The notes under the pieces: generated by a model
Database searches by the model: none
Seen by the model: the letters and a program-made list of their open reading frames with translations, nothing else
What the model was told of the DNA's origin: nothing
NCBI GenBank assembly: GCA_913056235.1
Contig: CAJXMW010000001.1
Location: 1,178,001 to 1,242,000 of the forward strand
Origin: an uncultured Fodinibius sp.
GTDB taxonomy: Bacteria > Bacteroidota > Rhodothermia > Balneolales > Balneolaceae
Direction of reading: 5' to 3'
Length of the DNA: 64,000 bases
Part shown: piece by piece, positions 1-64,000 of the stretch
Layout of the letters: each line of letters begins with the position of its first letter
Numbering within the stretch: position 1 is the stretch's first letter
Made by a program: the position numbers and the translations under genes

Positions 1-2289
1 GAGGGGAACTTATCTACATTACGAGAAACGGTGCGTGATCTGAATTATCAGCTGTTTGAATACATACCGGGACCAGGGGTATTAGCTAAGCATGATTTTG
101 AGGAAGAGGTTGACCCATATCTTATGAATTTGATTGGGATACCCGATAGCAGAGTAGAAGAGTTTAAAGAGAATGGCTGGATCTTTGACGAGTCGGTCGA
201 GGTTGAGATCACTGATGAACACCAGTGGAAGCAAGTGTTGAAAAGCCAACCTTGGACAGAAGATAAAATGGGCACTTGGGAAGACTTGGCAGCATCAGAC
301 AACCATCAAGAGTATTTCGAAGCGCTGAATCTGGCTTGTATTGCTGAGCAAATAGAGATTTCGGATGAGGAGCCCAATTCGCGATCTCGAAAAGGGGCAA
401 TGATGCTGGCAGCAGCCCAAAAATTAATTGGTTTGTTCAATAGCAGTCGAGCAGGTGTTGCAACGGCCATGACCTATGTTCGAGTGATGGGCCAGCTAGG
501 TAAACGTCAGCAGGCACTGGAGATGATGAAACAGCTGATGGAAACGGCAAACTCAGGTAGTGATATTTCGGTTGATCTACCCTTTTTGCCGCCCCTGCCA
601 TGCCAGGATAACACATGTATTCAAACTGATTTCTCCAAGTGGATGACGGTACGCATTGTGGAGGCATGGATCAAATTGAAGAATCCTACAACCTATATGG
701 CCGAAGAGCAGGAGCTTGGTATGGTAGAGGCGCTCGAAGATAATCCGGAAAGAGTTGATACTTTTTTATTAACGCCAAATAAAGAGGAAGATAGAAAAGT
801 AAAAAAACGAGTGGGCCAATCTATTCCTAATAAAAAAAGAACGGAAAAAAGAGACTCAAACGCATTATGGTTTAAAACTGCTTTAAGTCTAATCAAAGTT
901 AATGGTCCCCAAAGTGTACACAGCCACAATTTGCCTAATAAGTTAATTGTGTCTTTAACTTCATATCCAGCTCGCTTTGACCAGCTTCCCTTAACGCTTT
1001 TAAGCTTGATACAGCAAACGGTAAAGCCCGATAACATCTTATTATGGATCGCCTATGAGGATAAATCTGAATTAACCTCTGACATTAGACTTTTTGAGGA
1101 TTTAGGAGTAGAGATATGTTTTTGCGAGGATTTAAAATCATATAAAAAGATAATACCCACGCTCAAAAAATACCCTGATTCATATATAGTTACTGCTGAT
1201 GACGATTTGTATTACAAAAAGAACTGGTTAGAAGAATTATTAAGTAGTTGGGATGGTAATAATAAAACTATTGTGGCACACCGTGCTCATAGAGTTAAGT
1301 TTAATGGCTCCGGTGATATTAAACCATATCGTGAATGGGGGTGGGAGTATAAAAAGGATAACAAGGCATCCGCTTATAATTTTCCAACTTGTGGTGCCGG
1401 AGCTTTATTTCCTCCAAATATTTTTTACGAAGATGTCTTGGAAGTTAATCAGTTTCAAAAGTTGGCGCCAACAGCAGATGATGTGTGGCTATATTGGATG
1501 AGTAGGTTAAATGGAGCAAAAATAAAAGTTGCCAACAATCCACAACCTCTTGTTGAGTGGCCATTATCCAAACAAAATAATCTGTGGCAGAAAAATATTT
1601 TAGAGGGTAAAAATGATGAGCAGATAGAGCATTTAATAAAGAGTTATGGATTACCCTTGGATAAGGAAAAAGTAGATAAAAAGGGGGGCATTAATTCATC
1701 AAAATATTGGAAGAACCGTTATCAACAAGGAGGCAATTCTGGGAGTGGTTCTTATGGACGGTTAGCACAGTTTAAGGCAGATACAATCAATGAATTTTCT
1801 GACGAGCATGATGTCGGGTCGTTTATTGAGTTTGGATGCGGAGATGGCAACCAGCTTAAATATCTGAATATTGATGATTATCTAGGCCTTGATGTAAGTG
1901 ATAAAGCGATAGAAATATGTCGTAATAAATATCAGGAAGATCAAGCAAAGGAATTTAAAAAAGCGGATGAATATAAGGGAGAAACTGCAGAGTGTGCTTT
2001 ATCATTGGATGTTATTTTTCATCTGGTTGAAGATGAAGTATTTGAAAGCTACATGGAACAGCTATTTAATGCAGCAGAAAAGTATGTAGTCATCTATTCA
2101 TCAAACAAGGAAAGCTTTACGCCATCGCCCCATGTTCGCCATCGACTTTTTAGCTTGTGGATAGAACAGAATAAGGAGGAGTGGAAGCTGAAGGATTACA
2201 TACCTAACAAATATCCTTTTAATGGAGATAATAGTAATACTTCGTTCAGTGATTTTTATATATACGAGAAAGAAAACGTACAAAAGTAA
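1..2289 (+). CDS. Glycosyltransferase-methyltransferase fusion, 5' partial
   Basis: The frame is open to the first base of the window, so the true start lies upstream; a GTG at 31 is probably internal. The first ~270 residues are not recognised but look helical. Residues ~300-540 resemble a GT-A glycosyltransferase: 'LIVSLTSYPARFDQLP' near the start and a 'TADDDLYYKKNW' motif in the place of the metal-binding DxD. Residues ~590-740 are a class I SAM methyltransferase with the glycine motif 'FIEFGCGDGNQLKYL' followed by an acidic 'YLGLDVSDKA'. The gene is followed after 23 bp by a sulfotransferase and then by flagellins, so glycosylation and methylation of flagellin is a reasonable inference, but lipopolysaccharide or capsule decoration is possible. 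Confidence 0.75.
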   Translation, partial: EGNLSTLRETVRDLNYQLFEYIPGPGVLAKHDFEEEVDPYLMNLIGIPDSRVEEFKENGWIFDESVEVEITDEHQWKQVLKSQPWTEDKMGTWEDLAASDNHQEYFEALNLACIAEQIEISDEEPNSRSRKGAMMLAAAQKLIGLFNSSRAGVATAMTYVRVMGQLGKRQQALEMMKQLMETANSGSDISVDLPFLPPLPCQDNTCIQTDFSKWMTVRIVEAWIKLKNPTTYMAEEQELGMVEALEDNPERVDTFLLTPNKEEDRKVKKRVGQSIPNKKRTEKRDSNALWFKTALSLIKVNGPQSVHSHNLPNKLIVSLTSYPARFDQLPLTLLSLIQQTVKPDNILLWIAYEDKSELTSDIRLFEDLGVEICFCEDLKSYKKIIPTLKKYPDSYIVTADDDLYYKKNWLEELLSSWDGNNKTIVAHRAHRVKFNGSGDIKPYREWGWEYKKDNKASAYNFPTCGAGALFPPNIFYEDVLEVNQFQKLAPTADDVWLYWMSRLNGAKIKVANNPQPLVEWPLSKQNNLWQKNILEGKNDEQIEHLIKSYGLPLDKEKVDKKGGINSSKYWKNRYQQGGNSGSGSYGRLAQFKADTINEFSDEHDVGSFIEFGCGDGNQLKYLNIDDYLGLDVSDKAIEICRNKYQEDQAKEFKKADEYKGETAECALSLDVIFHLVEDEVFESYMEQLFNAAEKYVVIYSSNKESFTPSPHVRHRLFSLWIEQNKEEWKLKDYIPNKYPFNGDNSNTSFSDFYIYEKENVQK

Positions 2290-2312
2290 TTCTGTTAAAA
2301 TAAAAGCGAGTA

Positions 2313-3029
2313 ATGATTGTCAATCACAGATACAAGTTCATCTATATTAAAACACGTAAGACGGCGGGGACAAGCTTAGAGATAGCTTTGTCTAAATACT
2401 GTAATCAGAACGATATTATTACTCCTATATTGGAAGATGATGAGCAGATCCGAAAAGAATATGGATATCCCGGTCCCCAGAACTACCAGGTTCCCCAAAG
2501 ATATTATTCAAAGATTGATCTACTAAGGTTAAAAAAGATGGGAATCATCAAAGAGTACTATAAACATGCGAATGCCAATTTTATCAAGAAAAATATTGCG
2601 CCTGAAGTATGGAATAGCTATTTCAAATTTACTTTTGAACGAAATCCGTATGACAAAGCGCTAAGCTTTTATTATTTCGAGATGAAATCGAAAGACCTAA
2701 ATATGAACATAGATCATTTTCTGCATGAATATGCTCATTTGCCCCGTTTATCAAACTGGCATATGTACACAATAAATGATCATCCGGTCTGTGATTTTAT
2801 TGGTAGGTATGAGCAATTAGAAAAAGACCTGGATTTCATCCAACAGCAATTAGGTTTACCTGATAAAATTGAGATGCCAAATGCAAAAGGTGGATTTAGA
2901 ACAAACAGAGATCCGTATCAAAATGTTATTAGCAATAAGGGTAGAAAGCGCATTGAAACTGTTTGTGCTAAAGAGATATATCATTTTGGGTATGAATGGG
3001 ATTCAGAATTAGTTAAACTCTCTAAATAA
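2313..3029 (+). CDS. Sulfotransferase family protein
   Basis: This 238-residue protein looks like a Sulfotransfer_2-type enzyme that moves sulfate from PAPS to a glycan hydroxyl. The N-terminus has 'FIYIKTRKTAGTSLE', matching the 5'-phosphosulfate loop, and 'FTFERNPYDKALSFYY' near residue 110 matches the 3'-phosphate-binding region. It has no signal peptide, as expected for a cytoplasmic enzyme. It starts 23 bp after the glycosyltransferase-methyltransferase gene on the same strand and is probably co-transcribed with it. Since three flagellin genes follow, its target may be a flagellin glycan, which is inference from context. The family is confident; the substrate is not known. Confidence 0.8.
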   Translation: MIVNHRYKFIYIKTRKTAGTSLEIALSKYCNQNDIITPILEDDEQIRKEYGYPGPQNYQVPQRYYSKIDLLRLKKMGIIKEYYKHANANFIKKNIAPEVWNSYFKFTFERNPYDKALSFYYFEMKSKDLNMNIDHFLHEYAHLPRLSNWHMYTINDHPVCDFIGRYEQLEKDLDFIQQQLGLPDKIEMPNAKGGFRTNRDPYQNVISNKGRKRIETVCAKEIYHFGYEWDSELVKLSK

Positions 3030-3069
3030 ATCAGACTCGGGTTTAGTTATTGATTTATAGGTGTAGGCT

Positions 3070-3222
3070 GAGATTTCGAGAAAAGATGTAAAGGTTATAC
3101 CCAAAGGTGCTCCATATGCCCAACTTCAAGAGTGGGTAAAGCCAGCAATTGATAAAAATCATCTCAAATACGTTGAGAGAAAAAAAGTAATCCCAGACTT
3201 AACCTTTGGAATGTTGAAGTGA
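3070..3222 (+). pseudogene. Unrecognised 3' gene remnant
   Basis: A readable stretch of 50 codons ending in TGA, without a start codon or ribosome binding site, encodes a protein-like sequence ('KVIPKGAPYAQLQEWVKPA'). It has no credible N-terminus and is followed by more broken coding-like sequence to about 3330. I do not recognise the family. It is most simply the tail of a decayed gene between the glycan genes and the flagellin promoter. Chance readthrough of non-coding DNA cannot be excluded. Confidence 0.3.
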
Positions 3223-3388
3223 GTATTCGGGATGCACTATAAAGTGCCAGTGAAGATTACGTTTTAAAAATCACCGGTCGTTGATGCTCTTCTTAAAAGT
3301 TAGTTTAAAGATAACGCGGATACATTAAACTACTTTGATCTGTTTAAAACAATATGAATACAGGACTTAAAAAAGGAATCAAAAAAAA

Positions 3389-3416
3389 TTTAAGTCGGCC
3401 TGTGGGGCTCCGATAA
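3389..3416 (+). promoter_or_regulatory. Sigma-28 (FliA)-like promoter of flagellin 1
   Basis: TTTAAG (3389-3394) and CCGATAA (3410-3416) are separated by 15 bp, close to the flagellar consensus TAAA-N15/16-GCCGATAA. The same element with the same spacing stands before each of the three flagellin genes, at almost the same distance from the start codon. Confidence 0.7.
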
Positions 3417-3471
3417 CCTTAATGCAAGCAGGAGGTAACAAATTTTTTACTAACAAAAACAGAGGAGCCTT

Positions 3472-4452
3472 ATGGCAAGTTTTGGAGATTTAAACAGAGT
3501 AAACACAAACATACAGTCCCTGGATTCGCAGCTGTCGCTGAACCAGGTAAACAAACAGATGGCCGAGAACCAGCTAAAGATGTCGACCGGTAAGCGGATT
3601 AACCGCGCCGAAGATGATTCAGCCGGCTTTTCAATTGCCACGAAGTTGCGCAGCCGCGTCGGCGGGCTGAACCAAGCCATGCAGAACGTCGGAGATGCCA
3701 AGTCGGTCTTGGATATTGCCGAGTCGAGCTTTGGTACGGTCATGGATAACCTGGTCGAGATGAAAGGATTGGCCACTCAGGCGGCCAACGATACTCTTGG
3801 CGATGATGAGCGTGGGTTTATTGGTGATCAAATTAAGGCCTTGGGCAATGATATCAATAAGATTGCCGATCAAACAGTGTATCAAGATTATGAACTGTTA
3901 AATGGTGATGATTCGACAGGAACTTTATCGGGTTCCTTGGATCTAACATTCCAGGTTGGAGAGCGAGAGTCGGATACGATTGAAGCACAATTAAATGCCG
4001 TTAATGTTGGGGAATTGTTCTCTGATGGATCTACGACTCAATTAGGGAATTCATCTGGAGATGGTGCAGTTGCTGACGGTTCTGCAATTGAGGCAACGGC
4101 TGCTGGTACAGCAGGAGCCGGTGGAGGTTCCCTTTCTTTTGAAACAGGAAGTGGAACTGCAGCAAACTCTGCAGATTATCGTTCTTTTATTAATACCGTC
4201 GACAGTGCGATTACGACGATGTCAGAAAATGTAAACGACATTGGTATTACCCAATCGTCACTCTCCGTACGTGAGCAGACGCTTTCGGAGTCGATTAGTG
4301 CGAATGAATCAGCGAAGTCTCGTATCATGGATACCGACTTTGCCAAAGCACAGAGTGAATCCGTGAGGTTGCAGATTTTGCAACAGACAGCGACATCCTC
4401 GTTGGCGCAGGCCAACAACGGACCGCAGTCCGTCCTTGGATTTATTGGCTAA
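3472..4452 (+). CDS. Flagellin, paralogue 1
   Basis: A 326-residue flagellar filament subunit, exported by the flagellar type III apparatus. It has the conserved N-terminal D0/D1 region (residues 1-145, 'NRVNTNIQSLDSQL', 'MSTGKRINRAEDDSAGF') and the C-terminal D1/D0 region (last ~85 residues, ending 'QSVLGFIG'). The middle ~95 residues are Gly/Ala/Ser/Thr-rich and differ from the other two copies. The start is preceded by an AGAGGAG ribosome binding site. Length is short, as in flagellins with a minimal D2/D3. A sigma-28-like promoter lies ~55 bp upstream and a hairpin terminator follows. No other flagellar gene is in the window. Confidence 0.95.
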   Translation: MASFGDLNRVNTNIQSLDSQLSLNQVNKQMAENQLKMSTGKRINRAEDDSAGFSIATKLRSRVGGLNQAMQNVGDAKSVLDIAESSFGTVMDNLVEMKGLATQAANDTLGDDERGFIGDQIKALGNDINKIADQTVYQDYELLNGDDSTGTLSGSLDLTFQVGERESDTIEAQLNAVNVGELFSDGSTTQLGNSSGDGAVADGSAIEATAAGTAGAGGGSLSFETGSGTAANSADYRSFINTVDSAITTMSENVNDIGITQSSLSVREQTLSESISANESAKSRIMDTDFAKAQSESVRLQILQQTATSSLAQANNGPQSVLGFIG

Positions 4453-4495
4453 TAGCAGCCGAGATATTATGGCCAAAAGCCAGAGATCATATACT

Positions 4496-4535
4496 AAGCC
4501 ATGCTACCTACCCGGGTAGTGTGGCTTTGTTATTT
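4496..4535 (+). terminator. Terminator after flagellin 1
   Basis: AAGCCA...CTACC pairs with GGTAG...TGGCTT around a short loop and runs into TTTGTTATTT. It differs in sequence from the terminators of flagellins 2 and 3. Confidence 0.6.
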
Positions 4536-5115
4536 AAAGAAAGGAATTGACGAAGGTGAGTTGGACATTACGGGTGGTTTCGGAGTAGGTTATTAACAGC
4601 AGTCACTGAGAGTTTTGGCTTCCAGTAAAGCTTGACATTGCAAGTGGAGTAAAACGAAACATGTCCGATAATTCTTAAAGCGAGTTACTAATCTCTGTGG
4701 AGTACCTCATTACATGATATAAGGCTATTTTGCACGGGGTTGTTATTTGTTGCAAGCTTTTCCTTGTAAGATCATTTCTTTGTTAGAGGATGATGTATCA
4801 TAAAAAATATTCACATCCAGTGAGAATTCGATTCCTCGATCAAATAAAATTTCTTCTTTTGGGATGTTGCCTAAATAATATTTTCACCAAGTAGTAAGAG
4901 ATTTCTCTTTTTTAAAAAGAACTATTCTATTAATAATAAAATTGCGAAACAATAATGCTTATGTCGTAATAAGCGTATTAATCTAGCAGAATTTTTTTAG
5001 GGACGCTCATTAGATTTTATCCGAGTATTAAGGGGAGTTTTCGGTTTCAATACGCATTATTTTTAAGACCCGTTTTCACCGAAAAACCACGGGTAATAAG
5101 GAAAGAAAATTAATA
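4536..5115. other. Gene-free spacer between flagellins 1 and 2
   Basis: About 580 bp, AT-rich, with no reading frame that looks like protein on either strand. It is much longer than the ~320-bp spacer between flagellins 2 and 3. Nothing identifiable was seen apart from the promoter that begins just after it. Confidence 0.5.
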
Positions 5116-5143
5116 TTTAAGTCGGCCTATGGGGGTCCGATAA
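5116..5143 (+). promoter_or_regulatory. Sigma-28-like promoter of flagellin 2
   Basis: TTTAAG at 5116-5121 and CCGATAA at 5137-5143 with 15 bp between. The whole block from here to the start codon is nearly identical to the leader of flagellin 1. Confidence 0.7.
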
Positions 5144-5198
5144 CCTTAATGCAAGCAGGAGGTAACAAATTTTTTACTAACAAAAACAGAGGAGCCTT

Positions 5199-6158
5199 AT
5201 GGCAAGTTTTGGAGATTTAAACAGAGTAAACACAAACATACAGTCCCTGGATTCGCAGCTGTCGCTGAACCAGGTAAACAAACAGATGGCCGAGAACCAG
5301 CTAAAGATGTCGACCGGTAAGCGGATTAACCGCGCCGAAGATGATTCAGCCGGCTTTTCGATTGCCACGAAGTTGCGCAGCCGCGTCGGCGGGCTGAACC
5401 AAGCCATGCAGAACGTCGGAGATGCCAAGTCGGTCTTGGATATTGCCGAGTCGAGCTTTGGTACGGTCATGGATAACCTGGTCGAGATGAAAGGATTGGC
5501 CACTCAGGCGGCCAACGATACGCTTGGCGATGATGAGCGTGGGTTTATCGGTGATCAGCTTAAGGCCCTGGGCGATGACATCAATAAAATCGCCGATCAA
5601 ACAGTATATCAAGATTATGAACTGTTAAATGGCGATAGCTCTGGGAATACAGGGACGCTTTCGCTTACTTTCCAGGTTGGAGAGCGAAAGTCGGATACGA
5701 TTGAAGCAGATCTCAATGCTGTAAATGTAGGTGAACTATTTGCTAGTGGGGGTGATGCCAATCTTGGAGCCGGTGCAACGGCTGGTGGAGCTAGTGCTGG
5801 TGGTGCTGCTATTGATGCAACAGCTGCAACTGCTGGTGGACAAGGTACGCTTAATTTTGCCACGGACGCCACTTCTGCTGATTACCGATCACTTATTGGC
5901 AAAGTGGACAGTGCAATTACCACTATGTCAGAAAATGTAAACGATATTGGTATTACCCAATCGTCGCTCTCCGTACGTGAGCAGACGCTTTCGGAGTCGA
6001 TAAGTGCAAATGAATCAGCGAAGTCTCGTATCATGGATACCGACTTTGCGAAGGCACAGAGTGAATCCGTGAGGTTGCAGATTCTGCAGCAGACGGCGAC
6101 ATCCTCGTTGGCGCAGGCCAACAACGGACCGCAGTCCGTTCTTGGATTTATTGGCTAA
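5199..6158 (+). CDS. Flagellin, paralogue 2
   Basis: A 319-residue flagellin. Residues 1-145 and the last ~85 residues are virtually identical to paralogue 1 at protein and near-identical at DNA level, while the middle is a different, very Ala/Gly-rich segment (around residues 180-230). Upstream promoter, spacer and ribosome binding site are copied with the gene, so the duplication unit includes the regulatory region. It probably assembles into the same filament as the other two copies; whether they are co-expressed cannot be seen. A strong terminator follows. Confidence 0.95.
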   Translation: MASFGDLNRVNTNIQSLDSQLSLNQVNKQMAENQLKMSTGKRINRAEDDSAGFSIATKLRSRVGGLNQAMQNVGDAKSVLDIAESSFGTVMDNLVEMKGLATQAANDTLGDDERGFIGDQLKALGDDINKIADQTVYQDYELLNGDSSGNTGTLSLTFQVGERKSDTIEADLNAVNVGELFASGGDANLGAGATAGGASAGGAAIDATAATAGGQGTLNFATDATSADYRSLIGKVDSAITTMSENVNDIGITQSSLSVREQTLSESISANESAKSRIMDTDFAKAQSESVRLQILQQTATSSLAQANNGPQSVLGFIG

Positions 6159-6188
6159 TAGCCAACAACCCAATACAACCATATATTT

Positions 6189-6228
6189 TAAAAGCGATAC
6201 CACGATCGGTGGTATCGCTTTTTTATTT
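6189..6228 (+). terminator. Terminator after flagellin 2
   Basis: AAAAGCGATACCAC pairs with GTGGTATCGCTTTT around a short GATCG loop and runs into a T-rich tract. The same element recurs after flagellin 3. Confidence 0.85.
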
Positions 6229-6475
6229 TAGTAAGGATAAAGAAATGAGATTGATTAAAATAGATAACAATAGATAAAATAATATCGGAAGATCATATCC
6301 AGGAAAAAATGCCTATATCCTTTGCATCAATATACATCAAAAGTTTTATGATAATTTCTGGAGCTATAGAGTGATGATGGCCTTTTAAAGAAATGATTTT
6401 CTATATGTGATAAAGAATGTCATATAGGTAGGGAGAACTTCCTACATTCTTAAAAAAAGAATATAAAAATTAATA

Positions 6476-6503
6476 TTTAAGTCGGCCTGTGGGGCTCCGA
6501 TAA
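6476..6503 (+). promoter_or_regulatory. Sigma-28-like promoter of flagellin 3
   Basis: TTTAAG at 6476-6481 and CCGATAA at 6497-6503, with the same 15-bp spacing as in the other two copies. The downstream leader has diverged a little (GTAGTGTAAGC instead of TTAATGCAAGC). Confidence 0.7.
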
Positions 6504-6558
6504 CCGTAGTGTAAGCAGGAAATAACTTATTTACTACGAACGAAAACAGAGGAGCCTT

Positions 6559-7509
6559 ATGGCAAGTTTTGGAGATTTAAACAGAGTAAACACAAACATA
6601 CAGTCCCTGGACTCACAGCTTTCGCTGAACCAGGTAAACAAACAGATGGCCGAGAACCAGCTGAAGATGTCGACCGGTAAGCGGATCAACCGCGCCGAAG
6701 ATGACTCGGCCGGATTTTCAATTGCCACGAAGTTGCGCAGCCGCGTCGGCGGGCTGAACCAAGCCATGCAGAACGTCGGAGATGCCAAGTCGGTCTTGGA
6801 TATTGCCGAGTCGAGCTTTGGTACGGTCATGGATAACCTGGTCGAGATGAAAGGATTGGCCACTCAGGCGGCCAACGATACGCTTGGCGATGATGAGCGT
6901 GGGTTTATTGGTGATCAGCTTAAAGCCCTGGGCGATGACATCAATAAAATCGCCGACCAAACAGTATATCAAGATTATGAACTGTTGAACGGTGATGATT
7001 CAACGGGTACGATGTCAGGAACGCTTTCGCTTACATTCCAAGTTGGTGAGCGGGAATCGGATACTATTACCGCTGATCTGAATGCCGTTAATGTCGGAGA
7101 ATTATTTGCTTCAGGTACGGCGGCTGGTGGAACGGTAGAATTAGGAGCAACGGCTGGAGCTATTCAGGCTCAGGCTTCAGATACGGATGATGCCGGTGGA
7201 TTGACCTTTGCCTCTACGGCTAATTCTGAGGATTATCGAGCATTTATTTCAGAGGTGGACAGTGCAATTACCACCATGTCAGAAAATGTAAACGATATTG
7301 GTATTACCCAATCGTCGCTCTCCGTACGTGAGCAGACGCTTTCGGAGTCGATTAGTGCGAATGAATCAGCGAAGTCTCGTATCATGGATACCGACTTTGC
7401 GAAGGCACAGAGTGAATCCGTGAGGTTGCAGATTCTGCAGCAGACAGCGACATCCTCGTTGGCGCAGGCCAACAACGGACCGCAGTCAGTTCTTGGATTT
7501 ATTGGGTAA
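6559..7509 (+). CDS. Flagellin, paralogue 3
   Basis: A 316-residue flagellin with the same conserved termini as paralogues 1 and 2 and a third, distinct central segment (around residues 150-235, Thr/Ala/Gly-rich with more acidic residues). The DNA of the conserved ends shows more synonymous changes than between copies 1 and 2, so this copy looks slightly older. The AGAGGAG ribosome binding site is retained. It ends in 'SVLGFIG' like the others and is followed by the same terminator as paralogue 2. Confidence 0.95.
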   Translation: MASFGDLNRVNTNIQSLDSQLSLNQVNKQMAENQLKMSTGKRINRAEDDSAGFSIATKLRSRVGGLNQAMQNVGDAKSVLDIAESSFGTVMDNLVEMKGLATQAANDTLGDDERGFIGDQLKALGDDINKIADQTVYQDYELLNGDDSTGTMSGTLSLTFQVGERESDTITADLNAVNVGELFASGTAAGGTVELGATAGAIQAQASDTDDAGGLTFASTANSEDYRAFISEVDSAITTMSENVNDIGITQSSLSVREQTLSESISANESAKSRIMDTDFAKAQSESVRLQILQQTATSSLAQANNGPQSVLGFIG

Positions 7510-7538
7510 TAGTCAACAACCCAATACAACCATATATT

Positions 7539-7580
7539 TAAAAGCGATACCACGATCGGGTGGTATCGCTTTTTTATTTT
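7539..7580 (+). terminator. Terminator after flagellin 3
   Basis: AAAAGCGATACCA pairs with TGGTATCGCTTTT and is followed by a long T tract; almost the same sequence as the terminator after flagellin 2. Confidence 0.85.
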
Positions 7581-8589
7581 TTAGAAGCTTCCGCTTTTTA
7601 AGTAGAATTGCAGCTTAGAAAGTATATTTAGGTCTTTTATCAACGTATACAAAATACTGCCACTCTCCACGAGTTGGTGTATAACTTAGAAAGTCAGTCT
7701 TATTTGTATGTTTCGAGAAATGCAAAACAGCTGTTACATAATCTGATGATAGGCATGGTGTCAGGAAAAAGAATACAATGGATTTGTAAGGTAAGCATAT
7801 ACAAAGAGGGGTATTACCAAGAGATCCAGAATGTCTTGATGGTAAACAAGGAAGGGTTCAAGGGTTAGTAATTACCTGCCTGAATAAAACAGCTGCAATG
7901 CTAATTTATATAACAGGAAGCCAAGCATGGTTCCTCATCGTAAATGATCGGCTAAATTAAAGTGCTTAAAGCAGGAAATTACAGTCGTAAACCAATGTAG
8001 ATGGACCTGACCAGGTGTCATGTCCTAAAAGATGCCGTAGTAAAAAAGTTGAAAGCTCTGTCATCAGTTGTCTACATGTGGAATCAATATCCCAAAGCAC
8101 GCACTTCTCAGAGCTGTAACGCAGCAGCTATTGCCGCAGTACCTTACTTTATATAGTGAAAACCTTGGTTTATAAAGGATAACTCTTGGGACAGTGCGTA
8201 TCTTCCATGTGTTGAAAATCCAGGAAGACCCTTATGGGCTACTGGATATGATTTGGTTAGTTTAACTGCTTGGAAGTTACTTCTCGGAAAACTAGATGGC
8301 TGTTGTAAAGATAAAAGCCTGACGCTGGCCTTTTCTGCCGGGCAAACCAGCGCAAAACGCATGTGTCAAACGATTACAATGGCAGTTTCCAAATAGATGC
8401 AAAAATTTAAAACTCTAGACGAAGATCGGAAGAAGATGCCCCCTTGGAAATATGATTGTAATCATAAGTGACCATAGAAATTACTGGCTACCAAATTTTG
8501 TAGAACTATTACATAACCAAACCCACTATTGGAGGAGGATGAAGAGGCTCAAAATTTCACTTTTCGAGTGAATAATATTTCAACAAGTG
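7581..8589. other. Gene-free stretch with possible decayed coding sequence
   Basis: About 1 kb with no convincing intact gene. Short frames exist (for example 64 codons at 7674-7868) but lack ribosome binding sites and family resemblance. Around 7960-8390 one forward frame gives protein-like stretches broken by stops, suggesting an eroded gene that I cannot name. The stretch lies between the last flagellin terminator and a broken insertion sequence, so decay after insertion is plausible. Confidence 0.4.
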
Positions 8590-9594
8590 CTATACATTAA
8601 TTGATAAATAAAATTGCATTTCGCGATTTGCGATATGCAATACACATAATGAGTATTGCAGAGATTGTTTCAATTCCAAGAGGGCTTTATCTTGGGCATA
8701 ATTTCGTATCCGTTCGGGTTCATTCTCCGGATCGTAGCCATTCCATACCTCCCAGCTCCAAGGGTTTTGAGCGGAATGTTTAGCGCATTTTAACATAGGT
8801 GTCAGGCTATCGATCCCACCATGGCTTCGCTGCCAGTTATAAAAGAATTGCCACTCTTCCAGGCGCATATCCAATTGAGGATCGGCCAAATCTACAAGCG
8901 ACCAGAACGCTTTTTTATCGGTACCCTGCGAACGTTCTACTTTTCCATTCAAATGCGGAGCATACGGTCTTATTGGGCGAAACTTAATATGGTGTCGCTT
9001 TAAGGCTCGCTGGAAGGCCAGTCCAAAGAATTCGCCTCCACGATCCGGCTGAATGCGTTGAATCGGAAAAGGGAACTCTTCGAGCATGGCTTTTCCAAGC
9101 CCCCCAACGGCATTTATCGCGACGCGACGTCCGTACAGACCAAGTACACGGAACCTAGTGCAGTCATTAATGGCCGTGAATTGGTAGCGTCCCGGGGCTA
9201 TTGTGTAATCTCCATTTGCACCCGCTCACCCGGTACTTCTTTGTTATAACGGGTGGGGATGGATTGTCTTGGAAGCCTATTTAAGGCCTTAACGGCATTG
9301 CTATGAAGGACTTTCCAGATGGTTGCCGAGGATAAGGAAACCTCATGCAAGCGAAGCAGCTCCGACTGGATGCTTTTGGGACCTAGGTTGCGACTGCGCC
9401 TCATTTCAAGAATCCACGTCTCAATCTGGGGTGTTACTTTCCGTCTAGCAATATGGTGTGGACGCTTGCTTTTCGAGTGTAGGCCAGCTTCTCCATCCGT
9501 TAAATAACGACCGTACCATTTTCGCAACATGGGACGGGAAATGCCACACCGTAACCCACCTCAGGTGCGCTTGAATAATTTGTGATCTATCCAT
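8590..9594 (-). pseudogene. IS481-type transposase, frameshifted
   Basis: Read on the minus strand, the sequence gives a DDE integrase-core transposase in pieces. An N-terminal helix-turn-helix part starts at the ATG at 9594 (MDRSQIIQAH) and shifts frame near 9550 before 'GISRPMLRKWYGRYL'. It runs to a stop at 9198. The frame then changes again, and 'IAPGRYQFTAINDCTRF' leads into the catalytic half, with 'QPDRGGEFFG' and 'APHLNGKVERSQGTDKKAFW' ending near 8590. At least two frameshifts make it inactive. The order and motifs fit the IS481/IS3-like integrase group. I could not identify terminal inverted repeats. Confidence 0.85.
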
Positions 9595-9696
9595 TCTGTC
9601 ATTGGAAAATTATTGATGACCCCAATGTACATATTGAAAGGATATCTATGCCCACACAATGTACTGGCCATTTCATTAGTAATTTCAGGGCTAAAC

Positions 9697-10587
9697 TTAG
9701 TTTTCCATGATTGCAATTTGTTGCATAGTACTTGCCATGCTTCCAAATATTCCGATTCCGCCTTTTATATTATACCGTGTATTCTGCACCTTCCCATTCG
9801 CCCAAGTGGTTCCTTTTGTAAATCCATCTTGAGAACGTATATAGTTATATAGGTTGTCATCAATAGCATTTATTGCAATAGTATTTTGCCCATAAAATGC
9901 GATTATCGACCATGGGATTTTAAGTAGAATATTTCCTTGTTCATCAACATTGTATTTAGATTCATTGCTGATATCCGATGAATTAAGAAAGTAAGTATTA
10001 ATCCAAACATTTTTCTCCTGAACCAGCTCTTTATAAAAAGGCGTCAAGTTTTCTTTGGATGTATCTTGAGCCTTGGCAGTAAAAAAATAATAAGATTGTC
10101 TGTTGGGATATTTACTGGGTGTTAATGTAAATTCAATTTGTTTGTTGCCACGGTATGAATAAACATTTGTTTGATCTTTGTTTACTATGTTAAACTCACC
10201 AGGGATTAGGGTTTTAGCTTCTATGATGTCACCACTTTTTGTTGAGATGTATAGTTTGTACCAATTTCCGGGTTTGATAACAGCTGTGTCAGCAGGTAAA
10301 TATCGACCATCATTTTTGTGTTTGAACTGGTAAAGTTCAGCAATCGAATTATCAGGATTTAATAAATGGATTTGTACGTTGGCATCTTGGACTGCCATTT
10401 TGTTTTTGTTGAAGTCTTCATGAATTGGAACTGTTTTAGTCAGTCTGACTTGCGGTAAATAATCATTAGCAACAAGATATGATTCTACCACATAGTGAGG
10501 TTGGTATTCATCTTGCAAATACAGTTCGCAACCTGCTAGCAAAAGTATAGACAAACTAATTTTGAGAAAGAGGATATAATTCTTCAT
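9697..10587 (-). CDS. DUF4249-type outer-membrane lipoprotein
   Basis: A 296-residue lipoprotein: the N-terminus has a hydrophobic segment and the lipobox 'LLLAGC' (Cys ~20). The body is beta-rich with 'HYVVESYLVANDYLPQVRLT' near the N-terminus, typical of DUF4249 proteins, which in Bacteroidota and relatives are encoded next to TonB-dependent receptors. The start codon lies 4 bp after the stop codon of the receptor gene, so the two form one transcript. It may act as a surface partner of the receptor in substrate capture; the ligand cannot be told from sequence. The gene looks complete although its 3' end lies about 100 bp from the broken insertion sequence. Confidence 0.8.
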   Translation of the reverse strand: MKNYILFLKISLSILLLAGCELYLQDEYQPHYVVESYLVANDYLPQVRLTKTVPIHEDFNKNKMAVQDANVQIHLLNPDNSIAELYQFKHKNDGRYLPADTAVIKPGNWYKLYISTKSGDIIEAKTLIPGEFNIVNKDQTNVYSYRGNKQIEFTLTPSKYPNRQSYYFFTAKAQDTSKENLTPFYKELVQEKNVWINTYFLNSSDISNESKYNVDEQGNILLKIPWSIIAFYGQNTIAINAIDDNLYNYIRSQDGFTKGTTWANGKVQNTRYNIKGGIGIFGSMASTMQQIAIMEN

Positions 10588-10591
10588 GGCA

Positions 10592-12856
10592 TCAAAAGTT
10601 TAGACTGTACGAAATGTTAGGTAAAATAGGCAACAGTCGTACCTCGGTTCGTTGTTTGGATGGTTGTTTATTCAGGTCAAAATTATAGAACCATGTATTG
10701 CGGTGAGAGTAGAGGTTTATGATTTTAAACTGCCACTCTGCATTTCCAAGACCAAAGAATGAGCCGCGGCGGGTAAAACTGATGTCAATCCGGTGATAAG
10801 CAGGCATACGCGAGTTATTAATTTTCCCCGTCACAATTTGGTGACTGCCTCTCCCACTGATAGGCGATTTAAAAGTAAAAGTTCTGGCCATTGGTCTTGT
10901 ATAGGCTTTCCCACTCATGTAGTTGAATACTACAGCTGTTGACCACCAAGAGTTAATTTGATATTGAAGTGCGAGGTTAATCGAGTGTGGTCGATCGAAT
11001 CTTGTTGGATAAAATTCTGCTTTACCCGGTTGATCTAATGGTTCATTTATATTCGGAAATTTCCGGCGTGTAACACTGTAAGTGTAGTTTACAAATCCGT
11101 TTAGCCGGCCGATGTTGCGTTCAAAAAGGAATTCTACGCCATAGGCATATCCTTTTCCGAAGCGAAAAATATCTTTATAGGGGATGCCTGACTGGTCCGG
11201 AATAAAAGGATCAGGTTCAAATAGATTCTCCATGGAACGATAATACAGTTCAGTGTCAAATCGATATCCTTCCCAAGGATCCGTTTTAATACCTAACGAA
11301 TATTGGTTACTAGAAGCGGGAGGCACTCCCTCATCCGCTGAAAGCCAAACATCCAGCCCCGAAAAAGCTTCGTGCGAAATCAGCGTCAAATATTGATTGT
11401 ATCGGCCGTATGCCGCTTGTAGTTGTACCTCTTTTATCGGACGATATTCTAACGAAACACGTGGTTCTATTCGAAAATAATTGCCACTACTGTAATGGTT
11501 TATCCTAATACCTGGTGAAAATGTAAACCGATCGGTAATTATCCATTCATCCTGGATATAAAATGCGCTGTAAAGCGATTGATGATTTGAAACAAAATTC
11601 GATTTGTTGTCATACTCATCTATAAGTTTCAGATTTTTATTTTCAAATAGAACCCCCGATAAGATCTTGTTCCTACTATTGGGATGGTATTCGGAACTAG
11701 CTTTCAGTGAAAAATTTCTGATCTCATTGGATCTTGCATAGGGGGTTGTAGCTACCTTGAAAGATGGAAAGTTAAAGTAACGTGACCCAGAAATATTGAC
11801 TGAACTTTTCAGCTCATCCGAAAAAGTGTGTTCCCATGTAGTACTGACGAGTTGGTTGCCGTAGTTAAGTTTTATACCGGTTTGGTCGGCAAAGGGAAAA
11901 TTTAGCTTGTCTTTACCTGAATACAACGAAAACGAAAGTCTGTCTTGGGGATTAATATTTAAATTGACTTTGCTATTGATATCAAGGAAATAAAAACTTT
12001 GGGGGATGTCGTCATATGATTGCTTTAAGACATTTAAAACAGGATCTAGTGTGGAGCGGCGGAGTGAAAACAACCAAGATCCGTTTTTCCCATCAATAGG
12101 ACCTTCGAGAGTCGTACTTGTTGCAAGCATGCTTAATGATAGGTTTCCTTTGAACCTGTTTACATTACTGCTTTTGTTCGATATCGAAAGGATAGAGCCC
12201 AAGCGTCCTCCAAACTTAGCGGGATAAGTTCCTTTAAAAAGTTCTACATCTCCAACAACCTTTGGATTGAAGGTGGAATAAAATCCAAAAAAATGAGAGG
12301 GGTTATATATCGTAGCTTGGTTAAATAGAATAAGTGTTTGGTCGGGACTCCCACCGCGAATGTACAGGCCGCTGGAGAGTTCAGAACTTGATGTTATTCC
12401 CGGCAGTAACTGTAAGGACCGGAATAGGTCGTTTTCAAAAATCGAGGGAATTTTTTCCAGAAATACGGTCTCCACTTTTGCTTGGCCGATATAACGCTGG
12501 GACCGTTGAACCTCTCCAGTTGTTACAATTTCCTCAAGTTCATAGACAAAAGGCCATAGATTGATATTTAGTGTTAACTTTTCGCCCGGTCGTAGTGTGA
12601 TCTCTTTGACAGATTTCTTATAGCCAAGGTATGATGATATAATTTGATAACTTCCCGGCTTTAAATTGGTCAGTTTATAATATCCTGTTGTATCTGTTGA
12701 GGTGCCCTTAACTCCGTAACCTATTGAAATATTAGCTGCTGGTAATTGCTTGCCAGTTTTTGCGTCGATTACACGCCCTTTGACAACAGCTAAATCTTGT
12801 GCAGCTATTGAGAAGGGAATAGACAGTATTATTACAAGTAAACTTAAGCGATACAC
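10592..12856 (-). CDS. TonB-dependent receptor with carboxypeptidase-like N-domain
   Basis: A 754-residue outer-membrane receptor. Order: signal peptide (residues 1-19, ending 'SIAAQD'), a CarboxypepD_reg-like/CNA-B beta-sandwich ('VVKGRVIDAKTGKQLPAANI', ~20-105), a plug domain ('SLQLLPGITSSSELSSGLYI', 'IRGGSPDQTLILFNQATIYN'), then a beta-barrel to the C-terminal aromatic residue ('NISYSLNF'). Such receptors import ligands with energy from TonB-ExbBD. It precedes the DUF4249 gene in the same transcript. The barrel contains many Tyr/Trp/Arg-rich strands but no clear ligand signature. Confidence 0.9.
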   Translation of the reverse strand: MYRLSLLVIILSIPFSIAAQDLAVVKGRVIDAKTGKQLPAANISIGYGVKGTSTDTTGYYKLTNLKPGSYQIISSYLGYKKSVKEITLRPGEKLTLNINLWPFVYELEEIVTTGEVQRSQRYIGQAKVETVFLEKIPSIFENDLFRSLQLLPGITSSSELSSGLYIRGGSPDQTLILFNQATIYNPSHFFGFYSTFNPKVVGDVELFKGTYPAKFGGRLGSILSISNKSSNVNRFKGNLSLSMLATSTTLEGPIDGKNGSWLFSLRRSTLDPVLNVLKQSYDDIPQSFYFLDINSKVNLNINPQDRLSFSLYSGKDKLNFPFADQTGIKLNYGNQLVSTTWEHTFSDELKSSVNISGSRYFNFPSFKVATTPYARSNEIRNFSLKASSEYHPNSRNKILSGVLFENKNLKLIDEYDNKSNFVSNHQSLYSAFYIQDEWIITDRFTFSPGIRINHYSSGNYFRIEPRVSLEYRPIKEVQLQAAYGRYNQYLTLISHEAFSGLDVWLSADEGVPPASSNQYSLGIKTDPWEGYRFDTELYYRSMENLFEPDPFIPDQSGIPYKDIFRFGKGYAYGVEFLFERNIGRLNGFVNYTYSVTRRKFPNINEPLDQPGKAEFYPTRFDRPHSINLALQYQINSWWSTAVVFNYMSGKAYTRPMARTFTFKSPISGRGSHQIVTGKINNSRMPAYHRIDISFTRRGSFFGLGNAEWQFKIINLYSHRNTWFYNFDLNKQPSKQRTEVRLLPILPNISYSLNF

Positions 12857-13692
12857 AACATTATAATTTTTTCCGATGCTTGCTTTTGTTGTGTTATCGT
12901 CGATTTATCAACCTACATAAGTAGAAGTGCAACTTTTCTAAAGACTATTTATAGAAAAACAGTTGAAAATGTTATTGGTAAGAAGTTTGGATATAACTAA
13001 ATCTTAATAGTTTAATTAGTTTTAGAGATAAGTTTATCCAGATGGATATTTGCCACTAATATAAATTGTTGTAGAAATAGCTTATTCAGAATAATATTTA
13101 TAGTATGTTTTCCTGCAAAGATTTCGTGTTGTATATCTTTCACTGTTGGCAAGACGCTACCCTATTTCCCTTTTATGAATGGAATAATAAAATCGTTCAT
13201 CAACTCGGGGGATAGTTGTTAATCCATCTATGCCAAGAAGCCAATAATTATCTCGAATTTTAATAATTAGGCAGATTTCAGTATCCGAAAATAGAATAGG
13301 CATTTAGATGAGAAACTTTGATGCTGAAATCCTTATAGAAATCATTCATTAATTCTATGAGTTCAGTTCTAGATAAAGACAGTTTTCTAAAAATCTCTTT
13401 TGGCAGGACAGACGGTTTTCTGAGATTTAGATAAAAACCTCAAAAAGGAAGGTTTGGATCAAATCTATTCTCAGTATTCCATATCTATATAGTATTTATT
13501 ACGATTTAAGGCTGGCCATTTTTCGAGATATAGGTTAATAGTGGTGGGGCTTTGTACCCACATATTTATCCACAAAATAGGAAAGCCGGGTGATTTAGGG
13601 TAAGCTTTACCGAAGGTGAGATTGACAACGGAGGTATATACCAATAAATAAACCGTTCATCGTGAAATAAGTGGGTTTTAGGGAAAATAAAA
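12857..13692. other. Gene-free AT-rich region upstream of the propeller array
   Basis: About 835 bp between the divergent TonB-receptor start and the first tRNA-like repeat. It should hold the minus-strand promoter of the receptor operon. No reading frame resembles protein; nothing else identifiable was seen. Confidence 0.4.
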
Positions 13693-13834
13693 AAGTACGC
13701 CTGAAGGATTCGCCCCCGCCGACCTCCCTAATCTGTATGAGATATTGCTGTGCTTGAAATGACCCGCGATTTTAGGATTTCATTTAGTACTTTTTGTAGT
13801 ACCGAAGGAGAATATTGGAAAAAGTTTTCCCAAT
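13693..13834 (-). repeat. tRNA-3'-half repeat, copy 1 (degenerate)
   Basis: On the minus strand this ends in a degenerate T-arm and acceptor strand (CAGGCGTAC), preceded by a segment also found in copies at 50941 and 57961: forward GATATTGCTGTGC-TGAAATG, then ..ATTTTAGGA-TTTCATTTAGTAC, TTTTTGTAGTACCG and a short hairpin TTGGAAAAAGTTTTCCCAA. Here the T-loop has lost the canonical TTCGA context (GGGGGCGAATCC), so it is the most decayed copy. It lies about 100 bp before the first propeller gene. Confidence 0.6.
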
Positions 13835-13932
13835 GAAAGAAGCTTTATACATCCATATTATCGAGTAACTATCTATTTGCGATAAAAATGATCATTTCTT
13901 ATCAATAAGAAATTCGATCAAAATTACTACAT

Positions 13933-15120
13933 ATGATCAAGAATTGCGCTGCTTCGGTAATAATTATATCTATAATCTTATTGGTTGCAGGGTGCTCTTC
14001 AAAGCCGGAAATAAAAATTCCCGAGCAAATAAAAAAACTCGAGAATCTGACGGTTATTCCACCTGAAACAGAGGCTTCTCACTCCATTGACTTTAAACGA
14101 AATGCTAAATTTGGGGAAACCGAGGATGTTATTGTTGGTGAGATAACGGGTGTAGCAGTAGATAGTTTGGGACGGGTTTACATCGCAGACGAATCCCAGA
14201 ATATTATTCATGTTTACAAACACAATGCTAGATATCTCAGACAAATAGGGAGTGAAGGAAAAGGACCGGGAGAATTTGTTGATATCGCGAGCGTGGCGCA
14301 AGATGGGCAATACCTTTATGGGTATGACCGGGATCAGGATCGTTTGAATGTATATTCCCTTGACTCTCTGAAGTATTCATATGCGATACCACTGCTTCGC
14401 AATGATCGGAATATTGAAGCTCTTTCCAGACGTTACCCGTCAAGCTATTATGTATTTGATGATGGGAAGTTACTGGTTGGTTTCAGTCAGCCTTTCGGCA
14501 TGAGGGGTTTGGAAGAGGAGCGTAATATTCTGTATTACGTACTGAACAGGGAAGGCCAGGTGGTATCTGATACTACTATTTTTACCCACCAAGCTGATGA
14601 AAATATTATAAATCGAGAAAATAACGGCATGATCATGGTACGTCCTCCTTATGGACGAGAAGCCATTCTAAAAGTCGGGGATGACGATCAATTATATACT
14701 TCATGGACTGAGGATTTTTTGATCAAGATTTATGATGCGGACGGATCGTATCAAAAGGCAATTTACTACCCATATCAACAGGCTTCCCTGGATATTAATG
14801 AGATTCTTAAAAAATACGAGAGCAAGCGGCCAAAAGATATTGTGCGTAATGCCGACAATCCTTCTACTTGGCCTGCCATAAACTCGATGGTGGTTGACGA
14901 CAAAAGCCGTATGTGGGTATCGACCATTACTGATAATAAAGAGATCTATCAATGGTGGGTTATTAGTAATGAGGGGGACCTGCAGGCCAAATTTCAGTGG
15001 CCCAGAAATCGCACTATTGAAGAGATAAAAGAAGGTAATGTATATACTCAGGAAACGGATCAAGAGACCGGAGTAGAGCAGATCGTACGGTATAGTATTG
15101 AGATGTCTGAAACGGAATAG
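13933..15120 (+). CDS. Six-bladed beta-propeller lipoprotein (type A)
   Basis: A 395-residue lipoprotein with lipobox 'LLVAGC' (Cys21), then 'PEQIKKLENLTVIPP' and the motif 'GKGPGEF' at 109-115, the shared signature of all propellers in this window. The late blades have 'TSWTEDFLIKIYDADGSYQK', 'INSMVVDDKSRMWVSTI' and 'QWWVISNEGDLQAKFQWP', the features I use to define type A. The family corresponds to DUF5128/BF3164-type '6-bladed beta-propeller' proteins, of uncertain role, thought to be surface-anchored. First gene of the array; a palindromic hairpin follows. Function is not known. Confidence 0.88.
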   Translation: MIKNCAASVIIISIILLVAGCSSKPEIKIPEQIKKLENLTVIPPETEASHSIDFKRNAKFGETEDVIVGEITGVAVDSLGRVYIADESQNIIHVYKHNARYLRQIGSEGKGPGEFVDIASVAQDGQYLYGYDRDQDRLNVYSLDSLKYSYAIPLLRNDRNIEALSRRYPSSYYVFDDGKLLVGFSQPFGMRGLEEERNILYYVLNREGQVVSDTTIFTHQADENIINRENNGMIMVRPPYGREAILKVGDDDQLYTSWTEDFLIKIYDADGSYQKAIYYPYQQASLDINEILKKYESKRPKDIVRNADNPSTWPAINSMVVDDKSRMWVSTITDNKEIYQWWVISNEGDLQAKFQWPRNRTIEEIKEGNVYTQETDQETGVEQIVRYSIEMSETE

Positions 15121-15140
15121 ATAATTATTTTTGCCTCTGA

Positions 15141-15168
15141 CTGGTTGAAGTCTCGAGACTTCAACCAG
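15141..15168 (+). terminator. Perfect 28-bp palindrome after first propeller
   Basis: CTGGTTGAAGTCTC is followed directly by its exact reverse complement. It stands 21 bp after the stop codon of the propeller at 13933. There is no T tract on the plus side, so it may be a processing or factor-dependent stop rather than an intrinsic terminator. Confidence 0.5.
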
Positions 15169-15242
15169 CACAAACTGCTGTTTTGGCCTCTCTGGAATAA
15201 ATACTAAACTATTGGCGAATATTTACATTTAAATTTAAAGAC

Positions 15243-18200
15243 GTGCTGCTAAAACGCCCTATTACGGCATTCATGTTGATTTTGGCGACGCTCATTTTCG
15301 GGACGATCGCCCTGACCGAGCTCTCGGTCAACCTGTTGCCAGAGGTCGATTCGCCCACCCTGCTGGTGCGTACCGACTGGAGCGGGGCTGCTCCGCGCGA
15401 AGTCGAGCAGCGCATTAACGAGCCGATGGAGGCGATGCTCAGCACCGTGCAGGGACTCGAAAGTATCCACGGCTTTGCGCGTCAAGGACAAAGTATCATC
15501 TCGCTACGGTTTAAGTGGGGCCAGAATATGGATCTGTCCTTTCTCAACGTCCGCGAAAAGATCGACCAAATTCGTTTTCAACTTCCCGAGCAGGCCGACC
15601 GTCCCCAGCTGGTTCAAAATACCGCCTCCGACGAGCCTATTGCTGTGCTCGGCATTACTAGTGCCAACGATCCCAATCCTGATTTTCGGACGCGCCTCAA
15701 CCTCAAGCGATGGTCCGAGCAGGTGCTCTCTCGGCGCCTCGAGCAGGCTGAAGGCATTGCTCAAACCGTGCTGGTCGGTGAAGTACAGCCTGAGGTCAAG
15801 ATCCGATATCGTCCCGATGCGCTAAACCGCTACAGCGTCTCGCTTAGCGAGGTAGAGAATTTGGTCTCCAGTGCTAACTTGTTTACTTCCACCGGTGAAC
15901 TGCGCGACGGCTGGTATCGATACTCCCTCAAAATTCAGAGTCGCATCCAGTCAATTGATGATGTAAAAGAGGTGTCGCTTAAAACGCTAGGCACTGGACG
16001 CGTGCTTACACTTAGCGATGTGGCCGAGGTGCAGCTCGGCGAAGCCGATCCTACCTCATTCTCCCTGGTCGATGGTAAGGAGGTCCTTAGCGTGCTGGTT
16101 AAAAAGGAGTACGGCGCCAACACTGTTGAGGCCTATGACACGATAGGTCCGCTGCTTGATCAGCTACGCGCCCAGAATGGGAACATTGGCATTACCGTGC
16201 TACAAGAAAATGCCAGCTTCATCCGAAACGCCATCAACAACCTGCTGCAGACCCTGCTTTACGGCGCCCTGCTGGCGTTCATTATCCTCTTCCTGTTTTT
16301 GGACAACTGGCGCACGCCCTTCACGATCGGCGTTGCCATCCCCGTCAGCATTTTTCTGACGTTCTTTGTGATGTTTGTATCGGATATCCAGCTCAATATC
16401 GTCTCGCTCAGCGGGCTCACCCTCGGTATTGGCCTGCTGCTGGACAATGCCATTATTGTGCTGGAGAATATCAACCGCCACCGTTCAGAGAGCACAAACA
16501 TATTTGAGGCAGCGGATTTGGGTACCCGCGAAATCAGTCTGGCCGTGACCGCATCTACACTTACAACCATCTCGGTATTTTTGCCCCTTGTGTTTTTAGG
16601 GGGATTCGAGGGTGCCTTCTTCAAAGACCAGGCTTGGACTCTCTCCATCAGCCTGTTGGCCTCATTGGGGGTGGCCCTGTTGATCCTTCCGGTGTTAGTT
16701 ACACAGGTGCAAAAGCAGGGAGGGGGATCATCCCTTCTGGGATTCAACCGCTTTTTCGACTGGGTGCGCAATCGCTATGAAGATAGCCTCCAATGGGCAC
16801 TCTGCCATAAAGGACCATTTGTAGGCGGGATGGCCGTGCTTTTTGCTGTGGCGACGTTTTTATTTCTGGGCGTTCATAAGAATGTGCTACCCGAGACCAA
16901 GCCCGAGCAAGTGCGTTATCAGGTGCGCTTGCCCGGAAATACTGCTCTTCACGCAACACGTCAGGCCGCTGAAAGCTTGGTGCGACGACTCCGCGATGTC
17001 AAAGCCGACAATCGATCCATACGGGTATTAGGTGGTTATACCGACTTGACCAATATTTCTAACCTTTCTGATGAAGGACTCAACAAATTTACCATCAGCA
17101 TTCCGGTGGACGGATACGCGCAGGCCGACAGCGTGGAAAAAGTCGTCTCACAGTATTTGCAAGATCAGCCGGGTTGGGGAAGCGAGAAACTGGCCGCCCG
17201 GAATGCCCTGAACGTGCTGCCGTCAGCCAACCAGCCGCCCGTACTGTTTCGCCTGGTGGATAAGAACCGCTCCCAGAGCGAGCAGCTGTCGGGTCGCCTT
17301 CAGAAGCAACTGCGTCAGGCGGGCCTCGAAATCTCGCTGAGCAAGCAATACGAGCAGCAGCTGACGACCTATCAGCTTAAGTTCAAGACTGAGAAGATGT
17401 TGCAGTTGGGCATCAGCGAGCAAGAAGTGATTCGCTACCTGGAATCGCTGACCCGTGGCAGTTGGATTACCGATTGGAATCGCCAGGATGAAAACGTGCC
17501 TGTTCGACTGGTAGGCTACGACCGCCGAATTTTCGAGCCCGAAAATATTACGCTGAATATGAACAACTTGAACGTGCCGCTGACCAAGGTGGCCGAAATA
17601 AAGCAAAGTTCCGAGCCCGAGCAGCTCGAGCGCGTCAACCAGACGCCGGTGCTCAGCTACCGGGCCGATATCAGCTTTACCGACTGGTGGTGGCATGGGG
17701 CGCAGATCGAGCAGACGCTCAACGACTTTGCCCGCAGCACTGGCACCGAAGTCAAAACCGGTGGGGCGGTGCTTAGCATTGCATCGCTACTGTCGGACAT
17801 GGGATTGCTGCTGCTCATCAGCGTGGTGATTATTTATATCATCCTGTCGGTGCAGTTCGAAAGTCTGCGCCACCCGCTTATTATCCTGGTGGCCGTGCCG
17901 TTTGCCTGGATAGGTTCGGTAATCATTTTGTGGGCTACCGGTATTAGCCTAAATGCGCTGTCATTTATGGGCATTCTGATCTTGACCGGTATTGCCGTTA
18001 ACGACTCCATCCTGAAGGTCGATTTTATGCGTCGCTACCTGGCTGACACCGGCAACCTGCATCAGGCGATTACGCAGGCCGGATTGCACCGCTTTCGTCC
18101 CGTGGTAATGACCAGCCTGACTACGATCTTTGGGCTCATCCCGATGTTGCTGCCGATTGGAGACGGGTACGCCTTCCGGCAGTCGCTGGCCGTGGCGCTG

Positions 18201-18290
18201 ATGGGCGGGATGGTGACCAGCACGCTGCTGACGCTCTACCTGGTGCCAATTATTTTTCAGTGGACGGAAAGACTGCGAATGGAAAGCTAG
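15243..18290 (+). CDS. RND efflux permease 1 (HAE1/AcrB-like)
   Basis: A 1015-residue inner-membrane proton/drug antiporter of the resistance-nodulation-division family. It has the usual two halves: TM1 near the N-terminus ('KRPITAFMLILATLIFG'), a large periplasmic loop, TM2-6 with 'LGIGLLLDNAIIVLENI' holding the proton-relay Asp, a second loop, and TM8-12 with 'LTGIAVNDSILKVDF'. The only usable start is GTG at 15243 with a weak ribosome binding site; the frame is open upstream to 15198, giving 'WRIFTFKFKDV', and the usual N-terminal amphipathic helix is missing or replaced. It appears GC-richer than its propeller neighbours. Its adaptor lies 3 kb downstream, separated by two propeller genes. 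Confidence 0.9.
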   Translation: MLLKRPITAFMLILATLIFGTIALTELSVNLLPEVDSPTLLVRTDWSGAAPREVEQRINEPMEAMLSTVQGLESIHGFARQGQSIISLRFKWGQNMDLSFLNVREKIDQIRFQLPEQADRPQLVQNTASDEPIAVLGITSANDPNPDFRTRLNLKRWSEQVLSRRLEQAEGIAQTVLVGEVQPEVKIRYRPDALNRYSVSLSEVENLVSSANLFTSTGELRDGWYRYSLKIQSRIQSIDDVKEVSLKTLGTGRVLTLSDVAEVQLGEADPTSFSLVDGKEVLSVLVKKEYGANTVEAYDTIGPLLDQLRAQNGNIGITVLQENASFIRNAINNLLQTLLYGALLAFIILFLFLDNWRTPFTIGVAIPVSIFLTFFVMFVSDIQLNIVSLSGLTLGIGLLLDNAIIVLENINRHRSESTNIFEAADLGTREISLAVTASTLTTISVFLPLVFLGGFEGAFFKDQAWTLSISLLASLGVALLILPVLVTQVQKQGGGSSLLGFNRFFDWVRNRYEDSLQWALCHKGPFVGGMAVLFAVATFLFLGVHKNVLPETKPEQVRYQVRLPGNTALHATRQAAESLVRRLRDVKADNRSIRVLGGYTDLTNISNLSDEGLNKFTISIPVDGYAQADSVEKVVSQYLQDQPGWGSEKLAARNALNVLPSANQPPVLFRLVDKNRSQSEQLSGRLQKQLRQAGLEISLSKQYEQQLTTYQLKFKTEKMLQLGISEQEVIRYLESLTRGSWITDWNRQDENVPVRLVGYDRRIFEPENITLNMNNLNVPLTKVAEIKQSSEPEQLERVNQTPVLSYRADISFTDWWWHGAQIEQTLNDFARSTGTEVKTGGAVLSIASLLSDMGLLLLISVVIIYIILSVQFESLRHPLIILVAVPFAWIGSVIILWATGISLNALSFMGILILTGIAVNDSILKVDFMRRYLADTGNLHQAITQAGLHRFRPVVMTSLTTIFGLIPMLLPIGDGYAFRQSLAVALMGGMVTSTLLTLYLVPIIFQWTERLRMES

Positions 18291-18304
18291 AGAAATAGCA
18301 AACG

Positions 18305-18445
18305 ATCTCATCCGAGTTCTGAGTGTGAAGTCGGATGGGTGAAATGAGTAGCAAGGTGAACGGCAAAGCCAGCGGCCCGATAGGGAGAAGCGTCAAGATT
18401 GTACTGATACACTCATCAGACGACAAGTCCAGTCGTCAGATGAAA
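18305..18445 (+). repeat. Double-hairpin intergenic repeat, copy 1
   Basis: First helix 18309-18337: CATCCGAGTTC pairs with GAAGTCGGATG. Second helix 18412-18443: TCATCAGACGAC pairs with GTCGTCAGATGA. About 75 bp lie between them. It stands between the stop of permease 1 and the next propeller start. The same arrangement recurs at 19608 and 21000. Confidence 0.7.
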
Positions 18446-18476
18446 AGTGCTGGCTTCATCAAAAGTAACAAAAGAT

Positions 18477-19607
18477 ATGCTAAGACAACTTGCAGTTACT
18501 TTTCTAGCGCTTGCAATGGTCGTTGCTTGCAATAAATCAGACGAGCCTTATCAAGGAAAGTATCTGGATGTATCTTTCGAAGAGAGGTTAATTTTTGGCA
18601 CCAAAGATTCCCTTTCCAAGGCCAGTTTTTATGCAGTTAGCAATGTACAAGTAGGACCTAATGGAAAAATTTATGTAGTAGCAGCGGCCCAAAAAAGAAT
18701 TAAGGTATTTTCGCGAGAGGGCGATTTTCTGTATCAATTTGGTGGAAGCGGTCGCGGTCCCGGAGAATTTATTGGAATAGAAGGGAGTGCACTTGAAGAT
18801 AACTCATTTTATGTCTGGGATCAGAATTTGCAGCGTATTCAGACGTTTAACATTTCTGGAGAATTGACTGCCACGCAGACTCTGGAAGGAGTTGCAGCTC
18901 CTATGAAATTTTATTTTTTAGGCGGACAACCATTATTGCTATACAGTCATTTCAACGGATCGGTGAAGGAGAGCACGCTGGCGCATATTTACAACAATAA
19001 CTTTTCAGATATGGAAAAGAGCTTCATTCCAATAAAAAGCGTTGACAAGGGGATCGAGAAAGTGAATCTGCACTTGATGTCTGGGACGGGAGATGTGCAC
19101 GTGCTTGGTAAGCGGGAGTTTTATTATATACCCAAGATCTTTGGCGAAAACATATATAAGTACATTAAAACTGATAGTAATACTTGGAAACAAAGTGTAT
19201 ATAAAGTGATGAATCGTCAATCCCCTTTTACCTTCACGGATGAGAGAACGGTGAGAAAGCCGGATGTAACCATATCAAGTGCACTCAGGAATGAAAAGGT
19301 AACATTTATCAAGCACAATCAATCCAGAGGATTATTTGAGTATAGAGATCTGCTGTTTCACTTTTCGCTTTGTGATATTGAAGACAAGCGTGTTTTTGGG
19401 GCGGCTATCTATGACAAACAATTTAACCCAGTTGGTTACGTGCCTATCGAGTCGATTCCTATTACTAACAAAGGGAATAACTTTCTGAATTGGTATGTCA
19501 AAGATGTAGATGAGCTGGGCAATTTTTATATCATGGAGCGTTACGACGGCGGTACTCGCATTCGGGTATTACACTTGGATTATCAAGAACTTAAACCCTA
19601 TTTATGA
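18477..19607 (+). CDS. Six-bladed beta-propeller lipoprotein (type B)
   Basis: A 376-residue lipoprotein. I chose the ATG at 18477 because it gives 'MLRQLAVTFLALAMVVAC', matching the N-terminus of the next gene ('MTRRLAVTLIALVMIGC'). The motif 'GRGPGEF' is present. It lacks the WWVL signature of type A and instead has 'FHFSLCDIEDKRVFGAAIYD' and 'IESIPITNKG' near the C-terminus, shared with the genes at 19784 and, more distantly, 29487. The stop is followed by hairpin repeat copy 2. Role unknown; presumably on the outer membrane. Confidence 0.85.
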   Translation: MLRQLAVTFLALAMVVACNKSDEPYQGKYLDVSFEERLIFGTKDSLSKASFYAVSNVQVGPNGKIYVVAAAQKRIKVFSREGDFLYQFGGSGRGPGEFIGIEGSALEDNSFYVWDQNLQRIQTFNISGELTATQTLEGVAAPMKFYFLGGQPLLLYSHFNGSVKESTLAHIYNNNFSDMEKSFIPIKSVDKGIEKVNLHLMSGTGDVHVLGKREFYYIPKIFGENIYKYIKTDSNTWKQSVYKVMNRQSPFTFTDERTVRKPDVTISSALRNEKVTFIKHNQSRGLFEYRDLLFHFSLCDIEDKRVFGAAIYDKQFNPVGYVPIESIPITNKGNNFLNWYVKDVDELGNFYIMERYDGGTRIRVLHLDYQELKPYL

Positions 19608-19752
19608 ATTGTCTTTTCATCCGAGTTCTGGGGTTGAAGTCGGATGAATGGAAAAGCGAGAAATTGTAGCATCTAATGGACGGTAAACCCAGCCACCCGA
19701 TGGGTGTCTGCTAGAGTACTCATCAGACGACAAATCCAATCGTTAGATGAGT
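19608..19752 (+). repeat. Double-hairpin intergenic repeat, copy 2
   Basis: First helix 19618-19646 (CATCCGAGTTC / TTGAAGTCGGATG); second helix 19719-19751 (CTCATCAGACGA / ATCGTTAGATGAG). Substitutions in the second helix keep most pairing through G-T pairs compared with copies 1 and 3. It ends about 30 bp before the next start codon. Confidence 0.7.
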
Positions 19753-19783
19753 GGCACTTGTATAATCAAAGGTAACAAAAGGT

Positions 19784-20929
19784 ATGACAAGACGACTTGC
19801 AGTTACTCTTATAGCACTTGTAATGATAGGTTGTAATAAATCGAAGGAGCCCTACCACGGAAAATCTATAGATCTGTCATTCGAAGAAAAGCGAACCTTT
19901 GGTCAGCCTGACTCGCTTTCGGAGTCAACGATCCATTATGCAAGAGAGGCCCGGTTGGGACCGAACGGTAACATTTATGTTGCAGATGCTGGAGTTTCGA
20001 AAATTAAGGTGTACAGCCCATCTGGCAAATTTGTTAACAGTTTTGGTAAAAGAGGCCGAGGGCCGGGAGAGTTTACCGGGATCAGGGGATTTGCAGTAAC
20101 TGACAGCACGGTCTTGGCCTGGGACCAAGATCTTCAGCGAATGACGGTATTTGGACTGGACGGGAAATTGCGTGACATGCACAATTTCGAAGGTGTTGTA
20201 TCCCCTATGCGGATCTATCCAATGAAGAACTCTTACTTAATTTTTCATGCCGAAAACCGTAACCCCAATAAGATTAAAAAAACACGGTTGGCACATATTT
20301 ATCCGTCAGAATCTACCAAGCAGATCGCAGATTTTTTAACCATAAATGATGTTGAAGAAAATATTGAATATATATCAAGGATGTTACTGGTAGGTTACGG
20401 AAATATCCTTATTCAGAATAACCAACAGTTCGTATTTGTGCCTTATATCTATAACGGCAATTTATACCAGTATTCAAAAACAGCAGAAGGATGGCAGCAA
20501 ACCCGCGTATTCGAAGGATTAAACCAGCAAACACCGTATTCATTAGTAGAAGAAGGTGATAAACGAAAAGCTGACGCGAGTATATCAGCTGTGGATTTAG
20601 CTAAAGACAGGGAGTTTGTGATCCATAACCTGACCAAGGGATTGTTCAAATATAATGGCTACATTTTTCATTTTGTCTTGAGCGATATTAGCAATAGTCG
20701 GGTATTCGGAGTTGAGATTTATGATAAAAATGTAAGTCCCGTTGGTTTTGCTCCTATTAAATCTATTCCCATCACAGATAAAGAGGGTAATTTCATTGAT
20801 TGGACGGTGGAGGCTGTAGATAAAAAAGGGAATTTCTACTTTTTGCAGGAAACTGATAAAGGAAGAAAAATTCGGGTTTTAAGCCTAACTGAATCGGATT
20901 GGGAGAAATTGGGAGAGTTAAGTCCATAA
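19784..20929 (+). CDS. Six-bladed beta-propeller lipoprotein (type B)
   Basis: A 381-residue lipoprotein with lipobox 'VMIGC' and Asn-Lys-Ser following, like its upstream neighbour. It carries 'LGPNGNIYVADAGVSKIKVY', 'GRGPGEF' and the C-terminal block 'FHFVLSDISNSRVFGVEIYD'. Similarity along the whole length plus matching flanking repeats shows a tandem duplication with 18477. Start preceded by 'GGTAACAAAAGGT', a weak ribosome binding site present before both copies. Function not known. Confidence 0.87.
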   Translation: MTRRLAVTLIALVMIGCNKSKEPYHGKSIDLSFEEKRTFGQPDSLSESTIHYAREARLGPNGNIYVADAGVSKIKVYSPSGKFVNSFGKRGRGPGEFTGIRGFAVTDSTVLAWDQDLQRMTVFGLDGKLRDMHNFEGVVSPMRIYPMKNSYLIFHAENRNPNKIKKTRLAHIYPSESTKQIADFLTINDVEENIEYISRMLLVGYGNILIQNNQQFVFVPYIYNGNLYQYSKTAEGWQQTRVFEGLNQQTPYSLVEEGDKRKADASISAVDLAKDREFVIHNLTKGLFKYNGYIFHFVLSDISNSRVFGVEIYDKNVSPVGFAPIKSIPITDKEGNFIDWTVEAVDKKGNFYFLQETDKGRKIRVLSLTESDWEKLGELSP

Positions 20930-20952
20930 AATATTTTTAGACCTAAGACCCG

Positions 20953-20998
20953 AATTCGGGTGTGGCACTTGAATTATCAAGAACTCAAACCCTATTTG
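20953..20998 (+). pseudogene. 3' remnant of a third type-B propeller
   Basis: The sequence encodes IRVWHLNYQELKPYL, nearly the same as the last residues of the propeller ending at 19607 (IRVLHLDYQELKPYL); its stop TGA has become CGA. It is followed by hairpin repeat copy 3. It shows that a third copy existed here and was mostly deleted. Confidence 0.75.
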
Positions 20999-20999
20999 C

Positions 21000-21145
21000 G
21001 AATTGTCTTTTCATCCGAGTTCTGGGGTTGAAGTCGGATGAATGAAAAAGTGAGAAATTGTAGCACCTATTGGTCGTAAACCTGGCCGCCCAAAGGGGTT
21101 ATGCCGGCGTACTCATCAGACGACAAGCCCAGTCGTCAGGTGAGA
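21000..21145 (+). repeat. Double-hairpin intergenic repeat, copy 3
   Basis: First helix 21012-21040 (CATCCGAGTTC / GAAGTCGGATG), second helix 21111-21144 (ACTCATCAGACGAC / GTCGTCAGGTGAG). It lies ~145 bp before the RND adaptor gene, after the remnant of a propeller gene. Confidence 0.7.
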
Positions 21146-21289
21146 AAATGAAACCTGACAGCATCCTGAGTGCCTGGGATCTGTCAGCGTTTTAGCCCAT
21201 TTGCCCAAGGTCTTGCATCTCAATACATTGCCATAACTTCTTATTTATAATTGAGAGTCATTTGAAAGAGTATAACTGAATAGATCATC

Positions 21290-22414
21290 ATGCAGAAATT
21301 TATGATGCGACTTTGCCGCCCGGTGCTGCTTGTGTTAATGCTTACGGTAATTGTGGGAGCGTGTCAATCATCAGAAAAAGAAGATAACAATCCACTTTCC
21401 GAAGAGGAGCAAGAGTCAGCCAAAGTGCGTCCCGAAGTGACTTTTGCCATTGCTGACAGCCAGCCGATCTACCAGTATATCGAAAGCCAGGGCGTGGTCG
21501 AGGCGAACCAGTCGGTAATCCTGAAGCCGAAGATCAGCGGCTATGTGGAGCGGTCGTTTATTACCGGCGGTAAGCGCGTGCAGAAAGGTGATACGCTGCT
21601 GAACTTCGATCGCCGCGAATACACCATGGCCGTGGAAGAAGCTAAGAATGCCTATGATGAGGCTCTCGAAAAATATAAGATTGAGATGGGCATGCGTGCC
21701 ACCCGCGATACCGCCGATACCAATGGTGAAGAGCAGAAAGATCCCGGCGCGCGGCTGGTCCGCATTACGACGGGCTTGGCCCAGGCCGAGGTGGACTTGA
21801 AACGAGCTAAACTGAATTTGTCTTATACATTACTGGTAGCACCCTTTTCAGGGGTACTGTATACCAAAGAACGCATCACATCTGGAGCCTATGTCAGCGC
21901 TGGCAGTCAGGTGGGGCGACTGGTGGATGACCGTAAAGTGCGTATTCGGTTTGACGTGCTGGAATCAGAACTCAGCAAGATCGATGCCGGCATGAAGGTG
22001 CGGCTTACGGCTCCCGGCGGAGAGCAGATGCAGGGCACGGTGCAGGCAGTATCGCCGGTGGTGAATACCGAGACCAAGACGGGGACGGTCATCGTGGAGG
22101 CTGACAACCCCAACGGCATTTTAACACCGGGGATGACTGTAGAGGGACGTATCCAGGTTCAAAAGCAGGAGGGGAAGGTGCGTATCCCGCGGTCGGCGAT
22201 CCTCTCGCGCGACGGGGGACGAACGCTGCTGTTTAAATTGCATCCCGAAAATAATGAAGTACAGTGGGTATATGTAGAACCGACGGCCCAGAATAGCCAG
22301 TGGGCAATTGTGAATCACAAAGAAATTACCCCGGGCGATACCATTGCCGTGGATCATCACTTTTCGTTGAGCCACCTGCAGATCGTGGATCCGGTGCTGA
22401 AAGTGCAGGAGTAG
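21290..22414 (+). CDS. RND efflux periplasmic adaptor (MFP) lipoprotein
   Basis: A 374-residue membrane-fusion protein joining an RND permease to an outer-membrane channel. N-terminal lipobox 'VIVGAC' (Cys ~25), an acidic linker, a biotinyl-lipoyl-like half ('EANQSVILKPKISGYVERSF'), a helical hairpin (~residues 115-180), the second lipoyl half ('LSYTLLVAPFSGVLYTKER'), and beta-barrel and membrane-proximal domains ('TVQAVSPVVNTETKTGTVIV'). It looks GC-rich like the two permeases at 15243 and 44461, with which it probably once formed one operon. No outer-membrane channel gene is in the window. Confidence 0.9.
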   Translation: MQKFMMRLCRPVLLVLMLTVIVGACQSSEKEDNNPLSEEEQESAKVRPEVTFAIADSQPIYQYIESQGVVEANQSVILKPKISGYVERSFITGGKRVQKGDTLLNFDRREYTMAVEEAKNAYDEALEKYKIEMGMRATRDTADTNGEEQKDPGARLVRITTGLAQAEVDLKRAKLNLSYTLLVAPFSGVLYTKERITSGAYVSAGSQVGRLVDDRKVRIRFDVLESELSKIDAGMKVRLTAPGGEQMQGTVQAVSPVVNTETKTGTVIVEADNPNGILTPGMTVEGRIQVQKQEGKVRIPRSAILSRDGGRTLLFKLHPENNEVQWVYVEPTAQNSQWAIVNHKEITPGDTIAVDHHFSLSHLQIVDPVLKVQE

Positions 22415-22540
22415 TTTTAACTGGGATTATTAGATAAAGGATTGGCAGGATAGAAGGATTGGGAGCAAGTGACTCTCTCCTCGAAGGGAGTATAGTATGT
22501 GTGATTTATCGAATAATTCTAATGTTATAAAGAGAGCGTT

Positions 22541-23770
22541 ATGAAAAAATTTTGGATCGGGATACTTTTTCTTTTGGTGGGATGTTCATCTCAAAAGGCA
22601 GACATCCCCGAGCATATCAAAGGAACGGAAAATCTGAAAGTGTTTTCGGCTGATGCCGAGCCTTCTGCTTCGATCGAGTTGGCGCGGGAAGCTACCTATA
22701 TGGCACCAGACAGGTTTTCACTGGAGTGGTTTGATGAAACCGTCAGTTCATATAGCTGGTTTGGAAGCATTGAAATAGATAATTCCGGCAGGGTATTTAT
22801 AGCTGATGATAAGGCCACGAAAATACATGTGTTTGATCCGGATGGCAATTACCTTCAAAGTATTGGAGGAAAGGGACGTGGACCGGGAGAATTCCAAAGT
22901 ATAACAGATACTCAGGTTGGGGTAAGGGAAAATGAATTATATGTATTTGATCTCAGGGAATTTCGAACTACCACATATTCTCTCGATTCATTACAAGTTA
23001 TTAAGTCAGAGTCGGTGAAACCACCGGTTAACCAAGATGATTTTGACGAAATAAGCGGATGGCGAAGAGCGGCTCCGATGCTAAGAAGTAATGGAACCTA
23101 TTTGGCGGGCTTCATGGAACAAAAGATGAACGCAAACGTGGGTAGCCCAAAATATAATCTGGATAAAGATCGACCCAGAAAATATTACCTTATGAACCGA
23201 GAAAGTAAGCTAGTATCTGACAAAATATTTGAAATACATAAAGCAAGGGAAATACTCACGACTCAAATTGGCAAGCGTCCTCTTTTTAATATTAGACCTA
23301 TGCCTTTTCTTGGAAGAACGATCATCAGGGTTTCCAATGACAATCATATTTATACTACTTGGACTGACGATTTTCTTATTAAGGTCTACAGCCCCGATGG
23401 TACTTACCAGCGAGCTATCTATTATCCATTTCCCAAGAAGCCTATCAGCAAAGAACAGCTAATAACACTATTTGATAAAGATGATAGGAACCGAAAATTG
23501 GTTGAAAACGCTGAGCTGCCGAAAAACTGGCCGGTCATTCGCTCGATGACGGTGGACGACCAAAACCGGCTGTGGGTGTCGACTATTGTAGAAGAAGATG
23601 GCGTGCGTCAATGGTGGGTGCTGGAAAATACAGGTGAATTGGTTGCAAAGTTCCGGTGGCCGGACAACCGTTCCATCAAAGCGGTAAAGAATGGAAATGC
23701 TTATGCTGTGGTGACAGATCAGGATACTGGGCAGCAAAAAATTGTGAAGTACCGGGTAAAAGTAGATTAG
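22541..23770 (+). CDS. Six-bladed beta-propeller lipoprotein (type A)
   Basis: A 409-residue lipoprotein, lipobox 'LLVGC' at Cys 15, then 'IPEHIKGTENLKVFSADAEP' as in other type A members. 'GRGPGEF' is near residue 115. The C-terminal part has 'TTWTDDFLIKVYSPDGTYQR', 'WPVIRSMTVDDQNRLWVST' and 'QWWVLENTGELVAKFRWP', ending 'QKIVKYRVKVD'. The start follows an AGAGAGCG ribosome binding site. It stands alone 126 bp after the adaptor gene and shares strand with the next propeller. Function unknown. Confidence 0.88.
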   Translation: MKKFWIGILFLLVGCSSQKADIPEHIKGTENLKVFSADAEPSASIELAREATYMAPDRFSLEWFDETVSSYSWFGSIEIDNSGRVFIADDKATKIHVFDPDGNYLQSIGGKGRGPGEFQSITDTQVGVRENELYVFDLREFRTTTYSLDSLQVIKSESVKPPVNQDDFDEISGWRRAAPMLRSNGTYLAGFMEQKMNANVGSPKYNLDKDRPRKYYLMNRESKLVSDKIFEIHKAREILTTQIGKRPLFNIRPMPFLGRTIIRVSNDNHIYTTWTDDFLIKVYSPDGTYQRAIYYPFPKKPISKEQLITLFDKDDRNRKLVENAELPKNWPVIRSMTVDDQNRLWVSTIVEEDGVRQWWVLENTGELVAKFRWPDNRSIKAVKNGNAYAVVTDQDTGQQKIVKYRVKVD

Positions 23771-23844
23771 TCCAGAACTGGGATAAGTAATATTAACTGA
23801 TGAGCTATTACGATTACTAAAATTTCTAACCAAATTATTAGGCT

Positions 23845-24885
23845 ATGAGATGCTACTTAAAATTATTAATTCCTACCGCACTTCTTTTAACACTTTTCGC
23901 AGCCTGTTCGGGCAGCCAATCTTCAGAGGATTCGAACCAGATCACCCGCAATGAGAAGGGGCAAATTCTGACACCCACCGAGCGAACATGGGCCAAGGAC
24001 AAAATAGGCAAAGAGCTGTCGCTGCAGCCGAACATCACTGATTCGCTGTTACAACCGATGAGTATCGAGCGGTTCGGGCAGCAATTGTATGTATCCGATT
24101 TCAGTGATATGAAGATCAAGAAATTTTCGTCGGACGGGGAATACCTCGGCAGTTTTGGTAAGAAGGGTCGCGGGCCGGGCGAATTCCAGCTTCCCATCGA
24201 CTACGATTTCAGGGGCGACACGCTCTTCGTTATCGATACTCGACGTCGCAAGTTTATGCTGTTTGATGCGAAGTCGACCGATTTTATCACCTCACGGGAT
24301 ATCAAATTTCACCCCTATAGGATGGCGATGATAGACAGGAATCTGATCCTTGAAGTGAGTATGACTGAAAATTTATTTTACCTGTCAGATACCGAACTCG
24401 ATGTGAGTCACCGATTTGGGCAGTTTATCGATGATCAGAAAAAGAATGGCATCTCTGTTACGGGTAACGTCATGGCGGTGCGGGACACCGGCTTTGTATT
24501 TTCACCCGCCATGGCCAGCTATCTGTACTATTTTGATCGCCAGGGGAATCGTACGAAGACAATCCGCACGCCGGACCGAATCCCGTTTAAAGAACCTAAT
24601 GTTCGAAAGTCCGGTGATCGCAGATTTATAACTGCGCCTGAATCCAAAGTGCGTACCGAAAGACTGGCAATGGCAGGTGATAAACTTTATGTCTTTCAAA
24701 GTTATACCAAGGACGATGAAGCGTTGCCAGCATCGTTTATGGATGTGTACCAGCTGGACAGCGGACGGTACCTGCACTCGGTGAAGTTTTCGTTCTCTGT
24801 CCGTGATGCGGTTTTTGGGGATGAAACTCTATACCTGATTAACAGTGAAACAGCGGTGGTGAAGGCCTTTGAATACGCGCAATAG
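23845..24885 (+). CDS. Six-bladed beta-propeller lipoprotein (type C)
   Basis: A 346-residue lipoprotein, lipobox 'LFAAC' followed by Ser-Gly-Ser. It carries 'GRGPGEF' near residue 110 and blades such as 'LYVSDFSDMKIKKFSSDGEY', but lacks the WWVL block of type A and the type B C-terminus; I group it with TolB-like/BF3164-like members here. It is a little shorter than the others, consistent with a compact six-blade fold. Base composition is richer in GC than the peptide-linked propellers. Role unknown. Confidence 0.85.
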   Translation: MRCYLKLLIPTALLLTLFAACSGSQSSEDSNQITRNEKGQILTPTERTWAKDKIGKELSLQPNITDSLLQPMSIERFGQQLYVSDFSDMKIKKFSSDGEYLGSFGKKGRGPGEFQLPIDYDFRGDTLFVIDTRRRKFMLFDAKSTDFITSRDIKFHPYRMAMIDRNLILEVSMTENLFYLSDTELDVSHRFGQFIDDQKKNGISVTGNVMAVRDTGFVFSPAMASYLYYFDRQGNRTKTIRTPDRIPFKEPNVRKSGDRRFITAPESKVRTERLAMAGDKLYVFQSYTKDDEALPASFMDVYQLDSGRYLHSVKFSFSVRDAVFGDETLYLINSETAVVKAFEYAQ

Positions 24886-24900
24886 AAAGATTCAGAAATT

Positions 24901-25159
24901 ATGAGAAATATGTTTCTTCCCATTTTAATTACTGCATTGCTATATGGCTGCTCTTCGGAGAAACAGTCCCCCCGTCTCTTCATTTACTTCTAAGGAAGTG
25001 CATGGCAAACAAATACTATTACGTTCCGACTCCACCGATGCGATGGCGGTACCCTCGTGGATCAAGGCGGTGCCTAACGGCGGTTTCGCTTATACACTAG
25101 AGCGGAATCCCCAAACGGGTTTGCAAGAAGTGAAGAAGTATCAGATCATGATGGAATAA
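24901..25159 (+). pseudogene. Internally deleted type-A propeller lipoprotein
   Basis: The ATG at 24901 begins a good lipoprotein signal ('LITALLYGCSSEKQ') that stops after 30 codons. A second frame then gives 'VPSWIKAVPNGGFAYTLERN' and ends 'VKKYQIMME', which is the C-terminal tail of a type-A propeller. All central blades are missing, and the two ends are in different frames. A dead copy created by deletion. Confidence 0.8.
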
Positions 25160-25232
25160 ACTGAGCCAGAGATGGGTCGGGTTTTTAAAAGCCGACAGGT
25201 TTGAAATGGTTAATACAAGATGGGTACTGATG

Positions 25233-26372
25233 ATGAAAGAAATAAAAAGTCAGCTTCATCTTATTTTAGTAGTTTCTATATTTATGACTTTAGGGCTCAC
25301 TGCTATTACAGGTTGTTCCAGAGTTCCGGATCGTCCGCCCCCGGATACACCCCTCGATTCGCTCAATACCTTTGTCCGTTCGGCCTCTTATCAATACATC
25401 AACCTAGATAAAGCTGACGTTCATGAGATTAAACTGACATCCGATAATATTGTGTATTCGTTGTTGCAGGATCACGCCGAAGAGCAGCCAATCCTTAGTC
25501 GGTTGGTGGACTATGTAAAAACCGATCAGGGATTTTATGCTTTCGATTTTTCAGAGCGGGCTATTTTCATAATCACAAAAGACGGTGTTGCCGAAGGTCC
25601 GCTGAGCCGCGAGGGCAGAGGTCCGGGAGAATACAATTCGTTTGGCATCTTGGCGGCGAACGACCGCTATATTTACAATCCTGATATCAGCAATGCTCGT
25701 ATTAACCGGTACAAGCGCGACATGGAGCCAGTTTCAGCTATCCAGCAATATCAACCCGGAGGGCGTTCATTCGACGTAAATAACCAGGTGTTGCTTACCG
25801 GTAATCGCAGCAGCAATGGGTTCCGGCCCACCGAGCCCAGCGAGGGGCTTATTGCCATATCGCCTGTTGGTAGTTTGTCAGATACTTTGGCTACTATTAT
25901 GCCACGCATCGTTCCAGTGGGATATCAGCCGCAGGTGTATAACGGGGTTGAGTTTTCGGTGAACAGTAACAATGGCATTGCTGCGGCATATCGTCCTTTG
26001 CCATGGCTCTTTTTATTTGATGAATCTTATAGCCACGCGAAGACTTTGATTCTGGAATATTTGGTGATTGATCAGATGGATACGCCCGATATGAAGCTGT
26101 TCAAGCCGAAAGGTAATAAAGGATTCGGCGGGGATACGCCTTTCAGTCAATTCAAGCTGATGGATGATGGCGATATCTTTGTCTCAATTGAGGATGAACT
26201 TATCCACTTATCTGAATCTGCGGGCGGCCGGTACAGCGCTGATATTTACAGCCTGCAGTATCCCGCCCGGGACGATACACTTTGGGTTTCCAATATTTTT
26301 CCGGCCGAGACAGAAGGCGAATTCTATGCCGCCAACTGGGAGTATCTCGTCAAATTTAAATTGCCTCAGTGA
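25233..26372 (+). CDS. Six-bladed beta-propeller lipoprotein (type C)
   Basis: About 379 residues from the ATG at 25233; in-frame ATGs at 25206 and 25230 are alternatives. The signal 'LTAITGC' gives a lipid-anchored Cys, followed by a Pro-rich linker 'PDRPPPDTP'. It has 'GRGPGEY', a variant of the family motif, and the block 'IPVGYQPQVYNG'-like 'IVPVGYQPQVYNGVEFSVN' shared with the propeller at 38992 ('LIPKGMQPGAYNGYSID'). These two form a recognisable pair. No peptide gene is adjacent. Role unknown. Confidence 0.85.
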   Translation: MKEIKSQLHLILVVSIFMTLGLTAITGCSRVPDRPPPDTPLDSLNTFVRSASYQYINLDKADVHEIKLTSDNIVYSLLQDHAEEQPILSRLVDYVKTDQGFYAFDFSERAIFIITKDGVAEGPLSREGRGPGEYNSFGILAANDRYIYNPDISNARINRYKRDMEPVSAIQQYQPGGRSFDVNNQVLLTGNRSSNGFRPTEPSEGLIAISPVGSLSDTLATIMPRIVPVGYQPQVYNGVEFSVNSNNGIAAAYRPLPWLFLFDESYSHAKTLILEYLVIDQMDTPDMKLFKPKGNKGFGGDTPFSQFKLMDDGDIFVSIEDELIHLSESAGGRYSADIYSLQYPARDDTLWVSNIFPAETEGEFYAANWEYLVKFKLPQ

Positions 26373-26399
26373 TTATGGTACATTTCAAATGTCGATATA

Positions 26400-26732
26400 G
26401 TTTTTGTTTGTAGGTGCTTTTCGTACTGGTGCTGAGTGTACAACTGGCGCAGGCGCAGAAGGTTTACGCCAAGGAGCAGCTGTTGGTAGGCATCAAAGAT
26501 GTAGCTGGTCGATGATAGCAGCGTTGTGGTGTTGACCTCTAATCTGCCCATTGGTTTACCTATTCAAGGATGGAGAACTCATGCCAGGGGAAGGACGGGC
26601 ATTGGACTCGGAGAATTGAATAATCCTAAATCGTTAAAAATTCATGACAATACGATATTTGTGCTGGATTTAAGACCGGGAGTACGTCGAGTGATACGAT
26701 CGGGAGGAATTTTGAAGAGGCATGAGTTTTAA
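26400..26732 (+). pseudogene. Decayed propeller fragment
   Basis: Interrupted frames read like a propeller N-terminus: a hydrophobic start ending 'LAQAQKVYAKEQLLVGI', then after stops 'GRTGIGLGELNNPKSLKIHD' and 'IFVLDLRPGVRRV', matching the family motif region G-R-G-P-G-E followed by a blade. No intact frame and no C-terminus remain. It fills the gap between two intact propellers. Confidence 0.6.
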
Positions 26733-26834
26733 AATTTATGGTTCAAAAGTAAAGGTGTCTCTCTTTGAAGGGGGGGGATAACTACTAGCAGAGCTCGAGA
26801 TGTGTACAGTGATAAATTAAACATTTAAAATGCT

Positions 26835-28130
26835 ATGACATCTAATAACAGCAGCATCCACAGAAAGACGGATCGTTTGCATATTTCATGGCTTATCTGC
26901 ACAGTTATACTATTGATAAGTTTAATAGCGGGTTGTTCCTCACAAGATACCGGACCGTTGAATCAACAAGAGCCTACTGAGAGGGGACTACCCCAAAAAA
27001 TCCAAAAGCTGGGAAACGTGTCGGTCTATTCGGGGAATTCCCAGGCAGCTGATACGGTCGTGCTGAAACGAGAGCAGATATTTGAGACCAACAAGGAGGT
27101 GTTGATCAAAGGCCATATCGGAGATATAGCCGTAGATAACGAGGACCATGTTTATATTGTGGGATCAAAACCGGGCATCGGGGGAGTGTATGTATTTGAT
27201 TCAAACGGTGATTATATTACAAAATTTGGCCGTGAAGGAAGAGGGCCCGGCGAATTTCTTTCGGTTTCGTCTATAAAAACTTTGGGAGACCATCTCTTTT
27301 TATTTGACCCACAACAAAAAAAGATTTCAGTTTATTCTACAAACGATTATACACATATAAGAGACTTGGTAATTAGACGGAAGAAGGTGAAAGCTGACAC
27401 GGCGTTGGCTCCACTTACACCAACTTACTTTTCGGCTATTGAGGATGGTTCATTTTTAATAGGATTTCAGAGTAATAGTTTATCCTATCCTAATAAATTT
27501 AGGAGTATTCTGTATTATCGGCTTTCTGAAGACGGCGTTGTCATGCCTGGAAAGCTTTTAGAGCTTCGCAGGTACCGGTTTTATGTTTCAAAAGACTATA
27601 CACATTCTAAACCGTTTATTCCTTTACCTCAACCCATGCCATTTTCAAGAAGTTCATTGACAGCTATTACAAAGAGGGGATATTTCTATACAGCATGGAC
27701 TGATAATTTTTTGATTAAGGTATATGACAAGCGGGGTGTCTATCAGCGATCAATTTACTATTCTTATACAAATAGCGAGCTGAATATGTCGCAAGCTGAG
27801 CTCAGCAAATATCAAATGGAGCTTATTGAAGATAACGAAGACAAATTACCTGCTACCTGGCCGGCTCTGCATGCAATGAAAGTGGATGATCAAAAACGCT
27901 TGTGGGTTTTTACGGTTACCGATAGTGACAGTACTTTTAAAGGGTGGGTCCTAAGCAGGAAGGGCAAACTGCTGGCGCGGTTCGATTGGCCGGGTCAACG
28001 ACCGGCTAGAAATGTTATGACAGATCCACTTATCGTAATTAAAAATGGATATTTATATACATGGGAGCGAAATGTTGATAAACGCATCGACCGCATTGTG
28101 AAATATAAGATCAATTTGAGAGAGCCGTAG
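26835..28130 (+). CDS. Six-bladed beta-propeller lipoprotein (type A)
   Basis: A 431-residue lipoprotein with a long n-region and lipobox 'SLIAGC' (Cys ~34). Type A features: 'PQKIQKLGNVSVYSG', 'GREGRGPGEF', 'TAWTDNFLIKVYDKRGVYQR', 'WPALHAMKVDDQKRLWVFT' and 'GWVLSRKGKLLARFDWP', where the usual WWVL is GWVL. It ends 'DRIVKYKINLREP'. Codon use is AT-rich compared with the RND genes. It is followed after 90 bp by a type-C member. Role unknown. Confidence 0.88.
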   Translation: MTSNNSSIHRKTDRLHISWLICTVILLISLIAGCSSQDTGPLNQQEPTERGLPQKIQKLGNVSVYSGNSQAADTVVLKREQIFETNKEVLIKGHIGDIAVDNEDHVYIVGSKPGIGGVYVFDSNGDYITKFGREGRGPGEFLSVSSIKTLGDHLFLFDPQQKKISVYSTNDYTHIRDLVIRRKKVKADTALAPLTPTYFSAIEDGSFLIGFQSNSLSYPNKFRSILYYRLSEDGVVMPGKLLELRRYRFYVSKDYTHSKPFIPLPQPMPFSRSSLTAITKRGYFYTAWTDNFLIKVYDKRGVYQRSIYYSYTNSELNMSQAELSKYQMELIEDNEDKLPATWPALHAMKVDDQKRLWVFTVTDSDSTFKGWVLSRKGKLLARFDWPGQRPARNVMTDPLIVIKNGYLYTWERNVDKRIDRIVKYKINLREP

Positions 28131-28219
28131 GTTGCATTAAAAGTCACAAATGGTATACTGCATTTTAAAATGTCACTGCAGGATTAGTTTGGTTCATCAC
28201 CATAATCCAAAAAGAGTTT

Positions 28220-29401
28220 ATGGGGATCGCTAACAAAAGCATCAGCGAGATTGTAAGAGGGGATCGACAAGAAGTGAAGCAAATATATGTGCCAATCGTT
28301 CTGTTATTAATAAGTTTGCTAGCGGGGTGCACTTCGGAAGAAACCTCCACTAAATCCATCCCGATAGCGGAGCTCACCTATTACAAAACTATCGTTTCGT
28401 ATGAGGAAGGGATGTTAGGTAATCCACTCATCTTGCGGCAGGGGCCGAAGTCCCAACTCTTTGTGTATGATGCGGCCAAGAAGCAGGTACTCAAGTTCGA
28501 TAGCAACGGCAAAGTTGTGAATTCGTTTGGCGGTCAGGGGCGCGGTCCCGGTGAATTTATAATGGTCAACAACATGTTTTGGGCGGATAACCAGCTCTAT
28601 GTTGTTGGTCAGGTACAAATGAAGATCTCACGTTTTGGACTTGATGGAAAGTTAGACGGTACCTTCAACTTTGGCAAGAAGCGCTCTCATGCAGTGCCCC
28701 CACCTGCTCCGCGTGCCAAGACGCCGCGAGCTATAGACATCGACAATCAGCCTGTACTAACGTCTAAAGGAAATGTACTGCTCTCGGCAATTAAGCCAAA
28801 AGGCACTTCCAAATCACTGTATGAGCTGGTGGACTGGGAGGACAATCACATCGCAAGTTTGGGAGAAATGCCGAAAGGTAGTGTTTTTACACTCAATTAC
28901 GATCAGTATCAGTTGATGGTTAAAGAAGGAGAGATTCCAGCTTTTTACAAGGCCAAGGCGTTCGCTGTGAACGACCAGGCGAATCCCGATGAAGTCTATT
29001 TGGTCTATAGTGATCTGGCTAACATTGCAAAGTATGATCTGTCCGGCTCCAAACTATGGGAAAAGAACATCCCAAAAACCACGGAGCTGGATTCACTGAC
29101 CAGCTACTACTTTGAAAGCTCGCAAGAAATGAACGGTGGAATGCGGATTGGGCTCGAAAGGTATGTTGCAGGCACCACGGATGAGCAGGGGTACTTATAT
29201 CTGGCGGTGGGCAAATATCATCGTGGAGAAACGCCTAACAGTCTTTGGATTCACAAGTTCAGCACTAACGGCGAGCTGATTAAGCGATATCATCTTCAGT
29301 CGCTCGATGTGGGGCTGGTCCCCATTTTCACCGTAGATGCCAGCGCGGGTCGCCTCTATGTAGTGACTGAAAATGCGAGCATCCGGTCGTATGCCATGTG
29401 A
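28220..29401 (+). CDS. Six-bladed beta-propeller lipoprotein (type C)
   Basis: A 393-residue lipoprotein; long n-region, then 'ISLLAGC' lipobox and 'TSEETSTKSIPI'. 'GQGRGPGEF' is near residue 112. Later blades include 'DEVYLVYSDLANIAKYDLSG' and 'RLYVVTENASIRSYAM' at the C-terminus. The start at 28220 is uncertain because downstream in-frame codons could also serve; the signal peptide core is the same in any case. It ends 86 bp before a convergent minus-strand propeller. Role unknown. Confidence 0.84.
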   Translation: MGIANKSISEIVRGDRQEVKQIYVPIVLLLISLLAGCTSEETSTKSIPIAELTYYKTIVSYEEGMLGNPLILRQGPKSQLFVYDAAKKQVLKFDSNGKVVNSFGGQGRGPGEFIMVNNMFWADNQLYVVGQVQMKISRFGLDGKLDGTFNFGKKRSHAVPPPAPRAKTPRAIDIDNQPVLTSKGNVLLSAIKPKGTSKSLYELVDWEDNHIASLGEMPKGSVFTLNYDQYQLMVKEGEIPAFYKAKAFAVNDQANPDEVYLVYSDLANIAKYDLSGSKLWEKNIPKTTELDSLTSYYFESSQEMNGGMRIGLERYVAGTTDEQGYLYLAVGKYHRGETPNSLWIHKFSTNGELIKRYHLQSLDVGLVPIFTVDASAGRLYVVTENASIRSYAM

Positions 29402-29486
29402 CCAACATTTTCAATGAAAAGTTTGAACCGCTGATTGGTAAGATTTAGCGTCCGATGCGTTCTGTGCAGTAAAATTCAATGAATAA

Positions 29487-30671
29487 TCATATCCCCTCAA
29501 TCTTGCCTACTCTTACCACCGGTGCATCCTCATGGTCTATAAAATAGAACCGGTCTTTTTCATCCATCCAAATAGCAGGATGATGGGAAGAGAAATAGCC
29601 AAGATTGTTGTGAATCGCTATTTCATCGAAGGAGCCGGTTCCGACCAAGTCCCCTTGGGGATCAAAAACCTCAACCATGGTCTTTAGTGAATCTTGATTT
29701 TGCATACGCTGGCCGCTGAAATGAAGCACGTTGCCATTGCTCATTTGCACCATTCCAATGCTATAACTGTTTATCTTGCCCCGCGATCGCTGCTGCTGTT
29801 TTCCTTCCTTTCCATATGTTACAAACAACATGCTGCCCTCCTCATCAGTATTTAATACCACAGCTTCTTCCCAATTCGTGTGTCCCTCAAATCTGTTAAC
29901 GATCTTCCATCCATCAGCTGATTTTTCGAATTCATAAACTTTCCCATCATAAATTCCGGGAACATACCAGAAGCTATTTTTCTCTGTTTTAACAACATTT
30001 CCGTCGTTCTTCCAGCTGCTTATCATATTGACGAATTTGGAATCGGACTTTGATACAAGGCGACTGAACTTCCCAAAAGAATTAAGATGATTTTCAAATG
30101 AGTTGCTGTAGCGATGAAAAACGTAATCCCGGTAATTGCCAGTGGCTTCTTCTCCTATGGTTCTGGGCTTTTTAAGCATGATGTAGTTGCCACCTTTGGT
30201 TTGAAAGAATTTTTCCGACCACACCATGTCTGGACGCGAAGGGGCGTATTCTGATAGGATGTTACCTTTTTTTGAGAACCACGTCACACGCTGACTCACG
30301 ATGTCATAGGCTACAATGTTATTCTCATTGTTCAAATGGAAGATAGGTCCTGAAGGAAACTCTCCCGGCCCCTTGCCCGATCGGCCGATCGAGCGCAAGT
30401 AGTTGCCTTGCGGTCCAAACACCATAATCGTTTTTTGCTCCCCCTCGGCGATATAGATGTTTTGCCGGTTATCCGTACGGATATAATAAGGATAGGCCAG
30501 AAAATAGTCAGCATCTGCATTGGTGGTTCCGCCGATGACAAATGATTCGTCAAATGAAAGAGATAACTCTTCAGGTGCCAAGCCTGAAACAAATCCACTT
30601 ATGGTGAAAGCCAGAATGAGCACCGACAGCCAGAATTGTGTTGAATGGGATGAGTGGATATTAAGCGTCAT
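29487..30671 (-). CDS. Six-bladed beta-propeller, secreted, non-lipidated
   Basis: About 395 residues from the ATG at complement 30671, which places a clean signal peptide at the N-terminus ('FWLSVLILAFTISGF'). There is no lipobox Cys, so it is probably periplasmic or released. It has 'YIAEGEQKTIMVFGPQGNY', 'GRSGKGPGEF' and late blades with 'LVGTGSFDEIAIHNNLGYF'. It is the only intact propeller of the array on the minus strand, suggesting a separate insertion or inversion. Distantly like type B. Role unknown. Confidence 0.82.
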   Translation of the reverse strand: MTLNIHSSHSTQFWLSVLILAFTISGFVSGLAPEELSLSFDESFVIGGTTNADADYFLAYPYYIRTDNRQNIYIAEGEQKTIMVFGPQGNYLRSIGRSGKGPGEFPSGPIFHLNNENNIVAYDIVSQRVTWFSKKGNILSEYAPSRPDMVWSEKFFQTKGGNYIMLKKPRTIGEEATGNYRDYVFHRYSNSFENHLNSFGKFSRLVSKSDSKFVNMISSWKNDGNVVKTEKNSFWYVPGIYDGKVYEFEKSADGWKIVNRFEGHTNWEEAVVLNTDEEGSMLFVTYGKEGKQQQRSRGKINSYSIGMVQMSNGNVLHFSGQRMQNQDSLKTMVEVFDPQGDLVGTGSFDEIAIHNNLGYFSSHHPAIWMDEKDRFYFIDHEDAPVVRVGKIEGI

Positions 30672-30964
30672 GGTTTCAAATTGTGATCTGCAGATCAACA
30701 TTGATTTTGCAACTAACGAAATATGGGGATTAACCCCAAGAGCAACAGGAAATTACGTCTTATCCGACTAATACATCAGGCAAGTTTCGCAATTGTATCC
30801 TGATTCGGTGGCTAATATTACTGACCGGCCAATTGCCTTGGAATTATGACGGTCTAATCGTACTGATATTTTTCGTGAATCTGTCTTAATAGAAACTTCT
30901 TAAATGCTATTCCGGTAGACTTCCCAAGTTTTGGAAAGTCTAGGCCCGACGTGTATCTTGCATT

Positions 30965-31086
30965 AAGAGTTTCTAATGTAACATCTGGGCTTTTTCCACT
31001 CTTGATTAATAAATGACGGGAGCTGGAAATAGGAATTTACTTGAGACGCTATGCCGAATTCGAGAAAACGATCAGCATGTAATTAA
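30965..31086 (+). pseudogene. Promoter and first codons of an AraC-type gene, relic
   Basis: The sequence from about 30965 duplicates the upstream region of the AraC-type gene at 41355 (TTTCTAATGTAACATC..GG, then CTTGATTAATAAATGACG-GAGCTGGAA), and at 31051 encodes MPNSRKR followed by SACN and a stop. Only the start of the gene survives. Downstream, it joins directly to a decayed propeller. Confidence 0.75.
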
Positions 31087-31130
31087 CTTCAAGGATATCA
31101 ACTTATATAATACGGCTATGGTTTTTTATC

Positions 31131-31437
31131 ATGTTAATTTTTGGCCTCGGATGTAATCAGCAGTCTATTGTACCCGAATTATCCCAGCTAAAAGAGTTAA
31201 TTAACACTTCAAGTGTTCGTATTGTTAATACCGACGAAGTAAAGGGTGTATTTGTTAACCCAAACTTAGTAATAAATACAATGATGGGACCGGACGAATA
31301 TTTAGCTCGTCCTGTTTCTGCTTTACTACAGGGTCAGAAATGGATAATAGCTGATCGAAGGCAGGTAATCTAAATGGTTTTCAAAAGCCGGCGAACTTGT
31401 TACAAGGTTCGGCATTGAAATAGGAGAATCTGAATAA
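31131..31437 (+). pseudogene. Internally deleted propeller lipoprotein
   Basis: A lipoprotein signal ('MLIFGLGCNQQSIVPEL') leads into 80 codons that stop at 31373. Directly after, in another frame, comes 'WFSKAGELVTRFGIEIG', the tail block of type-A propellers (WWVLK.TGELITRF.W). The centre of the gene has been lost. The first frame remains open upstream of the ATG with a plausible longer signal segment, so the original start may also be lost. Confidence 0.75.
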
Positions 31438-31440
31438 CAA

Positions 31441-32739
31441 ATGAAGTATCAAAATCACCTGGTATTAGTTGCTGTCTTTGTCCTAATTCCCTTTCAACTT
31501 CCGGCCCAGGAATACTGGGCCGGTTTTGATAATGTGCAATACGATGGGCAATATTTTTATGCGGTAGCCGACAAGCTTTTTCAAGTTGTGAAAATTGATA
31601 AATCAGGGAAGGTTATAAAAAAGTTCGGCAAGAGAGGTAAAGGGCCCAGAGAATTTTCCACAGAAAATTTAGAGTTATTACTGACCGATAGTCTGCTATA
31701 TGTATTGGATGATAAGGCTATGACGATTACTAAAATTGATAAAAAAACATTCGATAATCGTGGCAGAACCATAATTCAAAAACCTGCCTCTAAGATAATA
31801 TCCTATGATCACAAATTATATGGTTACGTTACCGATTTTGAAGAATCCAATCCTGTAGAAACCGGCAAACAGGTGAATGTATTTAGGCCGATTGACCAGC
31901 TACAGGAGCCTGAGACCTCTTTATTTAGAATCGAAGATCCTAATCCAATTAACCCATTTTACGATGCTGAAATTGTTGAGTCTTCTAATAACACTGTCGT
32001 AATTGCCCGAGAAGGGAAAAGTACGTTAACTATTTTTCATAGTGATTCTATGTATCTAAGAAAGGTTCCATTCATTGAAAAACATTCATTAGGAGAGAAG
32101 ATAGAAGGAGATACAGAATATTTAGAACGACCGATGATGAAGGTAGTTTGGAAGAAAAAGATTATGCCAGAATATATGCTCATTAAATCTTTAAGCATAG
32201 ATGAAGAGCATATTTATATTCAGGTTTATTCCTATAAATTAGGAGAATCTTTGATCCGGTACGACATTCAGAAAGATGCATTTGAACATCTTGGGGCATT
32301 AACACAAGGTAAGTTGGCCGCGGTTGCTCGAGATACAGTTTATACTTTAGACAACTTAGATACGAAAAATACAACTATTAATAGTATTACAAGCTGTTCA
32401 GGTGATCAGGTGTCATTTTACTTTAATTCGGATGTATTCAAAGAAAGTTGTACAACCTGTACAGATTCTTTTTTCAACTGGTATAATTACCTAAGTAAAC
32501 ACAATATACCAGTAGCAATAAATTTAGAAGATGATTCCTGGTTTGGGGAAAAGGAAATTGATTCTCAAACGCTCAACAACTTGTCACAATGGAATATTTG
32601 GGGAGAGATTGGGTTCAAGGATGAATGCAAAGGTTGTTTTGATACTTCAATATCAGCCCAAATTTATTCATCTGATAAGTATTATTCATTTCCCGAACCG
32701 ATTTCTACCCTTAAAAAAAGGTTGCAATGCATTGATTAG
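31441..32739 (+). CDS. Propeller-like secreted protein with Cys-rich C-terminal domain
   Basis: A 432-residue protein with a Sec signal cleaved after 'FQLPAQ'. Residues ~25-310 have propeller blades and the motif 'GKRGKGPREF', a variant of GRGPGEF. The last ~110 residues differ from every other propeller here: 'VSFYFNSDVFKESCTTCTDS' resembles the first strand and CxxC of a thioredoxin-like fold, and a second CxxC follows ('FKDECKGCFD'), ending in '..LQCID'. A redox or metal-binding role is a possibility only. It directly follows a broken propeller gene. The thioredoxin relation is weak because the cis-proline region is not evident. Confidence 0.75.
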   Translation: MKYQNHLVLVAVFVLIPFQLPAQEYWAGFDNVQYDGQYFYAVADKLFQVVKIDKSGKVIKKFGKRGKGPREFSTENLELLLTDSLLYVLDDKAMTITKIDKKTFDNRGRTIIQKPASKIISYDHKLYGYVTDFEESNPVETGKQVNVFRPIDQLQEPETSLFRIEDPNPINPFYDAEIVESSNNTVVIAREGKSTLTIFHSDSMYLRKVPFIEKHSLGEKIEGDTEYLERPMMKVVWKKKIMPEYMLIKSLSIDEEHIYIQVYSYKLGESLIRYDIQKDAFEHLGALTQGKLAAVARDTVYTLDNLDTKNTTINSITSCSGDQVSFYFNSDVFKESCTTCTDSFFNWYNYLSKHNIPVAINLEDDSWFGEKEIDSQTLNNLSQWNIWGEIGFKDECKGCFDTSISAQIYSSDKYYSFPEPISTLKKRLQCID

Positions 32740-32789
32740 ATACTGAGTACTGATATTTCCACCCAGCCGCCGCGATATTCCGACAGGGA

Positions 32790-33081
32790 GCTTGGCAGAA
32801 CGAATATAAACGCGAGCACTTGGGACATCAGCTATGCCAACGACCGGCCGTTCCAGATTCAAGGATTGCTTTAAAAGCTTTTGAAATTAATGGGCAACAG
32901 CGAATATGGACGCTAATTTACCTTTGACATTTTTAACAAAGAAGGAGCTTTCCTGTAGCGGATTACCATAACCAAAGAGATCGAAATGCTGGAAATAAAG
33001 GGCGATTATCTGTTAGCTAGCCTTGGTAAGTCCCGACGAGAGCCCAAAGGATTAGTGCACAAAATTCCAGTTATTAACTGA
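32790..33081 (+). pseudogene. 3' remnant of another propeller
   Basis: Broken frames give 'YANDRPFQIQGLL' and, after stops, 'FDIFNKEGAFL' and 'EIEMLEIKGDYLLASLGKSR', ending 'KGLVHKIPVIN' and a stop at 33081. These are typical last-blade sequences of the family. No 5' part is present. Confidence 0.65.
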
Positions 33082-33176
33082 TGCCAGTAATAAATTAACA
33101 ATTTCTAATGTAACAAATGGTTTGGTTTACCATCATTCTTAATGAATAGAAATAGACAAGAGACTAATTACGAGCT

Positions 33177-33578
33177 ATGGCGCGCAAATATAAGCGTATT
33201 GAGGAAAAATTAAACGATCAGCGTGGCTAAACTTAAAGAACCAAAATAAATTACACCGGAGTTGAGAGAGCGATAAGATGTATTCGTAAGAACCTTTTTG
33301 CAAAAAAAACTAACGGTAAGATGGTTGGAAGAACGTTGTTGAATCAACAGTGGCAGTTTTGCGACCAAGTTTGCTAAAAGTACAGGTTTTTACCCAAGGA
33401 ATTTATTTTATATCACCGCATTGAAGCTTCCAAACGTTTATTAAAAGAGACTGACGCTACTATAACCGTTATAGCTGTTTCGGTAGGTTTTAATTCTCTT
33501 TCGGCTTTTTGTAAAACGTTCAAGAGCCGGGAGGGTACGAAACCATCGGTATTTTGGGTATCAGAAAACAGGCTATAA
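33177..33578 (+). pseudogene. AraC-type regulator, frameshifted
   Basis: Begins at ATG 33177 (MARKYKRIEEKLNDQRG) and is interrupted by stops and frameshifts. It then shows 'EFILYHRIEASKRLLKETDA' and 'VIAVSVGFNSLSAFCKTFK', the second helix-turn-helix of the AraC family, comparable to the intact gene at 41355 ('LAYTVGFNSHSAFSRSFK'). The TTTCTAATGTAACA element precedes it. Its final codons overlap the promoter of the first peptide gene. Confidence 0.8.
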
Positions 33579-33612
33579 TCATAAGCTAAATAAAAGTTAA
33601 CGGTGACTTATT
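33561..33612 (+). promoter_or_regulatory. Peptide-gene leader, copy 1
   Basis: TATCAGAAAACAGGCTATAATCATAAGCT..ATAAAAGTTAA.GGTGAC, ending 7 bp before the start codon. TATAAT at 33573-33578 is a good -10 candidate and GGTGA a ribosome binding site. The block is repeated before the peptide genes at 35250 and 38704, and in diverged form before 36955 and 40823. Confidence 0.6.
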
Positions 33613-33825
33613 GTGTCATTTGCTAAAACATTATCTCGAGATGAAATGAAAAATATCACAGCAGGATGGGTGGACGAATATGGATGTACCTATACTGGCG
33701 GAACAGCATCATGTCGAAGTTATTACGACTGCCTAACTTTTGTATGTACGAGTAAGGCACCTTCGGAAGGCTGGGATTCCTCAACGTGTGTAGAACAAGT
33801 ACAATCCTTGCGATTAAAATGTTAA
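33613..33825 (+). CDS. Cys-rich leader peptide 1 (double-glycine type)
   Basis: A 70-residue precursor starting at GTG with the shared leader MSFAKTLSRDEMKNITAG. The leader resembles double-glycine/C39 leaders ('LSRDEMKNI.AG'), with Ala-Gly as the likely cleavage site after residue 18. The core of ~52 residues has six Cys and several Tyr, Ser and Gly, and no hydrophobic segment. The gene lies 23 bp before a propeller lipoprotein. No modification enzyme is nearby, so disulfides are the likeliest processing. Toxin, signal or ligand roles are all possible. Confidence 0.8.
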   Translation: MSFAKTLSRDEMKNITAGWVDEYGCTYTGGTASCRSYYDCLTFVCTSKAPSEGWDSSTCVEQVQSLRLKC

Positions 33826-33848
33826 TTTTTGCCTTCTAAATTTTAAAC

Positions 33849-35117
33849 ATGAATAATTTTAGACAACAAATATTTTTGATGCTCATTATTACGATGGGCA
33901 TCTTTTTTCTTAATTGCTGTGATAGGAAGAGGCCTACAGAAAAAAGTGGTTCAGGACGTTCTTTTAAAAAACAGTTTTACCAATTCGATGTAAGAGAAAA
34001 AGTACCTGATCATATACAGACTCTCGAGAATGTATCAATATTTCCAAGCGATAGTGATGCACCATACTCTATAAAGCTAATTGAGGAAGAGAGATTTGGA
34101 GAAAAAGGAGAACCATTTCTAGTAAAGGTGGCTTCTTGTGTTGTAGATAATCGGGGAAGGATAATTGTCAGGAGTGCCAATTCTAGTTATGAGCAGCAGT
34201 TGTTTGTATTTAATTCTGATGGAACTTTTCATTCCAAACTCGGGCGCCAAGGGAAGGGACCTGGTGAGTATGGTGTCATACTTGGTATTCATTCCCAAAA
34301 TGGTAGAATCTATGTATTGGATCACACAAGTAAAAGACTGAATGAGTATTCCACATCTGATTACAAGTTCATACGTTCAATTTTATTTGAGGAATGGAAG
34401 GCGCCGGATAACTTCAAGTTCAGTTCTGTAGAACCCAGACATGATGGAAATTATCATGTAACATTTTTAAGTCTTGGGTCTAAGTCTGGGTTTCAAGAAA
34501 TTATACAGATGGTTAAAGACCATGAAGGAAAAGAAGTAAATTTTGGACCACTTAAATTTCAGGGGAGATACAAGATTACCTCTAGTACTCGCAAGTCAAA
34601 AATTTCTACTCCAACTATGCCTATATCATTTTTGGGTACAACAAGAACAGCGCTTTCCCAGAATGATGTACTATTTACTAATTGGTCCCGCGAATTTTTA
34701 ATTAAAAAATATGATAGTACCGGTAAGTATCAATCAGCTATATATTATCCCTTATTAGGTGTGCCGTTTGTACTTGAAGACTATACGAAATCCGCTGTTT
34801 TTAGTCCTGATGCAGGTGAGATTAAAAAAGATTTATCAGCTAATGGAATTGATATACCTGATAGACTTCCAGTAATCGACAGATTAATTATTGATGATGA
34901 AAATAGGATTTGGGTTGCCTTGCCAACAAGCTCAAGTCGTGACACTTATGAGTGGTGGATACTTGAGGAGAATGGGGAATTATTAGCAAAACTGAAGCTC
35001 CCTGAGCAGAGACCTATTTTCGATATCAAAAATGGATTTCTTTATAGTAAAAAGACGAATGAAGAAACAGGGACCGAGTATGTGGTCAAGTACCGGATTG
35101 TACTGACGGAAAAGTAA
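33849..35117 (+). CDS. Six-bladed beta-propeller lipoprotein (type A), partner of peptide 1
   Basis: A 422-residue lipoprotein, lipobox 'FFLNC' followed by a second Cys. Type A features: 'VPDHIQTLENVSIFPSDSDA', 'GRQGKGPGEY', 'TNWSREFLIKKYDSTGKYQS', 'LPVIDRLIIDDENRIWVALP' and 'EWWILEENGELLAKLKLP'. It starts 23 bp after peptide 1 with no hairpin between, so the two are surely on one transcript. Strongly AT-rich. I infer that it binds, anchors or protects against the peptide, without direct evidence. Confidence 0.87.
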   Translation: MNNFRQQIFLMLIITMGIFFLNCCDRKRPTEKSGSGRSFKKQFYQFDVREKVPDHIQTLENVSIFPSDSDAPYSIKLIEEERFGEKGEPFLVKVASCVVDNRGRIIVRSANSSYEQQLFVFNSDGTFHSKLGRQGKGPGEYGVILGIHSQNGRIYVLDHTSKRLNEYSTSDYKFIRSILFEEWKAPDNFKFSSVEPRHDGNYHVTFLSLGSKSGFQEIIQMVKDHEGKEVNFGPLKFQGRYKITSSTRKSKISTPTMPISFLGTTRTALSQNDVLFTNWSREFLIKKYDSTGKYQSAIYYPLLGVPFVLEDYTKSAVFSPDAGEIKKDLSANGIDIPDRLPVIDRLIIDDENRIWVALPTSSSRDTYEWWILEENGELLAKLKLPEQRPIFDIKNGFLYSKKTNEETGTEYVVKYRIVLTEK

Positions 35118-35132
35118 TGGTGACAAAAAATG

Positions 35133-35249
35133 AACAACAAGTTTGCTTGAGAGAGCAGAAAGGTTTTTGGCTGGTTTTCTTTATACCAGTTGTGGTATCA
35201 GAAAACAGGCTATAATCATAAGCTGAATAAAAGTTAATGGTGACAATTT
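35133..35249 (+). promoter_or_regulatory. Peptide-gene leader, copy 2 (full length)
   Basis: Contains GTTTGCTTGAGAGAGCAGAA, AGGTTTTTGGCTGGTTT, TACCAGTTGTGGTATCAG, then GGCTATAATCATAAGC and AATGGTGACAATTT before ATG. TTGTGG and TATAAT form a possible -35/-10 pair with a short 15-bp spacer. ACCAG..TTGTGGT may fold. The same 115-bp block is found before the gene at 38704. Confidence 0.6.
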
Positions 35250-35468
35250 ATGTCATTTGCAAAAACACTATCTCGTGAAGAAATGAAAATTTTAAAGGCA
35301 GGAAGTGGCAATTGTGGAAATATACATTGTATTTCTGGAGGAGAGCAATATTATTGTGCTTCTGGTTCCTGTGATGATGACAATGCTAACCAATTAATAA
35401 ATGAACTATGTTTATCTGGTTGTATGGATATGGGGGATTGCGGAGGATGTGGTCAGTTTCCTGCATGA
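35250..35468 (+). CDS. Cys-rich leader peptide 2 (double-glycine type)
   Basis: A 72-residue precursor with leader MSFAKTLSREEMKILKAG and a core of ~54 residues holding eight Cys, including 'SGCMDMGDCGGCG'. The core is acidic ('CDDDNA') and unrelated in sequence to peptide 1 apart from Cys content, while the leader is nearly the same: the pattern of a conserved export signal on diversified cargo. GGTGAC ribosome binding site. A long hairpin and a propeller gene follow. Confidence 0.8.
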   Translation: MSFAKTLSREEMKILKAGSGNCGNIHCISGGEQYYCASGSCDDDNANQLINELCLSGCMDMGDCGGCGQFPA

Positions 35469-35507
35469 ATTAATTTATGACAATAGTATTATTTAAGTAA
35501 GTAGTAC

Positions 35508-35559
35508 TATTATATCCCCCTATCTGCAAGTACGGGACTAGAGAGGGGGGATATAATAG
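35508..35559 (+). terminator. Long hairpin between peptide 2 and its propeller
   Basis: CTATTATATCCCCCT pairs with AGGGGGGATATAATAG (one bulge), about 15 bp of stem. No T tract follows, so an attenuator or RNA-processing hairpin controlling the peptide to propeller ratio is as likely as full termination. Confidence 0.6.
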
Positions 35560-35655
35560 ATTTGAAAGTAAAAGCCATTGCGACAATTATATATCTTACT
35601 TAGGATTTTCATACAAATATAGTTTAAATAGTTGATTAACCTTTCTTTTCAAAAG

Positions 35656-36849
35656 ATGAAAATAACTAAATTGGAACAATGGCTTCTTCTACTTTTAGTT
35701 ATAGTTTTTTGGGGATGCTCAGCTCAAAAAACCGATCAACTACCTGATCATATTAAGAATATTAAAAACCTGACCGTCTATTCCGCAAATGCTGTACCTA
35801 ATAAGAAGATCACCTTCAAAAAAACTGCTATCTATGGTAGTACTGATCAAATGTTAATTGGGAGAATAGGCGATCTCGCCGTGGATCGTTTGGACCGTGT
35901 TTTTATTGCTGACGAGCAAAAACAACTAATTTATGTTTTTAAGCCCAACGGACAATTTATTACGCAACTTGGAAGAGAAGGTAGAGGACCAAGTGAATTT
36001 AATTACATAAAAAAAGTACAGACACGAAATAATCTTTTATATGCTTTTGACGCTAATTTTGGGATACGGAGAGTAAGTGTGTATACGCTCGATACGTTGG
36101 CCAGTGATCAAACTATTGAACTTGCCAGAAACAGAAAAAAAATTAATTCATTAACAAAAACATATCCGGGAGTACATGAAATATATGTGAGAAATAACGG
36201 TAGCTACGTAGCAGAATTTATATCTCATGGTGCTAATCCGACCCAAAAATGGCAAAACAAAGAAATTAAGGGCTTATTGTATCCTCTGGATAGAACAGGT
36301 GACATTACTTCCCATAAAATGATAGAATTTATAGAGGAAATACGTACTTATCATATGGGATCTCGTATGGGATTATTACCCATTAAGGCTTTTTTTGGGA
36401 ACGCATCGATCGTTTTAGCAAGCGATAACACTATCTACTGGGCTGGCCCTAAAAATTTTTTAATTAAAGAATATAGATCGGATGGAGGCTATAAGCAGTC
36501 GTTTTATTATCCGCGTAAGAAAATACCTCTGACGAGAAAATCCGCGCTTAAAGCCGGAGTTCAAGATTATTATATCAAGAACATGGAGTCGATGGAACTG
36601 CCACAAACTTGGCCGGTTGTTACAAACATGAAAATCGACGATCAAGACCAACTATGGGTTGCCACAACGGTGGAAGATATGAGTGTGTATGAATGGTGGG
36701 TGCTTAAAAATACTGGTGAACTCATTACAAGGTTTAAGTGGCCGCGGGATAAACCTATTGAAGAAGTAAAGAATGGCTTTATGTACACTCGAGAAATGGA
36801 TGAGAGGGGCATAGAAAACATCGTTAAGTATGAAATCGAGATGAAGTAG
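35656..36849 (+). CDS. Six-bladed beta-propeller lipoprotein (type A), partner of peptide 2
   Basis: About 397 residues from the ATG at 35656 (an in-frame TTG at 35632 is less likely). Lipobox 'IVFWGC' at Cys ~21, then 'LPDHIKNIKNLTVYSANAVP', 'GREGRGPSEF' (Ser for Gly in the motif), 'LIKEYRSDGGYKQS', 'WPVVTNMKIDDQDQLWVAT' and 'EWWVLKNTGELITRFKWP', ending 'ENIVKYEIEMK'. The late blades are those left behind in the relic at 31375. Separated from peptide 2 by the hairpin at 35508. Confidence 0.87.
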   Translation: MKITKLEQWLLLLLVIVFWGCSAQKTDQLPDHIKNIKNLTVYSANAVPNKKITFKKTAIYGSTDQMLIGRIGDLAVDRLDRVFIADEQKQLIYVFKPNGQFITQLGREGRGPSEFNYIKKVQTRNNLLYAFDANFGIRRVSVYTLDTLASDQTIELARNRKKINSLTKTYPGVHEIYVRNNGSYVAEFISHGANPTQKWQNKEIKGLLYPLDRTGDITSHKMIEFIEEIRTYHMGSRMGLLPIKAFFGNASIVLASDNTIYWAGPKNFLIKEYRSDGGYKQSFYYPRKKIPLTRKSALKAGVQDYYIKNMESMELPQTWPVVTNMKIDDQDQLWVATTVEDMSVYEWWVLKNTGELITRFKWPRDKPIEEVKNGFMYTREMDERGIENIVKYEIEMK

Positions 36850-36954
36850 GATTTGCTTGAGAGAGCAGAAAGGTTTTTAGCCGGTTTCCCCAAATATCAA
36901 TATTGTATTTAAAACTGGCTATAATCTTTAACTTAAAAAGAAAGGTGACTAATT
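36850..36954 (+). promoter_or_regulatory. Peptide-gene leader, copy 3 (diverged)
   Basis: Starts with GATTTGCTTGAGAGAGCAGA and AAGGTTTTTAGCCGGTTTCC as in copies 2 and 4; the middle has diverged, but GGCTATAATCTTTAAC and AAAGGTGACTAATT before ATG are kept. The stronger conservation of the TATAAT and GGTGAC parts supports their role as promoter and ribosome binding site. Confidence 0.6.
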
Positions 36955-37203
36955 ATGTCATTTGTTAAAATATTATCACGCGATGAAATGAAAAATGTAC
37001 AGGCTGGTAACGTATATATTGAGTGTGACGGTTGTCAAAACTCTACTTGCCGTGGTTTTGCTTTAGATTGCACGTCTGGGGTATATCAAATATGTGGACC
37101 TGGTTCTGCCGGCAGTGATGGGCCTGCTGGTCATAGTTGTACTCCTTCAGAAATGATAGCATTAATTTTAAAAAATTTTATTCAAATCTCAGTGCCACTG
37201 TAG
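36955..37203 (+). CDS. Cys-rich leader peptide 3 (double-glycine type)
   Basis: An 82-residue precursor with leader MSFVKILSRDEMKNVQAG and a core with six Cys, rich in Gly and Ser ('CGPGSAGSDGPAGHSC'). The last codons, giving '..IQISVPL', lie inside the left arm and loop of the hairpin at 37183-37218, so the C-terminal ~15 hydrophobic residues may be a readthrough after loss of the original stop. Otherwise it matches peptides 1 and 2 in size and plan. A type A propeller follows. Confidence 0.78.
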   Translation: MSFVKILSRDEMKNVQAGNVYIECDGCQNSTCRGFALDCTSGVYQICGPGSAGSDGPAGHSCTPSEMIALILKNFIQISVPL

Positions 37204-37218
37204 TGGCACTGAGATTTG
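37183..37218 (+). terminator. Near-perfect hairpin overlapping end of peptide 3
   Basis: CAAATCTCAGTGCCACT pairs exactly with AGTGGCACTGAGATTTG around a two-base loop. It includes the stop codon of peptide 3 and lies 58 bp before the propeller start. There is no long T tract. Confidence 0.65.
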
Positions 37219-37276
37219 CTGTAGTTTATTTAAATAAACAAACTGGTAAACATTTTTCCCTAACTGATTTGAATAA

Positions 37277-38590
37277 ATGTTTGATCCACTACTAAATCCA
37301 GATAGAAATATACTGATTGCAGTTATTTATTTTTTGATGTTTGTGTTGTTGGGGTGTTCAGTAGAAGAAACTTCTAATAAAAAATCATCTGAAAGTACAT
37401 CTGGACAGTCTGTTAATTCAACTAAATCAAAGGATACGCTTCAATCACAAAAGTTAGAAGAAAAGGTATCATCTCAAAATTTTGAAAAGCTTTTAGAAGT
37501 TAAATTTCACCGCGAAGAGAGTTTTGGTTCTACCTCTAAGTTGATTGTTGGTAAGGTAGCCAGTATAGCAGTAGATGAACGTGACAGAGTATTTATTGCT
37601 GATATTGATAATACACAAATTCATGTCTTTGAACCAGAAGGTAAATATATAACCTCGTTTGGCCGACAGGGGAGTGGGCCGGCTGAGTTTGAAGCAGTCA
37701 CACCTCAAACAAGCATGACTGTTTCGTCTGATAAGCTTTACATAACTGATTATGTTGGTGCTCGAAATTTTTTCCCTTCTCGAGCACAAATATTTGATCT
37801 GGAGGATTTATCATTTATTCGGACAATGAAACTTATACCTACAAACCGGAAAGATTATAGTAAACTCCAAGGGCATTTCCCCAATCGGATTTTTCCTCGT
37901 GAGAATGGCAACTGTTTGGTCTCATTTAGAAAACAGCCGCATGACTATAAGGAGGCCACAAGTTATATTCGGTATTATATTTTAGATGGCAATGGAACTA
38001 TTGTAAATGGACCGATTTTAGTACAAAAAAATCTTCGTAATTTAACGCATTACGTAAAAGATGTTCCTACTCCATATACTGCAGTCACCTCATTTGCTTT
38101 CTTTGAAAAATCTTTACTAGCAGTATCTGAGAAAGATTCCTTGTTTACTGCGCGTTCAATGGAATTTAAGATTAATGTTATGGGGCCTGATGGTAACCAG
38201 GCGCGAATTTTTCAGCATCCATTCAATAATGTGCCATTCAACCGCAAAGGAGTTTTAGAGCATTATCGAAAAAAAGATTTGTCTTACTTGGGGGATGGTG
38301 TAGCTCTAAGTATGATCCGGGAAGCTGAGAATTTACCTAGTCAATGGCCTGCACTCAGTAAAATGTTTTTCGATGATAAAAATCGGCTGTGGATCGCTAC
38401 GATAGTCGAAAACTTTGACGTATATCAATGGTGGATACTTAAGAAGTCAGGTGAAGTGATCACTAAATTCGAATGGCCCCGAGACAAACCCATCAAGACA
38501 GTGAAAAACGGATATCTATATACTCAGGAAAAAAATGATAAGAGCGTATCATCTATTGTGAAATACAAAATTAATATGAGTGGGAAGTAA
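37277..38590 (+). CDS. Six-bladed beta-propeller lipoprotein (type A), partner of peptide 3
   Basis: A 437-residue lipoprotein with lipobox 'FVLLGC' (Cys ~25) followed by an unusually long Ser/Lys-rich linker (~residues 28-75, 'KKSSESTSGQSVNSTKSKD'). Core motifs: 'DRVFIADIDNTQIHVFEPEG', 'GRQGSGPAEF' (diverged motif), 'WPALSKMFFDDKNRLWIAT' and 'QWWILKKSGEVITKFEWP', ending 'SSIVKYKINMSGK'. The linker could let it reach away from the membrane. It follows peptide 3 and its hairpin. Role inferred only from pairing. Confidence 0.86.
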   Translation: MFDPLLNPDRNILIAVIYFLMFVLLGCSVEETSNKKSSESTSGQSVNSTKSKDTLQSQKLEEKVSSQNFEKLLEVKFHREESFGSTSKLIVGKVASIAVDERDRVFIADIDNTQIHVFEPEGKYITSFGRQGSGPAEFEAVTPQTSMTVSSDKLYITDYVGARNFFPSRAQIFDLEDLSFIRTMKLIPTNRKDYSKLQGHFPNRIFPRENGNCLVSFRKQPHDYKEATSYIRYYILDGNGTIVNGPILVQKNLRNLTHYVKDVPTPYTAVTSFAFFEKSLLAVSEKDSLFTARSMEFKINVMGPDGNQARIFQHPFNNVPFNRKGVLEHYRKKDLSYLGDGVALSMIREAENLPSQWPALSKMFFDDKNRLWIATIVENFDVYQWWILKKSGEVITKFEWPRDKPIKTVKNGYLYTQEKNDKSVSSIVKYKINMSGK

Positions 38591-38703
38591 TAGAGTTTTG
38601 CTTGAGAGAGCAGAAAGGTTTTGGCTGGTTTCCTTTATACCAGTTGTGGTATTAGAAAACAGGCTATAATCATAAGCTGAATAAAAGTTAATGGTGACAA
38701 TTT
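38591..38703 (+). promoter_or_regulatory. Peptide-gene leader, copy 4 (full length)
   Basis: Nearly identical to copy 2 (GCTTGAGAGAGCAGAAAGG, TACCAGTTGTGGTATTAG, GGCTATAATCATAAGC, AATGGTGACAATTT) but the following start codon is ATC instead of ATG. Confidence 0.6.
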
Positions 38704-38919
38704 ATCTCATTTGCAAAAACACTCAATCGAGATGAAATGAAAAGTGTAATGGCTGGCTACATGAGTGATGTATGTACTTGTCGGCACAATGGATGTTTAG
38801 CATCCTTAAGAGAATATGAAGGCGGAGGCTGGGAGTTAGACTTGGCCTGCGGCGGTGATGGTGGACACTATACAGGTTCTGGATCTTATGGGGGATCTGT
38901 TTGTGGGGGAGAATGTTAG
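38704..38919 (+). CDS. Cys-rich leader peptide 4 with ATC in place of start
   Basis: In frame with a good GGTGAC site, the sequence reads (I)SFAKTLNRDEMKSVMAG and then a Gly/Tyr/Cys-rich core with six Cys, ending 'GGSVCGGEC'. The first codon is ATC where the sister genes have ATG or GTG; the next ATG (38737) would remove most of the leader. Either the gene initiates weakly at ATC, or it is newly silenced while the rest of the frame is still intact. A hairpin and a propeller gene follow as in the other modules. Confidence 0.65.
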   Translation: MSFAKTLNRDEMKSVMAGYMSDVCTCRHNGCLASLREYEGGGWELDLACGGDGGHYTGSGSYGGSVCGGEC

Positions 38920-38929
38920 TTCTAACCAG

Positions 38930-38960
38930 AGTCCCGGTTGGTTTTAACCAACTCGGGACT
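38930..38960 (+). terminator. Hairpin between peptide 4 and its propeller
   Basis: AGTCCCGGTTGGTT pairs with AACCAACTCGGGACT with one bulge; followed by AATTAATATT. Fourth case of a hairpin between peptide and propeller genes (with 35508, 37183 and 42116). Confidence 0.6.
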
Positions 38961-38991
38961 AATTAATATTAAGTTAATTATTTAATTACCA

Positions 38992-40128
38992 ATGAGAGCA
39001 AGTGTATTTATTAGTAGCATAATATTCTTATTACATGGTTGTGCATCAGAACTTTCTCCACTTCCGAAAACAGAGAGTGAGAGGTTAAATAAGTTAATTG
39101 CAACAGGCCATAGTTCTTATGTAAAGTTTCATAATACACCTTTTGATACGTTATATGCACAACAAGATCATATTTTAGGGGATAGCCGTGTAGATTCACT
39201 GAGGTTCTCTGCCCGATTAGGGCGTATAGCTGGATTAGTAAAAGTTGGTGATAGCTTATATGTGGCTGATGGCAAGCAAAATTGTATCTGGGTTATTGAC
39301 GGACAGGGAAGAGTCTGCCGACAGGTAGGATCGCAAGGTCGTGGTCCTGGTGAATTTGGGAAACTAAGTGGTTTGATACGAAGTGATAATTTCATTTTCA
39401 CCACTGATATATTGAACGCCCGAGTACAGAAATTTAATTTGAACTTTAGGCTTCAAGATAGTTTTAATCGCGTAATTTATGGTACGTCACTCAAAGGCAG
39501 TCAAAAGATAACAGCTACTGATTCGTTGTTATATTTGTCTGCGGGTTTGCATAATGCTGTTGAGAACTTAATTACGGTACATCAATCAGTATCTCCATTT
39601 GATTCTTTAACTTCCTTTCTTCCTCGTTTGATTCCCAAAGGGATGCAACCCGGTGCATATAATGGTTATAGTATTGATACCAATCGGAAGGGCAATATCG
39701 CAGTTACATACACAGGTCTTTCTTATATATTTGTGTATGATTCCTCCCACCAACTTCAACATGTAGTTTATGTGAATTTTCCCAAAGAAGAACTTCCCGA
39801 AAATTCCCCGATCGAGCCTGTAGATAAACAAGCTAATACTGCATCAGAAGCTATTGGGGTTAAGGGATTGATTGGGAAACCATACCTCTCAAATAATGGC
39901 TCATTATACTTTTCTCGTGGTGGTAAACTTTATTATCTCAGGTATTTTCCAGATAAAAATAGGTATCGCCCAGAGTGGATAAAGTTCTTTACATATGCAG
40001 ATCCTGAAATTCGTAAGGATAAGCCTGACGGTATAGCGATTTCAAATTTTGTTATAGATGAAGATTCAAGCAACATCTATTTTGGATCTCTTTTTGAGGA
40101 GGATATCTATAGATTTTCTCTTGATTGA
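38992..40128 (+). CDS. Six-bladed beta-propeller lipoprotein (type C), partner of peptide 4
   Basis: A 378-residue lipoprotein with a short signal and lipobox 'FLLHGC'. It has 'LYVADGKQNCIWVIDGQGRV', 'GSQGRGPGEF', 'LIPKGMQPGAYNGYSID' and the C-terminal 'NIYFGSLFEEDIYRFSLD'. It belongs with the type C member at 25233, unlike the type A partners of peptides 1-3, so peptide modules have acquired propellers from more than one lineage. It is followed 52 bp later by the exporter relic. Confidence 0.86.
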   Translation: MRASVFISSIIFLLHGCASELSPLPKTESERLNKLIATGHSSYVKFHNTPFDTLYAQQDHILGDSRVDSLRFSARLGRIAGLVKVGDSLYVADGKQNCIWVIDGQGRVCRQVGSQGRGPGEFGKLSGLIRSDNFIFTTDILNARVQKFNLNFRLQDSFNRVIYGTSLKGSQKITATDSLLYLSAGLHNAVENLITVHQSVSPFDSLTSFLPRLIPKGMQPGAYNGYSIDTNRKGNIAVTYTGLSYIFVYDSSHQLQHVVYVNFPKEELPENSPIEPVDKQANTASEAIGVKGLIGKPYLSNNGSLYFSRGGKLYYLRYFPDKNRYRPEWIKFFTYADPEIRKDKPDGIAISNFVIDEDSSNIYFGSLFEEDIYRFSLD

Positions 40129-40180
40129 ATTGCAAAATTTTAGAATTTGTAGACTGCACATTAAGGTTAGTTAGAGATAA

Positions 40181-40736
40181 ATGAATTCATTTCGAAGTTT
40201 ATCGCCAGCACGACCAGATGGACTGTGGTCCTACCTGTTTGCGAATGATTGCTAAACATCACGGCCGTAATTATACCTTGGAAACTCTTCGCAGGAAAAG
40301 CGGGATCAACCGTGAAGGTGTTTCGCTGCTGGGTATGAGTGAAGCAGCTGAAGATATTGGCTTTCGCACGGTGGGTGCAAAACTAACTTGGGAACAGCTC
40401 AAGAACGAAGCAACGTTGCCCTGCGTGGTTTGTTGGGGGCAAGAACATTTTGCGGTTGTTTATAAAATAAAGGAAGGACAAAGAGTATTAGTGCGTTTTA
40501 GCGGTTATCCTTCCAAAGAGTTTGGATCTGTAACAGGTCGTGTAAGTTACTTATCAGAGTTTCCAGTAAAGGATAGTGTTTTTGTAGCAAAGGTAAAATT
40601 CCCGAATGGATTTATAACTAACTACGATCAAAAGATAACACCAACCAATGGGATGAGAGGACAAGCGAAAATTATTACACAGGATATGCGATTTGTCGAG
40701 CGTATTTACAATAATTTGACCAAAGAATTGCGATAA
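40181..40736 (+). pseudogene. Relic of C39-peptidase ABC exporter joined to HlyD tail
   Basis: ATG 40181 begins MNSFRS, then a one-base loss near 40200 shifts into the frame YRQHDQMDCGPTCLRM, the start of a C39 peptidase domain with catalytic Cys. It continues to its 'EHFAVVYKI' histidine motif (~residue 80 of the open frame from 40218). Directly after, 'EGQRVLVRFSGYPSKEFG' and 'GMRGQAKIITQDMRFVERIY' are the C-terminal beta-barrel/tail of an HlyD-type adaptor. The ABC membrane and ATPase domains and most of HlyD are missing: one deletion fused the first gene's start to the next gene's end in frame. Evidence that a double-glycine peptide exporter stood here. Confidence 0.8.
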
Positions 40737-40822
40737 ATTTTGATTGAAAAAAGCAAAGCAGTTATCTGTATCTGCTAAGAAAACAGGTATAAACTAAAGT
40801 GACTGAAATCAAGGTGATAATT

Positions 40823-40963
40823 ATGTTTAACAAAACATTAAGTCGGGATTAAATGAAGAAAGTTACTGCAGGATATGTAGAACCGCCTTGTACAGATGTT
40901 TGCAATAATATAGCTCAGGGTTGCTTTGAACAAAATCTATGGTACCAATTTTGGGGGCAATAA
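40823..40963 (+). pseudogene. Cys-rich leader peptide 5, nonsense mutation
   Basis: MFNKTLSRD is followed by TAA where the others have GAA/GAG, then MKKVTAGYVEPPCTDVC and a short core with three Cys to a stop at 40961. The leader match and AAGGTGATAATT ribosome binding site identify it as a fifth member. A single G-to-T change explains the stop. Reinitiation at the ATG at 40853 would lose the leader. Confidence 0.75.
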
Positions 40964-41354
40964 CTATAATTTTATCTCAATAGATATTGAGTATTTGTAC
41001 CTTCAATATTACAAGAGAGTAGAAAGAGACATTAATTCTGTTATTGATAAGATTAATATTATGGAAAATGGGAAAAGATAATTCATTTAAACGGTGTAGT
41101 TTGAAGTAGTATAATTCCGGTTAAGTCTGAGCTTTAGCTGCATGATATGTTGATATCCCCCCAGCCACGTGCTACATCACCTCAATGATATTGTCTGGCC
41201 CCTTCCAAGAACTTCTTGGTTTCCAAAACTCGGAATATTAGGAAGCTATCACTCCAAACCTGCGTATTAGAAGTTTCTAATGTAACATCCGGACCTTTTC
41301 TACTCTTGATTAATAAATGACGAGAGCTGGAATTGGGAACCTACTTGAGACGCT
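40964..41354. other. Gene-free region with AraC-gene promoter block
   Basis: No protein-like frame. From about 41262 it carries TTTCTAATGTAACATCCGG and CTTGATTAATAAATGACGAG, the block also found before the relic at 31051 and, in part, before the pseudogene at 33177 (TTTCTAATGTAACA). It probably holds the promoter or operator of the AraC-type gene at 41355. Confidence 0.5.
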
Positions 41355-41768
41355 GTGCCGAATTCGAGAAAACGTATTCAGCAATTATTAGACGACTATC
41401 GCAAGAATTTGTTGGAACCGTCCCCTGATGCTCCCTCCAATGTCTGTCGGGCATATAATTGCATAAAAGAACATTTGTTTAGCAAAAAGCTGACGGTGCG
41501 GTGGATAAAAAGCCAATGTAACCTAAATGGAAATAATTTTTCAGCGAAGTTTAAATATTTCATGGGAAAGCCTCCCCGAAGTTACATTTTGGAGCACCGG
41601 TTGAAAGCTGCGGCGCAGGTGCTCAAGCAGATAGATTCCGGATCGTATTCGTTGCTGGAGTTGGCGTATACGGTTGGCTTTAACAGTCATTCGGCCTTTT
41701 CCAGATCGTTTAAACGAGTGATGGGGAAAACACCAACTGAATTCAAGGCCAGTGAAAATGTTAAGTGA
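41355..41768 (+). CDS. AraC-type DNA-binding regulator, no sensor domain
   Basis: A 137-residue protein starting at GTG. Residues ~35-130 form the AraC/XylS double helix-turn-helix: 'LTVRWIKSQCNLNGNNFSAK' for the first and 'LLELAYTVGFNSHSAFSRSF' for the second, ending 'RVMGKTPTEFKASENVK'. There is no ligand-binding or receiver domain, only ~30 N-terminal residues. It is the one intact copy of three. Its place between the dead peptide 5 and the Sec-type peptide 6 makes it the best candidate for local control of the peptide/propeller modules. Confidence 0.88.
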   Translation: MPNSRKRIQQLLDDYRKNLLEPSPDAPSNVCRAYNCIKEHLFSKKLTVRWIKSQCNLNGNNFSAKFKYFMGKPPRSYILEHRLKAAAQVLKQIDSGSYSLLELAYTVGFNSHSAFSRSFKRVMGKTPTEFKASENVK

Positions 41769-41867
41769 TATGTTAAGAAAAATATCAAGTGGTTTTGTTA
41801 AGCGAAGGTCGTTGAAAATGGGTAAATAGCGGTGTCGTAATCTTTTTAACGAAATAGAGAGGTTGTT

Positions 41868-42089
41868 ATGAAGCGATTAATTATAAATTTAGTGGCTTTT
41901 ATCATTATAGGAATGGGCAGCATGAGTCTGATGCAAAACGATGCAAAAGCAAATAATTCTTCAGCTGCTGCCCTTATGGCAAAATGCAAAGATGATGATG
42001 GAAACGAAACGGCATGTGGAGCACAATGCGGCACTGCTGAAGTATTAGGTGTTGAAGTTTGTGTCTGTAATGGGAAATGCCCAGAGTAA
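41868..42089 (+). CDS. Small secreted Cys-rich peptide (NVEALA-like)
   Basis: A 73-residue precursor with a Sec-type signal ('MKRLIINLVAFIIIGMGSMS') rather than the double-glycine leader of its neighbours, then 'KANNSSAAALMAKC' and a core with six Cys ('CKDDDGNETACGAQC', 'CVCNGKCPE'). Size and plan resemble the NVEALA peptides that stand next to BF3164-type propellers in Bacteroides; that link is by analogy. GAGAGGTTGTT ribosome binding site. A strong terminator-like hairpin follows, then a propeller and Dsb-like genes. Confidence 0.75.
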   Translation: MKRLIINLVAFIIIGMGSMSLMQNDAKANNSSAAALMAKCKDDDGNETACGAQCGTAEVLGVEVCVCNGKCPE

Positions 42090-42115
42090 AAGTAAAAACT
42101 GTCATACTAGTTAGG

Positions 42116-42151
42116 TTATCATCGGGGCGGGGTATCCGTCCCTGATGGTAA
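42116..42151 (+). terminator. Hairpin between peptide 6 and its propeller
   Basis: TTATCATCGGGGCGG pairs with CCGTCCCTGATGGTAA through 15-16 bp, three of them G-T, and is followed by TTTATTG. It could end most transcripts after the peptide gene. Confidence 0.65.
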
Positions 42152-42182
42152 TTTATTGTATTGTTTGAGGATTTATATCATT

Positions 42183-43274
42183 ATGAATGTATTTATTACT
42201 AAACTATTTATTTTATTCTTGGGGATAACCATAAGTAGTAGGGAAAATCTTACGTTAAAAAGAGATCTTGTTATTGATGACGTTCGCATTTCTTCTACTT
42301 TAGATTTAGAAGTTCAAGTAGATGCTAAAGGTCAAATATATATTGCCAATAAAGATCAGAATTCGATATGGCTATATACTTCAGGAGGGATTCTGAAAAA
42401 GAGAATAAGTCGAAGTGGACAGGGACCAGGTGAATTTAATAATTTGGGGGATATATATTTAGATCAAAATGGTATGCTTTATGGATTGGACGGAAATCTT
42501 TCTAAAGTTGCTATATTTTCTCCCCCCTCTTATAAAATCCGCAAAGAAATTATCATCCAACCTGTAACGGGCCAAAGTATGCAAAAAGTCATTGCACCTG
42601 AAAGCAGTTGTTGCATGATAACATTTTTTCCTTATATAACTTTGAGGCATCCCAAGCAGGGTAAAAATTGGCTTTATCAAATTAATGAAAAGGGAAATAG
42701 ACAAGATACTGTTTTATCATACTTTGATGATCAGATGTTTGTATATAAACAACAAGATAATATTTCTACTTTGGAGGTGCCCTTTGGTTATAAAACTTTT
42801 TTAAAGGTAGGACCGGAAGGGAAAATTTATTTGGGAAAAACAGATGAGAGTCAAATTCGGATTTTTAACAAGCATGGTGATTTTATAAAAAAAATGACAA
42901 TTCAACATAAAAGCATACCCGTACCGACAAAAATATTGGACAAATACAGAAGTTTTGCGTATTCCGATAATCGGGGTGCACAGATTTTTAAAAAGTTGTT
43001 GGAGACCGACGTGATCCCTAACGTCAAACCGATATATGACTGGTTTGAAGTTGATGATAAACAACGAATCTGGATGGCTGTGAATACAAAAGATCCCCAG
43101 CACTATTCAGTGAGAATTTATAATCTGAAAGGTGAACTAATAACCAAAACCGAGCTTTCCAAAGCGGTTGAGCTGAAAGAAATAAAGGATGGGTATGCCT
43201 ATGGTGTTAAAAAAGGAGAGAAAGGGTTACAATCTGTGGTACGTTATAATATTAACGGACTTAATGGAGAATAA
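42183..43274 (+). CDS. Six-bladed beta-propeller, partner of peptide 6
   Basis: About 363 residues from the ATG at 42183, preceded by GAGGATTTATATC. The N-terminus is a hydrophobic signal ('FITKLFILFLGITISS') without a lipobox Cys, so it may be periplasmic or membrane-tethered by an uncleaved signal. It has 'IYIANKDQNSIWLYTSGGIL', 'SRSGQGPGEF', 'DWFEVDDKQRIWMAVNT' and 'QSVVRYNIN', placing it near type A. It stands only 2 bp before the DsbA-like gene: co-translated with disulfide-handling proteins. Confidence 0.85.
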   Translation: MNVFITKLFILFLGITISSRENLTLKRDLVIDDVRISSTLDLEVQVDAKGQIYIANKDQNSIWLYTSGGILKKRISRSGQGPGEFNNLGDIYLDQNGMLYGLDGNLSKVAIFSPPSYKIRKEIIIQPVTGQSMQKVIAPESSCCMITFFPYITLRHPKQGKNWLYQINEKGNRQDTVLSYFDDQMFVYKQQDNISTLEVPFGYKTFLKVGPEGKIYLGKTDESQIRIFNKHGDFIKKMTIQHKSIPVPTKILDKYRSFAYSDNRGAQIFKKLLETDVIPNVKPIYDWFEVDDKQRIWMAVNTKDPQHYSVRIYNLKGELITKTELSKAVELKEIKDGYAYGVKKGEKGLQSVVRYNINGLNGE

Positions 43275-43276
43275 TT

Positions 43277-43933
43277 ATGAAAACCAAAGACAAAATGTCG
43301 TTGGCTTTTACCGGTGTATTGGTTTTATGTGCTTTTGTAATTACCGGTCTGGTGATCCGGCAGGAATTCTTTCTGCCGGAACCAAAGCCCGAAATAAGTC
43401 AGGTGAAAAACTGGCGGGAACTGGAGTTGAAGGGACAGCGAGTAGGTCCGGCCGAGGCCCCGGTCCAAATTGTTGAGTTTTTTGACTATCAGTGTCCCTA
43501 TTGCAAGCGTGTTCAATCGGTAGTGCAAAGTGTAATAGATAAGTATCCCCAAAAGATAGCCGTACATTTTGAACACTATCCGCTTAGTGGACACCGATAT
43601 GCCACAGAAGCAGCCGTGGCGGCCGAATGCGCGGGCCGGCAGGGACAATTTAAGCGTTTCCATGATTTGCTGTTTGCAAACCAACAAAAGTTGAGAAAAG
43701 AACCATACAGCAGGTTGGGATTAGACGTTGGTATCAAGGATATAACTTTATTCAATAAGTGCTGGCAAAATGAACAGACGAAGCAGATCGTTCAATCAGG
43801 TCGTGATTTAGCCAAAAGTATAGGCATCAATGCTGTACCAGCGTTTATCATTAACGGAACATTAATGACAGGTGCATTATCCGAGCAGCGGTTGGATAAG
43901 TTGGTGCGGCATGAACTCAACGCGGGGTTATGA
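43277..43933 (+). CDS. DsbA/BdbD-like thiol-disulfide oxidoreductase
   Basis: A 218-residue thioredoxin-fold protein with an N-terminal membrane anchor (residues ~9-27). The active site is 'FFDYQCPYCKRV' (CPYC) near residue 75, an all-helical insert follows, and 'IGINAVPAFIING' holds the cis-proline. This is the DsbA/BdbD-type family that introduces or isomerises disulfides outside the cytoplasm. It overlaps the next gene by 4 bp and follows the propeller by 2 bp. Its neighbours, six small proteins with mostly six or eight Cys, are natural substrates; this is inference. Metal-resistance or housekeeping oxidase roles are alternatives. Confidence 0.88.
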   Translation: MKTKDKMSLAFTGVLVLCAFVITGLVIRQEFFLPEPKPEISQVKNWRELELKGQRVGPAEAPVQIVEFFDYQCPYCKRVQSVVQSVIDKYPQKIAVHFEHYPLSGHRYATEAAVAAECAGRQGQFKRFHDLLFANQQKLRKEPYSRLGLDVGIKDITLFNKCWQNEQTKQIVQSGRDLAKSIGINAVPAFIINGTLMTGALSEQRLDKLVRHELNAGL

Positions 43934-44355
43934 AGTTTGTTGGCCCGTTAACCAGCCAAACATTTCAAATGATTTTACGGGTTCTGCTGGGTTGTTTTTT
44001 TGTGTTTTCGGGTATCGCTAAATTTTGGACGCTCTCCTCATTTAGGGAGATACTTTTAACCTACAAGTTCATTCCTGAAATAGCTATTCCGCTTTTTGTT
44101 TACGGTTTACCCATCATTGAAGTAGTATTGGGTTTGATGCTTTTGGTCGCTCATTGCATAAAAAAAGTAAGTCTGTTTTTATTAGTGCTGGTATTCGTAT
44201 TTACGGTCGGAGCTTTTGTAAAATATCAAAATGGCCAGGTGGGTAATTGCGGCTGTTTTGGTCAGTTTATAGAGCGGAAAAACAATTGGTGGCTGTTTGT
44301 GGAAAATACGGCTCTGATGATATTCTTATCTGCTATCCATTATTCAGAGAGCTGA
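43930..44355 (+). CDS. MauE/DoxX-like membrane protein
   Basis: A 141-residue protein with four predicted membrane helices ('MILRVLLGCFFVFSGIAKFW', 'IPLFVYGLPIIEVVLGLMLL' and two more) and a 'VGNCGCFGQF' motif between helices 3 and 4. MauE-type proteins support disulfide formation or electron transfer for secreted Cys-rich proteins such as the methylamine dehydrogenase small subunit. ATGA overlap with the DsbA-like gene shows translational coupling. The CGC motif may reoxidise the DsbA partner, by analogy with DsbB/VKOR; this is not shown by the sequence. Confidence 0.85.
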   Translation: MKFVGPLTSQTFQMILRVLLGCFFVFSGIAKFWTLSSFREILLTYKFIPEIAIPLFVYGLPIIEVVLGLMLLVAHCIKKVSLFLLVLVFVFTVGAFVKYQNGQVGNCGCFGQFIERKNNWWLFVENTALMIFLSAIHYSES

Positions 44356-44460
44356 GCTTTTTAAAATCTGCCAGTTCGCATCCTATATTACAACCCATGT
44401 TAAACTGTGACCAAACATGTGTGCTGTTGATATTTTCTGATATCCCACTATCTTAATCGT

Positions 44461-47400
44461 ATGTTATCACGGCTATTTAACAGGCGTTACTTCATCTCGC
44501 TCAGCTATGTGCTGGTGGTAGTCATTGGCGTGGTTGCCTGGCAGCAGATTGCCCTGGAGATGTCGCCCGACCTGAGCCTGCCATCCATTACCGTAAGCTA
44601 CAACTGGGGCAGCACGTCGCCCGAAGTGATGGAAAAGGAGGTCACCCGTCAGGTCGAGCAGGCCGCCAACCGCCTGCGCGATGTGGAGACCATCGAGTCC
44701 ATTTCGCGGGAGGGACAGGCCAGTGTTACCATCACCTTCAGCCGCAACGCCCCGGTCGAATATCGCAAAGTGGAACTGCAGGAACAGTTGTTTTCGCTAC
44801 AGGAGAATCTGCCGTCCAACGTGCGCCAGCCGAGTATCAGTCGCCGCGTGCCCGAAGAGCTTCAGGACATGCAGACCTTTGTGGTCTACTCGCTGAGCGG
44901 CGAGCGTCCCGTGCGACAGCTACTGGAGTTTGCCCGACAAAATATTCGACTGCCGCTGATGGGGCTGGAAGGCGTGGCTGATGTCGAAATCAACGGGGCG
45001 CGCGACCCGGCCCTTACTATCGAATTCAATACCAACCTACTGGAGCGCTACCAGATCAGCCCTCAAGGGGTGCTCAGTGATATTAGCCAGAAGCTGCAGT
45101 GGCGCTCGTCGGGCTATGTGGAGACGTCCGGACGCCGCATCAGCATGCTGGTGGAGCCGCAGTTCAGGGACGTATCCGCCATACGAAACCTTCCGCTGGA
45201 GCTGCCCAAAAGCGAGCGAACACTCAAGCTCTCACAGGTGGCCAACGTACAGATTCAGGATTATCCCGCCAAGACCTTGAAGCGCATCAATGGGAGTCCG
45301 GCGCTGAGTGTCAACATCGTCAAAGAAAGCGGGGCCGACGCCATTGGGCTGGCCGAGCAAATCCGGGCTCGGATGGACCAGATAACAGAGACACTGCCTT
45401 CGGATATGACCATTCAGCTCGAGCAGGATGCCACCGAGGAGCTCCGAAAGCAGTTCGGTAACCTTCAGTACCAGGCGGTGGTGAGTCTGCTGGTGGTGTT
45501 TCTGGTGCTACTGATCTTCATCCGGCGCTTCCGCGCGCCTTTTGTGATCCTGGGAAGCATCCTGTTTTCGCTACTGATGAGCGTAAGCATCCTCTATTTT
45601 ATCGGCTATACGCTCAATATCATTACCCTGGCTGGACTTACGGTATCGCTGGGGATGATCATCGACAATGCGGTGGTCGTCTTTGAGCAGGTCAATCCCA
45701 ATTTGCCGCAAAGTAAAGACGAGCGACTTTCCCACATCCAACAACAGCTGCCCCGCGCGCTGGTGCCGGTGCTGGGCAGTACCTTTACCACGGTCGGCAT
45801 TTTTATCCCGCTGTTTTTTGCGATGGAAGAGCTGCAGCTGTTTCTGGTGCCGCTGGCCGTGGCCCTGTCGCTGACGCTGATATCCTCGGTGCTGATCTCG
45901 CTCAGCTGGATTCCCTACGCCCTTGTCTGGATCGTGCCTCGGCAATCCGAGGGAGAGTCGTCGGGATGGGCGCAGCTCAAAAATGGATTCTTCGGGATGA
46001 TCCGACGCTACCTGCTGGGGCTGTTCCTTTGGCGTCACCGCCTGCGCTGGCTGTTTTATGGGGCCCTCATTTTTGCTATCGGCATCCCGCTGTTTGCCAT
46101 ACAGACACCGGAATGGGAAAAAGGTACGGCCTGGCCGGAGTTTACGGAAGTCTACTTCAACAACCGCGAAGATATCGATCCCTGGATCGGCGGCATTACC
46201 TACCAGTTTTTTAATGAAACCTACTTCGGCAGTCCGTGGGGCGGTCGGGATCGTCAGCAGCGGGTGATGGTAAACATTGAGACCCCGCAGGGTACTCCGC
46301 TGAAAGAGATCAACAAGATGGCACGCAACTACGAGAAGATTGCCAAACCCTATGAGGAGGCGTTTTCGTTTTATGAGACCACGGTCTCGGAGTATAATGG
46401 TGGGGCACGGCTGGTGTTTTATATTAAAGATAGTTACCTGACGAAAGCCGAACCCTACCGGTTTTATGCTGAAGCGATGTTCTTGGCAGCCAAAACCGGT
46501 AACTCGGCTATCTCGGTAAGTGGACTCGGCGACGGCATTAGCACCGGCTTTGGCAGCAGCTCGTCAAGCCACCGCATCTCGCTGACCGGTTATTCTTACG
46601 ACGGTCTGCTGCAGTTGGCCAAGAATCTACGCAGTCGTCTTAAAAAGAATAGGCGCGTGCAGAGCGTGGATATTCACGGGACCGGCAGCTGGCGCAGCCG
46701 CGAGGATCTGTATCAATATTATCTACGGCTCAACGATGAAGAGCTGGCTATGCATGGGCTCGACCGCCGCGATGTGCTATCGGCGATTGCGCTGGATGTT
46801 AGACCCACTAATTCTTTTGGCAAGGTCGAACTTTCGGGACAGAAGATGCACCTGATCGGCCGTAACCTCAGGCGACAAAACACGCAAAATGAGTTGATGC
46901 AGGAGAAACGGTTTTCACCGGTTGACAGCAAGGTGTTCTCGCTTGCGGAAATTTCTAAACTGGGACGCGAAAAAAGTCAGTCGATGATTCGGCGTGAGGA
47001 TCAGTCCTACCAGCGTGTAGTTAACGTGGATTTCCTGGGACCCTACCGGCTGGGGGAAGAATATATCAAAGGTGTGCTAAAACAAACACCGGTGCCGGTT
47101 GGTATGAGCATGGAGTTTGGGCGCGGCAGCTTGTTTGGTTTTGGCCAAGACCGTAACACCCGCAATCTGCTACTGTTGCTGGGGCTCACTATTCTTAGCG
47201 TTTGGATGATCGTATCGGCACTGTTGGAGTCGTGGCGCGACCCGCTGGTGGTGATCCTGGCCGTGCCGCTGAGCCTGCTGGGCATCATGGTGGGCACGCT
47301 GTATCACGACCTGGCTTTCGACCGCGGCGCCATTGCTGGCACGCTACTTTGTGTGGGGGTAGTGGTTAATAATTCCATCCTGCTAATGCATGAAAAACAA

Positions 47401-47649
47401 TATACCCGTAAGCTGGGCATCCACGGACTGCGGAGTTGGCTCTACGTTTATAAACACAAAATGCGGGCGGTACTTATTACCACGCTTACCACTATTGGCG
47501 GACTGATGCCGCTGGTCTTCATACAGGGCAGTGAGTTTTGGCAGCGGCTGGCTACGGTGGTCGTCTGGGGGCTTGGCAGCAGCACCTTGCTTATCCTGCT
47601 GTTAATGGGTATCTGGGAGAAGCGTCGATTCAGGCAAGGGGGGGGATAA
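44461..47649 (+). CDS. RND efflux permease 2
   Basis: A 1062-residue RND transporter with both repeats: TM1 ('YFISLSYVLVVVIGVVAW'), a periplasmic loop with 'VEQAANRLRDVETIES', TM2-6 including 'SLGMIIDNAVVVFEQV' with the relay Asp, then a second loop and TM8-12 with 'CVGVVVNNSILLMHEKQ'. The C-terminus is 'RRFRQGGG'. It looks GC-rich like permease 1 and the adaptor and unlike the peptide genes just upstream. Two different permeases with one adaptor suggest a heteromeric pump of the MdtBC type; this is inference. Confidence 0.9.
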   Translation: MLSRLFNRRYFISLSYVLVVVIGVVAWQQIALEMSPDLSLPSITVSYNWGSTSPEVMEKEVTRQVEQAANRLRDVETIESISREGQASVTITFSRNAPVEYRKVELQEQLFSLQENLPSNVRQPSISRRVPEELQDMQTFVVYSLSGERPVRQLLEFARQNIRLPLMGLEGVADVEINGARDPALTIEFNTNLLERYQISPQGVLSDISQKLQWRSSGYVETSGRRISMLVEPQFRDVSAIRNLPLELPKSERTLKLSQVANVQIQDYPAKTLKRINGSPALSVNIVKESGADAIGLAEQIRARMDQITETLPSDMTIQLEQDATEELRKQFGNLQYQAVVSLLVVFLVLLIFIRRFRAPFVILGSILFSLLMSVSILYFIGYTLNIITLAGLTVSLGMIIDNAVVVFEQVNPNLPQSKDERLSHIQQQLPRALVPVLGSTFTTVGIFIPLFFAMEELQLFLVPLAVALSLTLISSVLISLSWIPYALVWIVPRQSEGESSGWAQLKNGFFGMIRRYLLGLFLWRHRLRWLFYGALIFAIGIPLFAIQTPEWEKGTAWPEFTEVYFNNREDIDPWIGGITYQFFNETYFGSPWGGRDRQQRVMVNIETPQGTPLKEINKMARNYEKIAKPYEEAFSFYETTVSEYNGGARLVFYIKDSYLTKAEPYRFYAEAMFLAAKTGNSAISVSGLGDGISTGFGSSSSSHRISLTGYSYDGLLQLAKNLRSRLKKNRRVQSVDIHGTGSWRSREDLYQYYLRLNDEELAMHGLDRRDVLSAIALDVRPTNSFGKVELSGQKMHLIGRNLRRQNTQNELMQEKRFSPVDSKVFSLAEISKLGREKSQSMIRREDQSYQRVVNVDFLGPYRLGEEYIKGVLKQTPVPVGMSMEFGRGSLFGFGQDRNTRNLLLLLGLTILSVWMIVSALLESWRDPLVVILAVPLSLLGIMVGTLYHDLAFDRGAIAGTLLCVGVVVNNSILLMHEKQYTRKLGIHGLRSWLYVYKHKMRAVLITTLTTIGGLMPLVFIQGSEFWQRLATVVVWGLGSSTLLILLLMGIWEKRRFRQGGG

Positions 47650-47651
47650 GT

Positions 47652-48791
47652 ATGGGTAATAACAAACTAAAAATGTTGTTGAATTCAGGCGTGCATATAG
47701 AAAAGTGTTGTTCAAGCTTATCAATTATATGCTTATTAGGATTGATCTCCTGCGAATATGAAGACCAGTCGCCCGATAAATTCACGGAGAGTTTGCCACA
47801 GGTGCATCCCCAGAAAATAAGCCAATTCCAGAAAGCGGACAGCCTCTACTTTTCATATGCGCCCGTACAGAGCATCGCGATGCATGACGGTTCTGTGGTG
47901 ATCCCCATTTATGAGGCCAACAGGTTATTGCAGGTCAACCAGCGGGGAGAAATCATCAAGCAGGTGGCTCGGCCGGGACGCGGACCGGGAGAGGTGCAGG
48001 ATCTGTTGTTTCTTCAGCAAACCACCGGCGGGGGCTTACTGGTGGTGGACCAGCGCAATCAAAAAATTATCAAATTTAGTCCGGAGTTGGAACTGGTGAC
48101 CGAGCTGACACCCAAGCCGCTCGAGTCGGCTATTGTTATAGGCATTTACCCGATGAAAGGCGGTGAACAGTATGTGATTCGGGCAAGCTCAAGTAAATAT
48201 TTACACGACAAGGAAGCATCGCCTGCCATGACGTTGAGCAGGTACTCGGTAGATGGGGGATATGGAAGGCGGGTCACCGTTCGGACCCGTCCCGTAGCCC
48301 TTGACCTGATTGATGGCCAACCGGTTGGTGGCCGTGAGGTGCCGTTTTCCCCCTCCCAGCAAATAGCCTATAACTCAGAGACCGAATCGCTTTATAGCTA
48401 CTGGACGGGCAGTTCGAAAATTGCCAAGCTATCTTCTACCCTTGATACGCTCGCTACTATTCCAATGGATCTGCCGACTCAGAAGCTGAGCGATGCTGCC
48501 CATGATTCTCTTGAAGCTGAAACGCGCGATCGACAGTGGAAGACGCTGAAGGATAAATTGCCCGATATAAAGTCCCCGGTAGAGCGTATGTTGATCGATA
48601 CCAAGGGACGCTTTTGGCTGAAGCTTAACTACCGCGGCGATACCCAAAAATGGCTGGTTATGAATCGAGGTGGAAAATTTCAAAAGGTAGTACACTTGCC
48701 GCGCGGCAGTATGCTCACGCATATTTCAGAGCATCATCTGGGAGTGCGTTTGGATGATACCACTTTCGCCCTGTTTGAGCCAGTGGAGTAG
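47652..48791 (+). CDS. Six-bladed beta-propeller lipoprotein (type C)
   Basis: About 379 residues from the ATG at 47652, 2 bp after the permease stop and behind a GGGGGG ribosome binding site; an upstream ATG inside the permease gene is unlikely. Lipobox 'ICLLGLISC'. It carries 'VARPGRGPGEV' (Val for Phe in the motif) and blades 'LLVVDQRNQKIIKFSPELEL' and 'ERMLIDTKGRFWLKLNYRGD'. It is GC-richer than the peptide-linked propellers and coupled to the RND gene, so it may be an older resident of the operon. Role unknown. Confidence 0.85.
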   Translation: MGNNKLKMLLNSGVHIEKCCSSLSIICLLGLISCEYEDQSPDKFTESLPQVHPQKISQFQKADSLYFSYAPVQSIAMHDGSVVIPIYEANRLLQVNQRGEIIKQVARPGRGPGEVQDLLFLQQTTGGGLLVVDQRNQKIIKFSPELELVTELTPKPLESAIVIGIYPMKGGEQYVIRASSSKYLHDKEASPAMTLSRYSVDGGYGRRVTVRTRPVALDLIDGQPVGGREVPFSPSQQIAYNSETESLYSYWTGSSKIAKLSSTLDTLATIPMDLPTQKLSDAAHDSLEAETRDRQWKTLKDKLPDIKSPVERMLIDTKGRFWLKLNYRGDTQKWLVMNRGGKFQKVVHLPRGSMLTHISEHHLGVRLDDTTFALFEPVE

Positions 48792-48808
48792 TAGATGGCG
48801 TCAGGCTC

Positions 48809-49883
48809 CTAATTCAGCGAAAAAGCAAAAACCTGCGCGCTGCTTTCATCGCTCAGGTATAAACGGTAGTATCCACAGCCAGGGCCGAAAAACTACGCTC
48901 TTTAAACGCCGGCAGTTCATAAACTTGTTGAATTTCTCCTTTCTTGCTCACTTGCACTATGGTTTGAGGATTGCTATTCCAAAGCAAGTAAACATTATTC
49001 TGTGTTGCTTTCAGCCCGTCGATATAGCGCGGCAGGGCAAAAGCCGAGGGCCCAGACTGTACATTCTCTATATAACGGTCGAAGATGTGCTGATTGGCCG
49101 GATGGTTGATCTTAATGTCCCACAGCAGCTGGCCACCGCGATACCTTTGCAGACGGCTGTGAGCTTTCAGGAAGGCATAGAGGCTGCCCTCCGCATAATC
49201 ATCACCAAGTCGTTGCTCATAGGCTTGGGAACTTCTCCGTTGGCCGCGCTTGTCTTAAACGCTTTTTGGTCATTGACGCGCGGCGGATTTTTGAATATCG
49301 CATCCCCAAAATATCCCACCGAGTCGGTCGTCGCATTGTGATAACCCACCAGACTGCCGTTATACTCGTTGACCACCGTGTAGTACCCCATGGAGCCGCC
49401 CGGGGCTACAAAACCGAAAAAGGAAGCCTCGGGTTCAGTGTCATAATTCTGGATAAATTGTCCGTTTTTGCTGTATTGATTTACTCGCATTAGTTCCACA
49501 TCTAAAATACGAATTGTAGAATTATGGATATCTAAACCACGTGGTGCTACGAATTCACCGGGACCTTTGCCACTGCGTCCAAAAGCGTTGTAACGGGTCC
49601 CATCGGGATGAAATAGCATTACCTTTTTTTGGTCAGAGTCTAGAATGGCCAGGTTGCCGTTGGGAAGAATATCCATTGCGGCAACACTGGAGATTATTGT
49701 ATTGCGCGGATCAACGACTTGCTGCAAATTCTCAACAGATGTTCGTGCAACATTGTTGAAATCTTGGGGCTGTTGCGAATCTTTATTTGGTGAGCAGCCT
49801 ATTGCTAGCAACAAAAGAGCACTAATTCCCACATTAATCAATGAATAGCTTGCTTGCCTGAGTATTTCCAACATAATTGTCAA
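48809..49883 (-). pseudogene. Propeller lipoprotein with frameshifts
   Basis: On the minus strand the gene starts at 49883 with a lipoprotein signal ('ISALLLLAIGC'), 'LAILDSDQKKVMLFHPDGTR' and 'GRSGKGPGEF'. The frame hits a stop at 49167; the reading continues in another frame ('EGSLYAFLKAHSRLQRYRGG') and, after a second shift near 48880, ends 'LYLSDESSAQVFAFSLN' at 48809. At least two frameshifts in an otherwise full-length gene of the TolB-like/BF3164 type suggest recent loss. It is convergent with the propeller at 47652. Confidence 0.82.
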
Positions 49884-50006
49884 TTCAATACTTAGCCTAA
49901 TTACTAAATTACAATAAGCTACCGTGCTATTTAAACTAGAACTCTTGGATCCAGTAAGTTTTCATAAGCTGATCTCGACTGCGAATCCACATATTATCTC
50001 TTGATA

Positions 50007-50592
50007 TTAATATTTTGAAAGATCTTCGTTTGATACCTGCATTTGAAGGTTATTGTCAGCTAACATCTCTTGAGTATCAAAAACAGGTCCAACTTCAGCA
50101 TTTTCACTGACGGAAATGATAAATTCTGTATCCCGATTTATCTCCATTTTTGATAAGCTTATATTGAGATTTTCGGGCTGTAATTTATTGCCTTCCAATA
50201 AGATATCCCCAGAACTCAGCACATCGATGTGAACCTTCTGTTTGTTGTAATTTCTGAACGCTTCAGGACTCAGCATTTTAGTTCGAATATTGGTAATCCG
50301 ATTTTCATGTAAAAGCTTCTGCATATGGACCACCAGCTGGGTATATACGGTTTCGTTAAGTATAATTCTGGCCCGCGTAGATGTTGTGGTGTGTAAGCTA
50401 TCAATATGACTTTTGAGAGCAGGTTCGCCGATCATTTCGCCATTAAATCGGACCTTTTCATCTCCATATTTTCTTATATCAATGACTATCTACGACTTCG
50501 TCAAAACTAACATTTGTGTTGGTCTTTTCGTCTTTTTTCTTAGTACAGGATACAATTACAAGTGCAAATAGTATATATAGAATGTTCTTCAT
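50007..50592 (-). pseudogene. ExbD/TolR-like lipoprotein, frameshifted
   Basis: ATG at complement 50592 begins a lipoprotein signal ('ILYILFALVIVSC', then 'TKKKDEKTNTN') that stops after 37 codons. The adjacent frame continues 'IDIRKYGDEKVRFNGEMIGE' and runs 142 codons from 50435 to 50007, with 'VHIDVLSSGDILLEGNKLQP' and 'TEFIISVSENAEVGPVFDTQ', two repeats resembling the periplasmic part of ExbD/TolR. ExbB is not nearby and the usual ExbD membrane helix is replaced by a lipoprotein signal. Family assignment is moderate. Confidence 0.6.
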
Positions 50593-50896
50593 GATGAGCT
50601 AGTATGTTTGTATTAATTTAGGCTACATAATGGCTTTGCGCATAACCGGCCAGATTGGCGTTTATTTGGCAACTAACGAAAGATGAGACTTAAAACCAAG
50701 AGGGGTAGGGACTTGGTGAGGTGCGTCCAAGTTAATCCGCGGGGATCTTTCTATAAAGGAGATCCTCACTTAGTTTAGCGAGTATCAGCCATAACTAATC
50801 AAGGAGGACCCAGGACCTTTGTAGCAATTGCATCTGTAGCAGTGACTATCCTGATACCAATGTAAATAGAAGCCTTAAAAAGATAAGATTTTACAA

Positions 50897-50936
50897 AAAT
50901 AAAAAGCCCATAGATTTATGTGAGTCAAGGGCTTAG
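50897..50936 (-). terminator. Terminator downstream of tRNA-like repeat 2
   Basis: On the minus strand AAGCCC...GGGCTT is followed by TTTTATTTTTG. It stands directly after the tRNA-like 3' end, as expected if that end came from a real tRNA gene with its own terminator. Confidence 0.65.
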
Positions 50937-50940
50937 TATA

Positions 50941-51090
50941 AAGTACGCCTGAGAGGATTCGAACCCCTAACCTCCTGATCCGTAATCAATGCGAGATATT
51001 GCTGTGCGTGAAATGGGCAGTGATTATGGAATTTTATGTAGTACTTTTTGTAGTACCGAGGGGGAAGTGGGGGAAAAGGTTTCCCGATTT
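50941..51090 (-). repeat. tRNA-3'-half repeat, copy 2
   Basis: Minus strand: a seven-base anticodon-loop-like TTACGGA (anticodon ACG, tentatively Arg), then a T-arm AGGGG-TTCGAAT-CCTCT that pairs fully, acceptor strand CAGGCGT and A. No D-arm or 5' acceptor strand precedes it. Instead there is the segment shared with the other copies (forward GATATTGCTGTGCGTGAAAT, ATTTTATGTAGTAC, TTTTTGTAGTACCG, then hairpin GGGGGAAAAGGTTTCCC). This looks like the att end left by an element that integrated into a tRNA gene. Confidence 0.65.
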
Positions 51091-51337
51091 ATTAGTTAAA
51101 TGTCACACTGTTATACAAATAAGAATTGCTCTGCATGAAAATCCTATAGAGCTTTTAACGAAACGTCCGATTTTCAAAATTAAAAGTTAGCTCTTGATCT
51201 GTCGGTTGTTTCGAAATGTGCTTGAAACTGAAAAGCTTGATCAAAAAGTTGATTTTAAAGGTGGTTTGATGAATTTGTAAGTTCATCCTTCTTGACAAAT
51301 TTTCTTGTAGATGTGGAGAGAATATTATTGTTTATAT

Positions 51338-51365
51338 AAACCCTAACAGAATTCTGTTAGGGTTT
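51338..51365 (-). terminator. Perfect palindromic terminator of subtilase-like gene
   Basis: AAACCCTAACAGAA is followed by its exact reverse complement; on the minus strand it lies 28 bp after the stop codon of the gene at 51393-53321 and runs into T-rich sequence. Confidence 0.75.
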
Positions 51366-51392
51366 ATTAATTACGGTAATTCTAAAGAGTGA

Positions 51393-53321
51393 TTAGCAAG
51401 GAATAATTATATTTGTATCTACTGATTTAGATCCTCCTAACCCCTGACATCCGTAAACATCTACCGAATGAATATCTGACGCCGTTTCTCCTGCACTGTT
51501 TACCACTACTTTTACAGCTGAATGTGCAGTTTCTCCCCCAGGAGCACTATAAAAAGTATGTGTAAATGAGGAACCTGTACCACCACTTATCCATGAAGAG
51601 TAAGGTTCTTGTCTGTAATACCATTGATAGTTTATAGCCCCTTTAGCATTTGAGACATTTGCAGTAAAAGCTGCAGATTGACCGTCATTTACATATGGAA
51701 TACCACTTATTGTTGTACTCAAGGGTTCAGGAGGGATTTCGCCAACATATGAGTAGGAAAGTTGAGCTTCACTAGGGCCAGCTGGATACCATCCAAAACT
51801 GGTTTCACCGCTAATATTAGAAATAATATCATAAATATAAGTTGTTACAGTGGCATGATCACTGAAAAGTTCAACTTTGGCATATCTATTTTGAGAATTT
51901 GGATTAGCTGCACTCCATCCTAATGTCCCTTTCGCATTAAACCATAGATCGTTGGTACTTGATGGAACTAAAGGTATGGTATATGTAACCTTATGAATGT
52001 CAGCAAAATAAGTTCCGCTGGCTACCTCCTTCCATGCACTAGAGAAAAGTGTAATTTTCCTATTGGAGGCAACTTGTTCTATCTGTGTATCTGTACTGGT
52101 CCCATGTTTTATTTCATTGTTAGTTACATAATCCAAAGCTGCACCAGCATCAATAATTCCAAAACCACTTTTGTTGTCATATCCACCACCGCCTATGGGA
52201 GAAGCCGTTTTTTCAAGAATATGAGCAATATCATCTGGAGTTAGAGAAGGATTGGCTGCCTGCAGCAAACTGATAATACCTGCTGATAACGCAGCACTGG
52301 CACTAGTGCCAGAAACTTCGCCATATTCCGTATTTCCGTACAACGTCGTTAACATATTAATGCCCGGTGCGATTACATTAATATCATCCGTATCATAAGA
52401 AATACTCGTCGCTTCAGGAGTGCTGGAATATTCATAGCTGCTTAAACTAACGTTGTTATATGCACCCACAGTGAAAGCAATATGGTCACTGGCTAAATTG
52501 GCAGGAAATCCAATTCCGGTACCATTGTATTCTATGGCTTTTCCAACTACAACTGAGCCATCTAAATATGCATCTTTTACAGCAGAAACGGCGGAGGAAT
52601 AATCATTATCTTGAGAATAGACAGATTGTAACACTTTCCATACCGCATTTAAGATTAATTGCTTAGGATCTCCCTCAACTTTAAATTCAGGATAATATTG
52701 TAACTTCACGAGATCAAAATTCGGTAATTGGTTTTCCTGAACCCAGTTTAGTGGCATTAAAATTGTTTTAGAACCTGAATTAACAGCATCATCAATATTT
52801 GAAGCAACGGATCCTGTATTTAGACCAATAAAAGTTTTTTCGACTGAGATTCCACTAGGTAATGTTACCTGTTTCGTTTCCTCTTCTCCCACATCATATG
52901 AGAGTATTGGAGAATCCCAGTTCACACCTGCAACTCCAACCCCGTTGTTGGTTGCTGCACCCATGATTCCAGCTAATGGATTATTGGCTGAGATATCGGC
53001 ATTCGAGGATGTTTTTACCGTAAGGCGGGAAGATAAGTCTTCATGATTTTCGTTAATTCCACCTACTGAAATGATGGCAATTTTTTGAGAGGGACTACCA
53101 GTCGTGTTCTGCCAGGCATATGGCACATTTGCAGTATTTAGGTAATCCTGTTGTGAGTATAACGGGTCATTAGGAGTTTGGGTTAATGAGAACGAACTTG
53201 CCGAGGACAAAGCCGACAAAGGGGTTTGGTTATTATTTGAGCCGGGTGTTAAGGATGATGTACAACCGAAAAGAGCTACTAGGAGTATACTGATGATTAT
53301 ATTTATTGATAGAGATCTCAT
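51393..53321 (-). CDS. Subtilase-fold lipoprotein lacking catalytic Asp and His
   Basis: A 642-residue lipoprotein (lipobox 'LLVALFGC'). Residues ~75-400 have the S8 fold, but the Asp motif reads 'IAIISVGGINENHEDL' where active enzymes have IDTG, and the His motif reads 'SANNPLAGIMGAATNNG' where they have GHGTHVAG. The Ser motif 'GEVSGTSASAALSAGI' is kept. The C-terminal part has beta domains including an Ig-like 'YQWYYRQEPYSSW' shared with the active subtilase at 55038, and the protein ends with two Cys. Probably a binding pseudoprotease. It lies 26 bp after the PD40 gene, in the same transcript. Confidence 0.82.
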   Translation of the reverse strand: MRSLSINIIISILLVALFGCTSSLTPGSNNNQTPLSALSSASSFSLTQTPNDPLYSQQDYLNTANVPYAWQNTTGSPSQKIAIISVGGINENHEDLSSRLTVKTSSNADISANNPLAGIMGAATNNGVGVAGVNWDSPILSYDVGEEETKQVTLPSGISVEKTFIGLNTGSVASNIDDAVNSGSKTILMPLNWVQENQLPNFDLVKLQYYPEFKVEGDPKQLILNAVWKVLQSVYSQDNDYSSAVSAVKDAYLDGSVVVGKAIEYNGTGIGFPANLASDHIAFTVGAYNNVSLSSYEYSSTPEATSISYDTDDINVIAPGINMLTTLYGNTEYGEVSGTSASAALSAGIISLLQAANPSLTPDDIAHILEKTASPIGGGGYDNKSGFGIIDAGAALDYVTNNEIKHGTSTDTQIEQVASNRKITLFSSAWKEVASGTYFADIHKVTYTIPLVPSSTNDLWFNAKGTLGWSAANPNSQNRYAKVELFSDHATVTTYIYDIISNISGETSFGWYPAGPSEAQLSYSYVGEIPPEPLSTTISGIPYVNDGQSAAFTANVSNAKGAINYQWYYRQEPYSSWISGGTGSSFTHTFYSAPGGETAHSAVKVVVNSAGETASDIHSVDVYGCQGLGGSKSVDTNIIIPC

Positions 53322-53346
53322 CTTAAATTAGATTTAGTTAAGTTAT

Positions 53347-54354
53347 TTAGTTTTGAGGTTTAGGAAATACCGGAGTGACTTGGTGGGAAACCACATCCAG
53401 GAAATACAAACGTTTTGATACATTGGGAATGATTCGACTAAAGAGGAGGGTATTTCCATCAGGACTCCATTCAGGACGAGTAGCGTATCCAGGTCCTTCT
53501 GTGATCTGTTCAATCCCGTTACCATCTATTTTCATAATGAATATTTCTTTGTCGTAACCATTGCTTCCCAAATGAGTAAATGCAATAGATTTTTCATCGG
53601 GCGATACAATGGGTTCTGCAATATCTCCCATATACCGTGAATGAGTTAGATCTGTCAGTTTTTCTTGATTTGTTCCATCTGCATTAGCTACGTATATCTG
53701 TTGTTGTTTGTTTGAAACTTGGGTAGTATCCCAATTTAAATAGATAATTTTAGTTCCATCAGGAAACCATTTGGCATCGATACCATATGGAATAATAATC
53801 TGAGTGTTGGATCCGCTACTATCCATTAATGCTGTTCCGCGCGGTTTGCCAGCATATATACTAAACAAGATTCGTTTTCCATCAGGGGACCAACGAGCGA
53901 GTCCCGTATGTTCTAGGTTTGGGTTTGGAGATTCCGGACCAGACAGCCTTTGCAATTCGCTACCGTCACTCCGCATTTTGTACAAATATTGGGGAAGCGA
54001 AAAGCTATGGAATACAATCCACTGTCCATCGGAGCTAATATCAGCATTTAGGATACGACCGGGATGGATCATTTGCCGCCGGCCAGTATTCAAATTTAAC
54101 TTCCACAGTTGGTCTAGCTTTCCGGGATCAGGATCTGAGCCCAAATCTTCACTGTGGGAAAAATAGATAGTTTTCCCATCAGCCTCCCAAAATCCATAAG
54201 AAGCATCAAAAGCTTCTGAAGGTGGAATGTCTCTGTCAACGTTTAGATTAGTTGAATCCGTAATACTCTTACAACCAATGGCGAATACGTTTAATAATAT
54301 GATAAGTAGCCAATTAGTTAGTAAAGTCACAGGCATGTATTTTTTTATCCTCAT
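53347..54354 (-). CDS. TolB-like PD40 beta-propeller lipoprotein
   Basis: A 335-residue lipoprotein, lipobox 'FAIGC' (Cys ~28). It contains repeated WD40-like/PD40 units, 'LARWSPDGKRILFS', 'DAKWFPDGTKIIYL', 'PIVSPDEKSIAFTHLG' and 'RPEWSPDGNTLLFS', forming a TolB-type propeller. It differs from the array family, having no GRGPGEF motif. TolB-like proteins often act as periplasmic scaffolds or sit with proteases. Transcribed with the pseudoprotease gene 26 bp downstream. Confidence 0.85.
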   Translation of the reverse strand: MRIKKYMPVTLLTNWLLIILLNVFAIGCKSITDSTNLNVDRDIPPSEAFDASYGFWEADGKTIYFSHSEDLGSDPDPGKLDQLWKLNLNTGRRQMIHPGRILNADISSDGQWIVFHSFSLPQYLYKMRSDGSELQRLSGPESPNPNLEHTGLARWSPDGKRILFSIYAGKPRGTALMDSSGSNTQIIIPYGIDAKWFPDGTKIIYLNWDTTQVSNKQQQIYVANADGTNQEKLTDLTHSRYMGDIAEPIVSPDEKSIAFTHLGSNGYDKEIFIMKIDGNGIEQITEGPGYATRPEWSPDGNTLLFSRIIPNVSKRLYFLDVVSHQVTPVFPKPQN

Positions 54355-54982
54355 AATTCGTAGAGTGCGTCTTTTTTTATTTAAGGAGAAGGTAAGCTAT
54401 TAATTGTTACAAAATAAATTTAAAAATAAACTCTTATCTCAGGTAATTCCTTTCCGAACTTGATGTAGAAGGGATATTCTCAGCACAGGTTCAAGTAAAT
54501 GTCTAGCTGTTGATGCTTTCGTTGGTTGCTAGTTACATTTTGCAGGAGCTGTAAGACTCAGGCCACAACAAGCATAGTCGTACTTATCACGACAAGAAAA
54601 ATACGGTGTAATGATGAATCGCTTTAGGTTGTGGAGGGTACTCAAGTTATCTTTTTTTGTAACTCCCTAACTGTAAGAGTAAACTCTAATAGATTTGTTA
54701 CAGAAATTCTTTTTTTATTTGGAAGATACGATAGTATGCTTGCGCGAGTGCATTTAAGAAGTCATGCAAATATTGAAAAACTTCATCAATAGTTTGTACA
54801 TACCGAACATCACAAATATCTGGATGAAGTTAATGTTAGTATTTGATTTGGTAACAAAAGGTTAGGCCCATAGGTGTAATAGCAGAAGATTAGACAGTGA
54901 GCAATGAATTGTTCAGGGAATTCCTTAAAATCAGCAGCGTTTTATTAAACTCAGCCAGACACGATTTGGATTAATATATAAA
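54355..54982. other. Gene-free region between PD40 and subtilase genes
   Basis: About 630 bp. It should include the minus-strand promoter of the PD40 gene. Around 54750-54960 a forward frame gives protein-like stretches ('FVHTEHHKYLDEVNVSI') broken by stops, possibly a decayed gene that I cannot name. Confidence 0.35.
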
Positions 54983-55016
54983 AAACCCTGGCATTTATTT
55001 TCTGCTGCCAGGGTTT
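54983..55016 (-). terminator. Terminator of the active subtilase gene
   Basis: AAACCCTGGCA pairs exactly with TGCCAGGGTTT around a 12-base loop; on the minus strand it is followed by TTTTATATATTAA. It lies 22 bp after the stop codon at 55038. Confidence 0.8.
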
Positions 55017-55037
55017 AAAGTGCTCTTTAAAATAAAA

Positions 55038-56615
55038 TTACTTACAAATAATGACATCATCGCAATCATCACCACTAGGAGAAACCGATACCTGTTTGTT
55101 ATATGATGTTTGCTCTCCACTACTTGAAATATCAACTCTAACGTTAGCCGTATTCACAGTAGAACTCGTATTAAAGAAAGTATAGGAAAACGTATCGGTG
55201 TTGGTTCCGGCTGAGTGCCAGCTGTCATTATGGTTAGCTTTATAATACCATTGGTAACTAACAGTACCTTCTGCATGTGCGGGAACAGCCGTCCAGGTTC
55301 CTTGGGAACCTGAATTCAACGTTCCAGGTCCTGATATTGATACTTCCAAATGCGGGTCGTGAACAGCAATTGGGTCTGCATTACCATCAGGGTCTCCGCT
55401 AACATATCCATCGATTATAATTTCTTGTGGAACTGCTAGCAAAAGACCGGCTAAGTGGGGAGCGGCTGCAGAGGTTCCAGATCCAGTATTTGTGCCACCG
55501 TTTTCCCAGAGTGACTCTACATTAACGCCGGGAGCTGAATATTCGATAGGTGGATTCCCATAGTTTGAGAAACTTGCAAATTGGTCATTACTGTCATACG
55601 CAGAAACTGTCCATACATTGCTATGTTCTATTCGGCCAGGTGAGGTCAAATTAGCGTCTTCACTAGAATTTCCAGCTATAAGGGTAAACTTTAACCCACT
55701 AATAGCAGCGTTTTTTATAGCATTTTCCATATCAGATAAAGGTATATCGATGCGCGGATAGCTAGGATCATCAGTAGGATATTCTAAGCTAATATTAGCT
55801 ACATCACCTGCGGAGAATTTATTTGCTACATAATCAATACCAGCTTTTACATCACTTACGTAACATTGTCCATACTCATTGCATACTTTGACGCCTACGA
55901 CCTGAGTACCTGGTGTAACACCTACTACGTCAATAGCGTTATCTTTTGCAGCAATAATTCCTGCTACATGAGTACCATGACCGTATATATCATTTGAACC
56001 CTGATTTGCCAAGAATGAGGTAGTGAGGTTTTGATCTACATTTAAATCAGGGTGATTAAGATCAACACCACTATCAATAACCCAAGCCTTATTACTACTT
56101 GTAGGAACTGGTGCATTAATCCGGTTGATACCCCAAGGAACAGTTGGGTAAGACGTCTGGGATGATATGCTTTTTTTTAGACTTTTCTGATTGTAGCTTG
56201 CTGCTCTGTACATTACATCCTTTACTACATGTTTCACTAATGGGTGCTGTCTTAAACGATTTACTTGTTTCTTCGTAAATCGACCGGCAAAACCTCGTGA
56301 AGCCCACTTATATTTGTGTATTAGTGAATCTTGAGGAACTCTGGTAGCAGCCATTACCGAACCAATTTGCTCAACGGCTTGCTGTGCTGTTTCTACATCA
56401 GCTACTTGCTCAGGTTGCTCTTTGAAGGTTACTATATAGCGATGTTCAGCCTTTTTGACCTGAGCGCTTTGTGTTGTTCCAATTTCATTAGTTGTTACTT
56501 CTTGATCATTGGGAGGGGGGTTAGTATGTTGTGTGAAGGGTTGATCACTGCAACCAACAAAAGTTAACATGATGATGAATAAGCAATTATAGAAAAGTTT
56601 TAAATATAATCTCAT
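55038..56615 (-). CDS. S8 family serine protease (subtilase), lipoprotein
   Basis: A 525-residue surface or periplasmic protease. Order: lipobox 'IIMLTFVGC' (Cys ~22), an inhibitor_I9-type propeptide ('HRYIVTFKEQPEQVADVETA', ~60-145), and the peptidase domain ~155-410 with Asp ('AWVIDSGVDLNHPDL'), His ('YGHGTHVAGIIAAKD'), oxyanion Asn ('TLIAGNSSEDA') and Ser ('GSGTSAAAPHLAGL'). A C-terminal Ig-like domain ('YQWYYKANHNDSW') ends in 'DDCDDVIICK'. All catalytic residues are present. AGGAGAAATATT ribosome binding site. It shares the C-terminal domain with the dead subtilase downstream, suggesting paralogy. Confidence 0.92.
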   Translation of the reverse strand: MRLYLKLFYNCLFIIMLTFVGCSDQPFTQHTNPPPNDQEVTTNEIGTTQSAQVKKAEHRYIVTFKEQPEQVADVETAQQAVEQIGSVMAATRVPQDSLIHKYKWASRGFAGRFTKKQVNRLRQHPLVKHVVKDVMYRAASYNQKSLKKSISSQTSYPTVPWGINRINAPVPTSSNKAWVIDSGVDLNHPDLNVDQNLTTSFLANQGSNDIYGHGTHVAGIIAAKDNAIDVVGVTPGTQVVGVKVCNEYGQCYVSDVKAGIDYVANKFSAGDVANISLEYPTDDPSYPRIDIPLSDMENAIKNAAISGLKFTLIAGNSSEDANLTSPGRIEHSNVWTVSAYDSNDQFASFSNYGNPPIEYSAPGVNVESLWENGGTNTGSGTSAAAPHLAGLLLAVPQEIIIDGYVSGDPDGNADPIAVHDPHLEVSISGPGTLNSGSQGTWTAVPAHAEGTVSYQWYYKANHNDSWHSAGTNTDTFSYTFFNTSSTVNTANVRVDISSSGEQTSYNKQVSVSPSGDDCDDVIICK

Positions 56616-56691
56616 AATATTTCTCCTGATTACTCAATATTGAAATTATTTCTATAAAGGAGTTAATGCTTCAAGAGTGCTAGGAAAAAGA

Positions 56692-57792
56692 ATGTTACAA
56701 ATTAAAAATAATTTCATACTTAAAATCGATATGCGTCACCTTATTTTAATCCTATTTGCTCTATTTACAACGATTGGAACTAGCTGTTCTTCTGATCCAG
56801 CTTCCCCGGATTTTGATAACGGTACTTTTAAGCAGGAGGGAGCGGTGTCAGGCGATGTTTACTCCCTAAATATCACTGATAATTTTTTGCTTGCCGGAAC
56901 TACAAAAGGAGCTTTCAAAAAAAGCATAGGGGCTGATGATGCATGGAAATCCATTGGCTTAGAAATACCGGACTCTAAAGTTGTTGACTTTGTCAATTGG
57001 GATGACTCACAGATCATTGCTGTGGTAAAGTATGACAGTGTTCGCCAGCAAAAACCAACCCTTTTCAAGTCAACCAATGGGGGAAGTTCCTGGAATGCTA
57101 TTAATGTCGAAAAACCAGAAGGGTATCAATATTTTGTCGTGCATTACCTGGAACAAAACCCAAACGATCCCAAAAATATTTTTGCATATGCTGGCCGGAT
57201 CTTGGAATCCAATGACGGAGGAAAATCTTGGTCTATTGCATACGAAGAAGGAGGACCCTCTGAATTTCTAACCATAAGCAAGTATCATCCCAGCCAGATT
57301 TGGACCGGAGGGGCTTATGAAATACCGTATCCGTACTTGACCAAATCTCAAAATAGTGGAGAAAGCTGGATATTGCTTAGTAAGAGTTTTCGCTTTGATA
57401 CTCAAACAACGGTTAAGGATGTAATTCTGCACCCCAAACAATCCAGCCAGATACTTGTTGGAGCCGGCGGGAGTGTATCGCCGGCAAATGTCATCCGAAA
57501 ATCTACCGACGGCGGGCAAAGCTGGCAGACGGTTCTTACTGATATCAACGGTATTTCGCTAACCCACAGTTCTCGTAACTCTACTACCGTCTACGCCAGC
57601 GGTCGAAATGCCGACGGCACCTTGTTTTTTGCCGCCAGCCAGGATTTTGGCGACAGCTGGCAGCAGATCGAATGGTCCGACAGCCCAACCGGCATACAAA
57701 TAAATGACATAGTGTCGGTCATGGAGGGCGGCCAGGAGGTGTTATACTTCGGTACCAGCCAGGGCATCTTTAGCTACACGTTCAATGAATAA
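56692..57792 (+). CDS. BNR/Asp-box (sortilin/Ycf48-like) propeller lipoprotein
   Basis: About 366 residues from ATG 56692, which has AGGA 6 bp upstream; an in-frame GTG at 56677 and ATG at 56731 are alternatives. The signal ends in 'TTIGTSCSS', so it is probably lipidated. Five Asp-box units are visible: 'KSTNGGSSW', 'ESNDGGKSW', 'KSQNSGESW', 'KSTDGGQSW' and 'ASQDFGDSW', typical of a beta-propeller like sortilin or Ycf48. It is divergent from the subtilase operon. Binding or assembly role, not an obvious sialidase because the catalytic arginine set is not apparent. Confidence 0.82.
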   Translation: MLQIKNNFILKIDMRHLILILFALFTTIGTSCSSDPASPDFDNGTFKQEGAVSGDVYSLNITDNFLLAGTTKGAFKKSIGADDAWKSIGLEIPDSKVVDFVNWDDSQIIAVVKYDSVRQQKPTLFKSTNGGSSWNAINVEKPEGYQYFVVHYLEQNPNDPKNIFAYAGRILESNDGGKSWSIAYEEGGPSEFLTISKYHPSQIWTGGAYEIPYPYLTKSQNSGESWILLSKSFRFDTQTTVKDVILHPKQSSQILVGAGGSVSPANVIRKSTDGGQSWQTVLTDINGISLTHSSRNSTTVYASGRNADGTLFFAASQDFGDSWQQIEWSDSPTGIQINDIVSVMEGGQEVLYFGTSQGIFSYTFNE

Positions 57793-57920
57793 CAGATTAG
57801 CTTTTTTTCCTCATATGATGAACTTGTAGTCAGAAGAGTAGTTGGTAGATATATATTACAAACTAAAAGGTTTCTTGTAGTACCAGCAAGAGAAACTTTT
57901 GAGAGGGTAGGAATTAAAAT

Positions 57921-57954
57921 ACAATGTGCACGCCAGAAATGAGGGGGCGCATTG
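57921..57954 (-). terminator. Hairpin beside tRNA-like repeat 3
   Basis: ACAATGTGC..GCC pairs with GGGCGCATTGT; it occupies the same position relative to the tRNA-like 3' end as the terminator at 50897. The T tract is poor. Confidence 0.4.
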
Positions 57955-57960
57955 TATGAA

Positions 57961-58095
57961 AGTACGACCGAAAGGACTCGAACCCCTAGCCTTTTGGTCC
58001 GAAACCAGTCCATGATATTCTTGTGCGTGAAATAGGCCACGATTTTGGAATTTTATGTAGTACCTAAGAGGAAGGCTGGGAAAGGCTTTCCCGAA
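57961..58095 (-). repeat. tRNA-3'-half repeat, copy 3
   Basis: Minus strand: loop-like TTTCGGA (anticodon TCG, tentatively Arg), T-arm AGGGG-TTCGAGT-CCTTT, acceptor strand CGGTCGT and A. The acceptor sequence differs from copy 2, so it derives from another tRNA gene. The adjoining segment is shared (forward GATATTCTTGTGCGTGAAAT, ATTTTGGAATTTTATGTAGTAC and hairpin GGGAAAGGCTTTCCC), but the TTTTTGTAGTAC part is missing. Confidence 0.65.
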
Positions 58096-58272
58096 AAAAT
58101 CAATGAATTCACTCAACTGCATTAGCTCCAAACACCTAAAACCACTTATTCGTTGTCAAGAGGAAATAACAAACACGGAGAATGTAAAGTTTTGTAAAAT
58201 GCTGTTCAGTTGAACAGTTTTCTGCTCTTCTATATAGAGTCAGAGATGTAAAAAAATGTTCGAGATGTACAG

Positions 58273-58902
58273 ATGGGTGATAAGATCTATTTAGTCGGGA
58301 GTAATTTTCTTACAGGGGAAGCTATACAACAAATTTTAAAGAAAAGGGGATACGAAGTATATGTGAGCTCTGTAGAAGTGGCTTTTGAAAAGAAAAAAAT
58401 AGTGGATTTCGAACCTGATATTATGATTTGGCAGGAATGCTTAATCCAACTCAGAAAAAAATCTTTGTTTGAGCTTCGTGAGAACTGCAAAGTATCTTTT
58501 CACTCAATATTTATATTGAGTCCTGATACTTTTTCAATGTTGGGTATGGGATTGACCAATGGAATTAAGGGTTATGTTCATAAGAGAGGAGGGATAAAAG
58601 ATCTTGAAGATTGCATAAATTCAATTAAAACGGGTTCAGTTTTTATCAGTCCTTTTTTAACTGAGGCTACCGATAGTCCTAAACTGACAAATGCAAATAA
58701 TTCTAATGTACCAGATGTCCATTTAACTGAACAGGAGGAAAAAATTCTGGGATATGTAAGAGAGAAAAAAACTAGCCGGGAAATAGCTTCTATTCTTAAT
58801 ATAAGTCCCAAAACCGTACAAAATCACCGGCAGAATATGTGCAATAAGTTGGGCTTAAGAGGCCGTGGTCGTCTTTATGAGTTTTCACAAATCTATCTTT
58901 AA
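58273..58902 (+). CDS. LuxR/NarL-type regulator with atypical receiver
   Basis: A 209-residue protein. Residues 1-120 look like a response-regulator receiver ('IYLVGSNFLTGEAIQQILKK' start, 'NGIKGYVHKRGGIKDLEDCI' end), but where the phospho-accepting Asp is expected the sequence reads 'PDIMIWQECL', so phosphorylation there is unlikely. Residues ~145-205 are a LuxR helix-turn-helix ('LTEQEEKILGYVREKKTSRE', 'ISPKTVQNHRQNMCNKLGL'). It precedes two RHS genes on the same strand by 150 bp and probably controls them. No partner kinase is in view. Confidence 0.87.
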   Translation: MGDKIYLVGSNFLTGEAIQQILKKRGYEVYVSSVEVAFEKKKIVDFEPDIMIWQECLIQLRKKSLFELRENCKVSFHSIFILSPDTFSMLGMGLTNGIKGYVHKRGGIKDLEDCINSIKTGSVFISPFLTEATDSPKLTNANNSNVPDVHLTEQEEKILGYVREKKTSREIASILNISPKTVQNHRQNMCNKLGLRGRGRLYEFSQIYL

Positions 58903-59055
58903 AAGGTTATTGCTTTTTGTGTACCTAGGTATTCAAGTAAAAATTTGAGTACCTGTACTTATTTTAAGTTCGGAGTACCTCCCATACTATTGAGTAGACA
59001 CTTTTGAAACACGAATAATCAAACGTGATATTCAATTTATTGGAGGAACTTTATT

Positions 59056-61938
59056 GTGATTAAATCGACCAAGTATATACTGTATATCATCTTTTTCACC
59101 TTCTTTTTTAATACTGCATCATACGGTCAATTGGCAAAGGTGGGAGATTATAAGAATACAATCCCATCTCCCACGGCTGCTTCTATTACCGAGTACGGCG
59201 AAAATTCAGTAAACATGTATACGGGATCACCTCAAGTAGGCATTAACCTTGGTAGTGTTAAAAGTGGTGATTTGAAAACAAATATAGGACTAAACTACAA
59301 TGGTTCAGGTATAAGGGTTAATAAAGGTCCCGGATGGGTTGGGGCTGGGTGGGTCTTGTCTGCAGGCGGTGCTATAACAAGAGAAGTCCGAGGGTTACCT
59401 GATGATGATCCAGTAGGATATTTGGATACAGGTAAAAAGCTGGCGGCTTACGAAGATGGTGCAGGAGATACGTGGAGATATGAGGGTCAAAATTCTAATA
59501 GCTTTCAGTCAATTCTGGATGATATTGCCTCAGAGAACCTAGACGGTCAGCCAGATAAATATTCATTTAATTTTGGAGGTTATAGTGGGGAATTGATATT
59601 AACTTGGGAAGGTAAACTAAAATTTACGCCTTCACCTTATAAAAACTTCAAAATTGAAGTTAATACGTCAGGTGGAGATATTAGCAGTTGGACGATAACC
59701 ACAAAGGATGGTACTAAATATATTTTTAGTGAGGAAGAAGATACCTCAGTGGAAACTCTAGGAGGATCAAATAGCTTTGATTCTTACACTTATACTTCAA
59801 GTTGGTATTTGTCAAAAATAGAGTCGGCAAGTGGTGATAACTCCATTACTTTCGATTATAAAACCGGATCAGGTACTGGCACATATTATAAAGCCTTAAG
59901 CCAGCAAATGTCCGTATATCCCCAATGCCAGAACGGAATGCCAACTGGAGATTATTCATCACAAATAAATAATACTTATACAACCAGTGAAGTCAGTAAT
60001 CCAATATATTTAAGTAAAATAAGTGCCAAAACCGACAACGCTGCATATGAGGTTGACTTCGGAAGTTCTTTGCGAGGGGGGAGTTACCAGTTAGCAGATA
60101 CTGAAAAGCTTAATACTATTACTTTTAATACTGATGGTAATACAACAAAGTCATTTCAATTTAATTATACCTCTGCGATTAGCAGTCGGTTAACTCTGTC
60201 AGAGTTGGTTTTGAAAGGGGGACAGGATGTTGAACAAAAAAACTGGGAGTTCGATTATAACACTTCCTACACTTTGCCAAATCCAACTGTAAATTCAAAT
60301 GAGGTTGACCATTGGGGCTTTTTTAATGGCCGATCGGGGAATAGTTCCTTAATACCTGATTACCAAGTAGGCACTTTTAGCTATGACGGTGCAAATCGTC
60401 AACCAGAGGACCAAAAAATATTGACAGGGACTTTAACAAAAGTCACCTATCCTACTGGGGGTTCTACGGAGTTTGAATATGAAATCGACCAATATAGAGA
60501 TGGTGGAAGTAATAAAAAAGGTGGAGGAATCCGTCTTAAGAAAATGACGTCTAATGATGGGTTAGGAAATTCTGTGGTTAAAGAATTCAACTATGAAGAG
60601 TGGAATAATCCAGGGGTTTCTAGTGGGGTTTTATATGACGATCTAGTTTATTCTGAGCATTTTAACCTTGACGGTACGGAAGATTGTAATGATGAATATG
60701 ATCTGGTGCATTCTAATTCCATTTATCCTCAGGGTCCGGCAGGCGGCGTTCCAGTGGGATATAGTGAGGTGACCGAAATCCAAAAAGATGGCTCTAGCAA
60801 TGTTTTGGGATATACCAGAAAGGTTTTTTCAACACCGGGGGCAGAAATTAATTACTGGCGCAGAGGAGAGCCCAAAGAGATCTATTATTATGACAAGAAC
60901 AAGAATTTGCTAAAGTCAAAAGAATATATACGGAATACAATTCAATCTTCACCCAGTCAATATGAGCCGCTTCCGTATTATACTAGCTTCGAAGCTCCAA
61001 ATAAATTTGCTACGAACTGGGAAACAAGCTCATCAACTAGTAATGGAACAGTGTCTATTACACCTGGAGGATATGAATATGAAAGTACGTTGAGTTTAGA
61101 TGCAGATATGCCAAAATTTGTATTTGAAGCCAATATAAATACGGCAACATTAAAAGTTGATTTATCGCACCAAGAAGATGTAACCTTAAGTTTTCGGTGG
61201 AAAGATACAGACACAGGGTATAGTACATCTAGTGGTGTGTATTTCTCCTCTGATGGGGGGAGCAATTATACTAAAATTTATACCCTGGGTGACTCCGGTT
61301 CTTGGACTAAGATTACAATTGATCTAGACAATCAAGGCGTCAATCTGACCTCGAATTCTGTTATAAAGTTTCAGCAATACTTTGATGAAGAACAATCATC
61401 ATCTACTTTTTATTTCGATGAGGTCAAGATTCAAGGAAATATTACTACGGATAATTCTTTATTAGGACAAAGTAGAAGGGTTAGAAAAGAATATTTTGAT
61501 CAGGCTGAACCTAATTTTGGGATGGGAACTAAGGTCTATTATCACAGTACACTTTATCGCCCTCGATCTCACTGGAGAGTTGTAGATAAAGTAAAGACGA
61601 AAACTTACGATCCTAATAATTCATCTGATTACCAAGAGACTATTGTGGACAACCAGTACAATGATTATAGCCATACATTACCTACCGAAAAGATAGAAAC
61701 CAATTCCGACGGTCAAGAGCGAAAGACCCAGTACATTTATGCCCACGAGCAGTATTCTGGAATGGCCAGTGCCCATATGCTCAGCCAGCCGTATGAGGTA
61801 ACAAAAAAAGATGGTACCGGGAATATTTTAAGAGTCGATTGGGTGCTGTGGGATCAATTTAATGGTTTCTGGCAACCATGTGAAAAGTGGGTCGGTGGAC
61901 CAGACTTAGGCACGACCGATCCATCCGGTTGTAACTAA
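59056..61938 (+). CDS. Secreted RHS/SpvB-like protein, N-terminal component
   Basis: A 960-residue secreted protein with GTG start behind TGGAGGAAC. Signal peptide ends near 'TASYGQ'. The N-terminal block ('SPTAASITEYGENSVNMYTG', 'LKTNIGLNYNGSGIRVNKG', 'GWVGAGWVLSAGGAITREV') is the opening typical of long RHS-type surface proteins in Bacteroidota. Around residues 640-790 lies a jelly-roll-like insertion ('LSFRWKDTDTGYSTSSGVYF', 'STFYFDEVKIQG'). It ends soon after a few YD-like repeats. The next gene continues the RHS architecture 47 bp later, so the two may be halves of one machine. Confidence 0.83.
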   Translation: MIKSTKYILYIIFFTFFFNTASYGQLAKVGDYKNTIPSPTAASITEYGENSVNMYTGSPQVGINLGSVKSGDLKTNIGLNYNGSGIRVNKGPGWVGAGWVLSAGGAITREVRGLPDDDPVGYLDTGKKLAAYEDGAGDTWRYEGQNSNSFQSILDDIASENLDGQPDKYSFNFGGYSGELILTWEGKLKFTPSPYKNFKIEVNTSGGDISSWTITTKDGTKYIFSEEEDTSVETLGGSNSFDSYTYTSSWYLSKIESASGDNSITFDYKTGSGTGTYYKALSQQMSVYPQCQNGMPTGDYSSQINNTYTTSEVSNPIYLSKISAKTDNAAYEVDFGSSLRGGSYQLADTEKLNTITFNTDGNTTKSFQFNYTSAISSRLTLSELVLKGGQDVEQKNWEFDYNTSYTLPNPTVNSNEVDHWGFFNGRSGNSSLIPDYQVGTFSYDGANRQPEDQKILTGTLTKVTYPTGGSTEFEYEIDQYRDGGSNKKGGGIRLKKMTSNDGLGNSVVKEFNYEEWNNPGVSSGVLYDDLVYSEHFNLDGTEDCNDEYDLVHSNSIYPQGPAGGVPVGYSEVTEIQKDGSSNVLGYTRKVFSTPGAEINYWRRGEPKEIYYYDKNKNLLKSKEYIRNTIQSSPSQYEPLPYYTSFEAPNKFATNWETSSSTSNGTVSITPGGYEYESTLSLDADMPKFVFEANINTATLKVDLSHQEDVTLSFRWKDTDTGYSTSSGVYFSSDGGSNYTKIYTLGDSGSWTKITIDLDNQGVNLTSNSVIKFQQYFDEEQSSSTFYFDEVKIQGNITTDNSLLGQSRRVRKEYFDQAEPNFGMGTKVYYHSTLYRPRSHWRVVDKVKTKTYDPNNSSDYQETIVDNQYNDYSHTLPTEKIETNSDGQERKTQYIYAHEQYSGMASAHMLSQPYEVTKKDGTGNILRVDWVLWDQFNGFWQPCEKWVGGPDLGTTDPSGCN

Positions 61939-61985
61939 TCGAAGAGTTAGTTCTCAACATTCCTTTTCAATTATATTATACTCCG

Positions 61986-64000
61986 ATGAAGAACCGACCA
62001 GTGTGTATTGCGACAGCCACGATTCTGTTATGTTGTCTGGCCTTGCCTAACCCTTCCGCGGCCCAGCAGAAGGTGGCGACCTACCAGGACTACGACCAGT
62101 GGGGGAACCTGCTGAAGGTGACCGAAGCTGACGGACCGACCCTGAACTTTTTTTACGGGTCCAACAGCCAGCCGATGACCCAGACCACATTAAATGGGGT
62201 GTCGGGGATATACCTGACGGGTATCCTCACCGAGGGAAGCCCGCCCCTGGAGCAGCAAGCCGAATACAACAGTTTGGGGCAGTTGACGAAGCTCAACGAT
62301 CCCAGCGGTACCATCCAGCGGTTTGCATACGATGAGCTGGGCCGGCTGGACACCGTACGCAATGACGCCAACGAGTTGGTGAGCGCCTATGAATATAAGC
62401 TAAACTTTACGGGGGGCACCTACAGCGGGAGCAATGCCAACTGGGTGCAGACGCGCCAGCATACTGCCAGCCAAACGCGGTATGCGACCGAATACGTCGA
62501 CGGGCTGGGCCGGTCGATCCAGACCCAGCAGCGGGTGGGGGCCGACGATATTGTAGCGAAGACGACGACCTACGATGCCGCCGGCCGTCCCCACAAGACT
62601 TATAAAGGGTATAAGGATAATACCGGCCACGGCTACGATGACAGCTTTGACAGCCATGCCAGCACCTTTTACAGCGGAATTACTGGCGGTGGGACCCCCT
62701 ACCAAGAAACCGAGTATGAGCTGAGCCCCTTGGGACGGCCTTCAAAGACCATTCCGGCCGGCGGGGAATCCAACAGCGGGGCGGTGACCACCGACTACGA
62801 GGTGCGCCAGTGGAACGCCAGCTATTACCAGGTGAGGACCCAAACCGATGAGTCGGGGAAGGTAACGGAGACCTGGACCGACGGCTGGGGACGGAAGGTA
62901 CGAACGATTTCCGATCCCGGAAGCATTAATGCCGAAACGATTTTTGAATATGATGAGCTTGATCAGTTAACCGAAGTTACGGCACCGAATAATACCGTTA
63001 CGACCTACGATTATAATGGCAAAGGCGAAGTGGTGGCCAAGGCCACCCCCGATGCCGACGGGGACGGCGACAATGACCCGACCGATGAGACGGCCACGGG
63101 GAGCCCGGATGTCCAATACATCTACGACCGGGCGGGCAACCTGCGGTTTGTCCAGGATGCGGTCCGGGCGTCCGCCGGAGAGGTGGTCTTCTACACCTAC
63201 GACAGCCAGGGGCGGAAAACCGCCGAAGGAGTAGCCAGCGCTAACTTCTCGAATCTCGACGGCGACCAGTCCTACGGATTTGAGTCAACAAACAGCAACC
63301 TGCGCGGGGCCTGGGCCTACGACAGCAAGCCCTCGACCAGCGCGTTCCCGTGGGACCAGTTTAGCTCGCAGCTTACGGGCACATCGGTAAGCAATACAAC
63401 CGGCCGGCTGGTTGCTCGGGCCTGGCGGGTGGACGACGGGAACAGCTCGCAGATGGGGTCGAATCCCTGGCAGCTGGAAGTCCTCAGCTACGACAGCGAA
63501 GGACGGGTGGCCGACAAATGGATTTGGACTGGCAACAATAGCAGCTGGGACACCCACTTGGCCTACGACTACAACCGCCAGGGCGACATTACCAAACGGC
63601 AGGTCACGGTGGGCTCGGAGACCCTCTACCAGTTTTACGAGTACAACCAGCGGGGCCTGCTGAGCAAAGTGTTTGCCAACACTGCTGACTCCCAACCGAG
63701 CCAGGCCGAGGTCACCTACAGCTACACCGCCACCGGTGCCATAGACAACATCGACTACCGGGGCAGCAAAGACGCCGACTATGGCTACACCATCCGCGAT
63801 TGGGTACATACCATAAACAATGTTGGCAGTCCGGGCGGGAATTTTGCAGCTGACTACGATTATACCGATAATGGGAATGTGGACATAGCAACCTTCCATA
63901 ACCCCCAAGTGCAGTCCGGCGGTGGCCCGGCCACCTACCAGTGGGCCTTTGGCTATGACGGGCTCAGCCGATTGACTGGAGCCAATTTTGAAGGCAGTTC
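61986..64000 (+). CDS. RHS/YD-repeat protein, 3' partial
   Basis: ATG 61986 opens a frame that stays open without a stop to the window edge (671 codons). It begins with a signal peptide ('ATILLCCLALPNPSAAQQ') and then has many YD repeats: 'DYDQWGNLLKVTEADGP', 'YNSLGQLTKLNDPSGTIQRF', 'YDELGRLDTVRND', 'YDYNGKGEVVAKATPDA', 'YIYDRAGNLRFVQDA' and 'YDSQGRKTAEG'. Such proteins form shells around C-terminal toxins or act in surface contact; the decisive C-terminus lies outside. It looks clearly GC-richer than the gene before it. The frames seen on the opposite strand here are shadows. Confidence 0.9.
   Translation, partial: MKNRPVCIATATILLCCLALPNPSAAQQKVATYQDYDQWGNLLKVTEADGPTLNFFYGSNSQPMTQTTLNGVSGIYLTGILTEGSPPLEQQAEYNSLGQLTKLNDPSGTIQRFAYDELGRLDTVRNDANELVSAYEYKLNFTGGTYSGSNANWVQTRQHTASQTRYATEYVDGLGRSIQTQQRVGADDIVAKTTTYDAAGRPHKTYKGYKDNTGHGYDDSFDSHASTFYSGITGGGTPYQETEYELSPLGRPSKTIPAGGESNSGAVTTDYEVRQWNASYYQVRTQTDESGKVTETWTDGWGRKVRTISDPGSINAETIFEYDELDQLTEVTAPNNTVTTYDYNGKGEVVAKATPDADGDGDNDPTDETATGSPDVQYIYDRAGNLRFVQDAVRASAGEVVFYTYDSQGRKTAEGVASANFSNLDGDQSYGFESTNSNLRGAWAYDSKPSTSAFPWDQFSSQLTGTSVSNTTGRLVARAWRVDDGNSSQMGSNPWQLEVLSYDSEGRVADKWIWTGNNSSWDTHLAYDYNRQGDITKRQVTVGSETLYQFYEYNQRGLLSKVFANTADSQPSQAEVTYSYTATGAIDNIDYRGSKDADYGYTIRDWVHTINNVGSPGGNFAADYDYTDNGNVDIATFHNPQVQSGGGPATYQWAFGYDGLSRLTGANFEGS

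Follow-up and report, generated by a model that had tools for sequence, protein, structure and literature searches.

A dispersed family of REP-type palindrome doublets in an uncultured Fodinibius, most likely moved by a group 5-like RAYT and locally duplicated at an RND pump locus

Background

The group 5 RAYTs (subclass 2.6 of TnpA_REP) are among the least described of the REP transposases. They occur mainly in Bacteroidetes, carry the motif YIH[QN]NP, and are flanked by atypical palindromes that lack GT[AG]G and recur at other places of the genome (Quentin et al. 2018, PMC6006769). These palindromes, called 'atypical', were found by eye. CGTC repeats have also been reported in Bacteroidetes (PMC3733652). 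A literature search returned no paper naming both repetitive extragenic palindromes (REPs) and Balneola. Here we analyze a three-copy intergenic repeat in the genome of an uncultured Fodinibius sp.; "the window" denotes the whole stretch of 64,000 nucleotides in which it was noticed. The copies are, with high confidence, REP doublets (REPIN/BIME-type) of a family most likely moved by a subclass 2.6/group 5 RAYT, the window doublet having been duplicated locally. The repeat is a further example of a known bacterial repeat class rather than a new regulatory RNA.

Three inverted palindrome pairs in the window

The first-pass annotation, made from the sequence of the window, had described three copies of a repeat with two strong hairpins, preceding two propeller genes and an RND adaptor gene. 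All three copies were recovered, each between co-directional genes and ahead of propeller gene 1, propeller gene 2 and the adaptor gene, respectively. Every copy has the same architecture: a 29-nt imperfect palindrome (hairpin 1), a spacer of 73-76 nt, and a second 29-nt palindrome (hairpin 2). The hairpins are indeed strong, with RNA folding z values of -3.2, -3.9 and -3.6 for copies 1, 2 and 3 that beat every shuffle; folded as single-stranded DNA, copy 1 has a z of -3.2, again better than all shuffles. One fixed stem mismatch is present in each hairpin of the window copies, G.G in hairpin 1 and A.A in hairpin 2. The suggestion that substitutions in copy 2 mostly preserve pairing through G-T held only in part, since one stem substitution in hairpin 2 is kept by G-T but the other breaks the loop-closing pair.

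The earlier reading overlooked that hairpin 2 is homologous to the reverse complement of hairpin 1, and also missed the genome-wide dispersal of the two. Each copy is therefore made of two members of one palindrome family in inverted orientation. We call hairpin 1, read on the opposite strand, type A (CATCCGACTTCAACCCCAGAACTCGGATG) and hairpin 2 type B (CATCAGACGACAAGTCCAGTCGTCAGATG). The two types have identical ends and a similar loop, but differ in the inner stem and in the position of the single mismatch. The elements are listed here with their scores against R1, a covariance model made from 30 palindrome copies; the type A and type B intervals are the cores of hairpins 1 and 2.

18305..18446, no strand assigned: REP doublet copy 1 (A on the minus strand, 76 nt spacer, B on the plus strand); R1 47.8 + 57.2 bits, and alignment
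18309..18337, minus strand: REP type A of copy 1, with the RND pump stop codon 18 nt before it; R1 match
18414..18442, plus strand: REP type B of copy 1; R1 match
19614..19753, no strand assigned: REP doublet copy 2, in the gap between propeller genes 1 and 2; R1 57.5 + 48.7 bits
19618..19646, minus strand: REP type A of copy 2, with the propeller 1 stop codon 10 nt before it; R1 match
19721..19749, plus strand: REP type B of copy 2, with one G-T substitution and one closing pair broken; R1 match
21008..21146, no strand assigned: REP doublet copy 3, 5' of the RND adaptor gene; R1 57.5 + 53.2 bits
21012..21040, minus strand: REP type A of copy 3; R1 match
21114..21142, plus strand: REP type B of copy 3; R1 match

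A dispersed family and its copying unit

When copy 1 was compared with its own genome by blastn, 23 matches were found on seven contigs, and a search with R1 found 78 palindromes at E about 0.01 or better. About 40 sites scattered over this genome carry such palindrome pairs, the window repeat among them. Eleven other species of the genus were searched with R1; five had no match at E <= 0.01 and the remaining six had 1 to 29 matches each. Since matches are many in the own genome and absent from five congeners, chance or base composition does not explain them. The genome G002 has 7-8 R1 matches and only weak or distant RAYT homologues. In another genus of the same family, G030 has 26 R1 matches, many of them 35 nt long, and RAYT homologues that are only distant; these matches possibly represent a related REP family.

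Neighboring copies are mainly arranged as A on the minus strand followed by B on the plus strand, 48-52 nt from start to start, and among pairs within 70 nt the minus/plus order outnumbers plus/minus by 16 to 3. Outside the window the doublet is usually about 87 bp long with a spacer of 19-23 nt. In an all-versus-all comparison of 47 clusters, each with 500 nt of flank, similarity between unrelated sites (the C5 array excepted) nearly always ended at the limits of the doublet or no more than about a dozen nt from them. The clearest pair of sites, 4.5 kb apart, matches over 99 nt at 88% identity, from -10 to 88 of a unit numbered 1 to 87. The copying unit is thus a discrete doublet of about 87 bp, and the same geometry (about 50-53 nt start to start) was found again in G008 and in the congeners G003 and G004. 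Spacers differ at most sites, which indicates that recent transposition is rare or old.

Conserved features of the palindromes

The first-pass annotation had proposed a covariance model, with recent duplication as the reading should covariation be absent. Across 113 copies from the own genome and congeners, covariation is strong: both sides change in 12 of 13 pairs. Two-sided changes occupy 237 cells, compared with 82 when shuffled (none of 500 shuffles reached the observed value); slid structures gave 55 at most. This alignment was fitted to the covariance model, which inflates pairing, and the first, ungapped alignment gave covariation of the same sign (42 versus 15). The loop, CAAnnCCAG (AAnnCCA for the 7 nt proper), varies little across the family. 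A palindrome recognized as folded DNA would covary equally, so covariation is no argument for RNA; it is significant, yet here reflects a DNA palindrome family. Covarying hairpins in an intergenic repeat thus need not imply RNA function.

A GT[AG]G guide at the foot of the stem was found in none of 74 copies on the element strand and in one of 74 on the opposite strand. The family is therefore not a canonical GTAG REP, and the recognition rule of E. coli is not transferable to it.

A resident RAYT flanked by the family

Four genes of the genome match PF01797 (Y1 transposase) above or near the cut-off. One of them, on contig C5 (G000:C5:199547-200134), encodes a protein of 195 aa with NHFH and YIHQNP motifs. 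Upstream of the gene lies a palindrome of type A; downstream there is an A followed by a B, the nearer of them about 8 nt past the stop codon. The protein scores below the cut-offs of both NCBIfam NF047646 (51.1 of 80 bits) and Pfam (22.1 of 23 bits); its motifs and the published description fit an assignment to subclass 2.6/group 5. No R1-like palindromes were found beside the C1, C2 and C4 Y1_Tnp genes.

Homologues of the C5 RAYT in the congeners G003 (45% identity) and G004 (44%) are likewise bracketed by R1 palindromes, which differ in the inner stem and share the loop. In G020, which belongs to another genus, the homologue (47% identity) has a diverged palindrome just downstream, and on that side of the gene only. 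The HUH and YIHQNP motifs (NHFH, YIHQNP) are nearly invariant among 24 RAYT homologues. For 23 homologues, mainly from Bacteroidota, a hairpin above the 95th percentile of shuffles was present downstream in 57% and upstream in 70%, the latter figure being slightly favored because a 200 nt upstream stretch was set against a 150 nt shuffled control. RAYT and REP co-occur, with Fisher P = 0.001 over 59 genomes and 0.01 over 12 congeners, in a test that ignores kinship and uses thresholds picked after the tables had been seen.

The structure of L094, a homologue from a Balneolaceae MAG that is 50% identical to the C5 RAYT, was modeled with a pLDDT of 95. The top PDB match of this model was 4er8, the REP transposase of E. 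coli in complex with its REP hairpin (E 5.2e-6). As judged from this model of a homologue rather than of the resident protein, the predicted Y1 transposase fold is clear.

Other features were seen near the Y1 genes. A Y-family DNA polymerase-like ORF (L024 31-1185; read from sequence) lies about 300 nt upstream of the C5 RAYT gene. The C2 RAYT (G000:C2:289260-289915; L025) has the 27-nt palindrome GATGGCATCACTCTAAGTGATGCCATC in identical form on either side, and no further copies of it were found in the genome at up to 3 mismatches; this gene and its palindromes are an IS-like unit. The C4 RAYT (G000:C4:55.4-56.2 kb; L182) has flanking palindromes of its own (GATGGAGTCCACCT...), with no relation to the window family.

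Genomic position and possible roles

For 74 copies, positions could be determined on retrieved DNA stretches, with ORFs called by a simple greedy longest-ORF scheme. None of the 74 overlaps an ORF, in DNA that is 82% coding; with copies collapsed to 42 independent loci, the probability of such placement is about 1e-32. The copies lie between convergent (45), co-directional (25) or divergent (4) gene pairs, and they often begin no more than 15 nt from a stop codon.

This proximity to stop codons, with the preference for convergent gene ends, is what would be expected of intrinsic terminators or mRNA 3'-end stabilizers under selection. We consider that origin highly improbable, since a terminator scan was negative for all three window copies, whose stems have no trailing T-run, and five congeners lack the element altogether. 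Termination or stabilization may instead be a secondary effect.

A small structured RNA or regulatory leader had been suggested in the first-pass annotation, and a riboswitch-like leader of the propeller and adaptor genes would accord with hairpins that are stable as RNA, covary and, in the window, precede start codons. Most copies, though, sit between convergent genes. A 5' leader has no place there, so that a riboswitch-like role is excluded for the family taken as a whole. No Rfam family matched the window at the gathering score, sigma-70-like promoters were not in excess, and the occurrence of the family follows that of a transposase gene. The suggestion accordingly lacks support, a leader being very improbable even for the window copies.

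We give hardly any credence to a MITE of a DDE transposon, or to a CGTC-tagged REP with another mobilizer. The element is short, non-autonomous and dispersed, as either would be, and CGTC repeats are on record in Bacteroidetes (PMC3733652). However, none of the 74 copies has, on the element strand, an unpaired CGTC or GTRG tag beyond the foot of the stem; CATC/CGTC in the family copies lies within the paired stem, and the flanked gene encodes a Y1/HUH protein. An integron attC reading was also dropped because the Y1 link accounts for the data.

Local duplication at the pump-propeller-adaptor locus

The genes and gene remnant associated with the window doublets are as follows.

18480..19607, plus strand: propeller gene 1 (PF17170/DUF5128), in the duplicated unit; 42% aa identity to propeller 2
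19784..20929, plus strand: propeller gene 2 (PF17170/DUF5128), in the duplicated unit; 42% aa identity to propeller 1
20948..21001, plus strand: remnant resembling the 3' end of propeller gene 1, carried with REP copy 3; matches 19554-19607

Copies 2 and 3 are 84% identical over 198 nt (19554-19751 with 20948-21144), and 89% over 129 nt; the match includes 54 nt from the 3' end of propeller gene 1. Copies 1 and 2 are 76% identical over 173 nt, reaching into the starts of the propeller genes. The matching blocks, 19554-19751/20948-21144 and 18411-18583/19718-19887, end in or cross the elements, so that an earlier conjecture, the boundary of a duplicated unit, applies at this site. Among regular A/B pairs the window copies alone have a spacer of 73-76 nt; in two other pairs the start-to-start distance is 175 and 218 nt. 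Because the matches run past the element into gene DNA, one long-spacer element was multiplied with gene segments, and from these alignments we take the window copies to be one doublet multiplied by segmental duplication or recombination. Recent tandem duplication alone, with no wider family, can practically be set aside: the extension of the matches into flanking gene DNA accords with it, but the palindromes also occur in other species and, in this genome, at about 40 further loci whose flanks are unrelated. Duplication accounts for the three window copies and not for the element itself.

Conservation is higher in the elements and at their borders than in the bodies of the genes, the two propeller proteins being just 42% identical. 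This could reflect either gene conversion or replacement of the gene between elements. G008 has one palindrome about 20 nt past the stop codon of the orthologous pump gene, oriented as in the window; none was found at that stop codon in G004 and G007. The RND pump/adaptor interval (window 15243-22414, and L170-L173) holds differing sets of 6-bladed propeller (DUF5128) genes in several congeners, while the adaptor (63-73%) and, where found, the pump (81-83%) are well conserved. This comparison points to fast gene turnover in the interval.

Other repeats in the window

Between 33523 and 40881 a repeated leader, 'MSFAKTLSRDEMKNITAG', starts short ORFs at 33613, 35250 and 36955, each followed by a propeller gene; a C39-peptidase-like ORF lies at 40218 in the same region. 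The short ORFs look like bacteriocin-type precursors, with a match to NF047798 that is below the cut-off. Another intergenic repeat, of about 110 nt with a TGTAGTACTTTTTGTAGTACC-like stretch, occurs at 13725, 50940-50979 and 57959. A repetitive gene region at 3385-7506 contains 300-nt stretches in three tandem copies with 89-99% identity.

Proposed mode of dissemination

In the explanation that we favor, each doublet consists of two inverted imperfect palindromes that would form hairpins in single-stranded DNA. The resident C5 RAYT (TnpA_REP, HUH/Y1) would recognize, cut and disseminate the palindrome family, presumably recognizing it as single-stranded DNA through the 7-nt loop and the stem mismatch, and moving the doublet perhaps at replication forks. 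In the window, a long-spacer doublet was then multiplied along with a propeller gene. If the mRNA of the pump-propeller-adaptor cluster is affected at all, this may be a by-product.

A more far-reaching proposal, which we regard as doubtful, is that the family represents a distinct REP type in which the AAnnCCA loop and single stem mismatch, not a GTAG guide, carry group 5 RAYT recognition, that the doublet is preferentially a heterodimer of the two stem types, and that the elements are recombination seams driving propeller turnover at the pump locus. Now that the family is available as an alignment and a covariance model, with its conserved loop and the cognate RAYTs of three congeners, the recognition rule of group 5 RAYTs can be tested directly.

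Comparison with known systems

The family most resembles the palindromes of subclass 2.6 (PMC6006769) in the YIH[QN]NP motif, flanking palindromes lacking GT[AG]G, and dispersed genome copies. The HUH motif differs, being NHFH here and NH[LIV]H in the published logo. Features resolved here are the stem types A and B, the 7-nt AAnnCCA loop, usually one mismatch, and inverted doublets of about 87 bp.

Like the REPINs of Pseudomonas fluorescens (Bertels and Rainey 2011, PMC3116915), the elements are extragenic, RAYT-linked and copied as an inverted doublet. Unlike REPINs, they have two stem types per doublet, variable spacers and no GTAG; they occupy about 40 loci rather than hundreds, and their RAYT is group 5-like rather than of the Pseudomonas type.

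With the BIMEs of E. coli, composed of Y and Z REPs and associated with TnpA_REP (4er8; PMC8266576), the family shares the doublet arrangement, the alternating orientation of two REP types, a stem mismatch and a REP-flanked RAYT gene, and the predicted fold of the homologue L094 is like that of the E. coli TnpA_REP (4er8). The E. coli REPs (PMC8266576) have a GTAG guide on the 5' side and a bulge of two mismatches, whereas here there is no guide and usually one mismatch. TIRtrons/TIRYT (PMC3733652) are resembled instead by the C2 RAYT of the same genome, with its two identical flanking palindromes and no other copies within 3 mismatches; the window family differs from them in being multi-copy and arranged in doublets.
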